Positions 1-64,000 of a DNA stretch of 64,000 nucleotides are shown in pieces. Every line of letters starts with the position of its first letter. The first letter of the stretch is position 1. Location of the stretch: NCBI RefSeq assembly GCF_040954645.1, contig NC_092807.1:79320017-79384016 (forward strand), in the 5' to 3' direction. The translations under genes and the position numbers were made by a program. The notes under the pieces were generated by a model that made no database searches, was not told the origin of the DNA, and worked only from the letters and a program-made list of their open reading frames with translations. The stretch is from Diabrotica undecimpunctata (Eukaryota > Arthropoda > Insecta > Coleoptera > Chrysomelidae).

Positions 1-1290
1 TTCCATTCTCCATCGTTTAGTCCTCTCTTACTCATGGCGTCGTCTACTTCGTTCCTCCAGGATTTTCGGGGTCGTCCTCTTTTCCTCCTTCCTATGGGAA
101 TCCATTCGGTTATTCTTTTTATCCATCTGCTGTCGCTAGCTCTTCTTACATGTCCATACCACTTTAGTCTTTTTTGTTCTATATATGTTAGTATGTCTGT
201 TTCTATTGATGTTCTTTGCTTTATTTCGTCATTATTTCTCCTATCCATTCTTGTTACTCTGCAGAATCTTCGCAGACATTCCAACTCTGTTGCTATTATC
301 TTACTGCTGTTTTTCTTGTTTATGATCCAATTTTCGGCCCCATATGTCATAATACTTCGCACTAATGTTTTATAAATCTGCGTTTTTGTCTTCATATTTA
401 GGTGTCTATCCCACCATACTGAGTTAAGTTGTCGGATTGCCGTTCTTGTTTGTCCTAATCTTTGTGTAATTTCTTCCTCTGTTGTTGCCTTTTTCGTGAT
501 TATAAACCCCAGGTATTTGAATTTATCCTTTCCTTTGATTGTTACGTTGTCATCAATCTGTAGATCTTCTATGTCTTCTTCACTTGTAGATAGGTACTCT
601 GTTTTCGCGAGGTTAATATCTAGGCCAGCCTTGGTATATTCTTCTTGTAGTTTCTTCATCATGTAGCTGAGGTCGTCTTGGTCTTGCAGGAGCCCTTTTG
701 TTGTGGTGAAGTCTCCTATGATTCTTGTTCCCATTTTAATGGACACTTTATTTTCTTTATACAGAGCTTTTGTAGCTTCTATGAGTTCCGTCTGTATTTC
801 TAATTTGTACATTGCCTCCCATAGTTCTGACCTTGGTACAGAGTCATACGCCTTTCTCAGATCCACAAATGCCAAGTGTATATCTCTATTTTTTGCTTTT
901 TTCTTTTCCAACAGTTGTTCCAGTGTGTATATGTGGCCTATGCATGATCTTCCTGCCGTGAAGCCTGCCTGATCCTCCCCGATTTTGCCTTTTATCGCTT
1001 GCTCTATCTTTTCTCGCAGTATCTTCCCATATAATCTTCCTATTGATGATATTACGCTTATTCCTCTGTAGTTTTCGCATCGTTTTCTATCTCCTTTCTT
1101 AAATATAGATGTCATATATGCCGCCGTCCATTCCTTTGGGAGCTGTTCTCCATTTATGGCTTTCTGAAATATCCATTGTATCATCCGGTGTAATTTTTTT
1201 GATCCGTATTTTATAAGCTCAGGTGAGATGCCTCCAGGTCCCGGTGCTTTCTTATTTTTGATTGCTTTTATGGCCGTTCTCATTTGCAAT
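1..1290 (-). pseudogene. Non-LTR retrotransposon reverse transcriptase, decayed C-terminal part
   Basis: Read on the minus strand with a few frame changes, this gives the second half of an endonuclease/reverse-transcriptase type polyprotein. Recognisable blocks in order are KKAPGPGGISPELIK (about 1250), ENYRGISVISSIGRLYGKI (about 1070), EDQAGFTAGRSC, VDLRKAYDSVPR, then TTKGLLQ joined directly to DQDDLSYMMKKL (about 690), followed by KFKYLGFIITKK, TYGAENW and a basic tail GRRKRGRPRKSW near base 45. The stretch that should lie between GLLQ and DQDD, which holds the FADD catalytic motif, is missing. It would have copied element RNA into DNA at a nicked target. It is a dead copy that continues past the left edge or ends just outside it. 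The clade is uncertain (RTE- or Jockey-like). Confidence 0.8.
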
Positions 1291-1334
1291 TGTATATACC
1301 ATTAATGTATAACATATCAGATAGAGACAAATGT

Positions 1335-1441
1335 TTTGGTACAGGATAAGTTTTTATTTCAAAAAATTTTATTCCAAATCCTTTATAAAAGGTATATAAT
1401 AAAATACCTAAACGGGCTATATCACAAATACATTACAGAGG
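1335..1441 (-). mobile_element. Inverted fragment of Penelope-like 5' leader
   Basis: Reverse-complemented, this stretch matches the leader at about 5640-5715 of the Penelope fragment downstream. Both contain a run through tatttgtgatatag, gtattttattatatacc and ttttataaaggatttg. It lies opposite in orientation to that fragment, with the old I-like element between them. Inverted tips of this kind are common at the 5' side of Penelope insertions. Confidence 0.65.
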
Positions 1442-1751
1442 TGTCAACGGGAACTGAACGAGTTAAGTTCTGTGTGTGAAGTGCCGAAATTTTGTCAATA
1501 TTTTCGGATATAAACAAAACTGTTATATCTAAAATTTGAACCATATAGTGGATGGAACACAGTGAATCGTGAAATGATGTTATAACTGACTCAAAGTGAG
1601 TTGTACATTAGTTAATTTACTTAATATTATTTAAAAAACATAACCAACAAAGATACTAGTTCTGTCAATTGTAATAAATATTGTTCTGGGCTACTAGCAT
1701 ATCATAATAGTTGCTAACTTCCTGGTTCATATAGGCAACCAGTTTTACGGC
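1442..1751. other. Unassigned AT-rich stretch before the I-like ORF1
   Basis: No reading frame or repeat was recognised. By position it may hold the 5' UTR of the I-like element that starts coding at 1752, but it does not visibly match the 5' UTR of the intact copy at 47230-47464. Confidence 0.3.
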
Positions 1752-3470
1752 ATGCCGCATTTAAATTTGCCTATAGCAAACACACTCACAAATATTAGCG
1801 ATCAAGCCATTCTCGCTTCTGACTACAGGGGCGAGATAAAATTGAATATAAGTTCTCCAACGGCAAATAACAGTAATACAACTGAAAGTAACAGCCCTCC
1901 AGTTTCATATGTTGCTGCTGCTAGATCTATACCTAAAACTACGTACCCAAAAAAAAAGCAGGCTATAGTGTTTTATATAACTGATAACAATCTTGAATTA
2001 TTTGACTACGTCAAAACAATTGGAAATATTATTGGACCGAAAAACATCAGCTTCGCTTCCAGAATCTCGAACAACCGATTGTGCATTTACCTAAACAATA
2101 TAGAATGTGTGGACCTATTACTAACAAATAATCCTGTTGTTAGCGTAGGAGACGTAGACCATAATATTAGAAGACTAGTTACACCAGCTAAACGTCTAGT
2201 TATATCAAATATATGCCCATCTATTCCACATGAGCTTATAGAGTGAGCACTCAAAGATTATAGCCTACAGATTGCTTTACCCATCTCGTTCCTAAGGGCA
2301 GGAATTCCAGGCGACGAGTATAACCATATTCTTTCCTTTCGTAGACAGGTCTACATAGTCCCACCCAATGATAACTACAAGATCCAAACTTCATTGGTCA
2401 TTCTATTTGAAGGTAATGTACATCACATATTTTTGTTTACCGATAAAATGCTCTGTTTTTTATGCAAACATTCTGGACATGTAGCTAACAATTGCCGAAA
2501 TACAAATCTCCCTTCAGTTTCTACAGAAAATCCATCAACAACTGAAGAAATACTATCCTCACCTGTCCCTGGAATAAAGAGAGCCTTTTCGAATTCAGTA
2601 GATTCCAACGTAATCAACGTGTTAGAAACACAGGAAGAAATTTCACCTGCAATGCCTCTTCCTTATCAAGATACAAACAGAAAACCAACGAAACAAGCTA
2701 GGAAGAAGTTAAAAAAAGATTCGTCTGATAGTTCCAAAATCACGGATGCCTCAAAAGAAGCAATAAAAGACTGTTTTAGTAAGTCATCACACTCTTTTTC
2801 CACTTCTGTAGATAATTTCATAAGCTTTCTTGAAAATAGTTACGGTAGTAGCAATCTATTATCTGAAGCCCAACAGTTTACATATGACATCAAATCATTA
2901 CTCTCTGACATGTATAATATTTATTCTTTTCTAATAGATCTTCTTCTTCTTAAAGTGCCTATCCGTTCCGGACGTTGGCGATCATCACGGCTATCTTCAC
3001 TTTGCTTATTGCAGCGCGGAACAGTTCAGTGGTAGTCGTGTTATAGCACTTTCGCAAATTTTGAAGCCAGGAAATGCGTCTTCTTCCCGGTCCTCTCTTA
3101 CCATTTACTTTCCCTTGGAGAATCAGCTGGAGAAGGCCGTAACGTTCTTGATTTCTCATTACATGACCTAGATATTCCAACTTTTTAGTTTTGACGGTCA
3201 TGAGAATTTCACATTCTTTCCCCATTCTACGCAGGTCCTTCACATTAGTAACTCTGTCAACCCAGGATATACGTAAGATGCGCCTTACAGATAGCCTCTA
3301 ACAGATAGGTCACTAAATACAGATTTACAAGAATATCAAAAAAACTCAAACAAGATTTTCAGTTTAACACAGCAGACTCAGTGAGCATCAATTCCCTGTC
3401 ATCACTGGAACCTCCGGATGAGGAATATCTCTCAGATACCTCCCAACATTCCCAAAAATCCTCTTTTTAA
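1752..3470 (+). pseudogene. I-like element copy 1, ORF1 (gag-like), broken
   Basis: This is the nucleic-acid-binding ORF1 of an I-like non-LTR retrotransposon of the same family as the intact copy at 47465-48808. Shared blocks include SYVAAARS, KKKQAIVFYI, FDYVKTIGNI, SRISNNRLCIYL, IRRLVTPAKRL and SNICPSIPHELIE. A CCHC knuckle CFLCKHSGHVANNC (C-X2-C-X4-H-X4-C) is encoded near 2448-2490. One in-frame TGA stands at 2244-2246; the frame is otherwise open from 1752 to about 2938, where a foreign minus-strand insert begins. The C-terminus resumes near 3295 (SDRSL) and decays to a double stop TAATAA near 3468. Its role was to coat element RNA. It cannot make full-length protein now. Confidence 0.85.
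2939..3293 (-). mobile_element. 5'-truncated non-LTR insert with AAG tail
   Basis: The minus strand encodes the end of an endonuclease/reverse-transcriptase polyprotein: KKLEYLGHVMRN, LLQLILQGKVNGKRG, GRRRISWLQNLR, ELFRAAISK, MIANVRNG. The 3' end of the insert is on the left and finishes in an aagaagaag tail. The insert splits the ORF1 of the surrounding I-like element. Short similar sequences ctaatagat (left) and ctaacagat (right) may be a mutated target duplication. Only about 350 bases survive, as expected for a 5'-truncated copy made by target-primed reverse transcription. Confidence 0.8.
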
Positions 3471-4797
3471 TAAATTTCAATCTAATTCAATGGAATTGTG
3501 ATGGGTTTTACCCTAGACTTCAACACCTTTAAAAGTTAATTCTTGATACTACTGCCGACATAGTATGTTTACAAGAAACGAATTTCAAATCTGACACGCA
3601 AAAGACTTCTAAATGGTTTTGTAAATTTCAGTTTGTAGTATTTATATTCCTCCAAATTATAGTTAATCCGAAGCTGATTTAGTGGACCTCATATACCAAC
3701 TTCCTTCACCTTTCCTTCTTGTTGGAGATTTCAATGCCCACAATACATTGTGGGGTTCTAAAAAAACCTTCGGCCGGGGAAAGACTGTCGAAAATGTATT
3801 AAATATTACCGATACTTGTATGACGAATAATCATTCTAAAACTCATTTTAATATTGCTACTGGTACATTCTTCCAATAGATTTAAGTTTATGCCACCCAA
3901 AAATAAATCCTAACCTCACATGGAAACCAGCTGACTATCTTTATGACAGTAATCATTTTCCTATTTTAATATCTGAAAAATCTGCAAAACATTTCGACTC
4001 CTTTAAAAAATGGAACATTTTCAATGCCAACTGGGATGGCTTTCGATTATATACTGAAAGTAAACTAAATCAGCTGCAGTTATCAGAAGATGCAAATGAA
4101 AATATCGGCGCTTTCAATAACTGTATAATCTCCGCTGCTGAGGCAAATATCGGACAAATAGCAATTTCTTCGTCTCGTAAAACAACACCTTGGTGGAATA
4201 AAAGATGCTCTCTGGCTATACAATGAAGTAAGGCAGCACTAAACAAATACCGTAGAGACAGTAGTAAAGAAAATTTAATTACCTTAAAAAAACTGAGAGC
4301 CAAATCTAAGTATATAATTAAACAAAGCAAAAAAGACTTTTGGAAAGAACACGTCTCATCCATAAATAGTGACGCTCCTTCTAGCAAAATTTGGAAAAAA
4401 ATTAAACACATGACAGGAAAGAAAACTTATTCAAAAATTTCTGCCATACTTACTCAAAACAGCACAGTCACTTGTAGTCAACAAATTGTTAACATCTTGG
4501 GTGAAACTTTTCATAAGAAAGCAACAAATAGACTTGCTTCAAATTGGCAGCTTCCCATGTCTACTAATCTAAACTCCAGTATATCTGATAGCAGAAAATC
4601 CGACCAAATTTCTCTAAATATGCCGTTTACATTACAAGAATTATCAGACACATTGTACTGTTGCAAAAATTCAGCTGCAGGTCCAGATAACATTCTTTTT
4701 ATTTTTATTAAAAATCTTTCAAGGCCTAGCCTAGCTAAACTGCTGGAAATTTACAATTTAGTATGGACCAAAAAATCATTTCCAAATTTGTGGCAAA
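3470..4797 (+). pseudogene. I-like element copy 1, ORF2 (endonuclease and start of RT), decayed
   Basis: ORF2 begins around the IQWNCDG block of the AP-like endonuclease (about 3485) and shows QETNFKS, VGDFNAHNTLWGSKKTFGRG (about 3720-3780), DSNHFPIL, TPWWNKRCSLA and, near 4660, CKNSAAGPDNI of the RT fingers. Several frame changes, stops and an internal loss in the endonuclease make it non-functional. As in the intact copy, no AUG precedes the endonuclease. At about 4797 the frame runs straight into Penelope coding sequence, so the RT catalytic core, RNase H and 3' end are absent. The reading frame 4410-4928 is therefore a chance chimera of two unrelated elements. Confidence 0.85.
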
Positions 4798-5752
4798 ATG
4801 TAACTGCGTTCCGCAGAGACTCTACCACCAAACCCAATTACGTTTCACTTCCATACCAACATGAGAGTCTTTCTGGAGATATTCGAAATTTAATCAAACG
4901 TTCGGTTGAAAATATACGTTTCTTTTAAAGTACCCAATAACTTGGGTCAGTATATATCCAATTTCAAAGACTCTATCGATTACATGAACCGTAGGCGTGT
5001 TTATTATAGTTAAGAACATGTAAATTTAGACAAATGTATAGTTGGTTGCCTATCGATACCTACAAAATTTCATGTACTCCAGTCTATCTACATTAATTTA
5101 TAAAACAAATTTTTTCACTGTTTATCAACATAAATATAGGACAAATTCACATTACAAACTACAACATTGATGATTTATACTGTTATATTATTATAATTTT
5201 AACTTATTCAATTTTAAATAATGCTGGCTTCTGTCATTTTTAGACAACTACCGTAAGTTGCACTGACTGTTTTGTTCCGACATCCATCCTAACATGTCAA
5301 TATTGTCTTTTTTATCAGTTGTTATCAACAGGTCCTCGAAGACACTTTGTCTCAGGACCATGTAACCTATATAGAGCCATACGTTGCCATGTTACCAATT
5401 CCAACGGTAACTTCAACATCCTAATTTGCAATAATATATAATGTAACATATCTATAAATTTATAACATTTAACGGGTTTTCACCCATTTATTTTAGTGGC
5501 TTATAGCATGTATACCTCGTAAGTATTAACCACATTTTGCATAACCTTAGTCAACATTTTCAATTTTACGTTCTTTTTAATTAAAGTGGTTATATACTTT
5601 CAAGTTACACTGATGATGTAATTTACATTCTGAAAACGTTCTATAATATATTTGTGATATAGTTCGTTTGGGTATTTTATTATATACCTTTTATAAAGGA
5701 TTTGAAATAAAAATTCGTGATACATGCTATACAGCGAGCTACAGGAACTTAG
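4798..5752 (+). mobile_element. Penelope-like element, 3' fragment plus leader of a following unit
   Basis: The first 220 bases match the region before the GIY-YIG domain of the Penelope element at 12000-12210, for example RRDSTTKPNY, LPYQHESLSGDIR, IKRSVEN and a damaged YMNRRRVYY. After an untranslated stretch it shares with the 9670-9960 region the run acgggttttcaccca, the CTGATGA...GAAA motif (5610-5635), the leader tattttattatatacc and the block tatacagcgagctacagg. It therefore passes from the 3' end of one unit into the 5' leader of another, a tandem arrangement, and then ends. It is a second Penelope family, clearly diverged from the one at 8.2-14 kb, and it is 5' truncated. Confidence 0.8.
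5610..5640 (+). ncRNA. Hammerhead-like motif in Penelope terminal region
   Basis: CTGATGA is followed by a short self-complementary stretch and then GAAAACG. This is the order of the hammerhead core (CUGANGA, stem II, GAAA). The equivalent stem in the other Penelope copy (9826-9858) has a different sequence but can also pair. One extra base follows the CTGATGA box and no cleavage triplet could be confirmed, so activity is uncertain. Confidence 0.4.
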
Positions 5753-6040
5753 TTTTCTAGTGGATTTTGAAGTTTTTTCTTTTTATTTTATGACTATATC
5801 TGTTTTCCATTACATTAAAACATCAACATAAAAAACAGATATTCTTAAAAATTTATTAATTTCTGTAATTTATAAAATTTGGGGAATCACAGAGGTATAA
5901 TATATTATATAGATTTAAGTCATCACTGCCATTGTGATGGTCTTCACCTGTATGCCTGTATAGGAATCTGTATCCACGAAACTAGGTTCCATGGCTTGCT
6001 TGCTAAAGTAGTTAGGTATTATTGACTGACACGTTATGTA
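5753..6040. other. No gene recognised
   Basis: AT-rich sequence between the Penelope fragment and the small inverted-repeat element. I see no open frame or repeat here. Confidence 0.5.
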
Positions 6041-6489
6041 AAATAAAGTTTTATTTTGAGAATGCAGTCATTAATAGGGCAGGAACCATAATAACAATCA
6101 AGAGCTAGTTATCAACAACAAAAAATATAATAAACATAATCGAGTGTCTTTTTGACATAAATCAAACATCAATATAATAATCAATGTCATAATGAATTTA
6201 TACAAAATTGAATAAAATTAAAATATTGTACTTACATAACTATATAATTTTAATAAGTTAAGTTTTAATGTTTTGTCAATTTAAAAATTTAATGGATTAA
6301 CCTCATGTTGTAAGCTTTTATACTAGTTTTATACAATGTTATTTAATTATAATTTCATTGTATTTACTGATATCATATTTTAGCATATCCTGAAGAAGCA
6401 AATACATTTTGCGAAAGCTTGATTAAAGAACAAAGAGTTTCACTTTCCTGCCCTATTAATGACTGCATCCTCAAAATAAAACTTTATTT
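6041..6489. mobile_element. MITE-like element with 45-bp terminal inverted repeats
   Basis: The left arm 6041-6085 and right arm 6445-6489 are inverted copies with about one mismatch. Each contains AAATAAAGTTTTATTTTGAG and then ATGCAGTCATTAATAGGG. A TA dinucleotide flanks both ends, as expected for a mariner-type target duplication. The 449-base interior has no coding frame. Near the right arm (about 6390-6418) is CTGAAGA, a short stem, then GAAAGC, again in hammerhead-like order. Its autonomous partner is not evident in the window. Confidence 0.65.
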
Positions 6490-7859
<1,370 letters not shown>

Positions 7860-8140
7860 AATCCAAATCAGATTCAGAAGATGAACTTTCAGAACCAAGA
7901 TTTATAATAACGGGCTCGATCATTTTATCAGTAATATTGTCCAGCTTCCACATTTTTTCCTCTTCTTTAATAGTTTGATTTACTGCCTTTTCCCAGTTTT
8001 CAGGTTTTACATTATTTACGGCCTCCAAAAACAACTGTTTAACATCATGAATTTTAAAAGTGGTATTTTTTCTTGAAACTTCACTCCTTATCTGTGCCCA
8101 TACCAGTTCAATCGGGTTTAATTCACAATGATATGGTGGG
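7860..8140 (-). pseudogene. DDE transposase C-terminal relic (Tc1/mariner/IS630-like)
   Basis: The minus strand reads PPYHCELNPIELVWAQIRSE, then VSRKNTTFKIHDVKQL, an acidic stretch with EEEKMWKLD and an end rich in Ser and Glu (SESSSESDLDL). The P-Y-x-x-x-L-N-P-I-E-x-x-W block holds the last acidic residue of the DDE/D triad in Tc1/mariner-like transposases. The rest of the gene is missing, because the Penelope element interrupts it on the left of the block as read on the minus strand. Only about 93 codons remain and no terminal repeats were located. Confidence 0.65.
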
Positions 8141-8151
8141 GATCATATGGT

Positions 8152-8230
8152 TACATAATATACCTCAAAATTTTTTGAGGTATATTATGTAACAAAGAGA
8201 CATAAGTTACATAATATACCTCAAAAATTT
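8152..8230. repeat. Palindromic 5' junction of the Penelope insertion
   Basis: The sequence gttacataatatacctc followed by ttttttgaggtatattatg forms a near-perfect hairpin. The right arm (about 8169-8202) is the reverse complement of element bases 12360-12391, and the same bases then appear again in direct orientation from about 8205. The 5' end of the insertion therefore consists of a short inverted copy of the element joined to a direct copy. Confidence 0.75.
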
Positions 8231-9845
8231 TTTCTAAAATTAGATCTATATGAAGACTTGGAAATAGTCAAAGAAAAGCAAAGAAGCCCCAACTGCGTTA
8301 ATCGTCATGTTTCTTTCAACCGTGACTTTCAACCCTTACACCGACAACTCTTCTCATAACCCACACTTCTCAAATTCGCCTTATCTTCTTTATCTGACCT
8401 TCCTCTATAAACGTCAACACCTTAATCCTTTTCAACAATTGTCGCTTTTAAACAACCATTCTCTTTACACTATTGTCACAACCCTCCCTCCAAAATTTTT
8501 CCGCCCCTATTGTTAACTTCATAACCTACCATATCTATCATACCTCACTATTCCATCATTTTTACAATCTTCACGCTTACATCATATTTCTGTCCATTAA
8601 TTTTTCTTTTGCTAGTTCTCTGTTATTTCATATATCTACCATCCACTCATTAGTTCTAAACTCAGTAACCTTTTAAACACAACCGAACAATTCATCAGAA
8701 TTCACTATTTCCCACTTTACCAAAACCCTTAATCAACCTTTGCTCCACTCTGTTAGTCAACAACTTAGTACAGCACATTCATAAATAAAATTTCAGGCTT
8801 TTATGTACCGATTTTAATACAACCAAAATATATTTTGTTCAGGGTGCTAGATGCTTTAAGCATGAAGGACCTCTACTATCTCTAATTTGTTGATCAACTC
8901 ATTTATTTTCCTTTAACCCCCTCTCCTTTATTCTTTAGTCATTTCCTTTACTTTTACTCTTATCAAGTCTCTGATGAGCTCATCCTTTTCAATTGTAAAT
9001 TAATTCCATATGTTTTAAATTTAATTTCTTCAGCCGGAAGATTTTTTAATCCCTTTTCTCAATCTATTGGACTCACTCATATTAAACCTTTTTACCATAC
9101 AAGCAGTATTAAACACTTCCATTTAAATACGAAGTCTTACATTAGCTGCAAATATATTCTATTCGATTTTCCTTGTCCTAGATGTGAGCAACATAAAAGG
9201 TAAATTCCATATATTTAAGCTAATTTGTCACAAATTACACTTTTTAGACCACACTCCATACGACAAAGAGTAACATAAGCTGCCTAATGCATACGTCATC
9301 CTCTCAAACATGACCTTTAAAAACATCAGTAATTTTACATCTTTTATATCCAATATTAAATAATTAAAAAAAAAAATTTAAATCCCAACATCTCTGGATT
9401 ACTGTTATCATTTTAACATCAAGTTTTGAATCTTTTGGCTGTAGTAATCCTATGTTTAAATAATATTGTTTCATGGTACACTGAGATTTAGTTTTTGACA
9501 CCGCTCGTGGGTATCTTGTCAATCAGTTACCAGCTGAAGTCCGTTTGAAGAGGTTTACTCTCCGGACAGTAAAACTCACTTAAAGCATGGGTGTATGTTA
9601 CCTGAAGTAAAATTTAATTAAAATATTAAAGATCAAATAATATTATCAACATTATGTACTATCTTCGGTAACACAATATATTTTAAAGGGTTTTTACCCA
9701 AATATTTTGGTGGCTCAGGCATGGTAACCTGTAAGTATAACCATTTTGCTTTTTTAACCTTAGTCAAAATTTTAAACCACGTTTACTTTAATTAAATGGT
9801 CTATACTTATTTTAGGTATTTTAACCTGATGATGGAACTGTTGTT
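8203..9845 (+). repeat. Penelope terminal direct repeat, left copy (pLTR)
   Basis: About 1.64 kb, nearly identical to 12361-14010 with scattered single-base differences. It begins inside the last codons of the element reading frame and holds the whole 3' untranslated region. It is best read as the 3' part of an upstream tandem unit, which acts as the leader and probable promoter of the full unit to the right. It contains no real gene; the small frame at 8307-8516 is repeated identically at 12468-12677 because the DNA is duplicated. Confidence 0.85.
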
Positions 9846-9858
9846 CCGAAAACGTTCG
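9826..9858 (+). ncRNA. Hammerhead-like motif at the Penelope unit junction
   Basis: CTGATGA (9826-9832), one unpaired base, a perfect 5-bp stem GGAAC/GTTCC with loop TGTT (9834-9847), then GAAA and a possible 3-bp stem ACG/CGT. Penelope-like elements are known to carry hammerhead ribozymes in their terminal repeats. The right-hand repeat stops at 14010 in the middle of this motif, so the complete motif exists only where two units abut. Self-cleavage is an inference. Confidence 0.5.
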
Positions 9859-9932
9859 TGTTTTTAATGTAGCCCTTTTAGGGTTTTTATAAAATATACC
9901 CATATACAAAGATTAACCTCTTTTTTTGATAC

Positions 9933-12398
9933 GTGGTATACAGCCAGCTGCAGGAATTATTTTCCTTGTGGATTTTGTTAATTGACGGTATGGTCAACCT
10001 GGCTCTTCAATACATGCGCTTAGCCACTAAAAGATGTACTCTCAAGTTGGATATATATTTCATCTCACAATGTATCAAATACAAAGTTTTTCCAACCTTT
10101 TGTAAAATTAAAACTCCAGGAAATGTTCCAGCCACCTTAAGGAACACCTTTCAACTAAAAATCCTAGAGAAGGAGATTTGCAACCATTATGGAAAACTTA
10201 ACTTTTTAAACTGTAAACTTAAGGTAACATATGACTTTTTAGTTGAATCCATAGGTTTTGATAACTTAAGTAACCTTCTGAATGATGTTCAGGACAAAAT
10301 TGACAGTATATCCTCTATTAAATTCAGTAAACTTAAATCTAAACTCAATAAACTCACTAGTAATACATCTAATTCACAAAATAATAACAGTAACAAGAAC
10401 AAAACTAAATTTTCTAATTTCCAATTTCACCCTAGGCTCAAAAATCTATCCTCAGCAATTTTTGATAAAAAATGAACTCAACTTGTTGAATCTAGGTCTC
10501 AAATACTCCATTCCTAGGAAGGTTTCTGAAAAGGACCTCCAGAGTCTCTCCATTGAGCTAGATGTTATCATCCAGAATCTCTCAGTCCCTCTAAACCAAA
10601 AAACTTCAATTAGAAACTCTTGCTACAAAACTATCTATAAATTCAAAAACAAAAATTTTCCATCATCTTCTACTTCTTTCAATTTCTCTACTTCCAACAT
10701 TCCATATAACACATCCAATAACTCATTATCCATCAACCTAATTTCTACTTCTCAAAATTACTCATTCAATGTTCCTTTTCCACAATTTTCAGACAAAAAA
10801 CAGAAAGACCAACTCCATATCCTTAAGTCTATCCAAAACAAAATTAAATCCCATAATCTAATTATTAGTAAAGCAGACAACGGCAATTGCCTAGTCATTC
10901 TAGATCAAAAACTATACAACGACAATGTCACCACATTTCTTTCCGATAACAATTTCACTCTACTCCCCGAAGATCCAACAAAAAAGTTCATTAACAAAAT
11001 CAAACCACCAATAAACTTTTTACAGAATTTCTTTCAAAACACGATGCTCCATATTATAAAATACCTAGTAACCCATTAACACCCAGATTGTATGGTTTAC
11101 CTAAGATACACAAAGAGGGAATTCCCATTCGTCCCGTTATTAGTTTTATAAATACTCCAGTTTCTATCCTGTCAAAATTCATATTGAATCTCATTAACAA
11201 TATGACGAACTTCACCCCTCGCTTTTCAGTCAAAAATACAATTCATCTAGTCAACAATCTCCAACAAATAAATCTTCATCCCAACATCACAATGCTTTCA
11301 TTTGATGTCAGCAATCTGTTTACTTCAGTCCCCAAACAAGAAACTATTAATCTGGTCCACTCTCTTCTACGAGCAAATTCTATCACTATGTCTACCACTA
11401 ACTCAATTATTCAATTATTACAAACTTGTCTAGCTCAAGACTTTTTTGTTTTCAATAGTAAATTTTACAGACAGCCAGATGGCTTATCCATGGGTAGTTG
11501 CCTTTCCCCTCTCCTAGCTGATATATTTATGGATCACTTAGAATCCACACACATTATAAAAAATCCTGAAATTCTCCATTGGTTTCGATATGTTGATGAC
11601 TGTTTAGTCTTCATATCAGGTAACTCGAATTCAGCTGATCTATTACTCTCTAAAATAAATCAAATCCATCCAAACATAAAGTTCACTATGGAACTAGAGT
11701 CGTCTCAATCTATTAATTTTCTCGACCTTACTATTACCAGATTAAACGACCATTTCGATTTCAGTATCTATAGGAAACCTACACAAACCGACCATATCAT
11801 ACCTTTATCTTCCAACCACCCAATGTCACATAAATATGCAGCCTTCCACAGTTATATTTACCGCCTAGAAACAATTTCACTATCACAATCCAACTACCAC
11901 ACAGAACTCAATATTCTAAAGCAAATAGCATCCAACAATGGGTATGACCCCAACCTCATTAACAAACTTATTCATAAGAGACAACTTAAACTATTAAGAG
12001 AGGCTGCGTTCCCCAGAGACTTGACCATTAAACCTCATTATGCTTCCTTACCATACCTTCAAGAACGTCTTTCCGGAGATATCAGATATATCCTAAAAAG
12101 ATCTGTTGAGAATACTCACATTTCTTTTAATGTCCTGAACAATCTAGGACAATGTTTAACAAATTCAAAAGATTGCATCAACTATATGGATCGTAGTGGT
12201 GTTTACAAATTACAGTGCTCTGATTGTGATGCTACATATATAGGTAGAACCTGTAGATCACTAACTTCCCGTTCACTAGAACACACTAAAAAAGAGAGCA
12301 CTTCCACCTTCTCACAACATCTCGCACAACATAAACATACCCTCAACATACCAGAAGACGTCTCTTTGTTACATAATATACCTCAAAAAATTTTCTAA
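9933..12398 (+). pseudogene. Penelope reverse transcriptase with GIY-YIG endonuclease, two frameshifts
   Basis: The protein is spread over three frames: 9933-10475, about 10470-11079, and 11088-12398. The N-terminal part has a Lys/Asn-rich linker. RT motifs are SKADNGNCLVILD, YGLPKIHKEGIPIRP, LSFDVSNLFTSVP, GLSMGSCLSPLLADIFMDH, the catalytic FRYVDDCLVF (about 11590) and NFLDLTITRL. The C-terminal third has GVYKLQCSDCDATYIGRTCR with SLEH, a GIY-YIG nuclease carrying the C-X2-C pair usual in animal Penelope proteins. The enzyme nicks DNA and primes reverse transcription, and the fold is close to telomerase RT. The frame changes near 10470 and 11080 disable it; all catalytic motifs are otherwise present. 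Confidence 0.9.
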
Positions 12399-14010
12399 AA
12401 TTATATCTATATGAAGACTTGGAAATAGTCAAAGAAAAGCAAAGAAGCCCCAACTGCGTTAATCGCCATGTTTCTTTCAACCGTGACTTTCAACCCTTAC
12501 ACCGACAACTCTTCTCATAACCCACACTTCTCAAATTCGCCTTATCTTCTTTATCTGACCTTCCTCTATAAACGTCAACACCTTAATCCTTTTCAACAAT
12601 TGTCGCTTTTAAACAACCATTCTCTTTACACTATCGTCACAACCCTCCCTCCAAAATTTTTCCGCCCCTATTGTTAACTTCATAACCTACCATATCTATC
12701 ATACCTCACTATTCCATCATTTTTACAATCTTCACGCTTACATCATATTTCTGTCCATTCATTTTTCTTTTGCTAGTTCTCTGTCATTTCATATATCTAC
12801 CATCCACTCATTAGCTCTAAACTCAGTAACCTTTTAAACACAACCGAACAATTCATCAGAATTCACTATTTCCCACTTTACCAAAACCCTTAATCAACCT
12901 TTGTTCCACTCTGTTAGTCAACAACTTAGTACAGCACATTCATAAATAAAATTTCAGGCTTTTATGTACCGATTTTAATAGGTACAACCAAAATATATTT
13001 TGTTCAGGGTGCTAGATGCTTTAAGCATGAAGGACCTCTATTATCTCTAATTTGTTGATCAACTCATTTATTTTCCTTTAACCCCCTCTCCTTTATTCTT
13101 TAGTCATTTCCTTTACTTTTACTCTTATCAAGTCTCTGAGGAGCTCATCCTTTTCAATTGTAAATTAATTCCATATGTTTTAAATTTAATTCCTTCAGCC
13201 GGAAGATATTTTATTCCCTTTTCTCAATCTATTGGACTCACTCATATTAAACCTTTTTACCATACGAGCAGTATTAAACACTTCCATTCAAATACGAAGT
13301 CTTACATTAGCTACAAATATATTCTATTCGATTTTCCTTGTCCTAGATGTGAGCCACATAAAAGGTAAATTCCATATATTTAAGCTAATTTGTCACAAAT
13401 TACACTTTTTAGACCACACTCCATACGACAAAGAGTAACATAAGCTGCCTAATGCATACGTCATCCTCTCAAACATGACCTTTAACAACATCAGTAATTT
13501 TACATCTTTTATATCCAATATTAAATAATTAAAAAAAAAAAAATTTAAATCCCAACATCTGGATTGCTGTTATCATTTTAACATCAAGTTTTGAATATTT
13601 TGGCTATAGTAATCCTATGTTTAAATAATATTGTTTCATGGTACACTGACATTTTGTTTTTGACACCGTTCATGGGTATCTTGTCAATCAGTTACCGGCT
13701 GAAGTCCGTTTGAAGAGGTTTACTCTCCGGACACTGGAACTCACTTAAAGCATGGGTGTATGTTACCTGAAGTAAAATTTAATTAAAATATTAAACATCA
13801 AATAATATTATCAACATTATGTACTATCTTCGGTAACACAATATATTTTAAAGGGTTTTTACCCAAATATTTTGGTGGCTCAGGCATGGTAACCTGTAAG
13901 TATAACCATTTTGCTTTTTTAACCTTAGTCAAAATTTTAAACCACGTTTACTTTAATTAAATGGTCTATACTTATTTTAGGTATTTTAACCTGATGATGG
14001 AACTGTTGTT
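12361..14010 (+). repeat. Penelope terminal direct repeat, right copy
   Basis: This is the second copy of the 1.65 kb repeat. It overlaps the end of the reading frame (frame stop at 12396-12398) and ends at aactgttgtt, halfway through the stem II loop of the hammerhead-like motif that is complete at 9826-9858. Confidence 0.85.
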
Positions 14011-14809
14011 GGAATTGTGTTTCAAGATATGATACAGAGTGTGTAGCCATTGTGTTTGTTTTGCTTTATAGTTTAAGTTTTGTTAATATGTCAACTGTAC
14101 TGTAAGTAGAAATATTTTATATACTTTTTGGTAAACGCCGTGACCCGTCATGTCCGTGGGCAAAAATGGCATTTCTGGGAAGGATCCACCAGATTCTGGT
14201 GTAGAGGACATTGAATTTACAAATGAAAATGACATAATTATACCTAAAAATGCTTTGCATATTAAGGTTAATCTTCACCCTCGCTTAATTTGTTTCTGAT
14301 CCTAGAGATGGCTCTACTGCGGCATACTACTGTGGTAATTTTTTTAACTTAATCGTAGATTTCTACATGATGACTCTGTGATATTTTCAAACCCTAATAT
14401 AAATTACAGTTTTCTATCATTATATTCATTGGCTGAGTTGCCAAGTTGTGTAGACAGTAATTTTATCAAATACCTAGTAGACCAAGTAAGCAAAGATATC
14501 TTTAACAACATCTTTATGTATAATATTTTACTGCTCCGCTGTGTCAATCGGAATATATTAAAGTTACGCATTTGCAAGAACATAATCCACACATATCATT
14601 GAAAAATGACACATGTTTATTATGTAAACATTTTTATCGACAAAGAGGTACTTAGCGGCGCTATCTGTGAATATCGTATTACCATTAAATTTATACATGC
14701 AATCATATATTAGATTTTTGTTGATAGTTAAAAATTAAATTAGGTATCTGGTATTATTAAATATTTTAGTGGGATTTATATGAAAAATGGTCAATCGTCA
14801 AAAATGTTA
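14011..14809 (+). other. Unassigned stretch with short frames
   Basis: An ATG at 14150 opens about 50 codons (MSVGKNGISGKDPPDSGVED...) ending with TGA near 14300, followed by a 74-codon frame at 14378-14602 (MIFSNPNINYSFLSL...). Neither matches a family I know. Position among element remains suggests an old ORF1, but this is only a guess. Confidence 0.2.
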
Positions 14810-15245
14810 TTTAAAACATGTCTTTCTTTTGGTCTGTTTATTACTGGGTTCAGGTTTGTTATCTTCCTTATTAGTGCGTCTTTTTCTCTTCTTTGTATGT
14901 GTCCAAACCATCTCAGTCTGTGTGGATTAATAAATTTCACTATGTCTTCCCCTTAGGTTATATTTCTATTTCTTATTTCATGCTTCATTAGTCTTCTATA
15001 TTCTCCTTGTTCGGGCTTTATTGGGCTGTTTATTCTTATCATTTTGCTTTTAATAATTCTTACTTTTTCTTTATATTTTACTTTTTATTTATATTTTTAT
15101 TTTCTTTATATCTATTTTCGTAAGACATATTACTTTTGCTACGTATGCTATCACCGGTCTAATTGCTGCTCTATATATTTTTGTCTTTGTTTTTTGCTGT
15201 TTTTTATCTTTAAGTAGTGAATGATATTTCCAAAACACGATGTTT
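14810..15245 (-). pseudogene. Non-LTR reverse transcriptase, C-terminal fragment
   Basis: Minus-strand blocks in order are KTKTKIYRAAIRPVIAYVAK, GEYRRLMKHEIRN, GEDIVKFINPHRLRWFGHIQ, REKDALIRKITNLNPVINRP. These are the C-terminal blocks that follow the RT domain in the common insect endonuclease/RT elements, the same broad group as the fragment at 1-1290. Stops and frame changes are frequent. No 5' part of the element is present. Confidence 0.65.
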
Positions 15246-15476
15246 TTATCTCACCTTGTGTGCGTGGTAGTGTCATGCGTTGGATGTACGATTTGGGGTA
15301 GTTGATGCCTATTTAGTTATCACGGTTCTATTTGGTCTAATTAGTTCTTCAGTTTTCGTATTCGACCATTTTATAAAGCCAAATGAGTAGGTATGTGAAA
15401 AGTGGTATTGCGTATGTGTTTATTGCTTTTACTATGTGCTTGGAATTAAGTTTGCTTTTGAGTATTAGTATCCCAG
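15246..15476 (-). pseudogene. Non-LTR element with RLE-type C-terminus, fragment of a second copy
   Basis: The minus strand reads LNSKHIVKAINTYAIPLFTYSFGFIKWSNT, then remnants of the block before the C-terminal nuclease. The same block is at 16840-16930 in the larger relic (LNSKNLFKALNIYAC, YSFGIVKWTKTDIE). It is therefore a piece of another copy of that family lying directly beside it. (Residue runs quoted here are split in the genome by no frame change.). Confidence 0.5.
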
Positions 15477-15479
15477 ATT

Positions 15480-17391
15480 TAGTCATACGGCTCACACTCC
15501 ATCTAAGGGGAAAATTCACTCATCCCAGATACCTACGGTATCAAAAGGATTGAGCTCTGGTGGGACTCTTTTCGTGTTATCGAGCCCTAGGTGGCTTGGT
15601 ATGTTGGAGTATCTCCCAAAAATTTTCGTACACATCTGGACGTTGAGAGTACTACAGCTTTCTGCATAGTCTTGTAGAGATCATTCAGACCTAGCTTTTT
15701 TATGTTTTCTAGGAGTTTCTTTGGAATGACTCCAGTAGTGGAGAGAATAATAGGTATTGTCTGGGTACTTTCCATTCTCCACTGTCTTCGTATTTGAATT
15801 TCCAGATCCCTGTACTTGGCGATTTTTTCGTTCTGTTTAACATGAAGATTATTGTTGTTGGGTATCGCCACATCAATTAATGTTGTTTGTCTCTTTAGTT
15901 TATTAACCAGTATGAGATCTGTTCTATTATGTGCCACTGTTTGTTCTGTGAGCACAGTGCGGTCCCAGTATAGCTTGTAGTTGTCATTGTCAAGTATACT
16001 CTCAGGAACGTATTGATAATATGGAAGATGGTTTGTTTGAAGAAGTCCCAGTTTGATAGCTATCTCTTGATGAATGATCTTTCTTACTGAGTCGTGCCGT
16101 TCCTTATATTGAGTTGCAGCAAATGCCTGACAGCCCCGGTAAGATGTTGGATGGTTTCCTGAGCTTAACATCCATATCGGCGTTTGTCATTCTGGACCTG
16201 AGGGTCTTTGACGATATATTTCAGGTAATTTTTGGTTGGTATAACCTGATCCTGAATGGCCAGTAGTGAATCTTCTGTTTCAGGGAACATCTTTCCTGAT
16301 GTCAGCCAATAGTTCGACGCTATATTGTTGACATGGTCTTGACTGACCTCAATGGGATGTCGCCCGTGCAGAGGTTTACCCATCCAGGTGCGCATTTTTT
16401 CGTCCATAATAAGCTGGTTTATGCGCATTTCTGGTTCCCTCAGTTAGATCGGTGTTGTGATCTACTGCACAAATCGCGCAATGTAAAGTAGATGTCTCAG
16501 CTTGCACCTGAAAATAAGTTCTTAAATTAGTAATTTGTTTTTCGAGTTGCTCACTTATATCCATAAGTCCTCGTCCTCCGAAATACCGTGGTAATGTCGT
16601 TATTTCTACTGCACTTCGAGGATGGTGTTTTTGTGCCTTAGTGAAGTGTGTTCGTACTTTTCGCTGAAGATTTTCTATAACATTCGCTTAATCTTTGTAT
16701 GTAGGTATATTTAAAAAAATATACCTATATACCTACATACAAAGATTAAACCTCTTTTTGTGTTACATGGTATACAGCCAGCTACAGGAATTTATTTTCC
16801 TTGTGGATTTTCTATATCCGTTTTTGTCCACTTAACAATACCAAATGAATAGCTACGCGCGGAACATGCGTAGATGTTTAGTGCCTTAAACAAATTTTTA
16901 CTGTTAAGGTGTAAACGAAGCAGCTGTTTTACCTTTCGTATAAACTGAGTAGTTATCTCAGTTTTTATTTGCTTATGGTCAATCTTCCGCGATTGCTTTA
17001 TTCCTAGGTATTTATACATATCATTTTCACCGATGGCCTCGATGTTCTGGCCGTTTTGCATATCGAATCAGCCGGGCTAAACCTCTCCTTTGATTATACG
17101 GCACTTGTCAAGACCGAAGTGCATACTAATATCATTAGAGAAATTTTCTACTGTTTTTAGCATCTGATCCAGGTGGCTTCGAGTGGAAGCTAATAGTTTT
17201 AAATCATCCATATACAATAGATGATTAAGGTTGATACGCCGGGCTACACAGGATGTGACCAATTTATACAGAGTTGGAAGACAAGTAATTGGGCGGTACT
17301 TGGTTGGATCTTGAGTGTTACTTTGATCTTTGGGAATTAAATAAGTTATTCCCTGGGTTAGGAAAGATATAAATAGAAAAAAAAAATACAA
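15480..17391 (-). pseudogene. Non-LTR retrotransposon with restriction-like endonuclease-type C-terminus
   Basis: Minus-strand pieces in order: RT remains (17391-17077) with PTKYRPITCLPTLYKL and LLYMDDLKLLASTRSHLD, then KYLGIKQSRKIDHKQI (about 16990), a thumb region, GGRGLMDISEQLEKQI (about 16570), a Cys/His segment CAICAVDHN, MGKPLHGRHPIE, QDQVIPTKNYLKYIVKD, GCQAFAATQYKERHD and a nuclease-like end LILVNKLKRQTTLIDVAIP...KYRDLEIQIRRQW (15587-16171). The DLILV...LIDVAIP pattern resembles the PD-(D/E)XK nuclease that follows RT in R2/R4-type elements. The RT keeps YMDD. Multiple frame breaks and a Penelope insertion at 16680-16806 kill it. The clade call is an inference. Confidence 0.6.
16680..16806 (+). 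mobile_element. Penelope 5' leader fragment with inverted tip
   Basis: Bases from about 16721 match the leader at 9893-9980, including tacaaagattaa, cctcttttt and tatacagccagctacagg. Before it lies a short inverted copy (16689-16710), so the left tip is a hairpin around ttaaaaaaat. The block attttctata occurs on both sides (16670-16679 and 16807-16816) and the surrounding element's coding sequence resumes there, so it is a 10-base target duplication. Confidence 0.75.
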
Positions 17392-17399
17392 ACAATATA

Positions 17400-17660
17400 G
17401 TTAACATAAAGCTAGGTACAATATTCTGTTCGTTTTCATCAAACTTGTTTTTGAAACTATTTAAACTAGTAGCTTCTACTATAAAAACAAGTCCGGAGAC
17501 ATTCTATAAAAAGCTTTTGATATAAAGTATAAAGCAGAATTCGCTTTACTAACTATTTTTGCTGTTTGAGTAGACCAACTTCATGTTTGGTTGACCGTAA
17601 CACCAAAATCATTAACTTCCCGTAGCGACTTCAGAGGAACTCCATCCCAAACATATTATG
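17400..17660 (-). pseudogene. Non-LTR reverse transcriptase thumb fragment (CR1/Jockey-like)
   Basis: The minus strand gives SLREVNDFGVTVNQT, then SWSTQTAKIVSKANSALYFI and KAFYRMSPDLFL. This fits the block after the RT catalytic core where elements read 'VNDLGV...HI..I..KA...LGFI'. Several stops are present. It is adjacent to, but not in frame with, the restriction-like-nuclease element on its left. Confidence 0.45.
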
Positions 17661-17699
17661 TATATCGGAAATATGAATATCGGCATGAGAAGATTTAAA

Positions 17700-18450
17700 T
17701 GACAAAAAGTCAGAAAACTATATGTAAAATGTAACTAAAATGTAAAGAAGCAATATTGGTCTAAAAAATATTGGTTGTTGTCTTTATTCGTTTTTTGCGG
17801 CATTTTGTTGGTTAGTACTAATAATAGTTGAAACTTTATTAATATATTTTATTGTTAGTTCTTTGTTAAGTACTTTATATTTTTCCAGTTCCTCTCGCCA
17901 TTTATTCAAATAGTTTAGTTGATATTTAGTTATGTCATCCTTTAAAATTGAACTCTAGAAAATTTGGTTCTTAACCACCTCATCTAATTGTGCAACATAA
18001 ATAATGGACTATTATTATCTGCAAATTTAACCGTTAATGGCCTAGGCTTATTACTATTGTTAACCTGCCAATACGAAAAACGGAAAAACGTGAAAACTGA
18101 TAACGAATATTTGCTTCTTGTTACAATCCTCGAGTTACTCAATTGAGTTACTTTGAGAAAGTTGTTCCAAGGCCTCGAGACAATCCTTAATCGATGCGAA
18201 TCTATCTGATAACTTAGAAATTAAATCAGATAATTTATTAAACTGATCTTAGAATGTATAGCAACTATTACAGACGATTCTTAGTGACTTCGATTTTGCC
18301 CTAGTTATTCTTATAACTTCTTCTTGTGCAATATTTAGACATTGAATATGAATACGAATATGAACAAGTTCGTTTGAAATACCTTCTATATCCAGCATCC
18401 AGTTCAAATAATTCTAATATGGCACCCATTTTTGATGTTAATAAAGATTT
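17700..18450 (-). pseudogene. Possible ORF1 remnant of a CR1-like non-LTR element
   Basis: The minus strand shows IRITRAKSKSLRIVCNSC, then a heptad-like stretch FNKLSDLISKLSDRFASI, and later PRPLTVKFADNNSP. A Cys pair followed by a coiled coil and a 'RPRP..V.F' block is the layout of several CR1/Jockey ORF1 proteins. Stops are frequent and the match is from memory of general layout only. Confidence 0.3.
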
Positions 18451-18659
18451 TTCTATCTTACCAGTAAAAAACTATATAAAGAATAGTAGGAAAATGTAAC
18501 TTGACTTTCACACACAATACAAAAAATCCAACAACGCTAATTGAATAATTAAATTACCACGTTAAATATGCAGAACACAATAATTATTGTATAAACACAC
18601 AATATGATATTAGATATACATATCTAATATTAGGCTTATAAGAAAAGTAGACAGGTGGT

Positions 18660-19150
18660 AGACATTGTGGACTATCACGGGTTGTGTTTCTCTGCATGTG
18701 CTAGCAGTAGAAAAGAGACATCTCTATGAGAGAAGAGAGCATTTGATAACAGCTATAAAAAAAAGAAAGGAAAAGATCAATGGAAAGATGGCAAGAAGAG
18801 GAGAACAACAAAGAAGATGTTGCCCAGTGGACCAAGATGCTAATCCCGAGTCTAAGGGGACTGGTTAGAATGTTTGTTTTAGGGCGTATCTTCATAGGTT
18901 CAGAAAGACAGATACAGATAAATGCCTATACTGCGAATATTCCGACATTGTTACTCACACAATGCTGGAGTGTAATAGATGTACAGTGGAGAGAAACAGA
19001 GAAAGAAATAGGTATGAACCCTGTGACTGTAAGAGAGATGATCGTGAAGATGACTGGAAGTACGGAGGGATGGAATATTGTTCACAATTACATTCGAGCA
19101 GTCATTAAAAAGAAAGAAGAAGAAGAGAAACACCAACCGAGCCAACGACA
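18660..19150 (+). pseudogene. R1-like non-LTR element, C-terminal fragment
   Basis: Across frames the plus strand reads ERWQEEENNKEDVAQWTKML, IPSLRGW, then a Cys/His motif KCLYCEYSDIVTHTMLEC (C-X2-C-X7-H-X4-C) near 18930-18985, and an end NPVTVREMIVKMTGSTEGW followed by an acidic/basic tail KKKEEEE. This is the domain order after the RT in R1-clade polyproteins, where the Cys/His motif takes part in RNA binding. Two or more frame shifts break it; no RT domain precedes it. Confidence 0.6.
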
Positions 19151-19189
19151 AAGATAAGATCTAATTACCTAAGATCTAAGACCTGAAGA

Positions 19190-19540
19190 GAAGATTGTTA
19201 GCAGTTGAAATGGATTATTTGAGAAGAAGTGCTAGAACATCAAGCCAGGAAAGGAAGACCAACGCTACAGAAACGGTCATTGGCAGAATAGAAAAAAAGA
19301 GGTTCAAAATGGTTTGGACACCTATTGAGAATGCCTGACGAACGTTGGCCCCAAAAACTTCACAAATGGATGCCCCCTGGAAGAAGAAAAAGAGGTAGAA
19401 CTTGACGCTCATGGAATGAAGGAATTAGAAGAGCGATGGAATCGAAAGGTTTGGAGGAGGAGCATGCCTTAAACCGGCAGGATTGGCGGAGAAGAACGGG
19501 AATACGGCGATAGCCCTCTCCAAAATGTATTGTATTTACA
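19190..19540 (+). pseudogene. Endonuclease/RT non-LTR element, extreme C-terminus
   Basis: The plus strand has MDYLRRSARTSSQERK, ETVIGRIEKKRFKMVW, a Pro/Gly/basic stretch near 19365-19400 and GIRRAMESKGLEEEHALNRQ, DWRRRTGIRR. These match the terminal block of the common insect endonuclease/RT family, also seen on the minus strand at the left edge of the window. Stops interrupt the frame. It lies just downstream of the R1-like piece but is a different element. Confidence 0.65.
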
Positions 19541-20540
19541 AGTTGGCTTATTCCCATTAAAATAGTAATTACCTTAAAAGCCACAAGAAAATAGTTTCAG
19601 AACAATAGATAAGATTTAGATAAGAGAAGGGAGTGTTCCAAAAATGTCTTCACACAAGTAAGAGAGGGTGGTTTTAGTTGGTAGACAGGATAATAGATAC
19701 CTGAATCTTTGGCACTGCTATCTTTAGTACTTTAAATTAAACTAAAATCCAAATTTTAGGGACTCAAAATGGAGGTAGCATTAAAAAATTTCAAACCCCC
19801 CCTCAGACAAATTCTGTGTACGCCACTGGTTCTGCAAGAAACACTATTTTTATAAATACTAAAATAATTAACTAAAAACGCCTAAATAGGTTTTTAAAAC
19901 TAAATAGGTTTTTTGTAGATATATTTACTTATAGAGTGTAAATTTTATGATATAATACTCTCAAAATAAAAGTTGCAGTATCTACTATTCTGTAACTGTG
20001 TAAGTTTCAGCATGACCGGTTCAAAGTTCAAACCGATAACATTCCTATTAAATTTTGTTGTTATCTGCCAAAGTGTTGTACAAAGTAATTGATATGGCAA
20101 CCCTGTTAGTGTGACGTTTCGCTTGAAGCGTTTCGAAGCCGAACGTAATGCTATCTATCGATGATAAATACTACCATTGCTTCAGATGGAGCCATCTCCC
20201 TACATTACAATTTGAAGGCGGCAGTTCAAGACATAATTCTTGTTTAACGAGATTTTTCATATGTTTAGGAAAAAATATTTAAATTTTTGTTGCAAATATT
20301 ATCCACTTTTACAGTTTTATATATGTTGTTATTAAAAAATCTTTCGGTTTCTTACCGATAACTTTATTATAAGCCGAAACATATTATTTTTTCCTATTGG
20401 GACAAAACTGTAAATTCAAAAATTTTCAAAAAATTCATAAGTATTTCTTATAATCATATCTTGATGTTGTAAAAAAATTAACAAAATCCTATGTTTGGTT
20501 TTCCCGCTTTATACTTGGAAAAAAGTATTTTTTTGAGTTT
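19541..20540. other. No gene recognised
   Basis: AT-rich sequence without a supported gene. It may include the 5' UTR of the I-like element whose ORF1 starts near 20557. Confidence 0.4.
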
Positions 20541-20556
20541 TTTCAAAAACGAAAAC

Positions 20557-21214
20557 ATGAGTTGTCAAAATACTTCTAGTCATCACATATACCTTCTCAA
20601 ATCTTTTCAAATTTTTTGATTTTGGGGTTTGTCTTTTGGGGGGTGCAGATCAACCTTAAAACTTGCCATCTACTTCAGCTAAAACACATATTTAAAAAAG
20701 TCAGGAATTTAACTTATCTAATCGATTTAGTTCTAATGATAATGGTCCTTTTTTATATTTGTTCAACATATCAATTTAAATATAGGTCGTTTGCATAAAA
20801 AAAAATTGGAGAGAAACTACTTTCGTTATCTAATTATGATAAAAATATTACTGAAATTGTTAGTGTAGGTAAAAACCGTATTATTAAATCAAAATCGATT
20901 CAGGTTCTGTCGCTAAAAAGTTAGTTAATGAAGATTTTTTTGAGAAAAATAATCTAATAGCATGTATTCCAAATTATTTAACAGAAAAAAAAGGTCTTGT
21001 TCGTGGAGTGGATACTATTTTAAGTGAGAATTCACTGCTCAACACTATTAAGTCTAATATTCCTGTTAAAAAAGTTTATAAAATGACTAGATTAGTTCAA
21101 AATAATGATATATACTAAAGAGTTCCTAGACAACTGGTAATTCTTAGCTTTGAGGGTAAATTAATTCCCCAGTATATTTACATCAATAAAGTTAGATGTT
21201 CGGTTGAATTATAC
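20557..21214 (+). pseudogene. I-like element A, ORF1 5' part
   Basis: A start codon near 20557 (MSCQNTSSHHIYLLKSF) is followed, with frame changes, by NDNGPFYI, HINLNIGRLH, GEKLLSLSNYDKNITEIVSV, GKNRI and KKLVNEDFFEKNNLIACIPN, TEKKGLVRGV, SFEGKLIPQYIYINKVRC. This is the layout of the RNA-binding ORF1 of an I-like non-LTR element. The frame stops at the Gypsy-1 insertion (target duplication atac at 21211-21214) and continues on the other side at 28048. Stops and frameshifts occur within it, so element A was already decaying or has decayed since. Confidence 0.65.
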
Positions 21215-22543
21215 TGAACTGAGCTTATTAGTCTAATCTATTAACTTTATTTATTATAAAATATTCTAACACTTAATTTATTAAAGTCTTTATATAATTT
21301 ATATATACAATATTCTTACACTTATCACAACTACTTTAATTGATATTATTTATTTACAATATTTATTTCTGCGTTACAATTCGAAACTTGACCCGATTAT
21401 ATTTTCAGACTCCTCACACAATGAAAGTTCTGCTATATATATCAAACAGCCGTTGTTCGGAAATCCCTTCGAAGCCCCCGGATGTTGACCTGTTCATCCG
21501 TTATACCACCTATTCACCTTCCGATTGCGGATGATACGCTGTAGTTCTTGTTTTCTTCATGCGTAGTCTATCACATATTCCTTATAATAGATCGCTTTCG
21601 AAGTTCCTTCGTTGGTCACTATGGATCTCCACAAGCACTCTAAATCAGCTAATATATTCTTGGATCAACTTATCTGCAAAGGTGGCGGCCTTCTGCTCCG
21701 GAGTGCGTAAATCTCGACACACTTAGTGAAGTTATCCATTACTACCAACATCTACTTGCCTCCATTTTCACTTTCTGGAAATGGCCCCGCGATGTCCAAA
21801 GCTATTCTTTCAAACGGGCTTCCAACATTATATTGTCTCATAGGAGCTCTCCTTTTTCGGTGAGGTCCATTACTCGTAGCACAAATAGTACATTTCTTAC
21901 ACCAGTCCTTTACGTCGTCGGAACTGTTCATCCGATAAAACCGTTCCCGAAGTCGCTGAATGGTTTTCTTTACACCGAAATGCCCTCCTGATGGACTGTC
22001 GTGTAACTGACGAAGTACTTCGGCTATTCTGCTCTTTGGGATCACCAACTATTTTCTCGTCTTTAAACCGTCACCATTTTCCAGTACTCGTTTGAGCAAG
22101 CTATCTTCCATGATAAATGAGCCTCACTGGGCCCAATACGTCTTAACTACTGAGCATAGGTTTGATATTTCTTGCCAAGGTAGTCGATGGTTTTCCTCTT
22201 TTCATTTTCGAATTTTTTATATAACTGTATCTCTCTCTTGTTCTTCCCTTATCTTAGTAGGCGTGCAATCGTCATTGACCATCCTTGTTCTTAGCACTGC
22301 TGCTTCCTTGGATTCCGTTTTGTTGCAGTGGGAACACTCTGTTGGGCATGGCCTTCAGGAAAGAGAATCAGCGTTTCTGTGGCTAACTCCGGCCCGGTGC
22401 TCAATCTTGAAATCGTATCCTTGAGTTGTCTCGAATGAAAGTGAACGCCAGACCCGTTTCTAGCGGGTCGGAAAATATACTAGAACAAAAGTGAGCATAA
22501 CAAAATGTTTACAGGTTAAATATGATTAATATTTATCGTAATA
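21215..22543 (-). repeat. Gypsy-1 3' LTR carrying an internal pol duplication
   Basis: Bases 21215-21492 and 22421-22543 match the 5' LTR. The section between is not LTR but a copy of pol. Compared with the 5' LTR this copy keeps about 130 extra bases (21280-21440), so the intact LTR was probably near 400 bases. Confidence 0.8.
21495..22424 (-). repeat. Duplicated RNase H-integrase segment inside the LTR
   Basis: Nearly identical to 23735-24660 in the body of the same element, including the integrase HHCC block PSGGHFGVKKTIQRLRERFY (minus strand, about 21960-22010). Its junctions are short shared sequences (ttcatcc on one side, cttga on the other), which suggests template switching or recombination at microhomology. 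Confidence 0.85.
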
Positions 22544-23348
22544 TTGCCCCCCTCTTAAAAGATGGTTCCTCCTGGAACCTTGTCGGGGCTGGAACTGGAA
22601 CGGTATGCTGGTATCGGCAACTGGACCCTCTTTTACAACTTCCAGTTGTATAAAAATGACAAGGGATGGTTTTCTCTCCACACAAATAATTATGCGGATT
22701 GCAACAGACTAACACCTAGACTTCGGTATCTTTAAACATCTTCATCATACTTCGGATTACCCTCCAATTTAAATGGCGGCACTGTAACTTTGGCATGGCT
22801 AACTTTTGCACGTCGGACTCTAGTATGTGCTCTCTCAATTGAAGTAAGGATTCCCATACATCTTGGTAGGTAGGTTGGTTACGGGCAGTGTCTTTTTTTA
22901 CCAGGTAGAAAAGGTAGCGTGATGCATCTTGGAGTTTCAAGGCTTTCCCGGGAGCTGGCACTTAGTATTGAAGTTCTGCAACTCGACCGAACTTCCTTCG
23001 AAAGACGGATGCTAACCCTGGTGCGTCTTTTATACTGGCCGGGATGGTAAGGACCAGTGAGTGGTCATCGGGAGGCGCGAGTGGATCTTGCTTTTCTTCA
23101 GTCCTAACACCATGTCGTTCCTTACCGGTACCTCCATAGGCCCCTATGAATTCCTGAAACGTGAGGTCAGACAAATCTTGGACTTGGTTTACTTCCACTT
23201 CTTCATCTACGTCGTGGTCACCTTCGAAAGAAGCCAGCCGGTTATGGTGTACTATCATCGGCTTTCCCCTCGGTATCTTGCTTATTTGGTAGATGACATC
23301 GTTGGTCTTCTCCATAATGAGGTATGGACCTTCCCAAAACTGCTGCAA
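22533..23348 (-). pseudogene. Gypsy-1 integrase C-terminus, macro domain and CCCH zinc finger
   Basis: One minus-strand frame, broken by a TAA (22962-22964) and a TAG (22716-22718). The first part (23348-23175) is an integrase tail with FWEGPYLIMEKTNDVIYQI and MIVHHNRLASF, a GPY/F-type module. From about 23066 to 22690 it aligns with OARD1/TARG1-type macro domains: DHSLVLTI, GLASVFRRKFGRVAEL, SRYLFYLVKKD, QPTYQDVWESLLQL, VQKLAMPKLQC, LNWRVIRSM and VLVCC. Such domains bind ADP-ribose or remove it from proteins. The Gly-Leu-Asp that supplies the catalytic Asp in OARD1 is replaced here by RHLN, and the GAGIA loop reads APGLA. It ends in CHFYTTGSCKRGSSCRYQH, a CCCH finger (C-X7-C-X5-C-X3-H), then the polypurine tract. 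The frame context implies an ancestral C-terminal extension of Pol. Confidence 0.75.
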
Positions 23349-26300
23349 CTTGGGAAAACAACCTTTTCACTTTTTGTAATTATGGAGCCAGACTTTGTCG
23401 TTATTCTTAAAGCACCTGTTTCGGCTTGTGTATCGTACCGTTTCTTCATTCGGTCGCTTGCGATCTGAAGATGGGAATGGACCAACTCGTTGTCATTGTC
23501 CATTCTTCTTCGTAATTCGATCACATAATATTCACCTCCTACATCTTCTCTAGGTCTATACCCAAATTCTAGATCACAAGGTAATCACATCTCGCGTCCG
23601 AATAGGACTCTCGCTAGTGTCTGGCCTGTTGATTCGTTAATGGCAGATCTGTAGGTCATTGCAAAGAACGAAAGATATTGGTCTTAGTCTCGCTGATGAT
23701 CGGACATCTTTGTCAAATACTTGCCAACTGTCCTATTCATCCATTATACCATACCTTCCGATTGCGGATGATACGTTATAGTTCTTGTTTTCTTCCTGCG
23801 TAGTCTATCACATATTCCTTGGAATAGATCGCTTTAGAAGTTCCTTCGTTGGTCACTATGGATCTCCACAAGCACTCTAAATCAGCTGATATATTCTTGG
23901 ATCAACTTATCTGCAAAGGTGGCGGCCTTCTGCTCCGGAGTGCGTAAATCTCGACACACTTAGTGAAGTTATCCATTACTACCAACATCTACTTGCCTCC
24001 ATTTTCACTTTCTGGAAATGGCCCCGCGATGTCCAAAGCTATTCTTTCAAACGGGCTTCCAACATTATATTGTCTCATAGGAGCTCTCTTTTTCGGCGAG
24101 GTCCGTTACTCGTAGCACAAATAGTACATTTCTTACACCAGTCCTTTACGTCGTCCGAACTGTTCATCCAATAAAACCGTTCCCGAAGTCGCTGAATGGT
24201 TTTCCTTACACCGAAATGCCCTCCTGATGGACTGTCGTGTAACTGACGCAGTACTTCGGCTATTCTGCTCTTTGGGATCACCAACTGTTTTCTCGTCTTT
24301 AAACCGCCACCATTTTCCAGTACTCGTTTGAGCAAGCTATCTTCCATGATAAATGAGTCTCACTGGGTCCAATATGTCTTAACTACTGAGCATAGGTTTG
24401 ATATTGCTTGCCAAGGTGGTCGACGGTTTTCCTATTTCCATTTTCGAATTTTTTGTATAACTGGATCTCTCTCTTGTTCTTCCCTTATGTTAGTAGGCGT
24501 CCAATCGTCGTTGACCATCGTTGTTCTTAGCACTGCTGCTTTCTTGGATTCCGTTTTGTTGCAGGGGGAACACACTGCTGGGCATGGCCTTCAGGAAAGA
24601 GAATCTGCGTTTCTGTGGCTAACTCCGGCCCGATGCTCAATTTTGAAATCGTATTCTTGAAGTCGTTCAATCCATCTGGTTATCTGAACCTCTGGATTCT
24701 TAAACTGCATTAAATACTTAAGGGCGGCATGGTCGGTTCGGATTAAAAACTTTCTTCCATAGAGGTATTGATAGAAGTGCTCTACTGATTTCACTACTGC
24801 TAGAAGTTCTCTTCTCGTGACGTAATAATTCCGCTCAGGGTTTGAAAGAACTTTACTAAAATATCCAAGGACTCGTTCTTGTCCTCCTTGAGATAGCACT
24901 CCTCCTATTTCCACATTACTTGCATCTGTATCTAAGATGAACTCTCCTTCTGGCAGTGGATATCCTAAAATTGGTTCTGTGATTAAATGCTTTTTTAAGG
25001 TGTCAAAGGCATTTTGGCAGTCTGTATCCCAACGGTAATCTTTTGCTTTCTCTGTAAGTCGCGTTAATGGCTTAGCTATATCTGCAAACCTCTTAATAAA
25101 CCTCCGGTAGTAAGTATATAGTCAAAGAAAACTTCTTACTTGATGTTTGTCAGTTGGTTCTGGCCATTCCTTAATGGAATCGATTTTTCCCTTATTCACG
25201 GCCATTCCTTTACTAACTATATGACCTAGATAATTGAGTTTAGCTTGAAAAAGCTGACACTTCTTGGGGTTTAACATCAATTGGGCAGCTTTAATGTCTC
25301 CCATAAGACGATTATGTCATCTACATAAACCAGGCATGTTTTCTAAGATAATCCTCTTAACACATTTTCTATAAGCCTCTCAAATGTGGCAGAAGCATTA
25401 TAGAGTCCAAATGGCATAACGCTGAATTGCCACAATCCAGATCCTGCGGTGAAGGCTGCCTTCTCATTATCTACTGGATCCATTTCTACCTGCCAGTATG
25501 CAGACTTTAAATCCAAAGTAGAAATCAATTTACTTCCAGCCAATGTTTCCAATGTGTCGTCGATCCGAGGCATAGGATAACTATTTTTCTTGGTAAAGTT
25601 GTTTATCAAACTGTAATCCACATAGAACCTCATCGTTCCGTCTTTTTTATTAACCAGAACCACCGGAAAAACCCATGGGCTCGTAGAAGGTTCTATCACC
25701 CCATCTTTCTTTATTTCCTGAACAATCGTTTCAGCTTGCTCTCTTTTCGCCTGTGGTAATCGTCAAGCTGTTTGACGAATTGGCTGAGCATTACCAGTAT
25801 CAATTTTATGCTTAACAACGGTTGTTCTTCCCGTCTTTCCTCCTTTAGGTACGAAAATATCACGATACAGCCGAAGAAATTCCCTCAATTTCCTTTTCTC
25901 CATCTGATGTAGAGACTGTCCCGCAACTGCAACCATTTGGTCGAATTTGTCGTTCTAATTATCAGATGTTATTGCCTGACGGATTATGGATGTCACAGGT
26001 ACACAAGTTCCTACTTTTGTCTTTTTCTTGATGGTCACGGTTCCAAGGCTCCATCATAACAGGTCTCCCTTGTGGATGAAGAAATAACTCATCGTTGCTA
26101 ACTTTGATTACCTTATTCTTAAAATCCAATTGGAATCCATGCATATTCATTACATCTATTTCTAATAAAGATCATCCTTTCCGATGTCAGCAACTATAAC
26201 AGTATGGACAAACTTTTCTTCTCCAATTCCCAATTATACCCGGATTTCTCTTTGACTGTTGGCATTTTCACCTGTAGCGGTCCGAAGTCGCAACCTCGTT

Positions 26301-26480
26301 GGTAACAGTTTCTTACGGCTGTTTATAACTGTCGGTCGTATAATGGTTCTGGTCGCTCCGGTATCCACCAACAACGTATGCTTTTACTATTTATTTCTCC
26401 ATCTACATATAAACTATCTTCAGGACATTTCAAAGAAGCTATTAGTATGAGAGGGTCTTTGGAAGAGTTCCGGGTCGACG
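23349..26480 (-). pseudogene. Gypsy-1 pol: protease, RT, RNase H, integrase (fragmented)
   Basis: Minus-strand blocks: protease remains near 26250-26450 (WWIPERPEPL, RNCYQRGCDFG in shifted frames); MNMHGFQLDFKNKVIKVSND (26150); RT at 25760-25300 with PSTSPWVFPVVLVNKKDG, STLDLKSAYWQVEMD, FSVMPFGLYNASATFERL and YVDD just after; NYLGHIVSKGM (25210); RNase H with DTDASNVEIGGVLS and IRTDHAALKYLMQF (24950-24591); and the integrase HHCC zinc module (24347-24075). The catalytic core (24070-23530) is heavily shifted, with IALDIAGPFPES legible. Overall this is a typical Ty3/Gypsy Pol order. At least six stops or frame changes make it non-coding today. Confidence 0.85.
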
Positions 26481-26489
26481 CTGCCCCCT

Positions 26490-27610
26490 AAGGCCGACCC
26501 GTTCTAGTTTTCCTGATAGTGAGTTTCTTGATTTGCGTCGTACCTAGGGTGCTTACATGAACTTCATACTTATCCTATTTCGCCACAATTCCAGTATCTT
26601 ATGGTCTTCGTTTTCTTGAATGTAATACTTTTCATCATATTAACGAGCTGGTCAAGTTTATCTTTATCTTCTTTCTCTTTTACAGTCGTAACTTTACTGT
26701 ACCTGCCAGAGGCCTGCGTAGCTGACTCGTATTCGAGGGCGGCGGATAAGACATTAACCAGCGCGCAGCGTCGTGTGACGAGCTAATCACAGTGTTTTCT
26801 GCATTTCATGATCACGAAGACCATCAATAAATGTTTGAACGGCCAATTTTTTCTCATGTCTTCGGGAGCTGTTGGATAAGCATATCGTACTAATCTGGCA
26901 ATATCTACGACATATCCTTGAAGAGCCTCATCTTTCTTCTGTCTTCGATTTTTAAGCTGCGAATGATATACATGCTCCAAATATTCGTGGCCATATCGCA
27001 TATTTAACCTCCTCTTCAGTTGTACGAAATCATCGGTCTCGTCTACGGCTATGGTCTGAAGAACATCTAAGGCATCTTCTCGAAGAGCGATAGTCAAGTT
27101 TCCAGCCTTTTCTTTTTCAGACCATCCATTCGCTCCTGCAGCTGATTTGAACTGTTTCATCTAGTTGTTCCATGACGATTTTCCGTCGAAAGTTGGGACT
27201 TTAACATGAGCAGAACCCTCACTTTTTTCAACTTTCGGCCGTGTTTTCAACTTACATTTCGTCTCTTCTTCTTTTGTCTCTACTGTAATTGGATTGTTTT
27301 CTCTCTCTGCTGTCTCTGTTTCCTCCATCTTCCTTTCCATCTCTTTCATGTTTTCTTCGAAGGCCAACTTTTCGGCAGCAACTTGGTTTTTTAACGAAGA
27401 TATTTTATCGTCGAGGGCAGACATCTCAAAAGTGACTTTAGAGATTTCCGAAGAGATGTTAGCAGAAACTTTGCTTTCCAGAGAAGAAATCTCGTTAAAA
27501 ACTTTGTTTTCTAAAGAAGCGATGTCGCCGGAAACTTTGTTCTCTAATGATGCGATGTCGCCAGAAACTTTATTCTCTAATTTCGAAATCGACGAGATCA
27601 CAGCAGCATG
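26490..27610 (-). pseudogene. Gypsy-1 gag
   Basis: The N-terminal part (27601-27161) is a coiled coil made of near-repeats ENKVSGDIASL, followed by a charged KMEETETAEREN stretch and VKVPTFDGKSSWNN. A stop TAG interrupts the frame, which resumes at 27160 with MKQFKSAAGANGWSEKEK, ALREDALDVLQTI, FVQLKRRLNMRYG and LKNRRQKKDEALQGYVVDIA, the Gag capsid-like block. A damaged CCHC knuckle (WNCGEIG) is near 26590. Gag would form the particle that packages element RNA. Frame changes follow near 26800. Confidence 0.8.
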
Positions 27611-27780
27611 TTTATCTTCAAATATATAAGTTTTCGTTCTTTAGTCGTTGGACTAAATTATCTTTTTTTCCGGTAGAAGCTAATTCTCTGTCCTCGAGAT
27701 GTCTTCTTAAATTCGTAACTGTGAGCTCATGAGTCGTAGTCATTTTTATAATTTGATTTCTATTTCACTCTGACACCAAT

Positions 27781-28047
27781 TGAACTGAGTTTATTACTCT
27801 ATTTATTCATTTTATTTATTATAAAATATTCTAACACTTAGTTTATTAAAGTCTTTATTTCTTTATCAAACAGCCGTTGTTTGGGAATCCCTTCGAAGCC
27901 CCGGATGTTGACCTGTGTTGACCCTTGAATTGTCTCGAATGAAAGGGAACATCAGACCGGTTTCTAGCGGGTCGGAGAATATACTAGAACAAAAGTGAGA
28001 ATAACAATATGTTTACAAGTTAAATATGACTTATATTTATCGTAACA
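27781..28047 (-). repeat. Gypsy-1 5' LTR (internally deleted)
   Basis: It begins tgaactgag and ends cgtaaca beside the target duplication atac. Compared with the 3' LTR it has lost about 130 bases (joined at tctttat...atcaaac). It would hold the promoter of the element. Confidence 0.85.
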
Positions 28048-28700
28048 ATACGTTAGTCCAGTTATGCAATGTTTTAATTGTCTTTGTTATGGTCATTAAA
28101 CAACCCAATGTAATTACAAAAAGAGATGTAAAAAATGCGGTATTAAAGGAAAAATTGGTTGCCCTGATAAATGTATTGCATTTTGCGTTTATTGTAGAAA
28201 TAATTATCACGAGTCAATTTGCCCCGAATACTTGAAACAAAAGAAAACTAAAGAAGCTATGGTAAATTAAATATTTCATTTAAAGAAGCTTAAAAGCCAT
28301 TGAAAATCCAAGTTATTTCAGTTTGGTTCAAAAAAACAAATTTTCACTCTTAACTACCTGCGATACCGACTTCCCTCCATTAAAAAGCTCTTCTTCTAAA
28401 CCTTCGAATTCTAGCACTGCTTACAAAAATAATAACACTCACAAGTCTATATTCTCCCCCACAGTTAGTCCCCAAAAAAAGAAAAAATTGTGATACAACT
28501 CCTAATTTTCCTCCTATTTGTAGAGAATACCAGACCAGCTTCTGTTCGGGATCTATATTTCAGTTTGGAAACCCTGAACCTCCTAATGAATTCAATAAGT
28601 TTATTAGTCAGCTCAGTGCTTCACTTCAAAAATTTGATCCAACAAAGTATGCAAGATTATTGTAATTCTTCAAATGTAAAATCTAATCTTAAAATTTAAG
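28048..28700 (+). pseudogene. I-like element A, ORF1 3' part with zinc knuckles
   Basis: Just after the Gypsy-1 target duplication the ORF1 frame continues as YVSPVMQCFNCLCYGH, with CCHC-type knuckles CFNCLCYGH, CKKCGIKGKIGCPDKC and CVYCRNNYHESIC. This matches the end of ORF1 in I-like elements, where the knuckles bind RNA. The remainder is decayed, with a Ser/Lys-rich region and a Leu-rich end near 28490-28699. Confidence 0.7.
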
Positions 28701-28749
28701 AAATTTAATTAGAAAATAAAATTAAAGATATTATTGGTAACATTTTTAC

Positions 28750-29629
28750 ATGATTTTAATGGCTTCCAAAAGCATTAAAATTATTCAATGTAATATTCTT
28801 TCGCTAAATGTAAACAAATATTCTTGAAATCAATTACTTTTTGAAGAACATTTTGACATAGCTCTTTCATCAGAAACTTGGTCCAAACCATCTGATACTG
28901 TTTACTTCAATAATTTTATTGTAGTTATTAAAAGTAGAAGTAAGGGATATGGAGGAGTTGCCATAATTTTAGGAAATAACATTATTTATGAGCCCATTTC
29001 ATTCGTTAACAATTTCAATCCTAATCTCTAAGTTTGTGGTGTAAATATTAATATTGACCAAAAAATTTATTATATTCTAAGTGTGTACCGTTGCCCAAAA
29101 TTTAGAGTAACAATTCAAAATTACGTTAGTCTTATTTCTCAAATTAACAATGATTGTATTATTACCGGAGATTTTAATGCTCACCATGGATTATGGGGAT
29201 CCAATTTATGTTCCGTCGATGGTAATATACTAGTAGAAGTCTTAGATGTATTTCCTAATCTAGTTGTTGTAAATGACGGATCGGCTACTAGAGCTACTCC
29301 TCCAGGACATATCAAATCGGTTGTAGATCTTACTATTATAAGCTCTAGTTTATGTTCAGCCTTTGACTGGATCGTTCTTCCAGATACCTCTGGATCCGAT
29401 ATTGGGAAAAATTGGGAAATATTTAGAGATTCTGTAGGGAGCATTTTCAGATACGAATCAAATACAAAAAAACCAATGAAATTATATTTTTCTTATTAGA
29501 TTCTATTACTACTGTAGTCAATAAATCTTTTAAAATTATCAAAGCCTTAGTTAAAACTTTCAAAACGCCACCATGGTGGGATCATGAATGTCTCACTGTT
29601 TCGAATGCGAGGAAAAATTCTTTTAAAAT
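28750..29629 (+). pseudogene. I-like element A, ORF2 endonuclease
   Basis: The AP-like endonuclease that nicks the target DNA. Blocks are KIIQCNILSLNVNKY, DIALSSETWSK, GYGGVAIILGNNIIYEP, VYRCPKFRVT, IITGDFNAHHGLWGSN (29158-29205), SVVDLTIISSSL and PPWWDHECLTVSNARKNSF. The first part has stops near 28826 and 29030. The catalytic E of SSETW and D/N of GDFNAH remain. The frame is cut at 29629 by the LTR-like insertion and resumes in phase at 33521. Confidence 0.8.
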
Positions 29630-32600
29630 TGTAACGTAATATTTTGCCTACCCCATAGGGTGTTGTTATAAGGGGTTGACAGTCGGGAAAGAAGTTACTG
29701 GGGATGGAGATAGGGCAAGCAAAATAAACGAAACTTATGCGAACAGCACTCAGGCTTTAATTGGAGTAGCTGGGTCGTGGATAAGTGAATGGTAAGGGGG
29801 TTGGATTTGGGCAACTACAAAAATGAATAAGGGGGTACTTACATCAATCTCCTGGAACAAATGGACAAACAAAACAACAGGAGGGACCTCTAGCTATTTA
29901 AAATAACGCCACTTCGAGGTGATAAATTATAACGATTACAAAAACTAGTTGTAACTATTTAAATAATGATTAGAAATGCAAAATATATCTTTTTAAATAA
30001 AACTCAAAAAGGGTTAGAGAGTTAGGAGAAATAAACAAAATGTTTTAGGAAACAAAGTAAACATATAATTGTTGTCTCACCACAAACAGTTATAAAAATA
30101 AATGGCACAAATTACTAGATTAACAGTTACAAAGATAAATACCAAAATAACAAAGAAACACTTACTTTGTCCTATCTATTTACAAACTCTGTTTACAAGT
30201 GGGAGGTGCTACAAAACTTACAAAGAAATTGTTACAAAGAAAGAAATATCTTTAAAATAAATTTATTAATAGAGAGGTTAACCTTCTAATATAAAAAATA
30301 ATAAAACGAGCTGCCATATGTCAACAATAAATTTAAAACAGAACAAATAAAATGACAGCTAACTACGCCCTAAGACATATAATTTTAATTATTACAAATT
30401 CTTAAATTTTAATAAAAGCAATTATTAATATTAAAAAACGTCTATTTTTACTTTAAAATTTAGACACAAAAAAGTTACCTTGATTTCGCTATACTTCTTT
30501 ACTTAATATTTTCTGAGGTTGGAAACTGGACCTTCACTGTCACGCAAAAAACTGTATCTATAGACTGGGACAACGACCAAGGATAAGAAAATGAGGGTGG
30601 AAGCTAGCACTGGAACATAAATCTTGGAAAACTCGTCTCCTTAAAAAACTGGAACAGGTACAACTGAACACAATGGCAACATGTGGTTGTCTTCAAAATT
30701 TCACTTAGACTGCAACCACTTTGAACTGCTACTATTAGCCGCCACAAAACACTAGATTTCCATAACAAGGAAACAATAAAAAATAAATTTACAAATCTGA
30801 AGAAAATTCGGACTAAACGCTGAAGCCTACCGCTCTTAACCACGCCTCAGCGAGAGTGAGCAATTATTTTTAAAATTCATTTGCACAATCTTGGTATAAA
30901 CAAAACGTATAAACTGTAATATTTCTGTTTATTTCCAACGCGCATCAAAAAGATAAAAATGAAGTACACATCTGTTTTACATAAACTTTTAAAACGTGTT
31001 TATATTAAAGGTGTTTATATATTAAACGTGTTTATAAAGAATTCGGTATTTTAATTCGTACGAATAGGAAATGAAATACACTAAAAATATCCTTTGCTGT
31101 TTTAGCAAATACGAGGGGATTTCAATATATACTAAAGAATTTGCAAATGCTACAATACCCTCACGTAAGAGCGAAAACTAGACACACAGGAAAAGTTTTC
31201 GTTTAGTTTTCAGGCAAACAGAATCCAAGTTGGAAAAATAGTAGCATTTTCCAACTATTGCAACAATACATCATGACTTCAGTAAATCAAACAAAACAAA
31301 AAATCAAACAAAATTTATAACCAAAAACTATTTTCATAACTGTCTATGGTACTAACATACTTACATACATTATACAAAATAAAACTGGATGCTCGACTTG
31401 ATAAATCAACACCAGGTACAGTTCGTTGGCTCTTAGACATAACGACCAATGGCAGATTCCTACAAAAATGACTCTAGCTTAACCACAAACGTGAAACAGA
31501 ACAGTGTTGAAGTTTTTGGGAGCGAAAAGAGGGGAGCGTCCAGATCAACCAAGGCGGATGGCCAACAACAGAGATTAAGCAAGCTTCGCTATGGTTATCC
31601 AATAGGTAGATAACCAAAATAGCATTAAACAATAATATAGTTGACTATGACAGTCAACCACTGGATTTCCAACTACTAGTTGAAACTCAAACTTACACAA
31701 ACAGAAGAAAAACAGAATGGCCAATAGTTCCATAGGAATATCCTCCGGGATCGATCAAAGCGAAAAATTTTCAAGTCAGGAAACTCCCAAAGGATAAAAG
31801 AAGAAAATAAATCCAAAACGTTAATACACAATCTTAAAGAAGAAGATATATAGGGTGCATACGGCATACAAGCCATAATCGATAGACAATTGGTTCAGTC
31901 TCAAACTAAATACTTCCAAAAGAAATCAAAAAATCTTAACAGTCTTCCAAGTTACGACAGTCTTACAAAGGAACTACTAAGCTCCAATAGGACAAAAAAA
32001 TATTACAGTCCGTCATCAATAATCCAACTTCAAACTTGGTACACAATTTCAAACTCAATGGCAAGATCTTCCTTAAAAGCTTAACATGACTCTTAGCGGA
32101 CGAATCCAAAACTCATCGCCCTAGCTGTTTCTCTCGTGACAACTAATAAGGTCAAAGACATAGTTTGGGAAGGGAATAAAATGGCAACATCAAGAAATAA
32201 ACCTCATCATACGGATGATATTTGAATCCAACATATTCGTCATACAAATCACAAAAAAACGTTCACTATTCTTCATTAAAACTCGAACAGGGTCACAACA
32301 TAAGACTGGAGAATTCTTAGTGGGTCATTTAACAACAGTACTAGAACTACTTCAGATGTTTCACGAACGTGGTCTCACAGTTGACATACAAAATATTTTC
32401 ACGATAAGCGGCGGCCAGGTACTTTCACTTCAGCATATCAAAGCGCCACAATGGACAATGCAAGTGGTTATACCTCTGCTTCTGCCAAATCATGAACATC
32501 ACATCACAAACACTACAACACAAAGGAATGCTTTTGAGACTTAGCCAATAGTCGTACATCAACACATAGAAAGGCTTAACCTTTTAATAAAACTTTAACA

Positions 32601-33520
32601 ATGTCGAACTTACAAAAGGGAATGCTTCGAAACGCAGTCTCACATCAACGAAAATATCCAAGGATACACAAATCCAGGTCACGTGCCTGTACGTCCTACA
32701 TGATATTTAAAAAAAATACTCAAACCACAAACTAATATACTTCAGTACTATGAACATACCTCTACTACAACATCTGACCACAAAAAGACACAGAACTAAC
32801 AGACCGAAGAAACATAACAATACTCTCGTTCTGTCACTAACAAATCGGCCTTAGCTATGGACAAACGAAGTCATATCATTATTTCCTCCTATCTGTACAC
32901 AAAAAAGAACTAGGTAAAAATACGGGGAGACACGGAACTAACAGACAGAAGAAATATACCAATACTCCTGCTCTGTCACCAACAAATCGGCCTTAACCAT
33001 GGACAAAACGAAGTCGTATGATAATTTCCTCCTACTTGTAACAAAAAGGAACTAGGGAGAAACACAGGGAGACACGGAACTAACAGACAGAAGAAACATA
33101 ACAATACTTTCAGTTTTTCACTAACAAATCGGTATTAGCCATGGACAAAACCAAGTCGCATCATTCTTTCCTCCTACTTGTACACAAAAAAGAACTAGAG
33201 AGAAACACGGGGAGACACGGAACTAACAGATAGAAGAAACATAACAATACTTTCAGTTTTTCACTAACAAATCGGTATTAGCCATGGACAAAATAAGTCG
33301 CATCATTATTTACTTCTACTTATAAAACAAAAGAAAACACGGAAACACAGACAAAACATGGACTGTAAAATAAAAAACATTTTCTTTTTCGGGGATTAAA
33401 AAAAATTTTTATCACATTACCTGGGCTATGAAATCTTCATTTCTCTCACAAAAATATTTGACCTATATTTTCGTATAAAACTGTGTTCCAATATATACCA
33501 AAGATTTTGCAAATGCTACA
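29630..33520. mobile_element. Unclassified non-coding LTR-like insertion
   Basis: It splits the ORF2 of element A exactly: the codon series before 29629 (aaat) and after 33520 (aaat) joins in frame. The ends are tgtaacg...gctaca, so TG...CA with a 4-base target duplication. A 34-base block (ttcaatatatactaaagaat... to gctaca, 31121-31154) recurs at the right end (33487-33520) with a few differences, which suggests a left LTR of about 1.5 kb read on the minus strand, with a purine-rich stretch just beyond it. No protein of a known family is encoded; the largest frame (32215-32544) is unrecognised. It is most like a large non-autonomous LTR derivative. A full second LTR was not found. Confidence 0.6.
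32780..33330. repeat. Tandem repeat, about four copies of 142 bp
   Basis: The phrase gaactaacaga recurs at about 32793, 32935, 33077 and 33219, spacing close to 142 bases. Other shared phrases are aacaaatcgg, ccatggacaaa and tttcctcctac. The copies differ by about 10-15 percent. They lie inside the LTR-like insertion and are absent elsewhere in the window. Confidence 0.85.
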
Positions 33521-36160
33521 AAATGTATAAATCCAAACTTACCTTTTCAAACTTTATTGAATATAAGAGGAATGAAGCTATATGTAAACGCACTTTCCGC
33601 TCAAAAGCCAAATCTAGTTGGGCTCGATTTTGTTCCTCACTTAGTAGGCAAACTTCATCCGCAGAGCTTTGGAAAAAGGTAAACAAAATTCAAGGTAAGA
33701 AAAAGTACACCGCTAATAATTAAGACATAGTAGAAAATGTTTTTACAAAAATCTCCGGATTATGTCCATCTACCAGTATTTATGCCGAGCATCTCCACTA
33801 ATGATCACTTTTTACTATCCCTCATTTCAGCTGACGAACTTAAAGCAAATATTAAGAGTTCTAAAAATACAGCTCCTGGTATTGACGGCATTAACTATAG
33901 CATGCTCTTAAACCTGCCAGTTGTTGCCATATATTATCTGTGCAAAATATACAACAATATTTTACTTAAAGGAGACAACTGTGATTCTCTTAAACAATGC
34001 TTGGTTATTCCTATACCCAAAATAAACCAGCTTACTGCCTTCAGACTTATCTCTTTTATGTTTTGTTTGCTTAAAACATTTGAACGAATTATGAAAAACA
34101 GATTAGAATGGTGGTATAAAAACAAAAATATTTTCCCAGTGTGTCAATGTGGCTTTCGTAGAAATAAACTGACTATGGATTGTGTGTCTTAATTAACGAC
34201 TGATATTCAGTTATCCTACTCAAATAATAATTATTTATCTATCCGCTATATTTCTTGATATTTAAGGGGCTTATAATAACGTCAATTTGAATCTATTATT
34301 CGAAAAACTAAAGCACATAGGTATTCCACCTTTGTGTTCATATGTGTTAGTAAACTGATTTCTTAATAGACAGATATTCATTCGATGTAATGATAGATTG
34401 ATTGGCCCGAGAGTGGTGCATCAAGGACTACCACAAGGCTCTGTCCTTAACCGCTTGTTGTTTAATCTATACGCTATAGATCTTCACAGTATAGGCATTA
34501 AATGCAATATATTACAATATGCAGATGACTTCTGCTTTTACACTGTAAATAATTCATACCAACAAAATATTAACTCAATAAAAACAATTATGTGTGACGC
34601 AAGAGAGTATTTCTTTAAACAAGGGTTTGAACTTACTACGAAGAAATCAGCTGTGGTATTTTTTACGCGATATCGTTTACCAGTTATATCCAGCATTATA
34701 TTTAACAGCCTAAGTAGACCCGTTCACAATCACTACACTTATCTTGGTATTACATTGGACACCAAGTTAAATAGGGACGAACACATCAACATGTGCTTAA
34801 TGAAATGTGAGAAAAGTTTAAATATTCTTAAAGTAGTTAATCGCTATAGATGGGGTGCCGACTCTAAGATTAACTTAATGTTTTATCGTGCCATCGGATC
34901 CATTCTATACCATGGAAAAGCTATCTACACAAATCTGCCAAAAACAGTCTTCTTAAAAAACTAGACCGCCTTCAGTATAAGGCTCTGCAATTAGTTCTAG
35001 GTACGCTTAAATCTACACCTACAGAGATCTTCTAGCCGAATCTATGAAACCTCCCTTACATTTAAGACGACTATCTTTAGCTTAAAAAATTTATTCTCAA
35101 ATGCCAGTCTTACAATCAAACTGAGCTACTACAAAAAATATGTGATATGTCTATTTCTAATCTAGTCGACAGAGGATGGCATAACATGAATTCTAACGTT
35201 TCTCAGAGTCTAAACACTCCGTCTGACTTAACTTTCTTTCAATCAAATTTCAATGTTTCTTATGCCAAAGTCAATGTTTGGTTTCCCAATTTTGACAACG
35301 AGAATCCAGTGGATTTTTAGTATCAGATAGCCAAGCTTAATAATCCATGCAGGATTTTCACAGGTGGTTCTAAATTAAGATTGGGAGTCGGTTGTGCTGT
35401 ATATATTCCGGATCGTTAAGAATTCCTAATATTCAAGTTAGATAAACAATGCTCTATATACTCTACAGAAATGTTTGCAATTCATAAAGCTCTAGAATGG
35501 GCTGTCAACAAAAAAAATTCTAACCACCAAGTTGTAATAATGTCAGATTCAATGTCTGCGTTATTAGCTTTAGAAAACTCACGTAAACATTTATATAAAA
35601 ATAGTCTTTTCGTTAAAATTTTAGAAACCCAACTAAAACCGTTGGAAGAACATACTACTGTAAATTTTGTCTGGGTAAAGGGACACTTTGGTATTTCCGG
35701 TAACCTTAAAGCAGATTTATATGCTAAAAAGGCAATCTTAAAAGGATCAGAAATAACTTGGTTAGATAGAAGCGATCTAACAGCCACTTACAAGAAAAGT
35801 GTAAAACAACATTGGAAAATTGAATGGTATGCTTTCTGTAACCGAAGCAATAATCTTTATACAAAAATTCATCCACTTTTACTTACTGAGCCGTTTGCCA
35901 TAAGAAGTTGCCCCAATAGAAATATTTATTCCATGTTTGTTAGATGTCTCTTTAACCAAGCCACTGTCAAGACATACCTCTATAGACTAAATTTATCCGA
36001 ATCAGAACTTTGTGATTGCAATGGTTATGCTGATGACATTAATCAGTGGCTGTTTGGATGCAAGCATAATGATGACGCAATGAAGTATTTGATGTACACT
36101 CTGGCTCAAGAACAAATACCTTTACCACAAAATCAAACTTCTTTCTTATCCTTGTCTTAA
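33521..36160 (+). pseudogene. I-like element A, ORF2 RT and RNase H
   Basis: The linker YKSKLTFSNFIEYKRNEAIC and SWARFCSSLSRQTSS leads into RT: KNTAPGIDGINYSML, CQCGFRRNKLTMDCV, LPQGSVLNRLLFNLYAIDL, the catalytic LQYADDFCFYTV (about 34510) and YTYLGITLDTKLN. RNase H is at 35320-35760 with FTGGSKLRLGVGCAV (first Asp lost), EMFAIHKALEW, IMSDSMSALLAL and FVWVKGHFGISGNLKADLYAKKA. A C-terminal Cys-containing region ends at 36160. Several stops and short gaps (34192-34398, 34965-35470) break the frame. It makes cDNA at the nicked target and removes RNA. Confidence 0.85.
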
Positions 36161-36798
36161 AGAAATTATAAAATACAACAAATTATTTGGGAATTTTTAA
36201 AAAGGACTAATAGAAAAATCTAACTTGTATGAATGAGTCGGCTTGAATGTGTTTAGCAATTATTGTTTTTCATGTTTATTCTTATGTAATTATAAGTATC
36301 TCCCCGTAAAATATCAAAATAGTTATTTAAAAAATAAAAAAAAATAATTAAAAAACAAAAAAAAAAAACAGAAAAAAAGGAAAGAAAATTTTAAAAAATA
36401 GATATAAACAAAATATAAAAAAAGCGTATATAAAAAAATTTAAAAAGGAAAAAAAAAAGAAAATAAACTTTCACAGAGAAAGCCTAAACCTCCGAGGTGT
36501 AGAGCCTGGTTTATATCTTAGCGCTGTGAAAAAAGATTACTATTTATTAGTATTTAATATTAGCATTTAGTATTATTTGTATATTTCTTATTTATTTGTA
36601 AATTAATTTAAGTTGGTTAGGGCCCCGAATGAAGAGTTTAAATAATAGTGGTCAATTTAATGTTTCCACTTTCTTTTTGTAATTTTCTTCTTTTTATTTA
36701 ACAATACCTATATATGTATGTGCATGCATAAGTGTGTATATGTGCGCATATGTATATAGGATCCATATATTTAATATTGTAGCAAACAGTATTTATTA
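36161..36798 (+). other. 3' UTR of element A with a conserved motif
   Basis: After the stop comes an A-rich tract (36340-36465) and the motif aaacctccgaggtgtagag followed by ggtttatatcttagcg (36484-36526). The same motif occurs in reverse orientation in element B at about 40212-40252. It is the only conserved non-coding block between the two. The rest to 36798 holds a short TA/TG-rich stretch and no gene. Confidence 0.6.
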
Positions 36799-38553
36799 TA
36801 CCATGCGGTCCATATGTATGGAATAAATTCATTTTTGGCGTTATTATGTACTATCTGAAAAAAACCTGAAACAGGTCGATTTTTATTCTTAAATTGACAA
36901 TTTACAGTATGAAAATATTATCTCCTTTCAGCACCCCCTTTGAATTATAAGCACCCCCCCGAAAATTTTAAATGACAAAGGGGGTCGTGTGGCACCTTGT
37001 TAGTCCTCTGTTTAGCAATATAAGGTTTTTTGAGTTGAGTGCAATCATAACGGAGAAAATTGATTTTTACAATTAAATTAAATGTTCAACTTGAGCACCA
37101 TTATTCACTTCTTGACAATAACCGAGGCGATTTTGGAATTCTCGTACAACATTTTGTATGACCTTGGGGGTTATTGTGTTAGTTTCTTCCGTTATCCTAA
37201 CTTTTAAGTCTGCAATATTGCCTGGTCTATTAAAATATACTTTAAGAAATAATCAGGTATTTTCGTATCTGTTCTGCTAAACATTAGGGAAAAAACTTCG
37301 AAGATAATAATATTAGTCAAAAAGCCAAATAAACAATTGATATGAATCTAGTAGGCTGCTGTCATTTACTGAAGTTTCGTTATACTGGACATGTAAAAAA
37401 TATTGAAAAACCAGGTAGAAATGTTAAATTTACTGATGAAAAAGAGTTAGATATACTTCTAGAGATTGAGAAAAATACCACCCGTACAAAGTTCAGTTGG
37501 TTCTGGAGTTAAATGAAGATTATCCTGATAGAAGACAAGAGTTCTGTAAAATAATGATGGACAGAATTAACGCAGATTTGCAGTTTATAAACAAAACAGT
37601 TTTTTCTAATGAATCGACGTATCATTTAAACGGAACGGTTAACAAACTCAGGGAAAATCCTCACTTAGTGTGAGACCCACGCAATATCCTATGAAAATTA
37701 ACATTCGGGCTGGTATCATTAACAATAAAATTATTGGTCCTTATTTTTTTGAGGGCACAGTTGATGGTGAGGTTTATCTAGATTTTTTGATTAACTTTTT
37801 AGTGTCTATATTACGAAGATTTTTTCCTGATGTCAATCATCCAAATAAGATAGATCGATCTATTTACTATCAACAAGACAGAGCTCTTCCGCATTTTGCA
37901 CGTATAGTTAGAAATTATTTAAACGAGGTTTTTCCCAATAGGTGGATTGGAAGACGTGGAACAATCGAATGGCACTTCTTATGGGGTTATTTAACATTTA
38001 AAGTATATTTTAATAGACCAAACAGTATTGCTGATTTAAAAGTTAGGATAACGGAAGAAATTAACAAAATAACCCCCGAGGTCGTACAAAATGTTGTGCG
38101 AGAATTCCAAGACCGCCTCGGCTATTGTCAAGAAGTGAATGGTGGTCATTTTGAACATTTAATTTAATTGAAAATTACACTGAAAAATACATCCTAATTA
38201 TTATGTGACATTATTATCTTTATTCAACCTAAAGTTTTGTGAAAGAGACATTATCAAAATTTTACATCTTCAAAATCAATTTTCTCAGTTATGATTGCAC
38301 CAAACTTAAAAAACTTTATATTTCTGAACAGAGGACTAAAATTGCTTTCTAACAAGGTGCCACACGACCCCCTTTGTTATTTAAAATTTTCGAGGGGGTG
38401 CTTATAATTCAAAGGGGGTGCTGGAAGGGGATAATATTTTCATACTGTAAATTGTCAATTTAAGAATAAAAATCGACTTGTTTTAGGTTTTTTTCAGATA
38501 GTACATAATAACGTCAAAAATGAATTTATTCCATATATATGGACCGCATGGTA
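36799..38553 (+). mobile_element. Mariner-like element with fold-back arms
   Basis: The ends are inverted copies starting TACCATGCGGTCCATA, each next to a TA dinucleotide (36797-36798 and 38554-38555). The inverted similarity does not stop at normal terminal repeats: it covers left bases 36799-37250 and right bases about 37990-38553, with about 100 bases absent from the left arm. The left arm therefore includes an antisense copy of the end of the transposase gene. A damaged transposase lies between the arms. Confidence 0.85.
37340..38167 (+). pseudogene. Mariner-like transposase, inactive
   Basis: The N-terminal part is lost in frame changes. Legible blocks are VQLVLELNEDYPDRRQEFCK, MMDRINADLQFINKTVFSNE, then (37670-38167) INIRAGIINNKIIGPYFFEG, TVDGEVYLDFLINFL, YYQQDRALPHFARIVRNYLN, FPNRWIGRRGTIEW, FLWGYL and VVQNVVREFQDRLGYCQEVN. 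In mariner-like enzymes the FSDE, QQDGAPPH and SPDLTP/LDF blocks hold the DD(D/E) triad. Here the first Asp is Asn (FSNE), the second is kept, and the block with the third is deleted between GTIEW and FLWGY. It cannot transpose itself. Confidence 0.85.
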
Positions 38554-40099
38554 TATCGTGGCTGAATGGATCAGTAATCCAAAGCCATTAAAAAAGAAGA
38601 CACATAACAAAATATAGTCAAGAGTACTAATTACTATGGACAATTTTATTTCTATATCAAACATCCTAAGATTAAAAAACGTAGTTAACTGGTGGATACA
38701 GATCTGTATTGGAACTTGAACGAACCAGACGTACATATTTAAGCCGGTGATATCTAACATTAAAATTTTAACAAAGCTAAATTAAAACTGAAACCCCTCA
38801 ATCCTCCAGACGAACTACTGTTTGATTTCCCAAATCTGCATGATGTGAACATACGGTTTAGACTAAATGCTTTTAGAGTTGGGGATATAATTTTAACAAA
38901 TTATTCAGAACTGCAAAATAAAATTTTAGGCACCTATCGATTAAATAGGTCGCAATAGAATTCGAACTAAAATAAAGGATTCAAAAAATGCTAATTACTA
39001 AAATGCTAGTGTATTTAATTATAATAATTCAGATATTTATGTTCCCGAGAGATATTTCGACGCAATTTTCTGAAGATTTTAACAAAAATGTAGGTGTGTG
39101 GCACTCGGAAAACGGAAACTATGATCGTAATTGATTAGAGCAATGTAATAAAAATGAGTAAATATAACAAAATAGTAATATAGAAATATAACAAAATTGA
39201 AGGTTGACTAGCAGGCTATTATGAAGAATGACCACTTGATACTCAAGGAAGGATTCGGCCAATTTGCATGCCTTTCAGAGACAGTTAAATGGAAATAAAT
39301 CTGGAACGTATCTAAAAATATATACATTGATGCAACTATGAATAATAAAGTCTGGAAGTGCTATACTGAATGAATGGGTACCAGAATGTTATTATACTGA
39401 AAGTATAATATATTGCTATAAGTGTTGTTCAATTTCTGTAAGCAAAAAAAGATACTAATAAAACATACAGTATGTAAAACACAATTAAAACTTTACTTAA
39501 TTTTATTAATATTAACAGAAACAAAGTAAAATAAGAATATGTTACCCTTCACCTATACGTACAGTTAAACTAGTTTAATATCAGCAATAAAATCCTTAAA
39601 TTTGTATACATATCACACTATACTTTCCCCAATAATGAATACCCTAAGTTTAAATAACTAATGATTATACTAATGACAAGAGTGAATACACTAACAATGA
39701 ACATATATAGTCTATTAACCTTCTAAAAAGATTATTTCTGTAACTTCCTGTATTTCTTAGACCTAAGAAATATTAAACCGACATTTACTTTGAGTGGGTA
39801 AATTCCAAGTATAGTAATAGTTTCAAACAAAAAAATAACAATATAGTACTCTATGTTGCGTTGTGTACACGGTTGCCAGACAGTTGAGAGATAATAGAGT
39901 ATTACACCATCCCCCAAAGCATAAATTTAAAATTAAGCAAAATGACTGCAAATGCGTGTGTGTGTGTGTGTGTTTTATTGGCACTGGTTTTGACAACCAA
40001 CTGGCCAGTCAATTTGTTTTGAGTTCTTTCTTTACACAAGATATTGTTAGTATTTAAATTTAAAACTATTGTATTGACAGTTAAGACATGGAATGTTAG
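38554..40099. other. No gene recognised; short GT repeat
   Basis: AT-rich sequence without a supported frame. A (GT)n run of about 18 bases lies at 39955-39973. The left part may be more of element A's flank. Confidence 0.5.
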
Positions 40100-43000
40100 A
40101 AACTTACTTACTAGTTTACTCTGTTTTTGCTGTTTTATTTTTTGTATCTTTTTTGTTTATTTTTTTTTACTTTTTTTTTTTATTTTGTTTTATTTATTTT
40201 TTTTATTACTACGCTAAGACATAAACCCGATTCGACACCTCGGAGGCTTAGATCTTCTTAGTTACTTTCTTTTTATTTTATTTTTTTTATTTTGTTCTCC
40301 ATTTTTTTTATTCTTTATTATTTTTTTTATTGTTTTTTTTTGTCAGAGCTTTAATTTTAAGCAATTAATATGACCATATGAAATTTTATATACATCTAGA
40401 TTCTTTGACTCTAAAAGATGTGTTAGATTAGAAGGTAATTGAACATTAACTTGAACTAGCTTGGTAAAAAAAATTGATATTTTAATAAAATGTAAAGGAC
40501 ATTCTAACAGCATATGTTGTAGATCAGCTAGCTCCCCACATATACATTCATTATTATTTGTCAGTCCTATTTTTATTTTGAATACTGGATTCATACAATG
40601 ATTGGTTCTTATTCTACAAATAGTTTTGATGAAGCCTCTGTTGCAAACTTGTTTAAACCATGTCTTGACTGAAATTGTGGGTTGGATTCTTTTATAAAAT
40701 TTGCCTTTGTCTGAATTGTTGTAGTATCCCTGCCATTTTGTGCGTTTAAGAGATCTGATTACAGATATTAAATAACCCATAGGAACTTAATAGGTTTGCA
40801 GAGACGATTATTTCAATATTGCTTTTTTAGCCAGATCATCTACTATTTCGTTGTTTTTTATACCAATATGTGCTTTTATCCAGCACAATATGATATTTTT
40901 GCCCGATTTCAAAGCTTCACTATTCAGTGCTATGATGTCACTGATGATATAATTTTCTTCAAAATTATGTAAATTATCTTTCAGTTTATGTACAATGCTT
41001 TGGCAGTCTGTAAATATAACATAGTTTAGATCTTTTTGATTCATACATATTTTGTAGGCTTCTTTGACTGCTACGAGTTCAGCTGTGAAAGTTGTCATTT
41101 TGTCAGGTAATCTATTGTTTATCTTTATACTTTTTTGGGGGTATAATATAGCATATCCAACTTTCCCGTCCATTTTTGAACAATCCGTATATCATTTTTG
41201 ATAACTCCCCCAATGATGTTGTACATACTGAAGGTGATCTATTTTAGTAAGAAAATCTGTGGCAAGAATATTACTTAAATGGCAGTTAAATGGAGATCAA
41301 TAATCTTCATAGTTTAATTTTCGAGATGAGGTTTGTTCCATTTGGTGTATGTCGTCAAAAAACGTTGAGAAAACTTTCCACAACTAAAAGCTACTTCTTT
41401 TTTCCCAATAATGATGATTTAGGTATGTAGTGGTTAGTTGTACAATTTTACTCAACAACAGTTTATTGTTAACTGCCACTTTAACTATAAATTTCTCACT
41501 TAAGAATTCTCTGCGTAATGAAAGTGAAGGTTTTATAAGCTCACATTCCATGACCAATATGGGAGTACTACGAAGATAACCAGCACTTAACTTAAGTGCT
41601 TTATTTTTTATACTTTCGATTTTTTGGAGTACAGCGTTTGATGCTGAGCCATAAAATATAGATCCGTAATTTACGATCTCATTAAATTTCTGTATAGTAA
41701 TATTGAGATGTTTGGGTCAGCTCCTCAGTTACTGACACTTACAGTCTTGATGAATGAATTTTATAATTATCAAATTGTAGGTGGTTTGGAGGAGAATATC
41801 GTTTTCTGGTAAAAGTAACAATGGTTGATTTACTCTCCGAGATTGTTAAATTCTTATCCGTCGCCCATTTTTTTATAATATTCACTCCTGATTTAAGGTA
41901 CTCATTACATTTATCTATTGACTTATTTTCTACATAGATTATTGCAACATCATCAGCATACTGTAAGATTTTTATATGCTGAGGAAGTTTATTTTCTAAA
42001 TCAGCAGTATATAGAATATATAATAGAGGACTCAAGATGCTACCTTGTGGTAGTTCCAAAGATGTTTACCGTGTGTTAGACTTATCTCCATTTAATCTAA
42101 CGTGTACTAATCGATTAACATACAAATTAATGATATTTCATGTTACAGTTTTAGGTATTCCTATTTCCAACATTTTCGCATATAGAATGTGGAGATTAAC
42201 ATTGTCATAAGCCCCTTTTATATGTAAAAACAAAGCACTAACTGCTTTCTTATAAGTAAAGGAACCATAATTGTCTATCAATAAGTGACTCAAGTTTTCT
42301 TGTGTGGATTTACCTTTTCTAAAACCAAACTTGTTTGGTTTTAGAGTAAGGGTCAGTTAGTAGTTAGAGTTTTAGAGTTTTTGGTAATAGGTCGTTCTTT
42401 TCTAACCAAAACTTCAAACGGTTTTTAATAAGTCTCTCATATGTTTTAAGTATACATGAAGCCAGTCCTATTGGACGGAAAGAATCACAATTATTTAACG
42501 ATTTTCCTGGTTTTAAGATGGGGAGAATAGTATAAACGTGCCAATCGTCAGGAATCTTTATGCGGCGTGACCAAATTTCATTGTATATATTCAGAAGCAC
42601 AGTCTTACCAATTTTTGAAAGATTTGATAGCATCAAGTAATGGATTTCATCAGCACTTGGTGCTGAATTTGAATTTTTCTTTAACGAAAAGTAAAGTTTA
42701 GTGCCGGAAAATGGTTTGATTAAGAAGCGGATTTGTTCTGGATAGTCGTATTGTAGGTCAGGAATTACTAATTCTGAAGACAGTAAAGTGATATTTTGGT
42801 GGAACTCTTCTATCCATGAAGCTTCCGATAGTATTATAGGGACTTTGTTCTTAGTTTTTCAATTTTTTAGTCTACTAATTTTTGACCATACATCTTTAAT
42901 AGGGACCTACCTATTTAAGGACCTGACATAATCTCTCCAGCTATTTCTTTTAGCTTGTTTAGTAATCTTCTTCACGTGGACATCATCTTTTTTATACTTA

Positions 43001-43286
43001 AGTAGGTTTTCTTGGATTGGATGATCTTTGAATATACAAAAACTTTCCCGTCTTCTTCTGACTGCTTCCTCACATTCTAAATCCCGCCACTATTTTCCTC
43101 TGGAAGTTGGTTTTTTTATTTTAAATTTGGGGATGCAGTAGGATGCAGTAAGATGCAGTTGTATTTATATTGCGCAAAAATTTTTCATATGAATTTATAT
43201 TTTCAGATTGAGAGAAGATATCTTCCGAAAATATTTCATATAATTTCCAGTCGGCTTTCTTTAAATTCCACTTTTGTGAATACGGG

Positions 43287-43290
<4 letters not shown>
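40100..43290 (-). pseudogene. I-like element B, 5'-truncated
   Basis: A minus-strand relative of element A. In order it shows the endonuclease-RT linker [15 protein letters not shown] (about 43270), RT with WHVYTILPILKPGKSLNN and FRPIGLASCILKTYERLI (42636-42364), LPQGSILSPLLYILYTADL and the catalytic ILQYADDVAIIYV (42059-41739), RNase H with TDCSKMDGKVGYA, ELVAVKEAYKI, IFTDCQSIVHKL and CWIKAHIGIKNNEIVDDLA (41190-40808), and a C-terminal Cys/His block CICGELADLQHMLLEC (40343-40780). The 3' UTR contains the motif shared with element A. Several stops and frame changes break it. The 5' end is cut off where the TA tract begins at 43290. Confidence 0.85.
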
Positions 43291-43343
<53 letters not shown>

Positions 43344-43393
43344 GATGATGTATTGTTTGTGATTGATGTTTTAATGAGCAATGAGTGTGTTTT

Positions 43394-43448
<55 letters not shown>

Positions 43449-43464
43449 TATATATATATATAAG
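43290..43464. repeat. (TA)n tracts around an LTR-tip fragment
   Basis: Two TA runs (about 43290-43340 and 43400-43460) flank a 60-base piece (tgtgatgatg...atgagcaatgag...ttttaataat) that matches the outer end of the Gypsy-2 LTR at 53906-53965 with several changes. It is the remnant of an older Gypsy-2-type insertion. Confidence 0.75.
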
Positions 43465-43786
43465 TGTAATATCATACCCTTATTCATGTGAAGAGATAGC
43501 AGTTTGAATTCGTCTAAAAAGAGTTTATTATCGTTAAAATTCTACAATATAAATTATTAACAATAATAACATAACTAAAATAACTTAACAAATATACAAA
43601 CCTAAAAAGAGAATCAAGAACAATGCTATTTATTACGCCATTAAGTAATTTGACAATTGTACCATACAATTTACAATATGTCAATATCAATAAAACTTAA
43701 ACAGTCATACAACCTAAAACTTTAAATAACTAAAAATAACTAAGCCCTGCTGTTTCACTTAAAATAAACATAGGTTTACTTTTACA
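43465..43786 (-). repeat. Gypsy-3 3' LTR
   Basis: 322 bases; outer end tgtaatatcata, inner end cttttaca next to a C-rich (polypurine on the minus strand) tract. Near-identical to 53497-53818. Confidence 0.95.
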
Positions 43787-43814
43787 TCCCCCTACCAAAA
43801 AGGTATGATAAACC

Positions 43815-46800
43815 ATCTAAGTATATGGTTTATCACAAGGCATCAATTTTGAAATATGGAAATAATTCATATCATTCTTTTTGTATCCAATATCTGCTTC
43901 ATATAATGTATTTGAAATTTGTTTTTTTATTTGAAATGGACCTACTCTTACTTCGTCAAGTTTTTTTCTATTTAGTTTTGATTTATTTTCTACATATGCC
44001 CAATCTCCCTCTTTGAATTCATAGGATTTTCTATTTTTGTCATACAGTTTTTTATTATATTCATGATGTCGTACCGAATTTTTATAGGCTATTTCTTTAT
44101 CTTTTTATACATTTGTTGTCTCACACAGTTCCTCGGGAACAATCGGATCTGCTTTTCCAAAAAGCAAATATTCTGGGCTATATCCGGTTACAGAATGATC
44201 TGTTTTATTGTATTCCTCTATACATTCTTCAGCTATTTTTGTCCATGCTCGAATTCTAGTTTCATTTTGTTTGCATCTTATTCTGTTAACTAATGTCTGA
44301 TTAAGTCTTTCATTTAATCCATTCGAGAATGGACAGTCTACTGCTGTAAAAATTAATTGAATATTTAAATGTTTCATATGATTTCTAAATATTTTGGAAT
44401 TAATTCCTGGATACTGATCTGTTAATAATGTTTTTATGGGGTGTTTATCTTGAATTTTGGCGATTAATTTTATGAAATCATCTGTGGTCTGATTTTTAGA
44501 AGTAACTGCAAACGCATATCTGGTGAAGTGATCTACAAGTAAATGGAGGTATTTTTTTGTCGAACGATTGCCACCAAATCCTCCTATTGTATCTAAGGAT
44601 ATTATCTGAAAAGGTTCTTTTGCTGGACCCAATTGTGACAGAAGACCATATTTTGGACCGATTCTTGTTTTATTTTTACAGCAGATCTAGCATTTTTGAC
44701 AGATATCCTTTGCTAGTGAATCTATATTCTTAATGTAGTAAAAATTTCTAATTTTGTTTGTTACTTTACCAGCACAAATATGACCATAAAATTTGTGAAC
44801 TTTTGTTATTAACTCTTTTCCAAAATCTTTGGATAAAATTATTCTTTTTTCATTCTTCCTTAATTTATAAAATATATCTTGGTTCAAAATTGTTCCTCTC
44901 ATTGTATCTATAACTTGTCGATTATTATTTTGGTCTTGTTTTATCTCAGTTAATGTGACTAGGTTTACTGTTCTTATGAATGTTTCTGCATTTTTCATAT
45001 TTTCCAACACTGGGTTTCTAGAAAGGCAGTCTGCTTCTACATTTTCTTTTCCAGGTTCATATTTAATGTCGAAGTCAAATTGTGAAAGAAAATGTGTCAT
45101 ATCTCCTAATTCTTCATCTGGTCTTGTACGAAGTTCTCTTCCCTCAAGGGGTTTATGATCAGTAATAACGAGAAATTTTCTTCCCATTAGCCAGTATTGC
45201 CAAAATTTTATTGCTTCTTTAATTGCCAGGCATTCTAAAAAAATAGCCTTTTTATTTTTTTGATATTTGTTCAATTTTTTTGAAAAGTATGCTACGGGTT
45301 TCATTTCTCCATCTCTTTGTTTTTGTTTCAGAACCGCACCAATTCCTAGAACACTAGCATCTGTATATATAGTTGTAGGAGCATTTGGTTTAAAAATGGC
45401 TAGTATAGGTTCAGAACAGAGGATATTCTTTGCCCTATCAAAAGCTGTTTGGCAGCTTAAAGACCAGTGGAATTTGATATCTTTTCTAAGTAAATTATGT
45501 AGTGGCTCTAATAACCTAGCTGAATCTTTTATATATTTATGGTAAAAATTTACTTTTCCCAAAAACTGTCGTACTTTTTTTTTCGTGTCTGGTGCTGGAA
45601 AATCTCTGATCGATATTAAATTATCATGTAACGGACGAACTGAATTGTGTCCCACAATGTGTCCCAAATATTTAACCTCTTCTCTTGCAAAATTACATTT
45701 TAGAAGTTTGAGCCTAAATCCCTCTTCAATAATTGCTTTCATAAGTCTTTCTATATGGTCTAAGTGTTCTTCAAATGATAATGAGAATATTAAAATGTCA
45801 TCTATGTAGTTTATACAAAATGAATTTAAATTATGCTTCCTGATAATATTACTTAAAATTCTTTGAAATATTGCGGGAGATGTTTTAAGCCCAAAAGGTA
45901 AGCATTTCCATTGCCAATGACCACTTTGGGTAACGAAGGCTGTCTTGTATTTATCTTTTATCCGAACTGGAATACACCAAAAAGCAGAATTTATATCTAA
46001 AGTAGTAAAGAACCTAGCATTCCTTGTTTTGGTCAAAATCTCGTCAATTAAAGGAAAAGGTTGGGGTTCAGGAATAATTAATTTGTTTAACTCACGAAAG
46101 TCAATGCACAATCTTGTTTTAGATCCTTCATCTTTTTTAAAAGCCAATGTAACAGGTGCTGCAAAAGGTGAAGATGATTCTTCTATTAAATTTGCTTTTA
46201 ATAATTGTCCTATTTGAAATTCTATCTCTTTTTGGTCTTCTATCGAGCATCTATAGGGTCTTTTTGCAACAAATTTATGTTCTAAAAGTTTAATTTGAGC
46301 TTCATTATTTTGAACCTGCCCAATGTCAAATTTATGTTTTGCAAAAATATTGTCATATTTATTTAGTAATATTTCTATTTTATTTTTCTGATATGGCAAT
46401 AAATGTTGTAATTTTGCTTCAAAAAGTTCTGTGGGAATTCCCTCATTAAAGTTTATGGAGTATTCTGTAATATTAATATTATAATTAAATTTTTCGATTT
46501 TTTCTTCAATTTTTCCGTATAATCTTTGATAAATCTCTAAATCAAAATCTTGTTTCATTTGAAAATTTAAAATAGAATCTAATCCGAGTAGAATATCGTA
46601 CTCAAAATATTCATCATTAATTACAAAAAGATTAATATTTTTCTCAATTTTATTAATTTTCAGTTTTGCAATTAGTTTTCCTGTAAAATTTGTTCTGCCA
46701 TTTATCGTTTTAAACATATTCCTATCTTCTTGAATATATAATCCTAACTTTCTTGCCACCTTCGAATTCAGAAGAGTAACATTTGAGCCTGGGTCATAAA

Positions 46801-46857
46801 CTCCACATAATTCTTTATTATTTAGGAATACTTTTAATTTGATCAATGGCAGCAAAT
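43815..46857 (-). pseudogene. Gypsy-3 pol: protease, RT, RNase H, integrase
   Basis: One minus-strand frame with two in-frame stops, TAG at 44687-44689 and TAA at 44105-44107. Domains: aspartic protease (residues 15-95 of the 46855 frame) with VYDPGSNVTLLN, where DPGS replaces the usual D-S/T-G; RT with SSPFAAPVTLAFKKDEGSKT, RLCIDFRELNKL, TLDINSAFWCIPV, LPFGLKTSPAIFQRIL and INYIDDILIFS (YIDD at 350-353); RNase H with IYTDASVLGIGAVLK and VITDHKPLEG; integrase zinc module (H...H ending CQKC); catalytic core with SLDTIGG, LLTDQYPGI and NGLNERLNQTL, so all three acidic residues are kept; and a C-terminal GPF module, DEVRVGPFQIKKQI, ending near 43820. It copies and integrates the element; the two stops disable this copy. 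Confidence 0.9.
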
Positions 46858-46867
46858 CTAGTTTTTT
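46858..46867 (-). promoter_or_regulatory. Gypsy-3 gag-pol -1 frameshift site
   Basis: On the minus strand the gag frame ends CAA AAA AAC TAG. A AAA AAC is a canonical X-XXY-YYZ slippery heptamer, and slipping back one base enters the pol frame (CTA GAT TTG CTG), which is open from there. There is no ATG for pol nearby, which supports frameshifting. Confidence 0.7.
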
Positions 46868-47229
46868 TGTTCAGTTACTGTTTCATTTAATGTCTCCTGT
46901 ATAGCAATATTATTAATATATTTAATATCATTTGATTTGTTTTCTTTTGTTACCTTTTTATCTTTTTGCTTTAAACGGCATATTGCCTCTGGATGAAACC
47001 TCCCAGGGAATCCTTTTCTATCACAATATTGACAAGTAGTTTTCTGTTCTTCTGGTATTATAGTAGATTTTTGATAAAAATTTGGTTTTGTCTCCAATTT
47101 ATTCTTCTTTTTTATAACTAAACTTTCCAATTTTCGTAATTCACCTACCAATTTTTCCATTGTTGTAACGTCAGCTCTATTAATATTATCTTGTATATAA
47201 ATTGGCAAATTTGTTACAATTAAATCAAT
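46858..47229 (-). pseudogene. Gypsy-3 gag, C-terminal part
   Basis: Beginning at the I-element insertion point, the frame reads LIVTNLPIYIQDNINRADVT, TMEKLVGELRKLESLV, a Lys-rich stretch and a zinc-knuckle-like TCQYCDRKGFPGRFHPEAIC (C-X2-C-X9-H-X4-C, longer in the middle than a standard CCHC), ending VTEQKN and TAG. It joins in frame to the gag part at 52610-53407, across the 8-base target duplication. Confidence 0.8.
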
Positions 47230-47464
47230 CATCATTCCTATTCGAAAAGCCAACGAGTCAACACCTCGGCTTCTTCAAATAGTATTTCTTATAAAAAAAA
47301 AACTTGTCAGTTAATGTGTTTTGTTATCAAGTAATTATTGAAAGTGAAAAGTTTTTTGTGAAACAACTTGGTATGTAAACTTTATAATTGATACAAACAC
47401 AATAAATAGGCCAGGCATTGCGCCTGATTTTCATTAAATATTTTGGCATCCAGAATATTTAAAA

Positions 47465-48808
47465 ATGCTTCTTCAACCCACCGCTCCAAGCTACGCAGCT
47501 GTTACCACATCAAAAACAACAAAACCTACACCAGCGACCACATCATATCCTAGCAGAAAGCAAGCAATAGTATTAAATGCTCTTCCGGATACAGCTCTCT
47601 TCGATTACATTAAGGCGATCGGTGAAATCGTAACACCAAAGCGTATTACCCACGCTTCCCGCATATCTAACCAACGCATTTGCATCTTTCTTGCTTCTAT
47701 TTCTGACGTCGATATTCTTCTTAAAAACAATCCCACCGTTTCCGTTAAAAATGAAATTGTCCACATCCGCAGACTCATTTCCCCAACTAAAAGATTGTTA
47801 ATATCTAATGTATGTCCATCGATTCCAAATCAACTTATCGAGCAGGCATTAAAAAACGAACTTGGTCTGCAACTAGCCTCACCTGTATCTCAGATTCGTA
47901 CAGGCTCACCCGATGAAGATTATTCCCATATATTAAGTTTTCGACGGTCTATCTACGTAATACCAGATAAAGACAATTTCGAAATACAAACCTCCGTATT
48001 AATACATTTTGAAGACACTTCCTTCCGAATCTTCGTTACATCAGACAAACTAGAATGTTTCCTTTGCCAAAAAGCCGGACATACGGCTGAAACCTGCCAA
48101 AACCCACCGGATACCACTACCCACCCCCGTTTCGCCCAAGTACCTAATGAATCCACCAACAATAGCCCCACCGCACCTTCCGGCACCTCTCACACTTCTG
48201 ACCCAAATTCTGCCTCCGACAATTTATCCAACATCACACCTCCACCTTTAGATCAACCTCAACCTACACCTCCTACTATCGCCCTCCTGAAAAGAGCCCA
48301 TTCAACTGACTCAAGCCTCGATTCTCCCCCTGTAATTGCCATTTCAGATCCTACTACTCACACTCCAATAGATCCACATTCCCTCGATGACACCTCCTTC
48401 CGGGCCCCCAAATCAGCCCCTAAAAAAAAATCGAAAACCAAAGATACAAAACCATCAGCCACTATCAGCCCGTCTGCCCGCTTAATCATAGAAAATCTTA
48501 TAGCAGCAAACCCATCATCCTTTTCAATTAACTCGCTACAACTAATTGCTTTCTTGGAAAATTCTTTCGACTGCCATGACCCCTTAGCTGAAGCATACCA
48601 ATTTACTACGAACATTAACGCCCTTCTTGATGACCTTAAACAAATATACCATAATATCTCTGACAGATCACTTAAAAATCGTATAACTCGCCTACAAAAA
48701 AAAATTAAGGCTACGATGAATCTAAATGATGTTATTGACACTGTTAGTCTTGCATCTGTTAGCTCTAATGACAGTGACCCATCCTTAGACAAAACCGACC
48801 TGCCTTAA
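47465..48808 (+). CDS. I-like element ORF1 protein (gag-like), intact
   Basis: 447 residues. The N-terminus SYAAVTTSKTT is followed by a conserved block (residues 30-190) with RKQAIVLNALPDTALFDYIK, SRISNQRICIFL and TKRLLISNVCPSIPNQLIE, an RRM-like region in related proteins. A CCHC knuckle, C198-X2-C201-X4-H206-X4-C211, follows. The middle (212-340) is rich in Pro, Ser and Thr, with a Lys-rich patch SAPKKKSKTKD. The last 100 residues contain a Leu-rich stretch. It should bind element RNA in the cytoplasm and take it to the nucleus. It ends with a TAA that is in the same frame as ORF2. The ATG at 47465 is the first in a frame matching the conserved start of copy 1. Confidence 0.9.
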   Translation: MLLQPTAPSYAAVTTSKTTKPTPATTSYPSRKQAIVLNALPDTALFDYIKAIGEIVTPKRITHASRISNQRICIFLASISDVDILLKNNPTVSVKNEIVHIRRLISPTKRLLISNVCPSIPNQLIEQALKNELGLQLASPVSQIRTGSPDEDYSHILSFRRSIYVIPDKDNFEIQTSVLIHFEDTSFRIFVTSDKLECFLCQKAGHTAETCQNPPDTTTHPRFAQVPNESTNNSPTAPSGTSHTSDPNSASDNLSNITPPPLDQPQPTPPTIALLKRAHSTDSSLDSPPVIAISDPTTHTPIDPHSLDDTSFRAPKSAPKKKSKTKDTKPSATISPSARLIIENLIAANPSSFSINSLQLIAFLENSFDCHDPLAEAYQFTTNINALLDDLKQIYHNISDRSLKNRITRLQKKIKATMNLNDVIDTVSLASVSSNDSDPSLDKTDLP

Positions 48809-51800
48809 TTTATACCTTTTATATTCACTATAATTCAATGGAATTGCGACGGATATTATCCGCGCTTAGAACGTCTGCAGCTACTGATATCTCTCCACCA
48901 CCCCACCTTCATTTGCTTACAGGAAACTAACTTTACGTCAACTAATCTCCATACACTCAAAGATTTCGAAGGGTATCATTACATCAGATCTGTCTGCTCC
49001 AGAGCTAGTGGAGGTGCATCTATATTTGCTTCTAAAGACCATTACTCCACTCTTCTTCCTCTGACTACCAATCTCGAAGCCGTCGCCATCACTACTTACT
49101 GCCCTAAAAAACTTACAATATGCTCTATATACATCCCTCCTGACTACATCCTAAAGGAAGAAGAACTTCTTGATTTAGTATACCAACTCCCCCAACCCTA
49201 TATAATTGTAGGAGACTTCAACGCCCACAACACTATGTGGGGCTCCTCGCGTACATTCGGACGTGGTAAAGTTGTTGAAACTATTCTTGATTGCACTAGT
49301 TCATGTATCCTTAATACGGGATCACACACCCACTTTAACATTGCTTCAGGTGCTTTTTCTGCTATCGATCTAAGCATATGTGATCCCAAATCGGCCCCCA
49401 AATTATCCTGGCAAACAGCGGACGACCTTCACGACAGCAACCATTTCCCTATAATTATACGTGACAACACCTATGACCAAGTTTCAGTGAGAAGTTATTG
49501 GCGCTTCAACAAGGCTAATTGGCCAGAGTTCTCCAAAAAATCGGAATCCCTAATATGTAAATTACCTAACTCTAATAATATCGATGATTCCATAAAACTA
49601 TTCTCAGATGCCATAATTAAAGCAGCATTAACTCATATTGGCAAAACTACAATTAGCTCCCGACATAAAGTTGTTCCTTGGTGGAACTCTCAATGTGAAC
49701 TCGCAATTCGACAATCAAAGACTGCGCTCAATCAATACCGCAAACATAAAAGTCCTGAAAATCTAATTAAGTATAAAAAGCTGAAAGCCAAAGCCAAATA
49801 CGTTGTCAAACAAAGCAAGAAAACATCCTGGCATAACTATGTATCGTCTTTGAATGATAACACAAATCTCTCCCAAATGTGGAAAAAAATCCGACAAGTT
49901 CAGGGACAAAAAACCAACACCAAAATTACCCATTTAACCTCTAACAGTACTTCTTCTAGCAACAGCCAAATTATTTGCAATACCCTGGCTAATACATTTG
50001 AGGAGCAATTTCACAACAAACTCAAACCCCTAATTTCATCCTCTACACAAGAACCGCTCTCCTACAACCTCACTTCACAGCACTTACAAGATATCGACAA
50101 CATTAATTCTCCTTTCTCACTTTCTGAACTTACATCTGCTTTATCCTCATGCAAAAATACTTCTGCCGGCCCTGATGATATCCCTTATATTTTTCTTAAA
50201 AACCTACCCAACCGCTGCCTCACTTTCCTGTTAGACATATATAACTCTATCTGGTCTTCTCAAATATTTCCTACTCAATGGAACACATCCGTAATTATAC
50301 CTGTCCTAAAACATGGCCAAACACCAATCTTTCCTCAGTCCTATAGACCGATTTCTCTCACTTGCACCATGTGCAAATTAATGGAAAAGATGATAAACAG
50401 ACGTCTTTTATGGTTTATTGACAAACACCAAATTTTACCTAAAGAACAATCCGGTTTTCGCCGACATCGTTCCACAAGCGATAACCTCGTCCTCCTTCAT
50501 ACCCACATCGCCGGAGCTATTAATAACAGTCAAGAAGTGATTGCCTGCATTTTTGATATTGAAGCTGCCTTCGATAAAATACCTAGACAGGTTATTCTCG
50601 ATAAACTATTATTATATGGCCTTAATGGTAATATTTTTAAATTCATCAAGCACTTTCTTAGCTCTAGATCTTTCAGAGTCTCTGTAAATGGTTGTATATC
50701 ATCACCACACATCCAACAAGACGGAGTCCCTCAGGGCTCTGTATTAAGCCCCACATTGTTTATTTTATCAATTAACCATATATGCCACAGTCTTCCCTCC
50801 CCAGTCAAATTTACTTCATATGCTGATGACCTTGTAATTTATTGCCATGGTGTTGCGACCACTACTACTTGCAAACTTCTCCAAACATCTGTGGACTTAT
50901 TACAAAATAGATTGACTGCCATCGGCCTGTCCCTCTCATCTACAAAATCACAACTCATTAAATTTACCAGAAAAACACTCTCCACTGCCCCTAAAATCTT
51001 AGTGAATAACCACCCTCTCCCAGTCGTTGATCACCGCAAAATTCTAGGACTAATATTCGACTCCCGACTTTCTTGGAAACTACATATTCAGGAAACTAGA
51101 GGAGAGTGCCTAAAACGTTTAAATATTATCAAAACACTTTCCCACTACCAATGGGGCGCTAACGAATGTACACTATTAAAAGTATATAGGTCTCTCATTC
51201 GCTCTAAACTCGATTACGGCAGCTTTATATATATGTCAGCATCCAAAACATCTTTACAAACCCTTAATTCTGTGCATAATACTGCTATCCGCCTCTGTTT
51301 AGGAGCTTTTCGTAGCAGTCCAGCTGAGAGCCTCTACCGCGAAGCCAACGAACCTCCTCTTTGGCTTAGGCGCCAATATCTCCTCCTTTCTTACGCTGCC
51401 TCTACTTCAGCTAACCTTTCTAATCCAGTACACACACTACTGACATTACCCAACTATACTAGTACTCACCCTCCTGCTCCACGCATACACACTATCGCCC
51501 TCTTACTTCCAACTTTAATACCACATATAAATTTATCCCTAACTAACCCTCTCCCGATCCCGCAGAACTCTCCTTGGACCAAAACTTTACCGAAATTTAA
51601 TGTGTCACTTACAAAGTTTAGTAAGGCAGAAACCAACCAGGATTTGATTAGGAAATCTTTACTAGAAATTCTTAATTTTAAGAAATTCGATCGGGTACTC
51701 TACACTGACGCATCAAAGAGCGAAACGGGGGTTGGTTGTGCGGTTACCACTACGGAAACAGTCGTTAGTTCATGTCAAATACCTGCCACATGCAGCGTTC

Positions 51801-52492
51801 ACACTGGTGAACTGTATGCTATATACCAAGCCTTCAAACTCTGTACAGCACCCAATCAACATATTGCCATCTGTACAGACTCCCTTGCCTCTATCCAGTC
51901 CATCAATAATCTATTTACTAATCACCCTCTTGTTGAAAAAATCCATGATATTTACCAAAATCTTATCATCCACGACATCCATATCACTATCATATGGATT
52001 CCCTCCCACATCGGGATTATGGGTAACGACAACGCCGATCGCTTTGCCAAAGAAGCTGCTGTATCCAATTGTACACCACGTAATATACAAATTGCCAGTG
52101 ACCTAAAAACTAGTATAAAGAAACTCGTACGAAATTACTGGCAGAATCATTGGAACCAATCCACTACATTTTTACACCAAATAGATCAGACGATTGAGCG
52201 GTTTGTTATCCCTGGTATAACTAGAAATGAGATGGTTGTTGCTAGAAGATTGCGTATTGGTCACACCAGATGTACACATGGTCACCTAATGAATTCTGCA
52301 CCTAAGCCAATCTGTCACTATTGCCAATCTCCACTAAGCGTTCTACACATCCTTGTGGACTGCCCTCACTACAATAAACGACGCCAAGAACTGGGCATGG
52401 AAGGCGACATCAAAGATATATTATCGAGCCAGAGCCAAGTCATCACAGCTATCCAGTTCCTGAAGCTAGAAAACTTATTAAATAGTATATAA
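48809..52492 (+). CDS. I-like element ORF2: AP-endonuclease, RT, RNase H, zinc motif
   Basis: Open frame of 1227 codons directly after the ORF1 TAA, in the same frame. The first in-frame ATG is at 49235 (MWGSS), already inside the endonuclease, so that ATG cannot be the true start. Endonuclease: IQWNCDG (residues 9-15), CLQETNF, IIVGDFNAHNTMWG and DSNHFPI. RT: NTSAGPDDIPY, EQSGFRRHRSTSDNLVLL, CIFDIEAAFDKIPR, GVPQGSVLSPTLFIL and TSYADDLVIY (YADD at about 671-674). RNase H (about 960-1090): VLYTDASKSETGVGCAV, HTGELYAIYQAF, CTDSLASIQS and IPSHIGIMGNDNADRFAKEA. C-terminal C-X2-C-X8-H-X4-C motif, CHYCQSPLSVLHILVDC. It nicks target DNA, reverse transcribes element RNA at the nick and degrades the template. 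Confidence 0.9.
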   Translation, partial: FIPFIFTIIQWNCDGYYPRLERLQLLISLHHPTFICLQETNFTSTNLHTLKDFEGYHYIRSVCSRASGGASIFASKDHYSTLLPLTTNLEAVAITTYCPKKLTICSIYIPPDYILKEEELLDLVYQLPQPYIIVGDFNAHNTMWGSSRTFGRGKVVETILDCTSSCILNTGSHTHFNIASGAFSAIDLSICDPKSAPKLSWQTADDLHDSNHFPIIIRDNTYDQVSVRSYWRFNKANWPEFSKKSESLICKLPNSNNIDDSIKLFSDAIIKAALTHIGKTTISSRHKVVPWWNSQCELAIRQSKTALNQYRKHKSPENLIKYKKLKAKAKYVVKQSKKTSWHNYVSSLNDNTNLSQMWKKIRQVQGQKTNTKITHLTSNSTSSSNSQIICNTLANTFEEQFHNKLKPLISSSTQEPLSYNLTSQHLQDIDNINSPFSLSELTSALSSCKNTSAGPDDIPYIFLKNLPNRCLTFLLDIYNSIWSSQIFPTQWNTSVIIPVLKHGQTPIFPQSYRPISLTCTMCKLMEKMINRRLLWFIDKHQILPKEQSGFRRHRSTSDNLVLLHTHIAGAINNSQEVIACIFDIEAAFDKIPRQVILDKLLLYGLNGNIFKFIKHFLSSRSFRVSVNGCISSPHIQQDGVPQGSVLSPTLFILSINHICHSLPSPVKFTSYADDLVIYCHGVATTTTCKLLQTSVDLLQNRLTAIGLSLSSTKSQLIKFTRKTLSTAPKILVNNHPLPVVDHRKILGLIFDSRLSWKLHIQETRGECLKRLNIIKTLSHYQWGANECTLLKVYRSLIRSKLDYGSFIYMSASKTSLQTLNSVHNTAIRLCLGAFRSSPAESLYREANEPPLWLRRQYLLLSYAASTSANLSNPVHTLLTLPNYTSTHPPAPRIHTIALLLPTLIPHINLSLTNPLPIPQNSPWTKTLPKFNVSLTKFSKAETNQDLIRKSLLEILNFKKFDRVLYTDASKSETGVGCAVTTTETVVSSCQIPATCSVHTGELYAIYQAFKLCTAPNQHIAICTDSLASIQSINNLFTNHPLVEKIHDIYQNLIIHDIHITIIWIPSHIGIMGNDNADRFAKEAAVSNCTPRNIQIASDLKTSIKKLVRNYWQNHWNQSTTFLHQIDQTIERFVIPGITRNEMVVARRLRIGHTRCTHGHLMNSAPKPICHYCQSPLSVLHILVDCPHYNKRRQELGMEGDIKDILSSQSQVITAIQFLKLENLLNSI

Positions 52493-52609
52493 CCATAGTA
52501 TATAATATGTAATTGTACCTTTATAATTGTATCCACGGTGCCTCGTGCTAATGGCCGAAGCTGTCACAAGCACGTTAAATTAAATAAAAAAAAAAAAAAA
52601 AAAATCAAT

Positions 52610-53407
52610 TAGTATATCAATGGGAAAATCATTCTTTATATTTAGCAATAAATTTTCTTTACGAAGCGCATAATCAACAATACTACCACCTATATACCTA
52701 AAAGAATAAGCTTGCCTATGATTATGCCAACCTGTTTCACAAAAACTATCTAAAAAATTAATTTTCCATACCTCAAAACTGTTATCTAAGCCTAATGTTA
52801 TTATTCTTGATTCAAACCATTCTTTTGCTATTCCATCAAGAAACAAACGTAGAATCAAAATCTTGTCTTCATCAGCAACCACCTCACATCGCAAACATTC
52901 TGATTCGAAGGTCTTGAGCCATGAATTCATTGGAACATTATTTCCATCAAAATTTCGAAGTACAAAATCATCTTTTATTTTTTTTAAACTTTTCTTTTCA
53001 ACTTAAGGTAAATTTGTGTCATTAAATTTCTGGAGCAACTCAGCAAATGATGGAAATTGTTCAGCTATTTCTATCTTCTCATACACTGGTAATAAGGTCT
53101 GTTGTAAGTACTCACTTTGATAAACCACATCACCATCTGAATCAAAATAAATCTCCTTCAAATTGTCTTCTAATGCTATAGTACATGTTCTAAAGGATCC
53201 TCTTGTTTTCATAGATGCTAATATATTCTTCACTTTTTTCAGATGAAATAGTTCAGAATGATCAATTTGAAGTTGTTTTTCAAAGGGGATTTCATAATAA
53301 AAACGGGACCCTGTTGGCTGCAGCCACTTAAATTTATATACATTTTTCTTACTATCACTACTGTTTGCTTCTATAGCCATGCAAATTCTCATTGATGTAA
53401 AATTCAT
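52610..53407 (-). pseudogene. Gypsy-3 gag, N-terminal part
   Basis: The minus-strand frame starts at 53407 (MNFTSMRICMAIEANSSDSK) and has one in-frame TAA at 53003-53005. It continues through FVLRNFDGNNVPMNSWLKTF, KILILRLFLDGIAKEWFES, RIITLGLDNSFEVWKINFL and YIGGSIVDYALRKENLLLNI, a Gag capsid-like block with the conserved W...F pattern. At 52610 the I-like element interrupts, and the frame resumes at 47229. Gag assembles the particle. The single stop may be recent. Confidence 0.8.
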
Positions 53408-53496
53408 TCTTTAATATCGTTTTATCCAAATAACGGCTTGGAAATTTATAGTTATCACTATATTTTTTTTATCAGCTTAAGTTCTTGATTTATAAG

Positions 53497-53814
53497 TGTA
53501 ATATCATACCCTTATTCATGTGAAGAGATAGCAGTTTGAATTCGTCTAAAAAGAGTTTATTATCGTTAAAATTCTACAATATAAATTATTAACAATAATA
53601 ACATAACTAAAATAACTTAACAAATATACAAACCTAAAAAGAGAATCAAGAACAATGCTATTTCTTACGCCATTAAGTAATTTGACAATTGTACCATACA
53701 ATTTACAATATGTCAATGTCAATAAAACTTAAACAGTCATACAACCTAAAACTTTAAATAACTAAAAATAACTAAGCCCTGCTGTTTCACTTAAAATAAA
53801 CATAGGTTTACTTT

Positions 53815-53818
<4 letters not shown>
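53497..53818 (-). repeat. Gypsy-3 5' LTR
   Basis: 322 bases, near-identical to 43465-43786 (differences seen at tatttctta versus tatttatta and at caatgtcaa versus caatatcaa). It should carry the promoter. The TA tract begins immediately at its outer end. Confidence 0.95.

Positions 53819-53905
<87 letters not shown>
53819..53905. repeat. (TA)n tract between Gypsy-3 and Gypsy-2
   Basis: About 87 bases of TA with one GTACA interruption. It directly joins the outer ends of two different LTR elements. Confidence 0.95.
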
Positions 53906-53909
<4 letters not shown>

Positions 53910-55397
53910 ATGATGTGTTTTTTGTTTGAATGATGAGCAATGAGTATTTTTAATAATATAATATATAGGGTTTTTATCGCGGTTCTCAAAGAATTAGCTT
54001 GTAAGTACTTTTTAAAATTATCTTTATTATAACTATTATGAAACACACATATATATCTAACCTAGTCAATGTAAATTTAAAATAAACTATCTTTAAACTG
54101 ATATTCTTATAAAACTAATTAAATTCTATAGACAATCTAAAATTTAAACAAACTATCTTCAAAATTGAAATTGTTATGACACTAACTAAATTATATTAAC
54201 AAAATTTTGTACCTTTCTTTCACTGAATGCCTAAATGAACTGTTTTCCACTAAGTATATAGATTCTAATCACCACTGAATGTCTTCGTACTTCAGTTATC
54301 CTTGTTTTTTTGTGAAATTACTTTTTGCAATTATCAGCTTCTACCAATTTAAGATATAGTTTTCTTCATCAGCATTTATACACCACCAACCAAACCAGCA
54401 AACAGCATTTATATTTATTCTTCTTTTCAATATACCAATATCCAATTATTATAAGTTGATTTATACTAATCTCCAACCACAATATAATTTAATTTCTTCC
54501 AATATACTTTTATAATCTTCAATAATTATTTGTGTATAATTATAAATGTGCATTAATTATATGCATAATTTTTAATCTTCATTTAACTCACTATATTAAA
54601 CAATTTGACTGTTTGTACCTGATTCTCTGACTCCAAATAATCTTTCATATTTCTTACTAAACTTTTCTGACTGACTTCTTGAAAATTCTGAACAATTTAC
54701 TTCACTAAATGTGTCTAATAACTTTCATAATAAACTGGCCTGACTTCTGACTAAAAACTTCCAAAAACTGCCTGACTTCTGACTAAAAACTTCAAAAACT
54801 GCCTGACTTCTGACTAAAAAACTTAAAAAAACTCCATGTTGAAACCAAATCACGGGTATTTATATCTTTTGGACATTCTAGAACCATCTCGTAAGAGATC
54901 ATGTTCCAATTTGTTCTATTTCATACTTGTATGAATTTTCTGGAACAAACCATTTCGCAAACATGGCCATCTCCGGAGATCCAGAGAATTCCATTCTTTT
55001 CTATTAATAATTTTGTTTACATTTAGGCTTTTCAGATCAGAATAAATAATCAAATTAGTAACTAACACTCTAATTTAATAAAATACACATTTCAAACAAT
55101 ACATTATAATAACCCACTTTATATTCGTAAATATTCTTAAACGTCACTTCAGAGTATAAATATCTGTCAATCTCCGAGAGTATTTTTGGTTGCCTAAGCA
55201 CATGGCTCACTTACATACATTTACAATATTAAAACACAACCTTTTACAATTATTATATGCCAATTTATTAAAAATGCCCTCACATAAATATATTTTTATT
55301 AAATTCTCTAGTATATAACTTATTTAAAACAACCAAATATCTAATATTATGTAGTATATAACTTATAAATTATTTTCTATAAACTCTAATCGTCACA
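53906..55397 (-). repeat. Gypsy-2 3' LTR
   Basis: About 1492 bases, from tgttatgatgtg to cgtcaca. It contains about three tandem copies of a 29-30-base unit built on ctgacttctgactaaaaact (54744-54834). The same repeat is in the 5' LTR at about 61905-61996. Confidence 0.95.
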
Positions 55398-55945
55398 ATG
55401 CCCCAAAATAATATTTAAAATAAATAATTTACTTATTATTTTTTTAAATATTAATTTTCTCATACCTTATTAAATTTAATAAATTAATAATTCAATCTTT
55501 TTTTATTTAAAATGTGTTAAATACATCCCTGTTCGCTGTCTATGTCAAAGCAAAGGACAACGGAGTACAGTTCGGCTATTCTATGGTCAAACTGTCATGT
55601 CAAATGAAGAGAATAAAATATAACCTTAATTAAAAATATAATGGATATTGTGTTCTGTTTATTTATAGACAAAATCTAGGAATTATTTCCATTCAAAATA
55701 ACTTTCATCAATATAAATTGGTAAGTTTTTCCACTTTATTATATTAGAAAGACATTTTTATAGCAATTATAGTATCGAACCCCAAATTATGATTTTTAGG
55801 GTATCAAACAATTTCCATATGTACAAAATTCAACAAGTATGATGTCAAATTTATTCACAACAAAGAAATCTACCATCTATCTATGAAATGGATCTATCAG
55901 TAAGTTATTAGTGTTATTATATTTGTGTTAAAGGTATAGAAATCA
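55398..55945 (-). other. Gypsy-2 3' untranslated region
   Basis: About 550 bases between the pol stop and the 3' LTR. It ends with the polypurine stretch beside the LTR (minus strand TTTTGGGGCAT). No env-like frame or other gene is seen. Confidence 0.7.
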
Positions 55946-58900
55946 TTATTCAATCTCTTCATGATATTGAAAAATGTCGTTGATATGAAATATGCCTCTT
56001 AGTCTGTTCTCTGCATCTATTAACACATAACTATTTAGTCCATTCTGATTTTCAATTGTATATGGACCTTCAAACATTGGTTGTAATTTCTTACAACGGT
56101 TTTCTTTAACATTACTTTTTCTAAGTGAACGAATTAACACTAGGTCTCCTTTTTGAAATGTGATTGGTTTTTTTATATTTCGATTTTGTCTTCGGATATA
56201 TTTTTCAGCTTTCCTCCTAATTCGGTTATTCACTTTCTGCATTACTTGTTCTAACATATCCTGATTATATTCACTAATCCACTTTCTGTTTCCTATATGG
56301 CCAAACATTAAATATTCTGGTACTTCCTCTGTATTCAAATTATGTGTATTATTTAAAAAATACTCTACTTGTGGTATATGTTGCTGCCAAGTTTCGTGTT
56401 GATTTTGGCACAGTATCCTTAAATATTTTATAACTTCTTTAATATATCTTTCTGCAGGATTTGCCTGAGGATGTCTGATACTTGTAAAATGAATGTTGAT
56501 TCCCTTTTTCTCACAAAATGTCCGAAATTTTTGGTTGTTAAAATATGTAGCATTATCTATTATGCAATTTCCAAATGGTCCTATTTCTTCGAAAAATTGA
56601 TTAATATATAATTTTAATGTTTTAACATTTGTTCTGGAGCAGGGATATAGTTTAATAAATTTTGTATATAAATCAACTATCACTAGTATATGCTTTTTTC
56701 CTGTTGGACTGAGAACTAAATTTGAAATAAAATCCATGGAAACTGTATTTAGTTTTTCATATACAACATTAGATTTATATGTGTTCTGGTTTTTGAAATT
56801 CTTTTCTTTGTTTAGTTGACATATTGGGCATTGGGTAGTAATTTCTTTTGCTATACTTATGTCATTCCTTGCAAAATAATTGTTCCTAAATAGCATCCAT
56901 AGCTTTCTTGAACCAATATGCATATAATTGTTATGTAAATTTTTCAATATTTTCTTTGCTAAAGTTCTAGTTATTACATATACTTCTATGCCATTTATTA
57001 TTTTATAATATACTCCATCTTTCCTAAGGACTTTTTGTTTTTCACTCAAATTGATCTGATCTCTTATAATTTCTTCTTTAGAATATAATCCAGTACTTTC
57101 TACTAATTGATTTAATCCAATTTTTATTGTTCGCTGCCCTTTTTGTGATGTATTTTCTAACCTTGATAAAGCATCTGCCACTATATTGGATTTTCCAGAA
57201 ATGTATTTGATTTCAAATGAGTATTCACTCAATATTAGACTCCACCGATGTATTCTACTGTTTCCATATTTGTTATTTAATATAGACGTTACAGCTTGGT
57301 GATCTGTTTCTATTGTAAATTCATTACCCAACAAATAAAATCTTAATTTTGTGACACAGTGTATTATACTTGCTAGTTCTAATTCTGAAACTGAGTAACC
57401 CTTTTCATGTGGCTTTGTGATTCTTGAAATGAATTGTATTGGGTATTCGACCCCATCATGTATTTGTAATAATACCCCTGATAATCTCTCTATGGATGCA
57501 TCTGTTCTTAATATGAATGGCTGTGTGTAGTCAGGATAGTATATTTTCAAATTTGACAGAAAAATGTTCTTAATCTCTTGGAATGCTAGTTCTCTTCTCT
57601 GATCCCATCTCCATTTTACACCTTTTCTCAGTAGTTCAAGTAATGGAAGTTCTTTTATACTTAGATCTGGTATCATCCTTTTATAATAATTAATTATTCC
57701 AATAAATCCTCTTAAAGTTCTTAAATTGTGTGGTGTTTTATATTCCTGAATGACTTGTGTCCGTTCTGGATCCATTTCGATTCCCTTAGTGTTAAGTTTA
57801 TAACCTAGATATATGACTTCTTTTTGAAAAAATGTACATTTTTCTTGATTTATTTTTAGTCCAACTTTGTCTAATCTATTTATTATAATTTTTAGGTGTT
57901 TCTCATGATCTTCAGCCGTTTTAGAAAAAATTAATATATCATCAATGTAGTGAATTACAAAATGTTCATATTGATCCAAAATATCATGAAGACATCTACA
58001 TAGAGCACTGCAAGATGATTGAAGTCCAAATGGTACTACTTTGAATTGATATACTACTCCATCTATCTGAAATCCTGTATACTGTCTACTTTTTCTTTCC
58101 AGAGGTATTAACCAGAAACTATGCTGTAAATCGATTTTAGTGAAAAATGACATTCCTGTAATTCTTCCTAATATTCCATCTATACTCATTGGTGCTTCAA
58201 ATTGCTTTTCAGTAATCTTGTTAATATTCCTTGCATCTAAACATAACCTGATTTCACCTGATCTTTTTCGTACTACTACTATGGGGTTAATAAAACGTGT
58301 GTCTGCCTTCTCAATGATCCCATCTTCTAACATATTATTAATTGTTTTGTTTACTTCTTCTCTGTATTTATATGGTATTGGGTATGATTTTGTTTTAAAA
58401 TCTTTTTCTTCTTTAACTTTTATACTATGGATATAATTTTGTGCAATTCTATTTTCTTTATTGACAAGTCCCTTGTGTTGCTGCAATATGGAAATGACTA
58501 TTGATTTATATTCTTCAGGGCAATTTAAAACTTTCATCATATCTTCTTCTTTACAAATCACATTATTCTTCAATATGTACTCATTATTCCTTGCTTCCAA
58601 TTTTACGCACTCCGCCTCGTAGGCATCCATCTGCTTAAAATTTCCATTCCTTAAATATTCACTACCATTATTCTTTACATTCTTTTGGGACATTTCCCTA
58701 TCATCAAAATACATTTCTTCTTCATAAACATCATTATTTTCTTTTAATAATATCCTATCAACTCTTATTCCTTCTTCCACCTCATCTTTCTGCATAAATT
58801 TAATTATTTGCCCTTCCAAAGTTACCATTTTTTTTTCAAAATCTATCTTTACTTTCTTCTTTTCCAATTCATCATTTCCCATTAATATATCAACACATAA

Positions 58901-59131
58901 ATCCTTGACAATAAATCCTTGCATATTAATTTCTTTATTAAGAATATTAATTTTAAAATTGGCTAGTTTATCAATTTCACCCAACTTCTTATTATTTGCA
59001 CCAATAATTTTAATTTTTGGAATCTTTATTATATCTGATAGTTTTAATGTATTAAAAATAAAATTCTCCGAGACTAAAGTACTTTCTGAACCAGTATCTA
59101 TCATAATCTTAATCATTTTATTTTTGGCCAA
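55946..59131 (-). CDS. Gypsy-2 Pol: protease, RT, RNase H, integrase
   Basis: 1061 residues without a stop. The protease active site IDTGSES is at residue 11. After an acidic linker the RT shows PIPYKYREEVNKTINNMLED, GEIRLCLDARNINKI, FTKIDLQHSFWLIPL, VVPFGLQSSCSALCR and HYIDDILIFS (YIDD at 395-398). RNase H has LRTDASIERLSGVLLQ (TDAS at 543-546) and ETDHQAVTSIL. The integrase zinc module is at 731-772 (H733, H738, ending CPICQ). The core has SMDFISN (D800), CIIDNATYFNN and NPAERYIKEV, so the DDE triad is present. A GPY/F module, MFEGPYTIENQNGLNSYVLI, is near the end. The listed start is a TTG codon; the -1 frame is open upstream to the gag slippery site, so Pol is probably made as a Gag-Pol fusion. 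Confidence 0.92.
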   Translation of the reverse strand: MAKNKMIKIMIDTGSESTLVSENFIFNTLKLSDIIKIPKIKIIGANNKKLGEIDKLANFKINILNKEINMQGFIVKDLCVDILMGNDELEKKKVKIDFEKKMVTLEGQIIKFMQKDEVEEGIRVDRILLKENNDVYEEEMYFDDREMSQKNVKNNGSEYLRNGNFKQMDAYEAECVKLEARNNEYILKNNVICKEEDMMKVLNCPEEYKSIVISILQQHKGLVNKENRIAQNYIHSIKVKEEKDFKTKSYPIPYKYREEVNKTINNMLEDGIIEKADTRFINPIVVVRKRSGEIRLCLDARNINKITEKQFEAPMSIDGILGRITGMSFFTKIDLQHSFWLIPLERKSRQYTGFQIDGVVYQFKVVPFGLQSSCSALCRCLHDILDQYEHFVIHYIDDILIFSKTAEDHEKHLKIIINRLDKVGLKINQEKCTFFQKEVIYLGYKLNTKGIEMDPERTQVIQEYKTPHNLRTLRGFIGIINYYKRMIPDLSIKELPLLELLRKGVKWRWDQRRELAFQEIKNIFLSNLKIYYPDYTQPFILRTDASIERLSGVLLQIHDGVEYPIQFISRITKPHEKGYSVSELELASIIHCVTKLRFYLLGNEFTIETDHQAVTSILNNKYGNSRIHRWSLILSEYSFEIKYISGKSNIVADALSRLENTSQKGQRTIKIGLNQLVESTGLYSKEEIIRDQINLSEKQKVLRKDGVYYKIINGIEVYVITRTLAKKILKNLHNNYMHIGSRKLWMLFRNNYFARNDISIAKEITTQCPICQLNKEKNFKNQNTYKSNVVYEKLNTVSMDFISNLVLSPTGKKHILVIVDLYTKFIKLYPCSRTNVKTLKLYINQFFEEIGPFGNCIIDNATYFNNQKFRTFCEKKGINIHFTSIRHPQANPAERYIKEVIKYLRILCQNQHETWQQHIPQVEYFLNNTHNLNTEEVPEYLMFGHIGNRKWISEYNQDMLEQVMQKVNNRIRRKAEKYIRRQNRNIKKPITFQKGDLVLIRSLRKSNVKENRCKKLQPMFEGPYTIENQNGLNSYVLIDAENRLRGIFHINDIFQYHEEIE

Positions 59132-59241
59132 AGCATTTATATAAATTAAATTAATAGATTCAATAATTTTATCTTCATCTAAAGAAATAAATTCAGAAGG
59201 TTTTTCATAATAGCAATGGCCTAACTTGTAATTCAGAAAGT

Positions 59242-59257
59242 TTACTGCACAAAATTT
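59242..59257 (-). promoter_or_regulatory. Gypsy-2 gag-pol -1 frameshift site
   Basis: On the minus strand gag ends CAA AAT TTT GTG CAG TAA. A AAT TTT fits the X-XXY-YYZ slippery rule. A -1 shift gives TGT GCA GTA AAC..., which stays open through to the pol frame at 59131. Confidence 0.6.
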
Positions 59258-60924
59258 TGATTATTAGAATTGTCAGATTGTATCTGACCACTTGGATCTG
59301 ATGTCCTATGTCTTTCCCTACTATGACTTCTACTCACATTCTCCTGCCTTGTACTACTTCGTTCCCTGCCTTCGCAGCTTCTATTCCTTCGAACACAATT
59401 TACCTGTCTGTTATAGTTAGGTCGTTCTGTATTTCTTCTATTGTTAAAATCTTGTCTATTATTATTAGTACTGTTATTAAAATGTTGTCTATTATAATTA
59501 GTATTATTATTAAAATTTTGTCTATTATAACTAGTATTATTATTAAAGTTCTGTCTATTTGGATTAGTGTTAGTATTATTAAAATTTTGTAAATTATCAC
59601 CATACCTAGTATTATTGTTATATGATTGTCTATATTGTTGATTATCATTTTTATTATATTGAAAAGTATTGTTGTTTTTTCTGTTGTTATTATTACTTGT
59701 CATATTGCCTCTTTGTATTCTTTGAATAAAATTAATAAAACTATCTATTGTTTGAATATTTTGTACAGTTACGGTTTGCACAACATCAGCATCAAAATGT
59801 CTAGATACATTTAAGACTGTTTCATCCTCTCTAAGTGGTGGTTCTAAATATTTTGCAACTGTTATCAATTTCAATGCATAATCTACCATATTTGATTTTA
59901 AATTTTGATTATACTTTCCAAAATATAGAATTTCTCTAAACTTTGCTTGCTCTAATTCACCCCAATAATAATTTAAAAATTTATTTTCAAATGTTTGAAA
60001 GTTATCTAAATCATTTTCAATACTAGCAAACCAAGTTGCTGCATTGTCATTTAATGTCATTATAATATAATCTTTAATATCATTAATATTATTCACAAAT
60101 CTTAATTTATGTTTTAAACTATTTATGTATACTCTAGGATGCAAATTTTTTATATTACCAGAGAATTTAATCCCAGTCTCATTTGTTAAATTTAAGTAAG
60201 GTCTCCCTATGTCTCTCATTTGTGAAATATCATCTATTCTCTGTTCCACATTTCTTATTTGATTACTATTTATTTGGATATTTTGTTGTATATCGTCTAA
60301 TTTTTCTTCTGTGTTTCTCCTGTCTTCGTTAATTTTTACTTCTAAGTTACATTTCTGTAACTCTATTTTCTGTTCTATATCTATTTTATTATCTTGAATA
60401 ATCCTCTTTACTTCTGTCCTCTCATTGTCTATCCTTTTCTTGTAGTCATTCCGTATACTTTTTATTTCATTTGCAACTTTTTTCTCTGCAGCTTCAAGTT
60501 TTTTATCCATTTGTTTTTCTATTTGCTTTACAATTTTATTATTATTATCTTCTATTTTCTTTTCTAATTTTCTATAATTCTCTTCCAATTTCTGTTCCAT
60601 TTTTTTCATGTCCTCTTTGACTTCTTTTGAATTCTCTTCCATTTTTTTCGTATTCTCTTCCATTTTCTGTTCTATTTTTTTCATGTCCTCTTTGACTTCT
60701 TTTGAATTCTCTTCCATTTTTTTCATATTCTCTTCCATTGTCTTGTTCATCTGCATCATTAATGACATCAAAGCTGCCATATTGACATTTTCCTCTCTTT
60801 CTGGATTCATTTCTGCAGTATCTTGTGGAACTTGAACTAAACTCTCCTCTTGTATAGGTTGTGTTTCTACTTCCACATCTTCTTCATTCTTTTTGCTTCT
60901 TGTACCTTTCTTTCCTTGAGACAT
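59242..60924 (-). CDS. Gypsy-2 Gag with coiled coil and Asn-rich tail
   Basis: 560 residues from an ATG. Residues 60-230 are a long charged coiled coil with a duplicated 25-residue unit (MEENSKEVKEDMKK...) visible also in the DNA at 60601-60740. Residues 245-400 form the capsid-like block (YLNLTNETGIKFSG, NAATWFASIENDLDNFQTF, LNYYWGELEQAKFREILYFG). Residues 410-500 are rich in Asn with about five copies of FNNNTNYNRQ. The tail is Arg/Ser-rich (SRSHSRERHRTSD) and has no CCHC knuckle; the basic tail may bind RNA instead. The frame overlaps the pol frame through a slippery site at 59251-59257. A Gag of this layout builds the particle; the Asn-rich part may self-associate. Confidence 0.88.
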   Translation of the reverse strand: MSQGKKGTRSKKNEEDVEVETQPIQEESLVQVPQDTAEMNPEREENVNMAALMSLMMQMNKTMEENMKKMEENSKEVKEDMKKIEQKMEENTKKMEENSKEVKEDMKKMEQKLEENYRKLEKKIEDNNNKIVKQIEKQMDKKLEAAEKKVANEIKSIRNDYKKRIDNERTEVKRIIQDNKIDIEQKIELQKCNLEVKINEDRRNTEEKLDDIQQNIQINSNQIRNVEQRIDDISQMRDIGRPYLNLTNETGIKFSGNIKNLHPRVYINSLKHKLRFVNNINDIKDYIIMTLNDNAATWFASIENDLDNFQTFENKFLNYYWGELEQAKFREILYFGKYNQNLKSNMVDYALKLITVAKYLEPPLREDETVLNVSRHFDADVVQTVTVQNIQTIDSFINFIQRIQRGNMTSNNNNRKNNNTFQYNKNDNQQYRQSYNNNTRYGDNLQNFNNTNTNPNRQNFNNNTSYNRQNFNNNTNYNRQHFNNSTNNNRQDFNNRRNTERPNYNRQVNCVRRNRSCEGRERSSTRQENVSRSHSRERHRTSDPSGQIQSDNSNNQNFVQ

Positions 60925-61049
60925 TTTGAGACTTTACTTGTTCAAATATAATTAAAATTAAAATCTATACTTTTTCTTTCTACTGATAATTAATTTAATT
61001 ATATGAGAGCACTTATCTTCCCAAACTAATTCTTTTAAATAGAGAGCCA

Positions 61050-61064
61050 CCGCGTTGGGTGCCA
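61050..61064 (-). promoter_or_regulatory. Gypsy-2 primer-binding site
   Basis: The minus strand reads TGGCACCCAACGCGG three bases after the 5' LTR end. It differs by a base or two from the Lys-tRNA type site TGGCGCCCAACGTGG, so tRNA-Lys is the likely primer. Confidence 0.65.
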
Positions 61065-61067
61065 AAT

Positions 61068-62555
61068 TGTTATGATGTGTTTTTTGTTTGAATGATGAGC
61101 AATGAGTATTTTTAATAATATAATATATAGGGTTTTTATCGCGGTTCTCAAAGAATTAGCTTGTAAGTACTTTTTAAAATTATCTTTATTATAACTATTA
61201 TGAAACACACATATATATCTAACCTAGTCAATGTAAATTTAAAATAAACTATCTTTAAACTGATATTCTTATAAAACTAATTAAATTCTATAGACAATCT
61301 AAAATTTAAACAAACTATCTTCAAAATTGAAATTGTTATGACACTAACTAAATTATATTAACAAAATTTTGTACCTTTCTTTCACTGAATGCCTAAATGA
61401 ACTGTTTTCCACTAAGTATATAGATTCTAATCACCACTGAATGTCTTCGTACTTCAGTTATCCTTGTTTTTTTGTGAAATTACTTTTTGCAATTATCAGC
61501 TTCTACCAATTTAAGATATAGTTTTCTTCATCAGCATTTATACACCACCAACCAAACCAGCAAACAGCATTTATATTTATTCTTCTTTTCAATATACCAA
61601 TATCCAATTATTATAAGTTGATTTATACTAATCTCCAACCACAATATAATTTAATTTCTTCCAATATACTTTTATAATCTTCAATAATTATTTGTGTATA
61701 ATTATAAATGTGCATTAATTATATGCATAATTTTTAATCTTCATTTAACTCACTATATTAAACAATTTGACTGTTTGTACCTGATTCTCTGACTCCAAAT
61801 AATCTTTCATATTTCTTACTAAACTTTTCTGACTGACTTCTTGAAAATTCTGAACAATTTACTTCACTAAATGTGTCTAATAACTTTCATAATAAACTGG
61901 CCTGACTTCTGACTAAAAACTTCCAAAAACTGCCTGACTTCTGACTAAAAACTTCAAAAACTGCCTGACTTCTGACTAAAAAACTTAAAAAAACTCCATG
62001 TTGAATCCAAATCACGGGTATTTATATCTTTTGGACATTCTAGAACCATCTCGTAAGAGATCATGTTCCAATTTGTTCTATTTCATACTTGTATGAATTT
62101 TCTGGAACAAACCATTTCGCAAACATGGCCATCTCCGGAGATCCAGAGAATTCCATTCTTTTCTATTAATAATTTTGTTTACATTTAGGCTTTTCAGATC
62201 AGAATAAATAATCAAATTAGTAACTAACACTCTAATTTAATAAAATACACATTTCAAACAATACATTATAATAACCCACTTTATATTCGTAAATATTCTT
62301 AAACGTCACTTCAGAGTATAAATATCTGTCAATCTCCGAGAGTATTTTTGGTTGCCTAAGCACATGGCTCACTTACATACATTTACAATATTAAAACACA
62401 ACCTTTTACAATTATTATATGCCAATTTATTAAAAATGCCCTCACATAAATATATTTTTATTAAATTCTCTAGTATATAACTTATTTAAAACAACCAAAT
62501 ATCTAATATTATGTAGTATATAACTTATAAATTATTTTCTATAACCCTAATCGTC

Positions 62556-62558
<3 letters not shown>
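61068..62558 (-). repeat. Gypsy-2 5' LTR
   Basis: About 1491 bases, near-identical to the 3' LTR. Differences include gttgaatcc versus gttgaaacc and aaccctaat versus aaactctaat. It holds the probable promoter. Confidence 0.95.

Positions 62559-62630
<72 letters not shown>
62559..62630. repeat. (TA)n tract
   Basis: About 72 bases of TA between the Gypsy-2 5' LTR and an inverted, older LTR of the same family. Confidence 0.95.
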
Positions 62631-62632
<2 letters not shown>

Positions 62633-64000
62633 ATATGATATGGGAGAAATAAAAATGTTTAAAGAAAATAATTTATAAGTTATATACTAGATAATATTAG
62701 ATATAACAAGTATTTGGTTATTTTAAGAAGTTATATACTAGAGAATTTAATAAAAATTATTTATGTGAGGGCATTTTTAAGAAATTAGCATATAATAATT
62801 GTAAAAAGTTGTATTTTAATGTTGTAAATATATTTAAGTGAGCCATGTGACTAGGCAACCAGATATACATACTCTGAAGTGACGTTTAAGAATAATTACG
62901 AATATAAAATGGGGTTATAATGATAATATGTTGTTTAAAATGTGTAATTTATTAAATTAAAATGTTTAATTTATATAAGTTACTGATTTAAATGTATACT
63001 CTGATCTGAAAAGCCTAAATGCCAACAAAATTCTCGATAGATAAGTAAGGAATTCTCTAGATCACCGGAGATGGCTTTGTTTGCGAAATGGTTTGTTCCA
63101 GAAAATTCAGACATGTATTTAATAGAACAAATGGAACATGATTTCTTACCAGATGGTTCTGGAACATCCAAAAAGATATAAATACCCGGTGATTTGGATT
63201 CAAAGCAAGGAGAAAGTTTAAGTCAAGCAGTCAGAAAGTTTAGTAAGAAATATGAAAGTTAGTTGGAGTCAGTCAATCAGTTACAAATAGTCCAATTGTT
63301 TAATATAGTGAGTTAAATGAAGATTAAAAATTATGCATATATTTTAATGCACATTTATAATTATACACAAATAATTATTGAAGATTATAAAAGTATATTA
63401 GAAGAATATTGGATGGATATTGGAAGGAATTAAAATTATATTATGATTGGAGATTAGTATAAATCAACTTATAATAATCGGATATTGGTATATTGAAAAG
63501 AAGAATAAATATAAATGCTGTTTGCTGGTTTGCTTGGTGGTTTATAAATGCTGGTGAAGAAAAAAATATCTTAAATTGGTAGAAGCTAATAATTGGAAAA
63601 AGTAATTTCACAAAAACAAGAATACCCAAAGTACGAAGACATTCAGTGGTGATTAGAATCTATATCGTGGAAAACAGTTCATTTAGGCATTCAGTGAAAG
63701 AAAGGTACAAAATTTTGTTAATATAATTTAAGTAGTGTCATAACAATTTCAATTTTGAAGATAGTTTGTTTAAATTTTACATTGTCTATAGAATTTAATT
63801 AGTTTTATAAGAATTTCAATTTAAAGATAGTTTATTTTAAATTTACATTGGCTAGGTTAGATATATATGTGTGTTTTATAGTAGTTATAATAAAGATAAT
63901 TTAAAAAAGTACTTACAAACTAATTCTTTGAGAACCGCGATAAAAACCCTATATTATTAAAAATACTCATTGCTAATCATTCAAACAAACAATACATCAT
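62631..64000 (+). repeat. Diverged Gypsy-2-family LTR, opposite orientation
   Basis: The plus strand here matches the reverse complement of 61068-62558 throughout, for example aaaataatttataagttat, gtgagggcattttt, gaaccgcgataaaaacc and the final aatacatcat. It carries many substitutions and small gaps and so is older. The window ends a few bases before the expected LTR end, so whether it is a solo LTR or belongs to a full element is unknown. Confidence 0.9.

What the first reader, a model, noticed from the sequence alone, without database searches (positions are those of the whole stretch)
22533..23066. Macro domain and CCCH zinc finger at the end of a Gypsy Pol
Downstream of the integrase C-terminus, in the same frame apart from two stops, is a segment that lines up with OARD1/TARG1-type macro domains along most of its length: SL....I, GLASVFRRKFGRVAEL, RYLFYLVKKD, QPTYQDV, LAMPKLQC, LNW, VLVC. 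A CCCH finger (C-X7-C-X5-C-X3-H) follows, then the polypurine tract. Macro domains bind or remove ADP-ribose, and several RNA viruses use them against host ADP-ribosylation; CCCH fingers bind RNA and occur in the antiviral PARPs. A retrotransposon carrying both could be interfering with a host defence based on ADP-ribosylation, or using ADP-ribose in its own cycle. In this copy the residues matching the catalytic Asp and the GAG loop are changed (RHLN, APGLA), so it may be a binder or simply decayed. I do not know of a described Gypsy group with this layout.
Basis: partly seen in the sequence, partly recalled or inferred. Interest (0 to 1): 0.88.

Follow-up and report, generated by a model that had tools for sequence, protein, structure and literature searches.

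The report
Macrodomain captured by beetle Gypsy retrotransposons
A group of jumping genes found in beetles has picked up a copy of a beetle protein domain that handles ADP-ribose tags and carries it, with a CCCH zinc finger, at the end of its replication protein, which suggests that ADP-ribose matters in how these elements spread.

Summary
The window has a decayed Gypsy copy whose Pol ends with an OARD1/TARG1-type macrodomain and a CCCH finger, up to the 3' LTR. The 81-aa window piece alone matches solved OARD1 at E 9.7e-10; the same region of an intact copy at 6.4e-23. The active-site changes are not decay of this copy. In this genome 148 of 150 scored copies have no stop in the matched part, many lying in frames of 1400-1840 aa; a second element family has the domain too. 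Database proteins show integrase C-term, macro and CCCH together in long-horned and leaf beetles. The 36 element rows of the tree form one clade (99/97) beside a beetle cellular gene also present here: probably one capture. The TARG1 dyad Lys84+Asp125 is kept in 35 of 42 readable proteins; the window family lost Asp125, the second family Lys84 (Arg), yet the domain is under purifying selection. Mechanism, inferred (about 0.4): an integrase-linked eraser, later reader, of ADP-ribose. Macro-domain ORFs were reported before in fish endogenous retroviruses. Structure prediction never ran.

The parts
22704..23123 (-). OARD1/TARG1-type macrodomain at the Pol C-terminus (two stops inside: 22964-22962, 22718-22716)
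   Evidence: 81-aa piece vs OARD1 E 9.7e-10; same region of an intact copy E 6.4e-23
22605..22661 (-). CCCH zinc finger, C-X7-C-X5-C-X3-H
   Evidence: Pfam zf-CCCH E 3.9e-7; Cys/Cys/Cys/His kept in 29, 30, 29 and 29 of 30 family-1 loci
23232..23330 (-). Integrase C-terminal domain (Integrase_p58_C), in the same open piece as the start of the macrodomain
   Evidence: Pfam E 1e-12
23124..23231 (-). Acidic linker with a FQEFIGAYGGTGK stretch; F, FM, Y and K recur in the consensus of element relatives
   Evidence: translation; consensus line of 43 relatives
24078..24359 (-). Integrase zinc-binding domain (H2C2)
   Evidence: Pfam E 3.1e-22
24594..25121 (-). RNase H domain
   Evidence: Pfam RT_RNaseH E 4.8e-33
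25125..25762 (-). Reverse transcriptase, broken into two open pieces
   Evidence: Pfam RVT_1 E 7.6e-17, and 0.0072 (below its cut-off) for the second piece
26573..27640 (-). Gag region
   Evidence: Pfam Retrotrans_gag E 1.7e-4 on 26786-27160, below its curated cut-off; 87% DNA identity of 27759-26071 to L031
22544..22556 (-). Polypurine tract, translated as part of Pol
   Evidence: sequence; near-identical tract in the 7 of 8 fetched copies that gave an LTR pair
22419..22543 (-). 3' LTR, first part; Pol stop at 22535-22533 lies inside it
   Evidence: 123-nt direct repeat with 27923-28045, 91%
21440..21493 (-). Further LTR piece behind an inserted Pol fragment
   Evidence: 54 nt, 94% to the 5' LTR region
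27923..28045 (-). 5' LTR piece
   Evidence: direct repeat D3
21486..22434 (-). Pol fragment of another copy of the same family lying inside the 3' LTR
   Evidence: 91.8% to L031 4258-5201; repeats D1, D2

Best explanation
Supported by sequence: a clade of Ty3/Gypsy LTR retrotransposons, best seen in beetles, captured, probably once, the macrodomain of a beetle cellular OARD1/TARG1-type gene and carries it, followed by a CCCH finger, as the C-terminus of Pol directly behind the integrase. Two element families carry it in this genome, and selection has kept the macrodomain. Inferred (about 0.4): the domain works on ADP-ribose attached to the element's own nucleoprotein. Where host PARPs or related transferases mark cDNA ends, single-stranded cDNA or the pre-integration complex with ADP-ribose, an integrase-linked TARG1 domain would remove these marks so that integration can proceed; the CCCH finger would hold the protein on element RNA or ssDNA. 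In the window family (Lys84 kept, Asp125 deleted) and in the second family (Lys84 to Arg, Asp125 kept) the full dyad is gone, so there the domain would act as a reader or tether to ADP-ribosylated DNA or chromatin, as chromodomains do behind other Gypsy integrases. Confidence: identity, capture from a cellular gene and retention about 0.93; some ADP-ribose-related role about 0.6; the eraser-then-reader mechanism about 0.4.
For: Identity: OARD1 E 9.7e-10, 6.4e-23, 1.2e-17 for the relative P0001, 8.3e-29 for family 2; Pfam Macro at E<=0.01 in 25 of 43 element-type proteins, Integrase_p58_C in 21 of 43. Layout: integrase C-term signature and CCCH together in 17 of 43; P0001 holds protease, RT, RNase H, integrase, macro region and CCCH in one 1339-aa protein. 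Single capture: 36 element rows on one side of a branch, 99/97, next to P0064 and L039, 95/79 (root at the midpoint, for drawing). Residues: Asp20 35 of 35 readable, Lys84 42 of 43, Asp125 35 of 42. Selection: family 1 vs 2 macro 43% identity over 146 codons with synonymous sites saturated, pS 0.86, pN 0.38; within family 1, shared variants in the linker and macro half outside the search query are 9 N:10 S against a neutral 2.76:1 (p 0.014), singletons 49:21 fit neutrality. Mechanism: TARG1 removes ADP-ribose from DNA thymidine, and from DNA ends in vitro, and K84A does not rescue (PMC8501950 passages); Lys84/residue-125 dyad and trapped intermediate (PMC7050489 passages).
Against: No biochemistry and no structure model (queue full at every try). 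The MGAG loop is changed in the elements: SRG in 31 of 41 readable rows, GAG in 0, which could weaken ADP-ribose binding. The window family has lost Asp125 and the second family Lys84, which speaks against a needed hydrolase there. The within-family selection test is modest: shared against singleton variants of that macro half do not differ by Fisher test (p 0.1), and in the half inside the query the singletons are depleted of nonsynonymous changes too (15:18), the mark of how the copies were picked. Macro pN/pS among 7 family-1 copies (0.18) is higher than RT (0.10) or integrase core (0.05), and the tail with the CCCH is weakly constrained (0.70). Whether the macro part stays joined to integrase after processing is unknown.
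Confidence: 0.6

Rival explanations
1. Counter-defence: the domain removes or hides ADP-ribosylation that the host uses against the element, as macrodomains of some RNA viruses do.
For: The dyad is intact in 35 of 42 readable element proteins; the SARS-CoV-2 macrodomain reverses host ADP-ribosylation (PMC8332738, title and start of abstract in the listing); fish endogenous retroviruses also carry macro-domain ORFs, or a CNPase (PMC4977317, passage).
Against: Loss of the dyad in both families found in this genome is odd for an eraser. From recall, not a call: insects have few PARPs and lack the vertebrate antiviral set.
Confidence: 0.28
2. The domain no longer touches ADP-ribose; it is a folded spacer or protein-protein module that stabilises integrase or particles, kept for its shape.
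For: Loop and dyad changes in the window clade; domain under selection nonetheless.
Against: Asp20 is kept in 35 of 35 and Lys84 in 42 of 43 readable proteins, hard to explain by shape alone; 35 of 42 keep Asp125.
Confidence: 0.25
3. A bystander: a host gene piece dragged along by transduction or recombination, without use.
For: Two stops in the window copy.
Against: No stop inside the matched part in 148 of 150 scored copies, though the best-matching copies were picked; 43% identity between families at saturated synonymous sites; the same layout in other beetles.
Confidence: 0.03
4. Chance resemblance, not a macrodomain.
For: Pfam Macro does not hit the window-family sequences.
Against: E-values of 1e-9 to 1e-29 to OARD1; intermediates that score with Pfam Macro.
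Confidence: 0.01

Closest known systems
OARD1/TARG1 (C6orf130), ALC1-like class macrodomain hydrolase
   Same: Full-length domain match; conserved Asp20, Lys84 of YLxTK and, in most readable element proteins, Asp125 of GLD
   Different: Fused to a Gypsy Pol; MGAG loop changed, mostly to MSRG, in the window family to APG; beta-1 reads GVTTEE or alike; window family lacks Asp125, second family has Arg for Lys84
Beetle cellular gene of the P0064 (Aromia moschata) / L039 (this genome) type
   Same: Sister of the element macrodomains (95/79); shares a Trp and a final Cys that are rare in the other OARD1-type rows (1% and 3% of rows; read)
   Different: No Pol or CCCH signature seen; keeps a GSG loop and the full dyad; a second weaker macro match follows in P0064
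Fish endogenous epsilon-like retroviruses with macro-domain ORFs
   Same: An LTR retroelement carrying a macro domain (PMC4977317, passage, citing Basta et al. 2009, 'new retroviruses with cellular genes' by its title; that paper is not held)
   Different: Vertebrate retroviruses, described as additional open reading frames; here a Gypsy element of insects, fused to Pol behind integrase. Whether theirs is of the TARG1 type was not seen
Chromoviruses (Gypsy elements with a chromodomain behind integrase)
   Same: An extra domain at the integrase C-terminus (PMC3605345, abstract)
   Different: Macrodomain plus CCCH instead of a chromodomain; targeting not tested here
Macrodomains of RNA viruses (coronavirus Nsp3 and others)
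   Same: A mobile genome carrying a macrodomain
   Different: Those are MacroD-type (recalled); here the match is to the TARG1 type, and the carrier is a retrotransposon
DarG-type macrodomain
   Same: Next group of solved structures for the profile (5m31, E 4.4e-13); that 5m31 is DarG is recalled
   Different: Bacterial antitoxin; no Pol fusion

Membership tests
Ty3/Gypsy LTR retrotransposon | LTRs, Pol order protease-RT-RNase H-integrase, short target duplication | tested here: met
   Pfam order in P0001; LTR pairs starting TGTTACG in 7 of 8 fetched copies; 4-bp flanking repeat read by eye in L031, L034, L036
OARD1/TARG1-type macrodomain | Sequence homology over the whole domain | tested here: met
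   tree
OARD1/TARG1-type macrodomain | Macro fold in three dimensions | not tested
   Structure prediction was busy at every try; sequence homology only
Active TARG1-type hydrolase (element clade as a whole) | Lys84 plus acidic residue 125 | tested here: met
   35 of 42 readable proteins, 22 of 29 with one per near-identical group; residues only, no activity measured
Active TARG1-type hydrolase (window family) | Lys84 plus acidic residue 125 | tested here: not met
   Lys84 in 30 of 30 loci, residue 125 lost by a two-residue deletion
Active TARG1-type hydrolase (second family) | Lys84 plus acidic residue 125 | tested here: not met
   Arg in 29 of 29 loci, Asp125 in 28 of 29
ADP-ribose binder | Measured binding | not testable with these tools
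   Asp20 kept; loop changed
Chromovirus | Chromodomain behind integrase | tested here: not met
   No chromodomain among the Pfam hits
Gypsy element with env (errantivirus type) | env frame behind Pol | tested here: not met
   Pol runs into the 3' LTR in L031

The most novel reading that the evidence does not exclude
Retrotransposons use ADP-ribose in their own cycle: an integrase-linked TARG1 domain cleans ADP-ribose from element cDNA, and twice among the elements of this genome it turned, by losing opposite halves of the catalytic dyad, into a reader (the Asp125-less form even a possible covalent trap) that steers integration to ADP-ribosylated DNA or chromatin.
Probability: 0.25. Interest if true: 0.9.

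Novelty: new variant of a known kind. Interest (0 to 1): 0.75.

Why it matters
Within the text searched, no Gypsy or insect retroelement with a macrodomain is described; fish retroviruses with macro-domain ORFs are, so LTR elements seem to have taken up such domains more than once. Here the domain is joined to Pol behind integrase, is under selection, and sits in large, partly recent families. Two questions become testable: whether ADP-ribosylation acts on retroelement cDNA or integration complexes, and whether a macrodomain can serve as a chromodomain does. It also explains 'ADP-ribose glycohydrolase OARD1-like' names in Diabrotica virgifera that look like element fragments.

Tried and rejected
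Rejected: decay as the cause of the missing Asp and GAG; chance; a chromodomain or env element; bystander sequence. Led nowhere: viral contigs with the window piece gave no relative; with a profile it gave 4 contigs with OARD1-like matches, not looked into further. Pfam Macro fails on the window family. Pairwise pN/pS against L031 was 0.11-0.34 in the copies with at most one stop, no lost frame and synonymous differences, but these copies were picked by protein similarity; broken copies reached 0.63. The own-genome DNA search meant to give copies picked without regard to the macro part did not complete; one search uses the part of the domain outside the query to lessen that bias. Structure prediction, and therefore fold searches, did not run.

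Full report
1. What is in the window. On the minus strand lies an old copy of a Gypsy element, from a 5' LTR piece at 28045-27923 to a 3' LTR that begins at 22543. Pfam places gag (E 1.7e-4, below cut-off), RNase H, integrase zinc finger and integrase C-terminal domain in order, and RT. The intact relative L031 aligns at 90.6% over 26038-22529 and 87% over 27759-26071. The two LTR pieces differ at 11 of 123 sites. The 3' LTR is interrupted by a Pol fragment of another copy (22434-21486), and a 54-nt LTR piece follows at 21493-21440.

2. The observation. Behind the integrase C-terminal domain, in frame apart from two stops, is the described segment. The 81-aa piece between the stops matches OARD1/TARG1 at E 9.7e-10 and nothing else below 1. 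In an intact copy the whole domain, from the beta-1 strand with its Asp, matches at 6.4e-23. Zf-CCCH scores 3.9e-7. Pfam's Macro model does not score the window family, so a Pfam scan alone would have missed it.

3. Not a relic. The window's own genome (1.74 Gb, unnamed) gave 150 matches from 150 scored of 4550 candidate places, at 80-99% identity, 148 of 150 without a stop in the match, many in open frames of 1400-1840 aa. These are the best matches, so the sample favours intact copies. Eight stretches were fetched: L031 has gag 865-2175 and Pol 2136-6404, overlapping in another frame; L034 has one frame of 1835 aa. Seven of the eight show an LTR pair; in the six tested with the repeat finder the 300-nt LTR repeat is 100% identical. 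All 30 loci read lack the GLD loop.

4. A wider clade. Three protein searches gave, in turn, 1 protein of 443 candidates, 9 of 290 and 1293 of 3935, of which 120 are listed. I called 43 proteins element-type, by an integrase-C or CCCH signature or by close grouping; 11 of these 43 have neither signature and rest on the tree or close similarity alone. Named sources: Aromia, Molorchus, Exocentrus, Gonioctena, Leptinotarsa, Callosobruchus, Acanthoscelides, Diabrotica virgifera, Brassicogethes, Aquatica, Pyrocoelia, Holotrichia, and the leafhopper Macrosteles; those of Brassicogethes, Aquatica, Holotrichia, Macrosteles and D. virgifera lack both signatures by the script, though the Brassicogethes protein still scores zf-CCCH at 0.0021, with Ser for the first Cys. 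Of the 43, 21 carry Integrase_p58_C, 25 Macro and 19 zf-CCCH_3 at E<=0.01; 17 carry integrase-C signature and CCCH together, the named ones from Aromia, Molorchus, Exocentrus, Leptinotarsa and Gonioctena. P0001 (unnamed source) is 82% identical over Pol and 66% over the macro part.

5. A second family in the same genome. With an OARD1-like query, 150 of 150 scored of 4734 candidate places matched. Twenty-nine of the 30 loci read belong to another element family, in frames of up to 1414 aa among these 30, mostly with the same layout legible to the CCCH; its macrodomain matches OARD1 at 8.3e-29. The best hit, L039, lies in a 760-aa frame without Pol signature and resembles Aromia P0064: a cellular gene by all signs, though Pfam finds nothing in it.

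6. Origin. A tree of 62 domains (careful method) puts all 36 element rows on one side of a branch, 99/97, next to P0064 and L039, 95/79; an earlier quick tree of 63 rows agreed, 98 and 94, with P0064 alone as neighbour. The root is at the midpoint, for drawing only. Before the trees I dropped 17 near-identical proteins and rows under 95 residues, left out P0040 (split match) and the second domains of P0064 and P0012, and thinned the cellular proteins to 28 ids, then 25: P0008 (long branch), P0011 and P0093 are not in the second tree. A Trp and a final Cys shared with the beetle gene support the link. P0060 of Macrosteles sits inside the beetle elements, a hint of horizontal transfer that was not followed.

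7. Active site. Readable positions: Asp20 35 of 35, Lys84 42 of 43, Asp125 35 of 42; one per near-identical group: 25 of 25, 29 of 30, 22 of 29. The MGAG loop reads SRG in 31 of 41 and GAG in none; of 84 cellular rows 77 keep GxG, 51 of them as MGAGI. The window clade (100/99) has lost Asp125 by a two-residue deletion; the second family has Arg for Lys84 in 29 of 29 loci and Asp125 in 28 of 29. Residue numbers follow human TARG1 (recalled; the review PMC7050489 writes residue 125 as Glu, passages).

8. Selection. Between the two families the macro part is 43% identical over 146 codons while synonymous sites are saturated (pS 0.86, pN 0.38); integrase C is 61% identical over 67 codons. Among seven family-1 copies (two with Pol in more than one frame piece) the summed pN/pS is 0.12 protease and linker, 0.10 RT, 0.04 RNase H, 0.05 integrase core, 0.09 integrase C, 0.18 macro, 0.70 tail with CCCH. 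Within 30 family-1 loci, variants shared by two or more copies in the linker plus macro half outside the query are 9 nonsynonymous to 10 synonymous (neutral 2.76:1, p 0.014), singletons 49:21; shared against singleton by Fisher test p 0.1. In the half inside the query shared are 9:11 and singletons 15:18, so that half is biased by the choice of copies. The CCCH has too few variants to judge (2:2 shared, 12:2 singletons). In family 2 shared macro variants are 17:17 and singletons 46:27. So the macrodomain is constrained, less than the enzymes; the CCCH is kept in pattern but its constraint is not proven within this genome.

9. How it may work. TARG1 removes ADP-ribose from thymidine in DNA and, in vitro, from DNA ends, and the K84A mutant does not rescue (PMC8501950, passages). 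TARG1 works through a Lys84 intermediate that is trapped when residue 125 is changed (PMC7050489, passages). An integrase-linked copy is therefore well placed to clear ADP-ribose from element cDNA; forms without the full dyad could read it. The parallel is the chromodomain of chromoviruses (PMC3605345, abstract). All of this is inference; rivals are a counter-defence and a mere structural module.

10. Known before? Open-access full-text searches: macro domain + retrotransposon + Gypsy + ADP-ribose, 0 papers; macrodomain + LTR retrotransposon + ADP-ribose, 0; macro domain + LTR retrotransposon, 2; two of Ty3, macro domain, OARD1, 17, all without Ty3; ADP-ribosylation + reverse transcriptase + macro domain + integrase, 1, on prophages; three of macrodomain, Gypsy, transposon, ADP-ribosyl, 67 of which 12 were listed, none of the 12 with Gypsy. 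(19,334 papers, 5 listed) tells nothing. Of the two papers one names MACROD2 only (passage). The other, a review of fish endogenous retroviruses, says that some epsilon-like elements include additional ORFs for a CNPase or macro domain proteins, citing Basta et al. 2009 (PMC4977317, passage); that paper is not held. So a macro domain in an LTR retroelement is not new in itself; a Gypsy clade of insects with a TARG1-type macrodomain fused to Pol was not found. Subscription papers, preprints and Repbase were not searched. PMC6431247 (passages) has no macro domain or ADP-ribose term in its main text.

11. Host. D. virgifera hits at 75-84% and a 1.74-Gb assembly fit a Diabrotica-like leaf beetle; D. 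balteata and D. undecimpunctata measure 1.64 and 1.56 Gb (PMC8982398, passages).

Noticed in passing
21440-22543: The window copy's 3' LTR is split by a 0.95-kb Pol fragment of another copy of the same family.
   Followed up: partly
29032-29496: Piece of a non-LTR retrotransposon endonuclease (Exo_endo_phos_2, E 2.2e-17) beside the element.
   Followed up: no
P0003, P0004, P0009 (Diabrotica virgifera gene models): Proteins named 'ADP-ribose glycohydrolase OARD1-like' look like fragments of this element; a model named tachykinin-like peptides receptor 86C begins with a piece of its macrodomain.
   Followed up: partly
L031 865-2175 and 2136-6404; L034 925-6432: Within one family, some copies have gag and pol in overlapping different frames, others one continuous gag-pol frame.
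   Followed up: no
P0060: A leafhopper (Macrosteles) element-type macro protein nests among beetle elements, a hint of horizontal transfer.
   Followed up: no
L069-L072: Four IMG/VR viral contigs encode OARD1-like macrodomains (34-35% identity; two on contigs of 79 and 137 kb).
   Followed up: no
P0029: An element relative of unnamed source has lost both Lys84 (Arg) and Asp125 (Gly).
   Followed up: no
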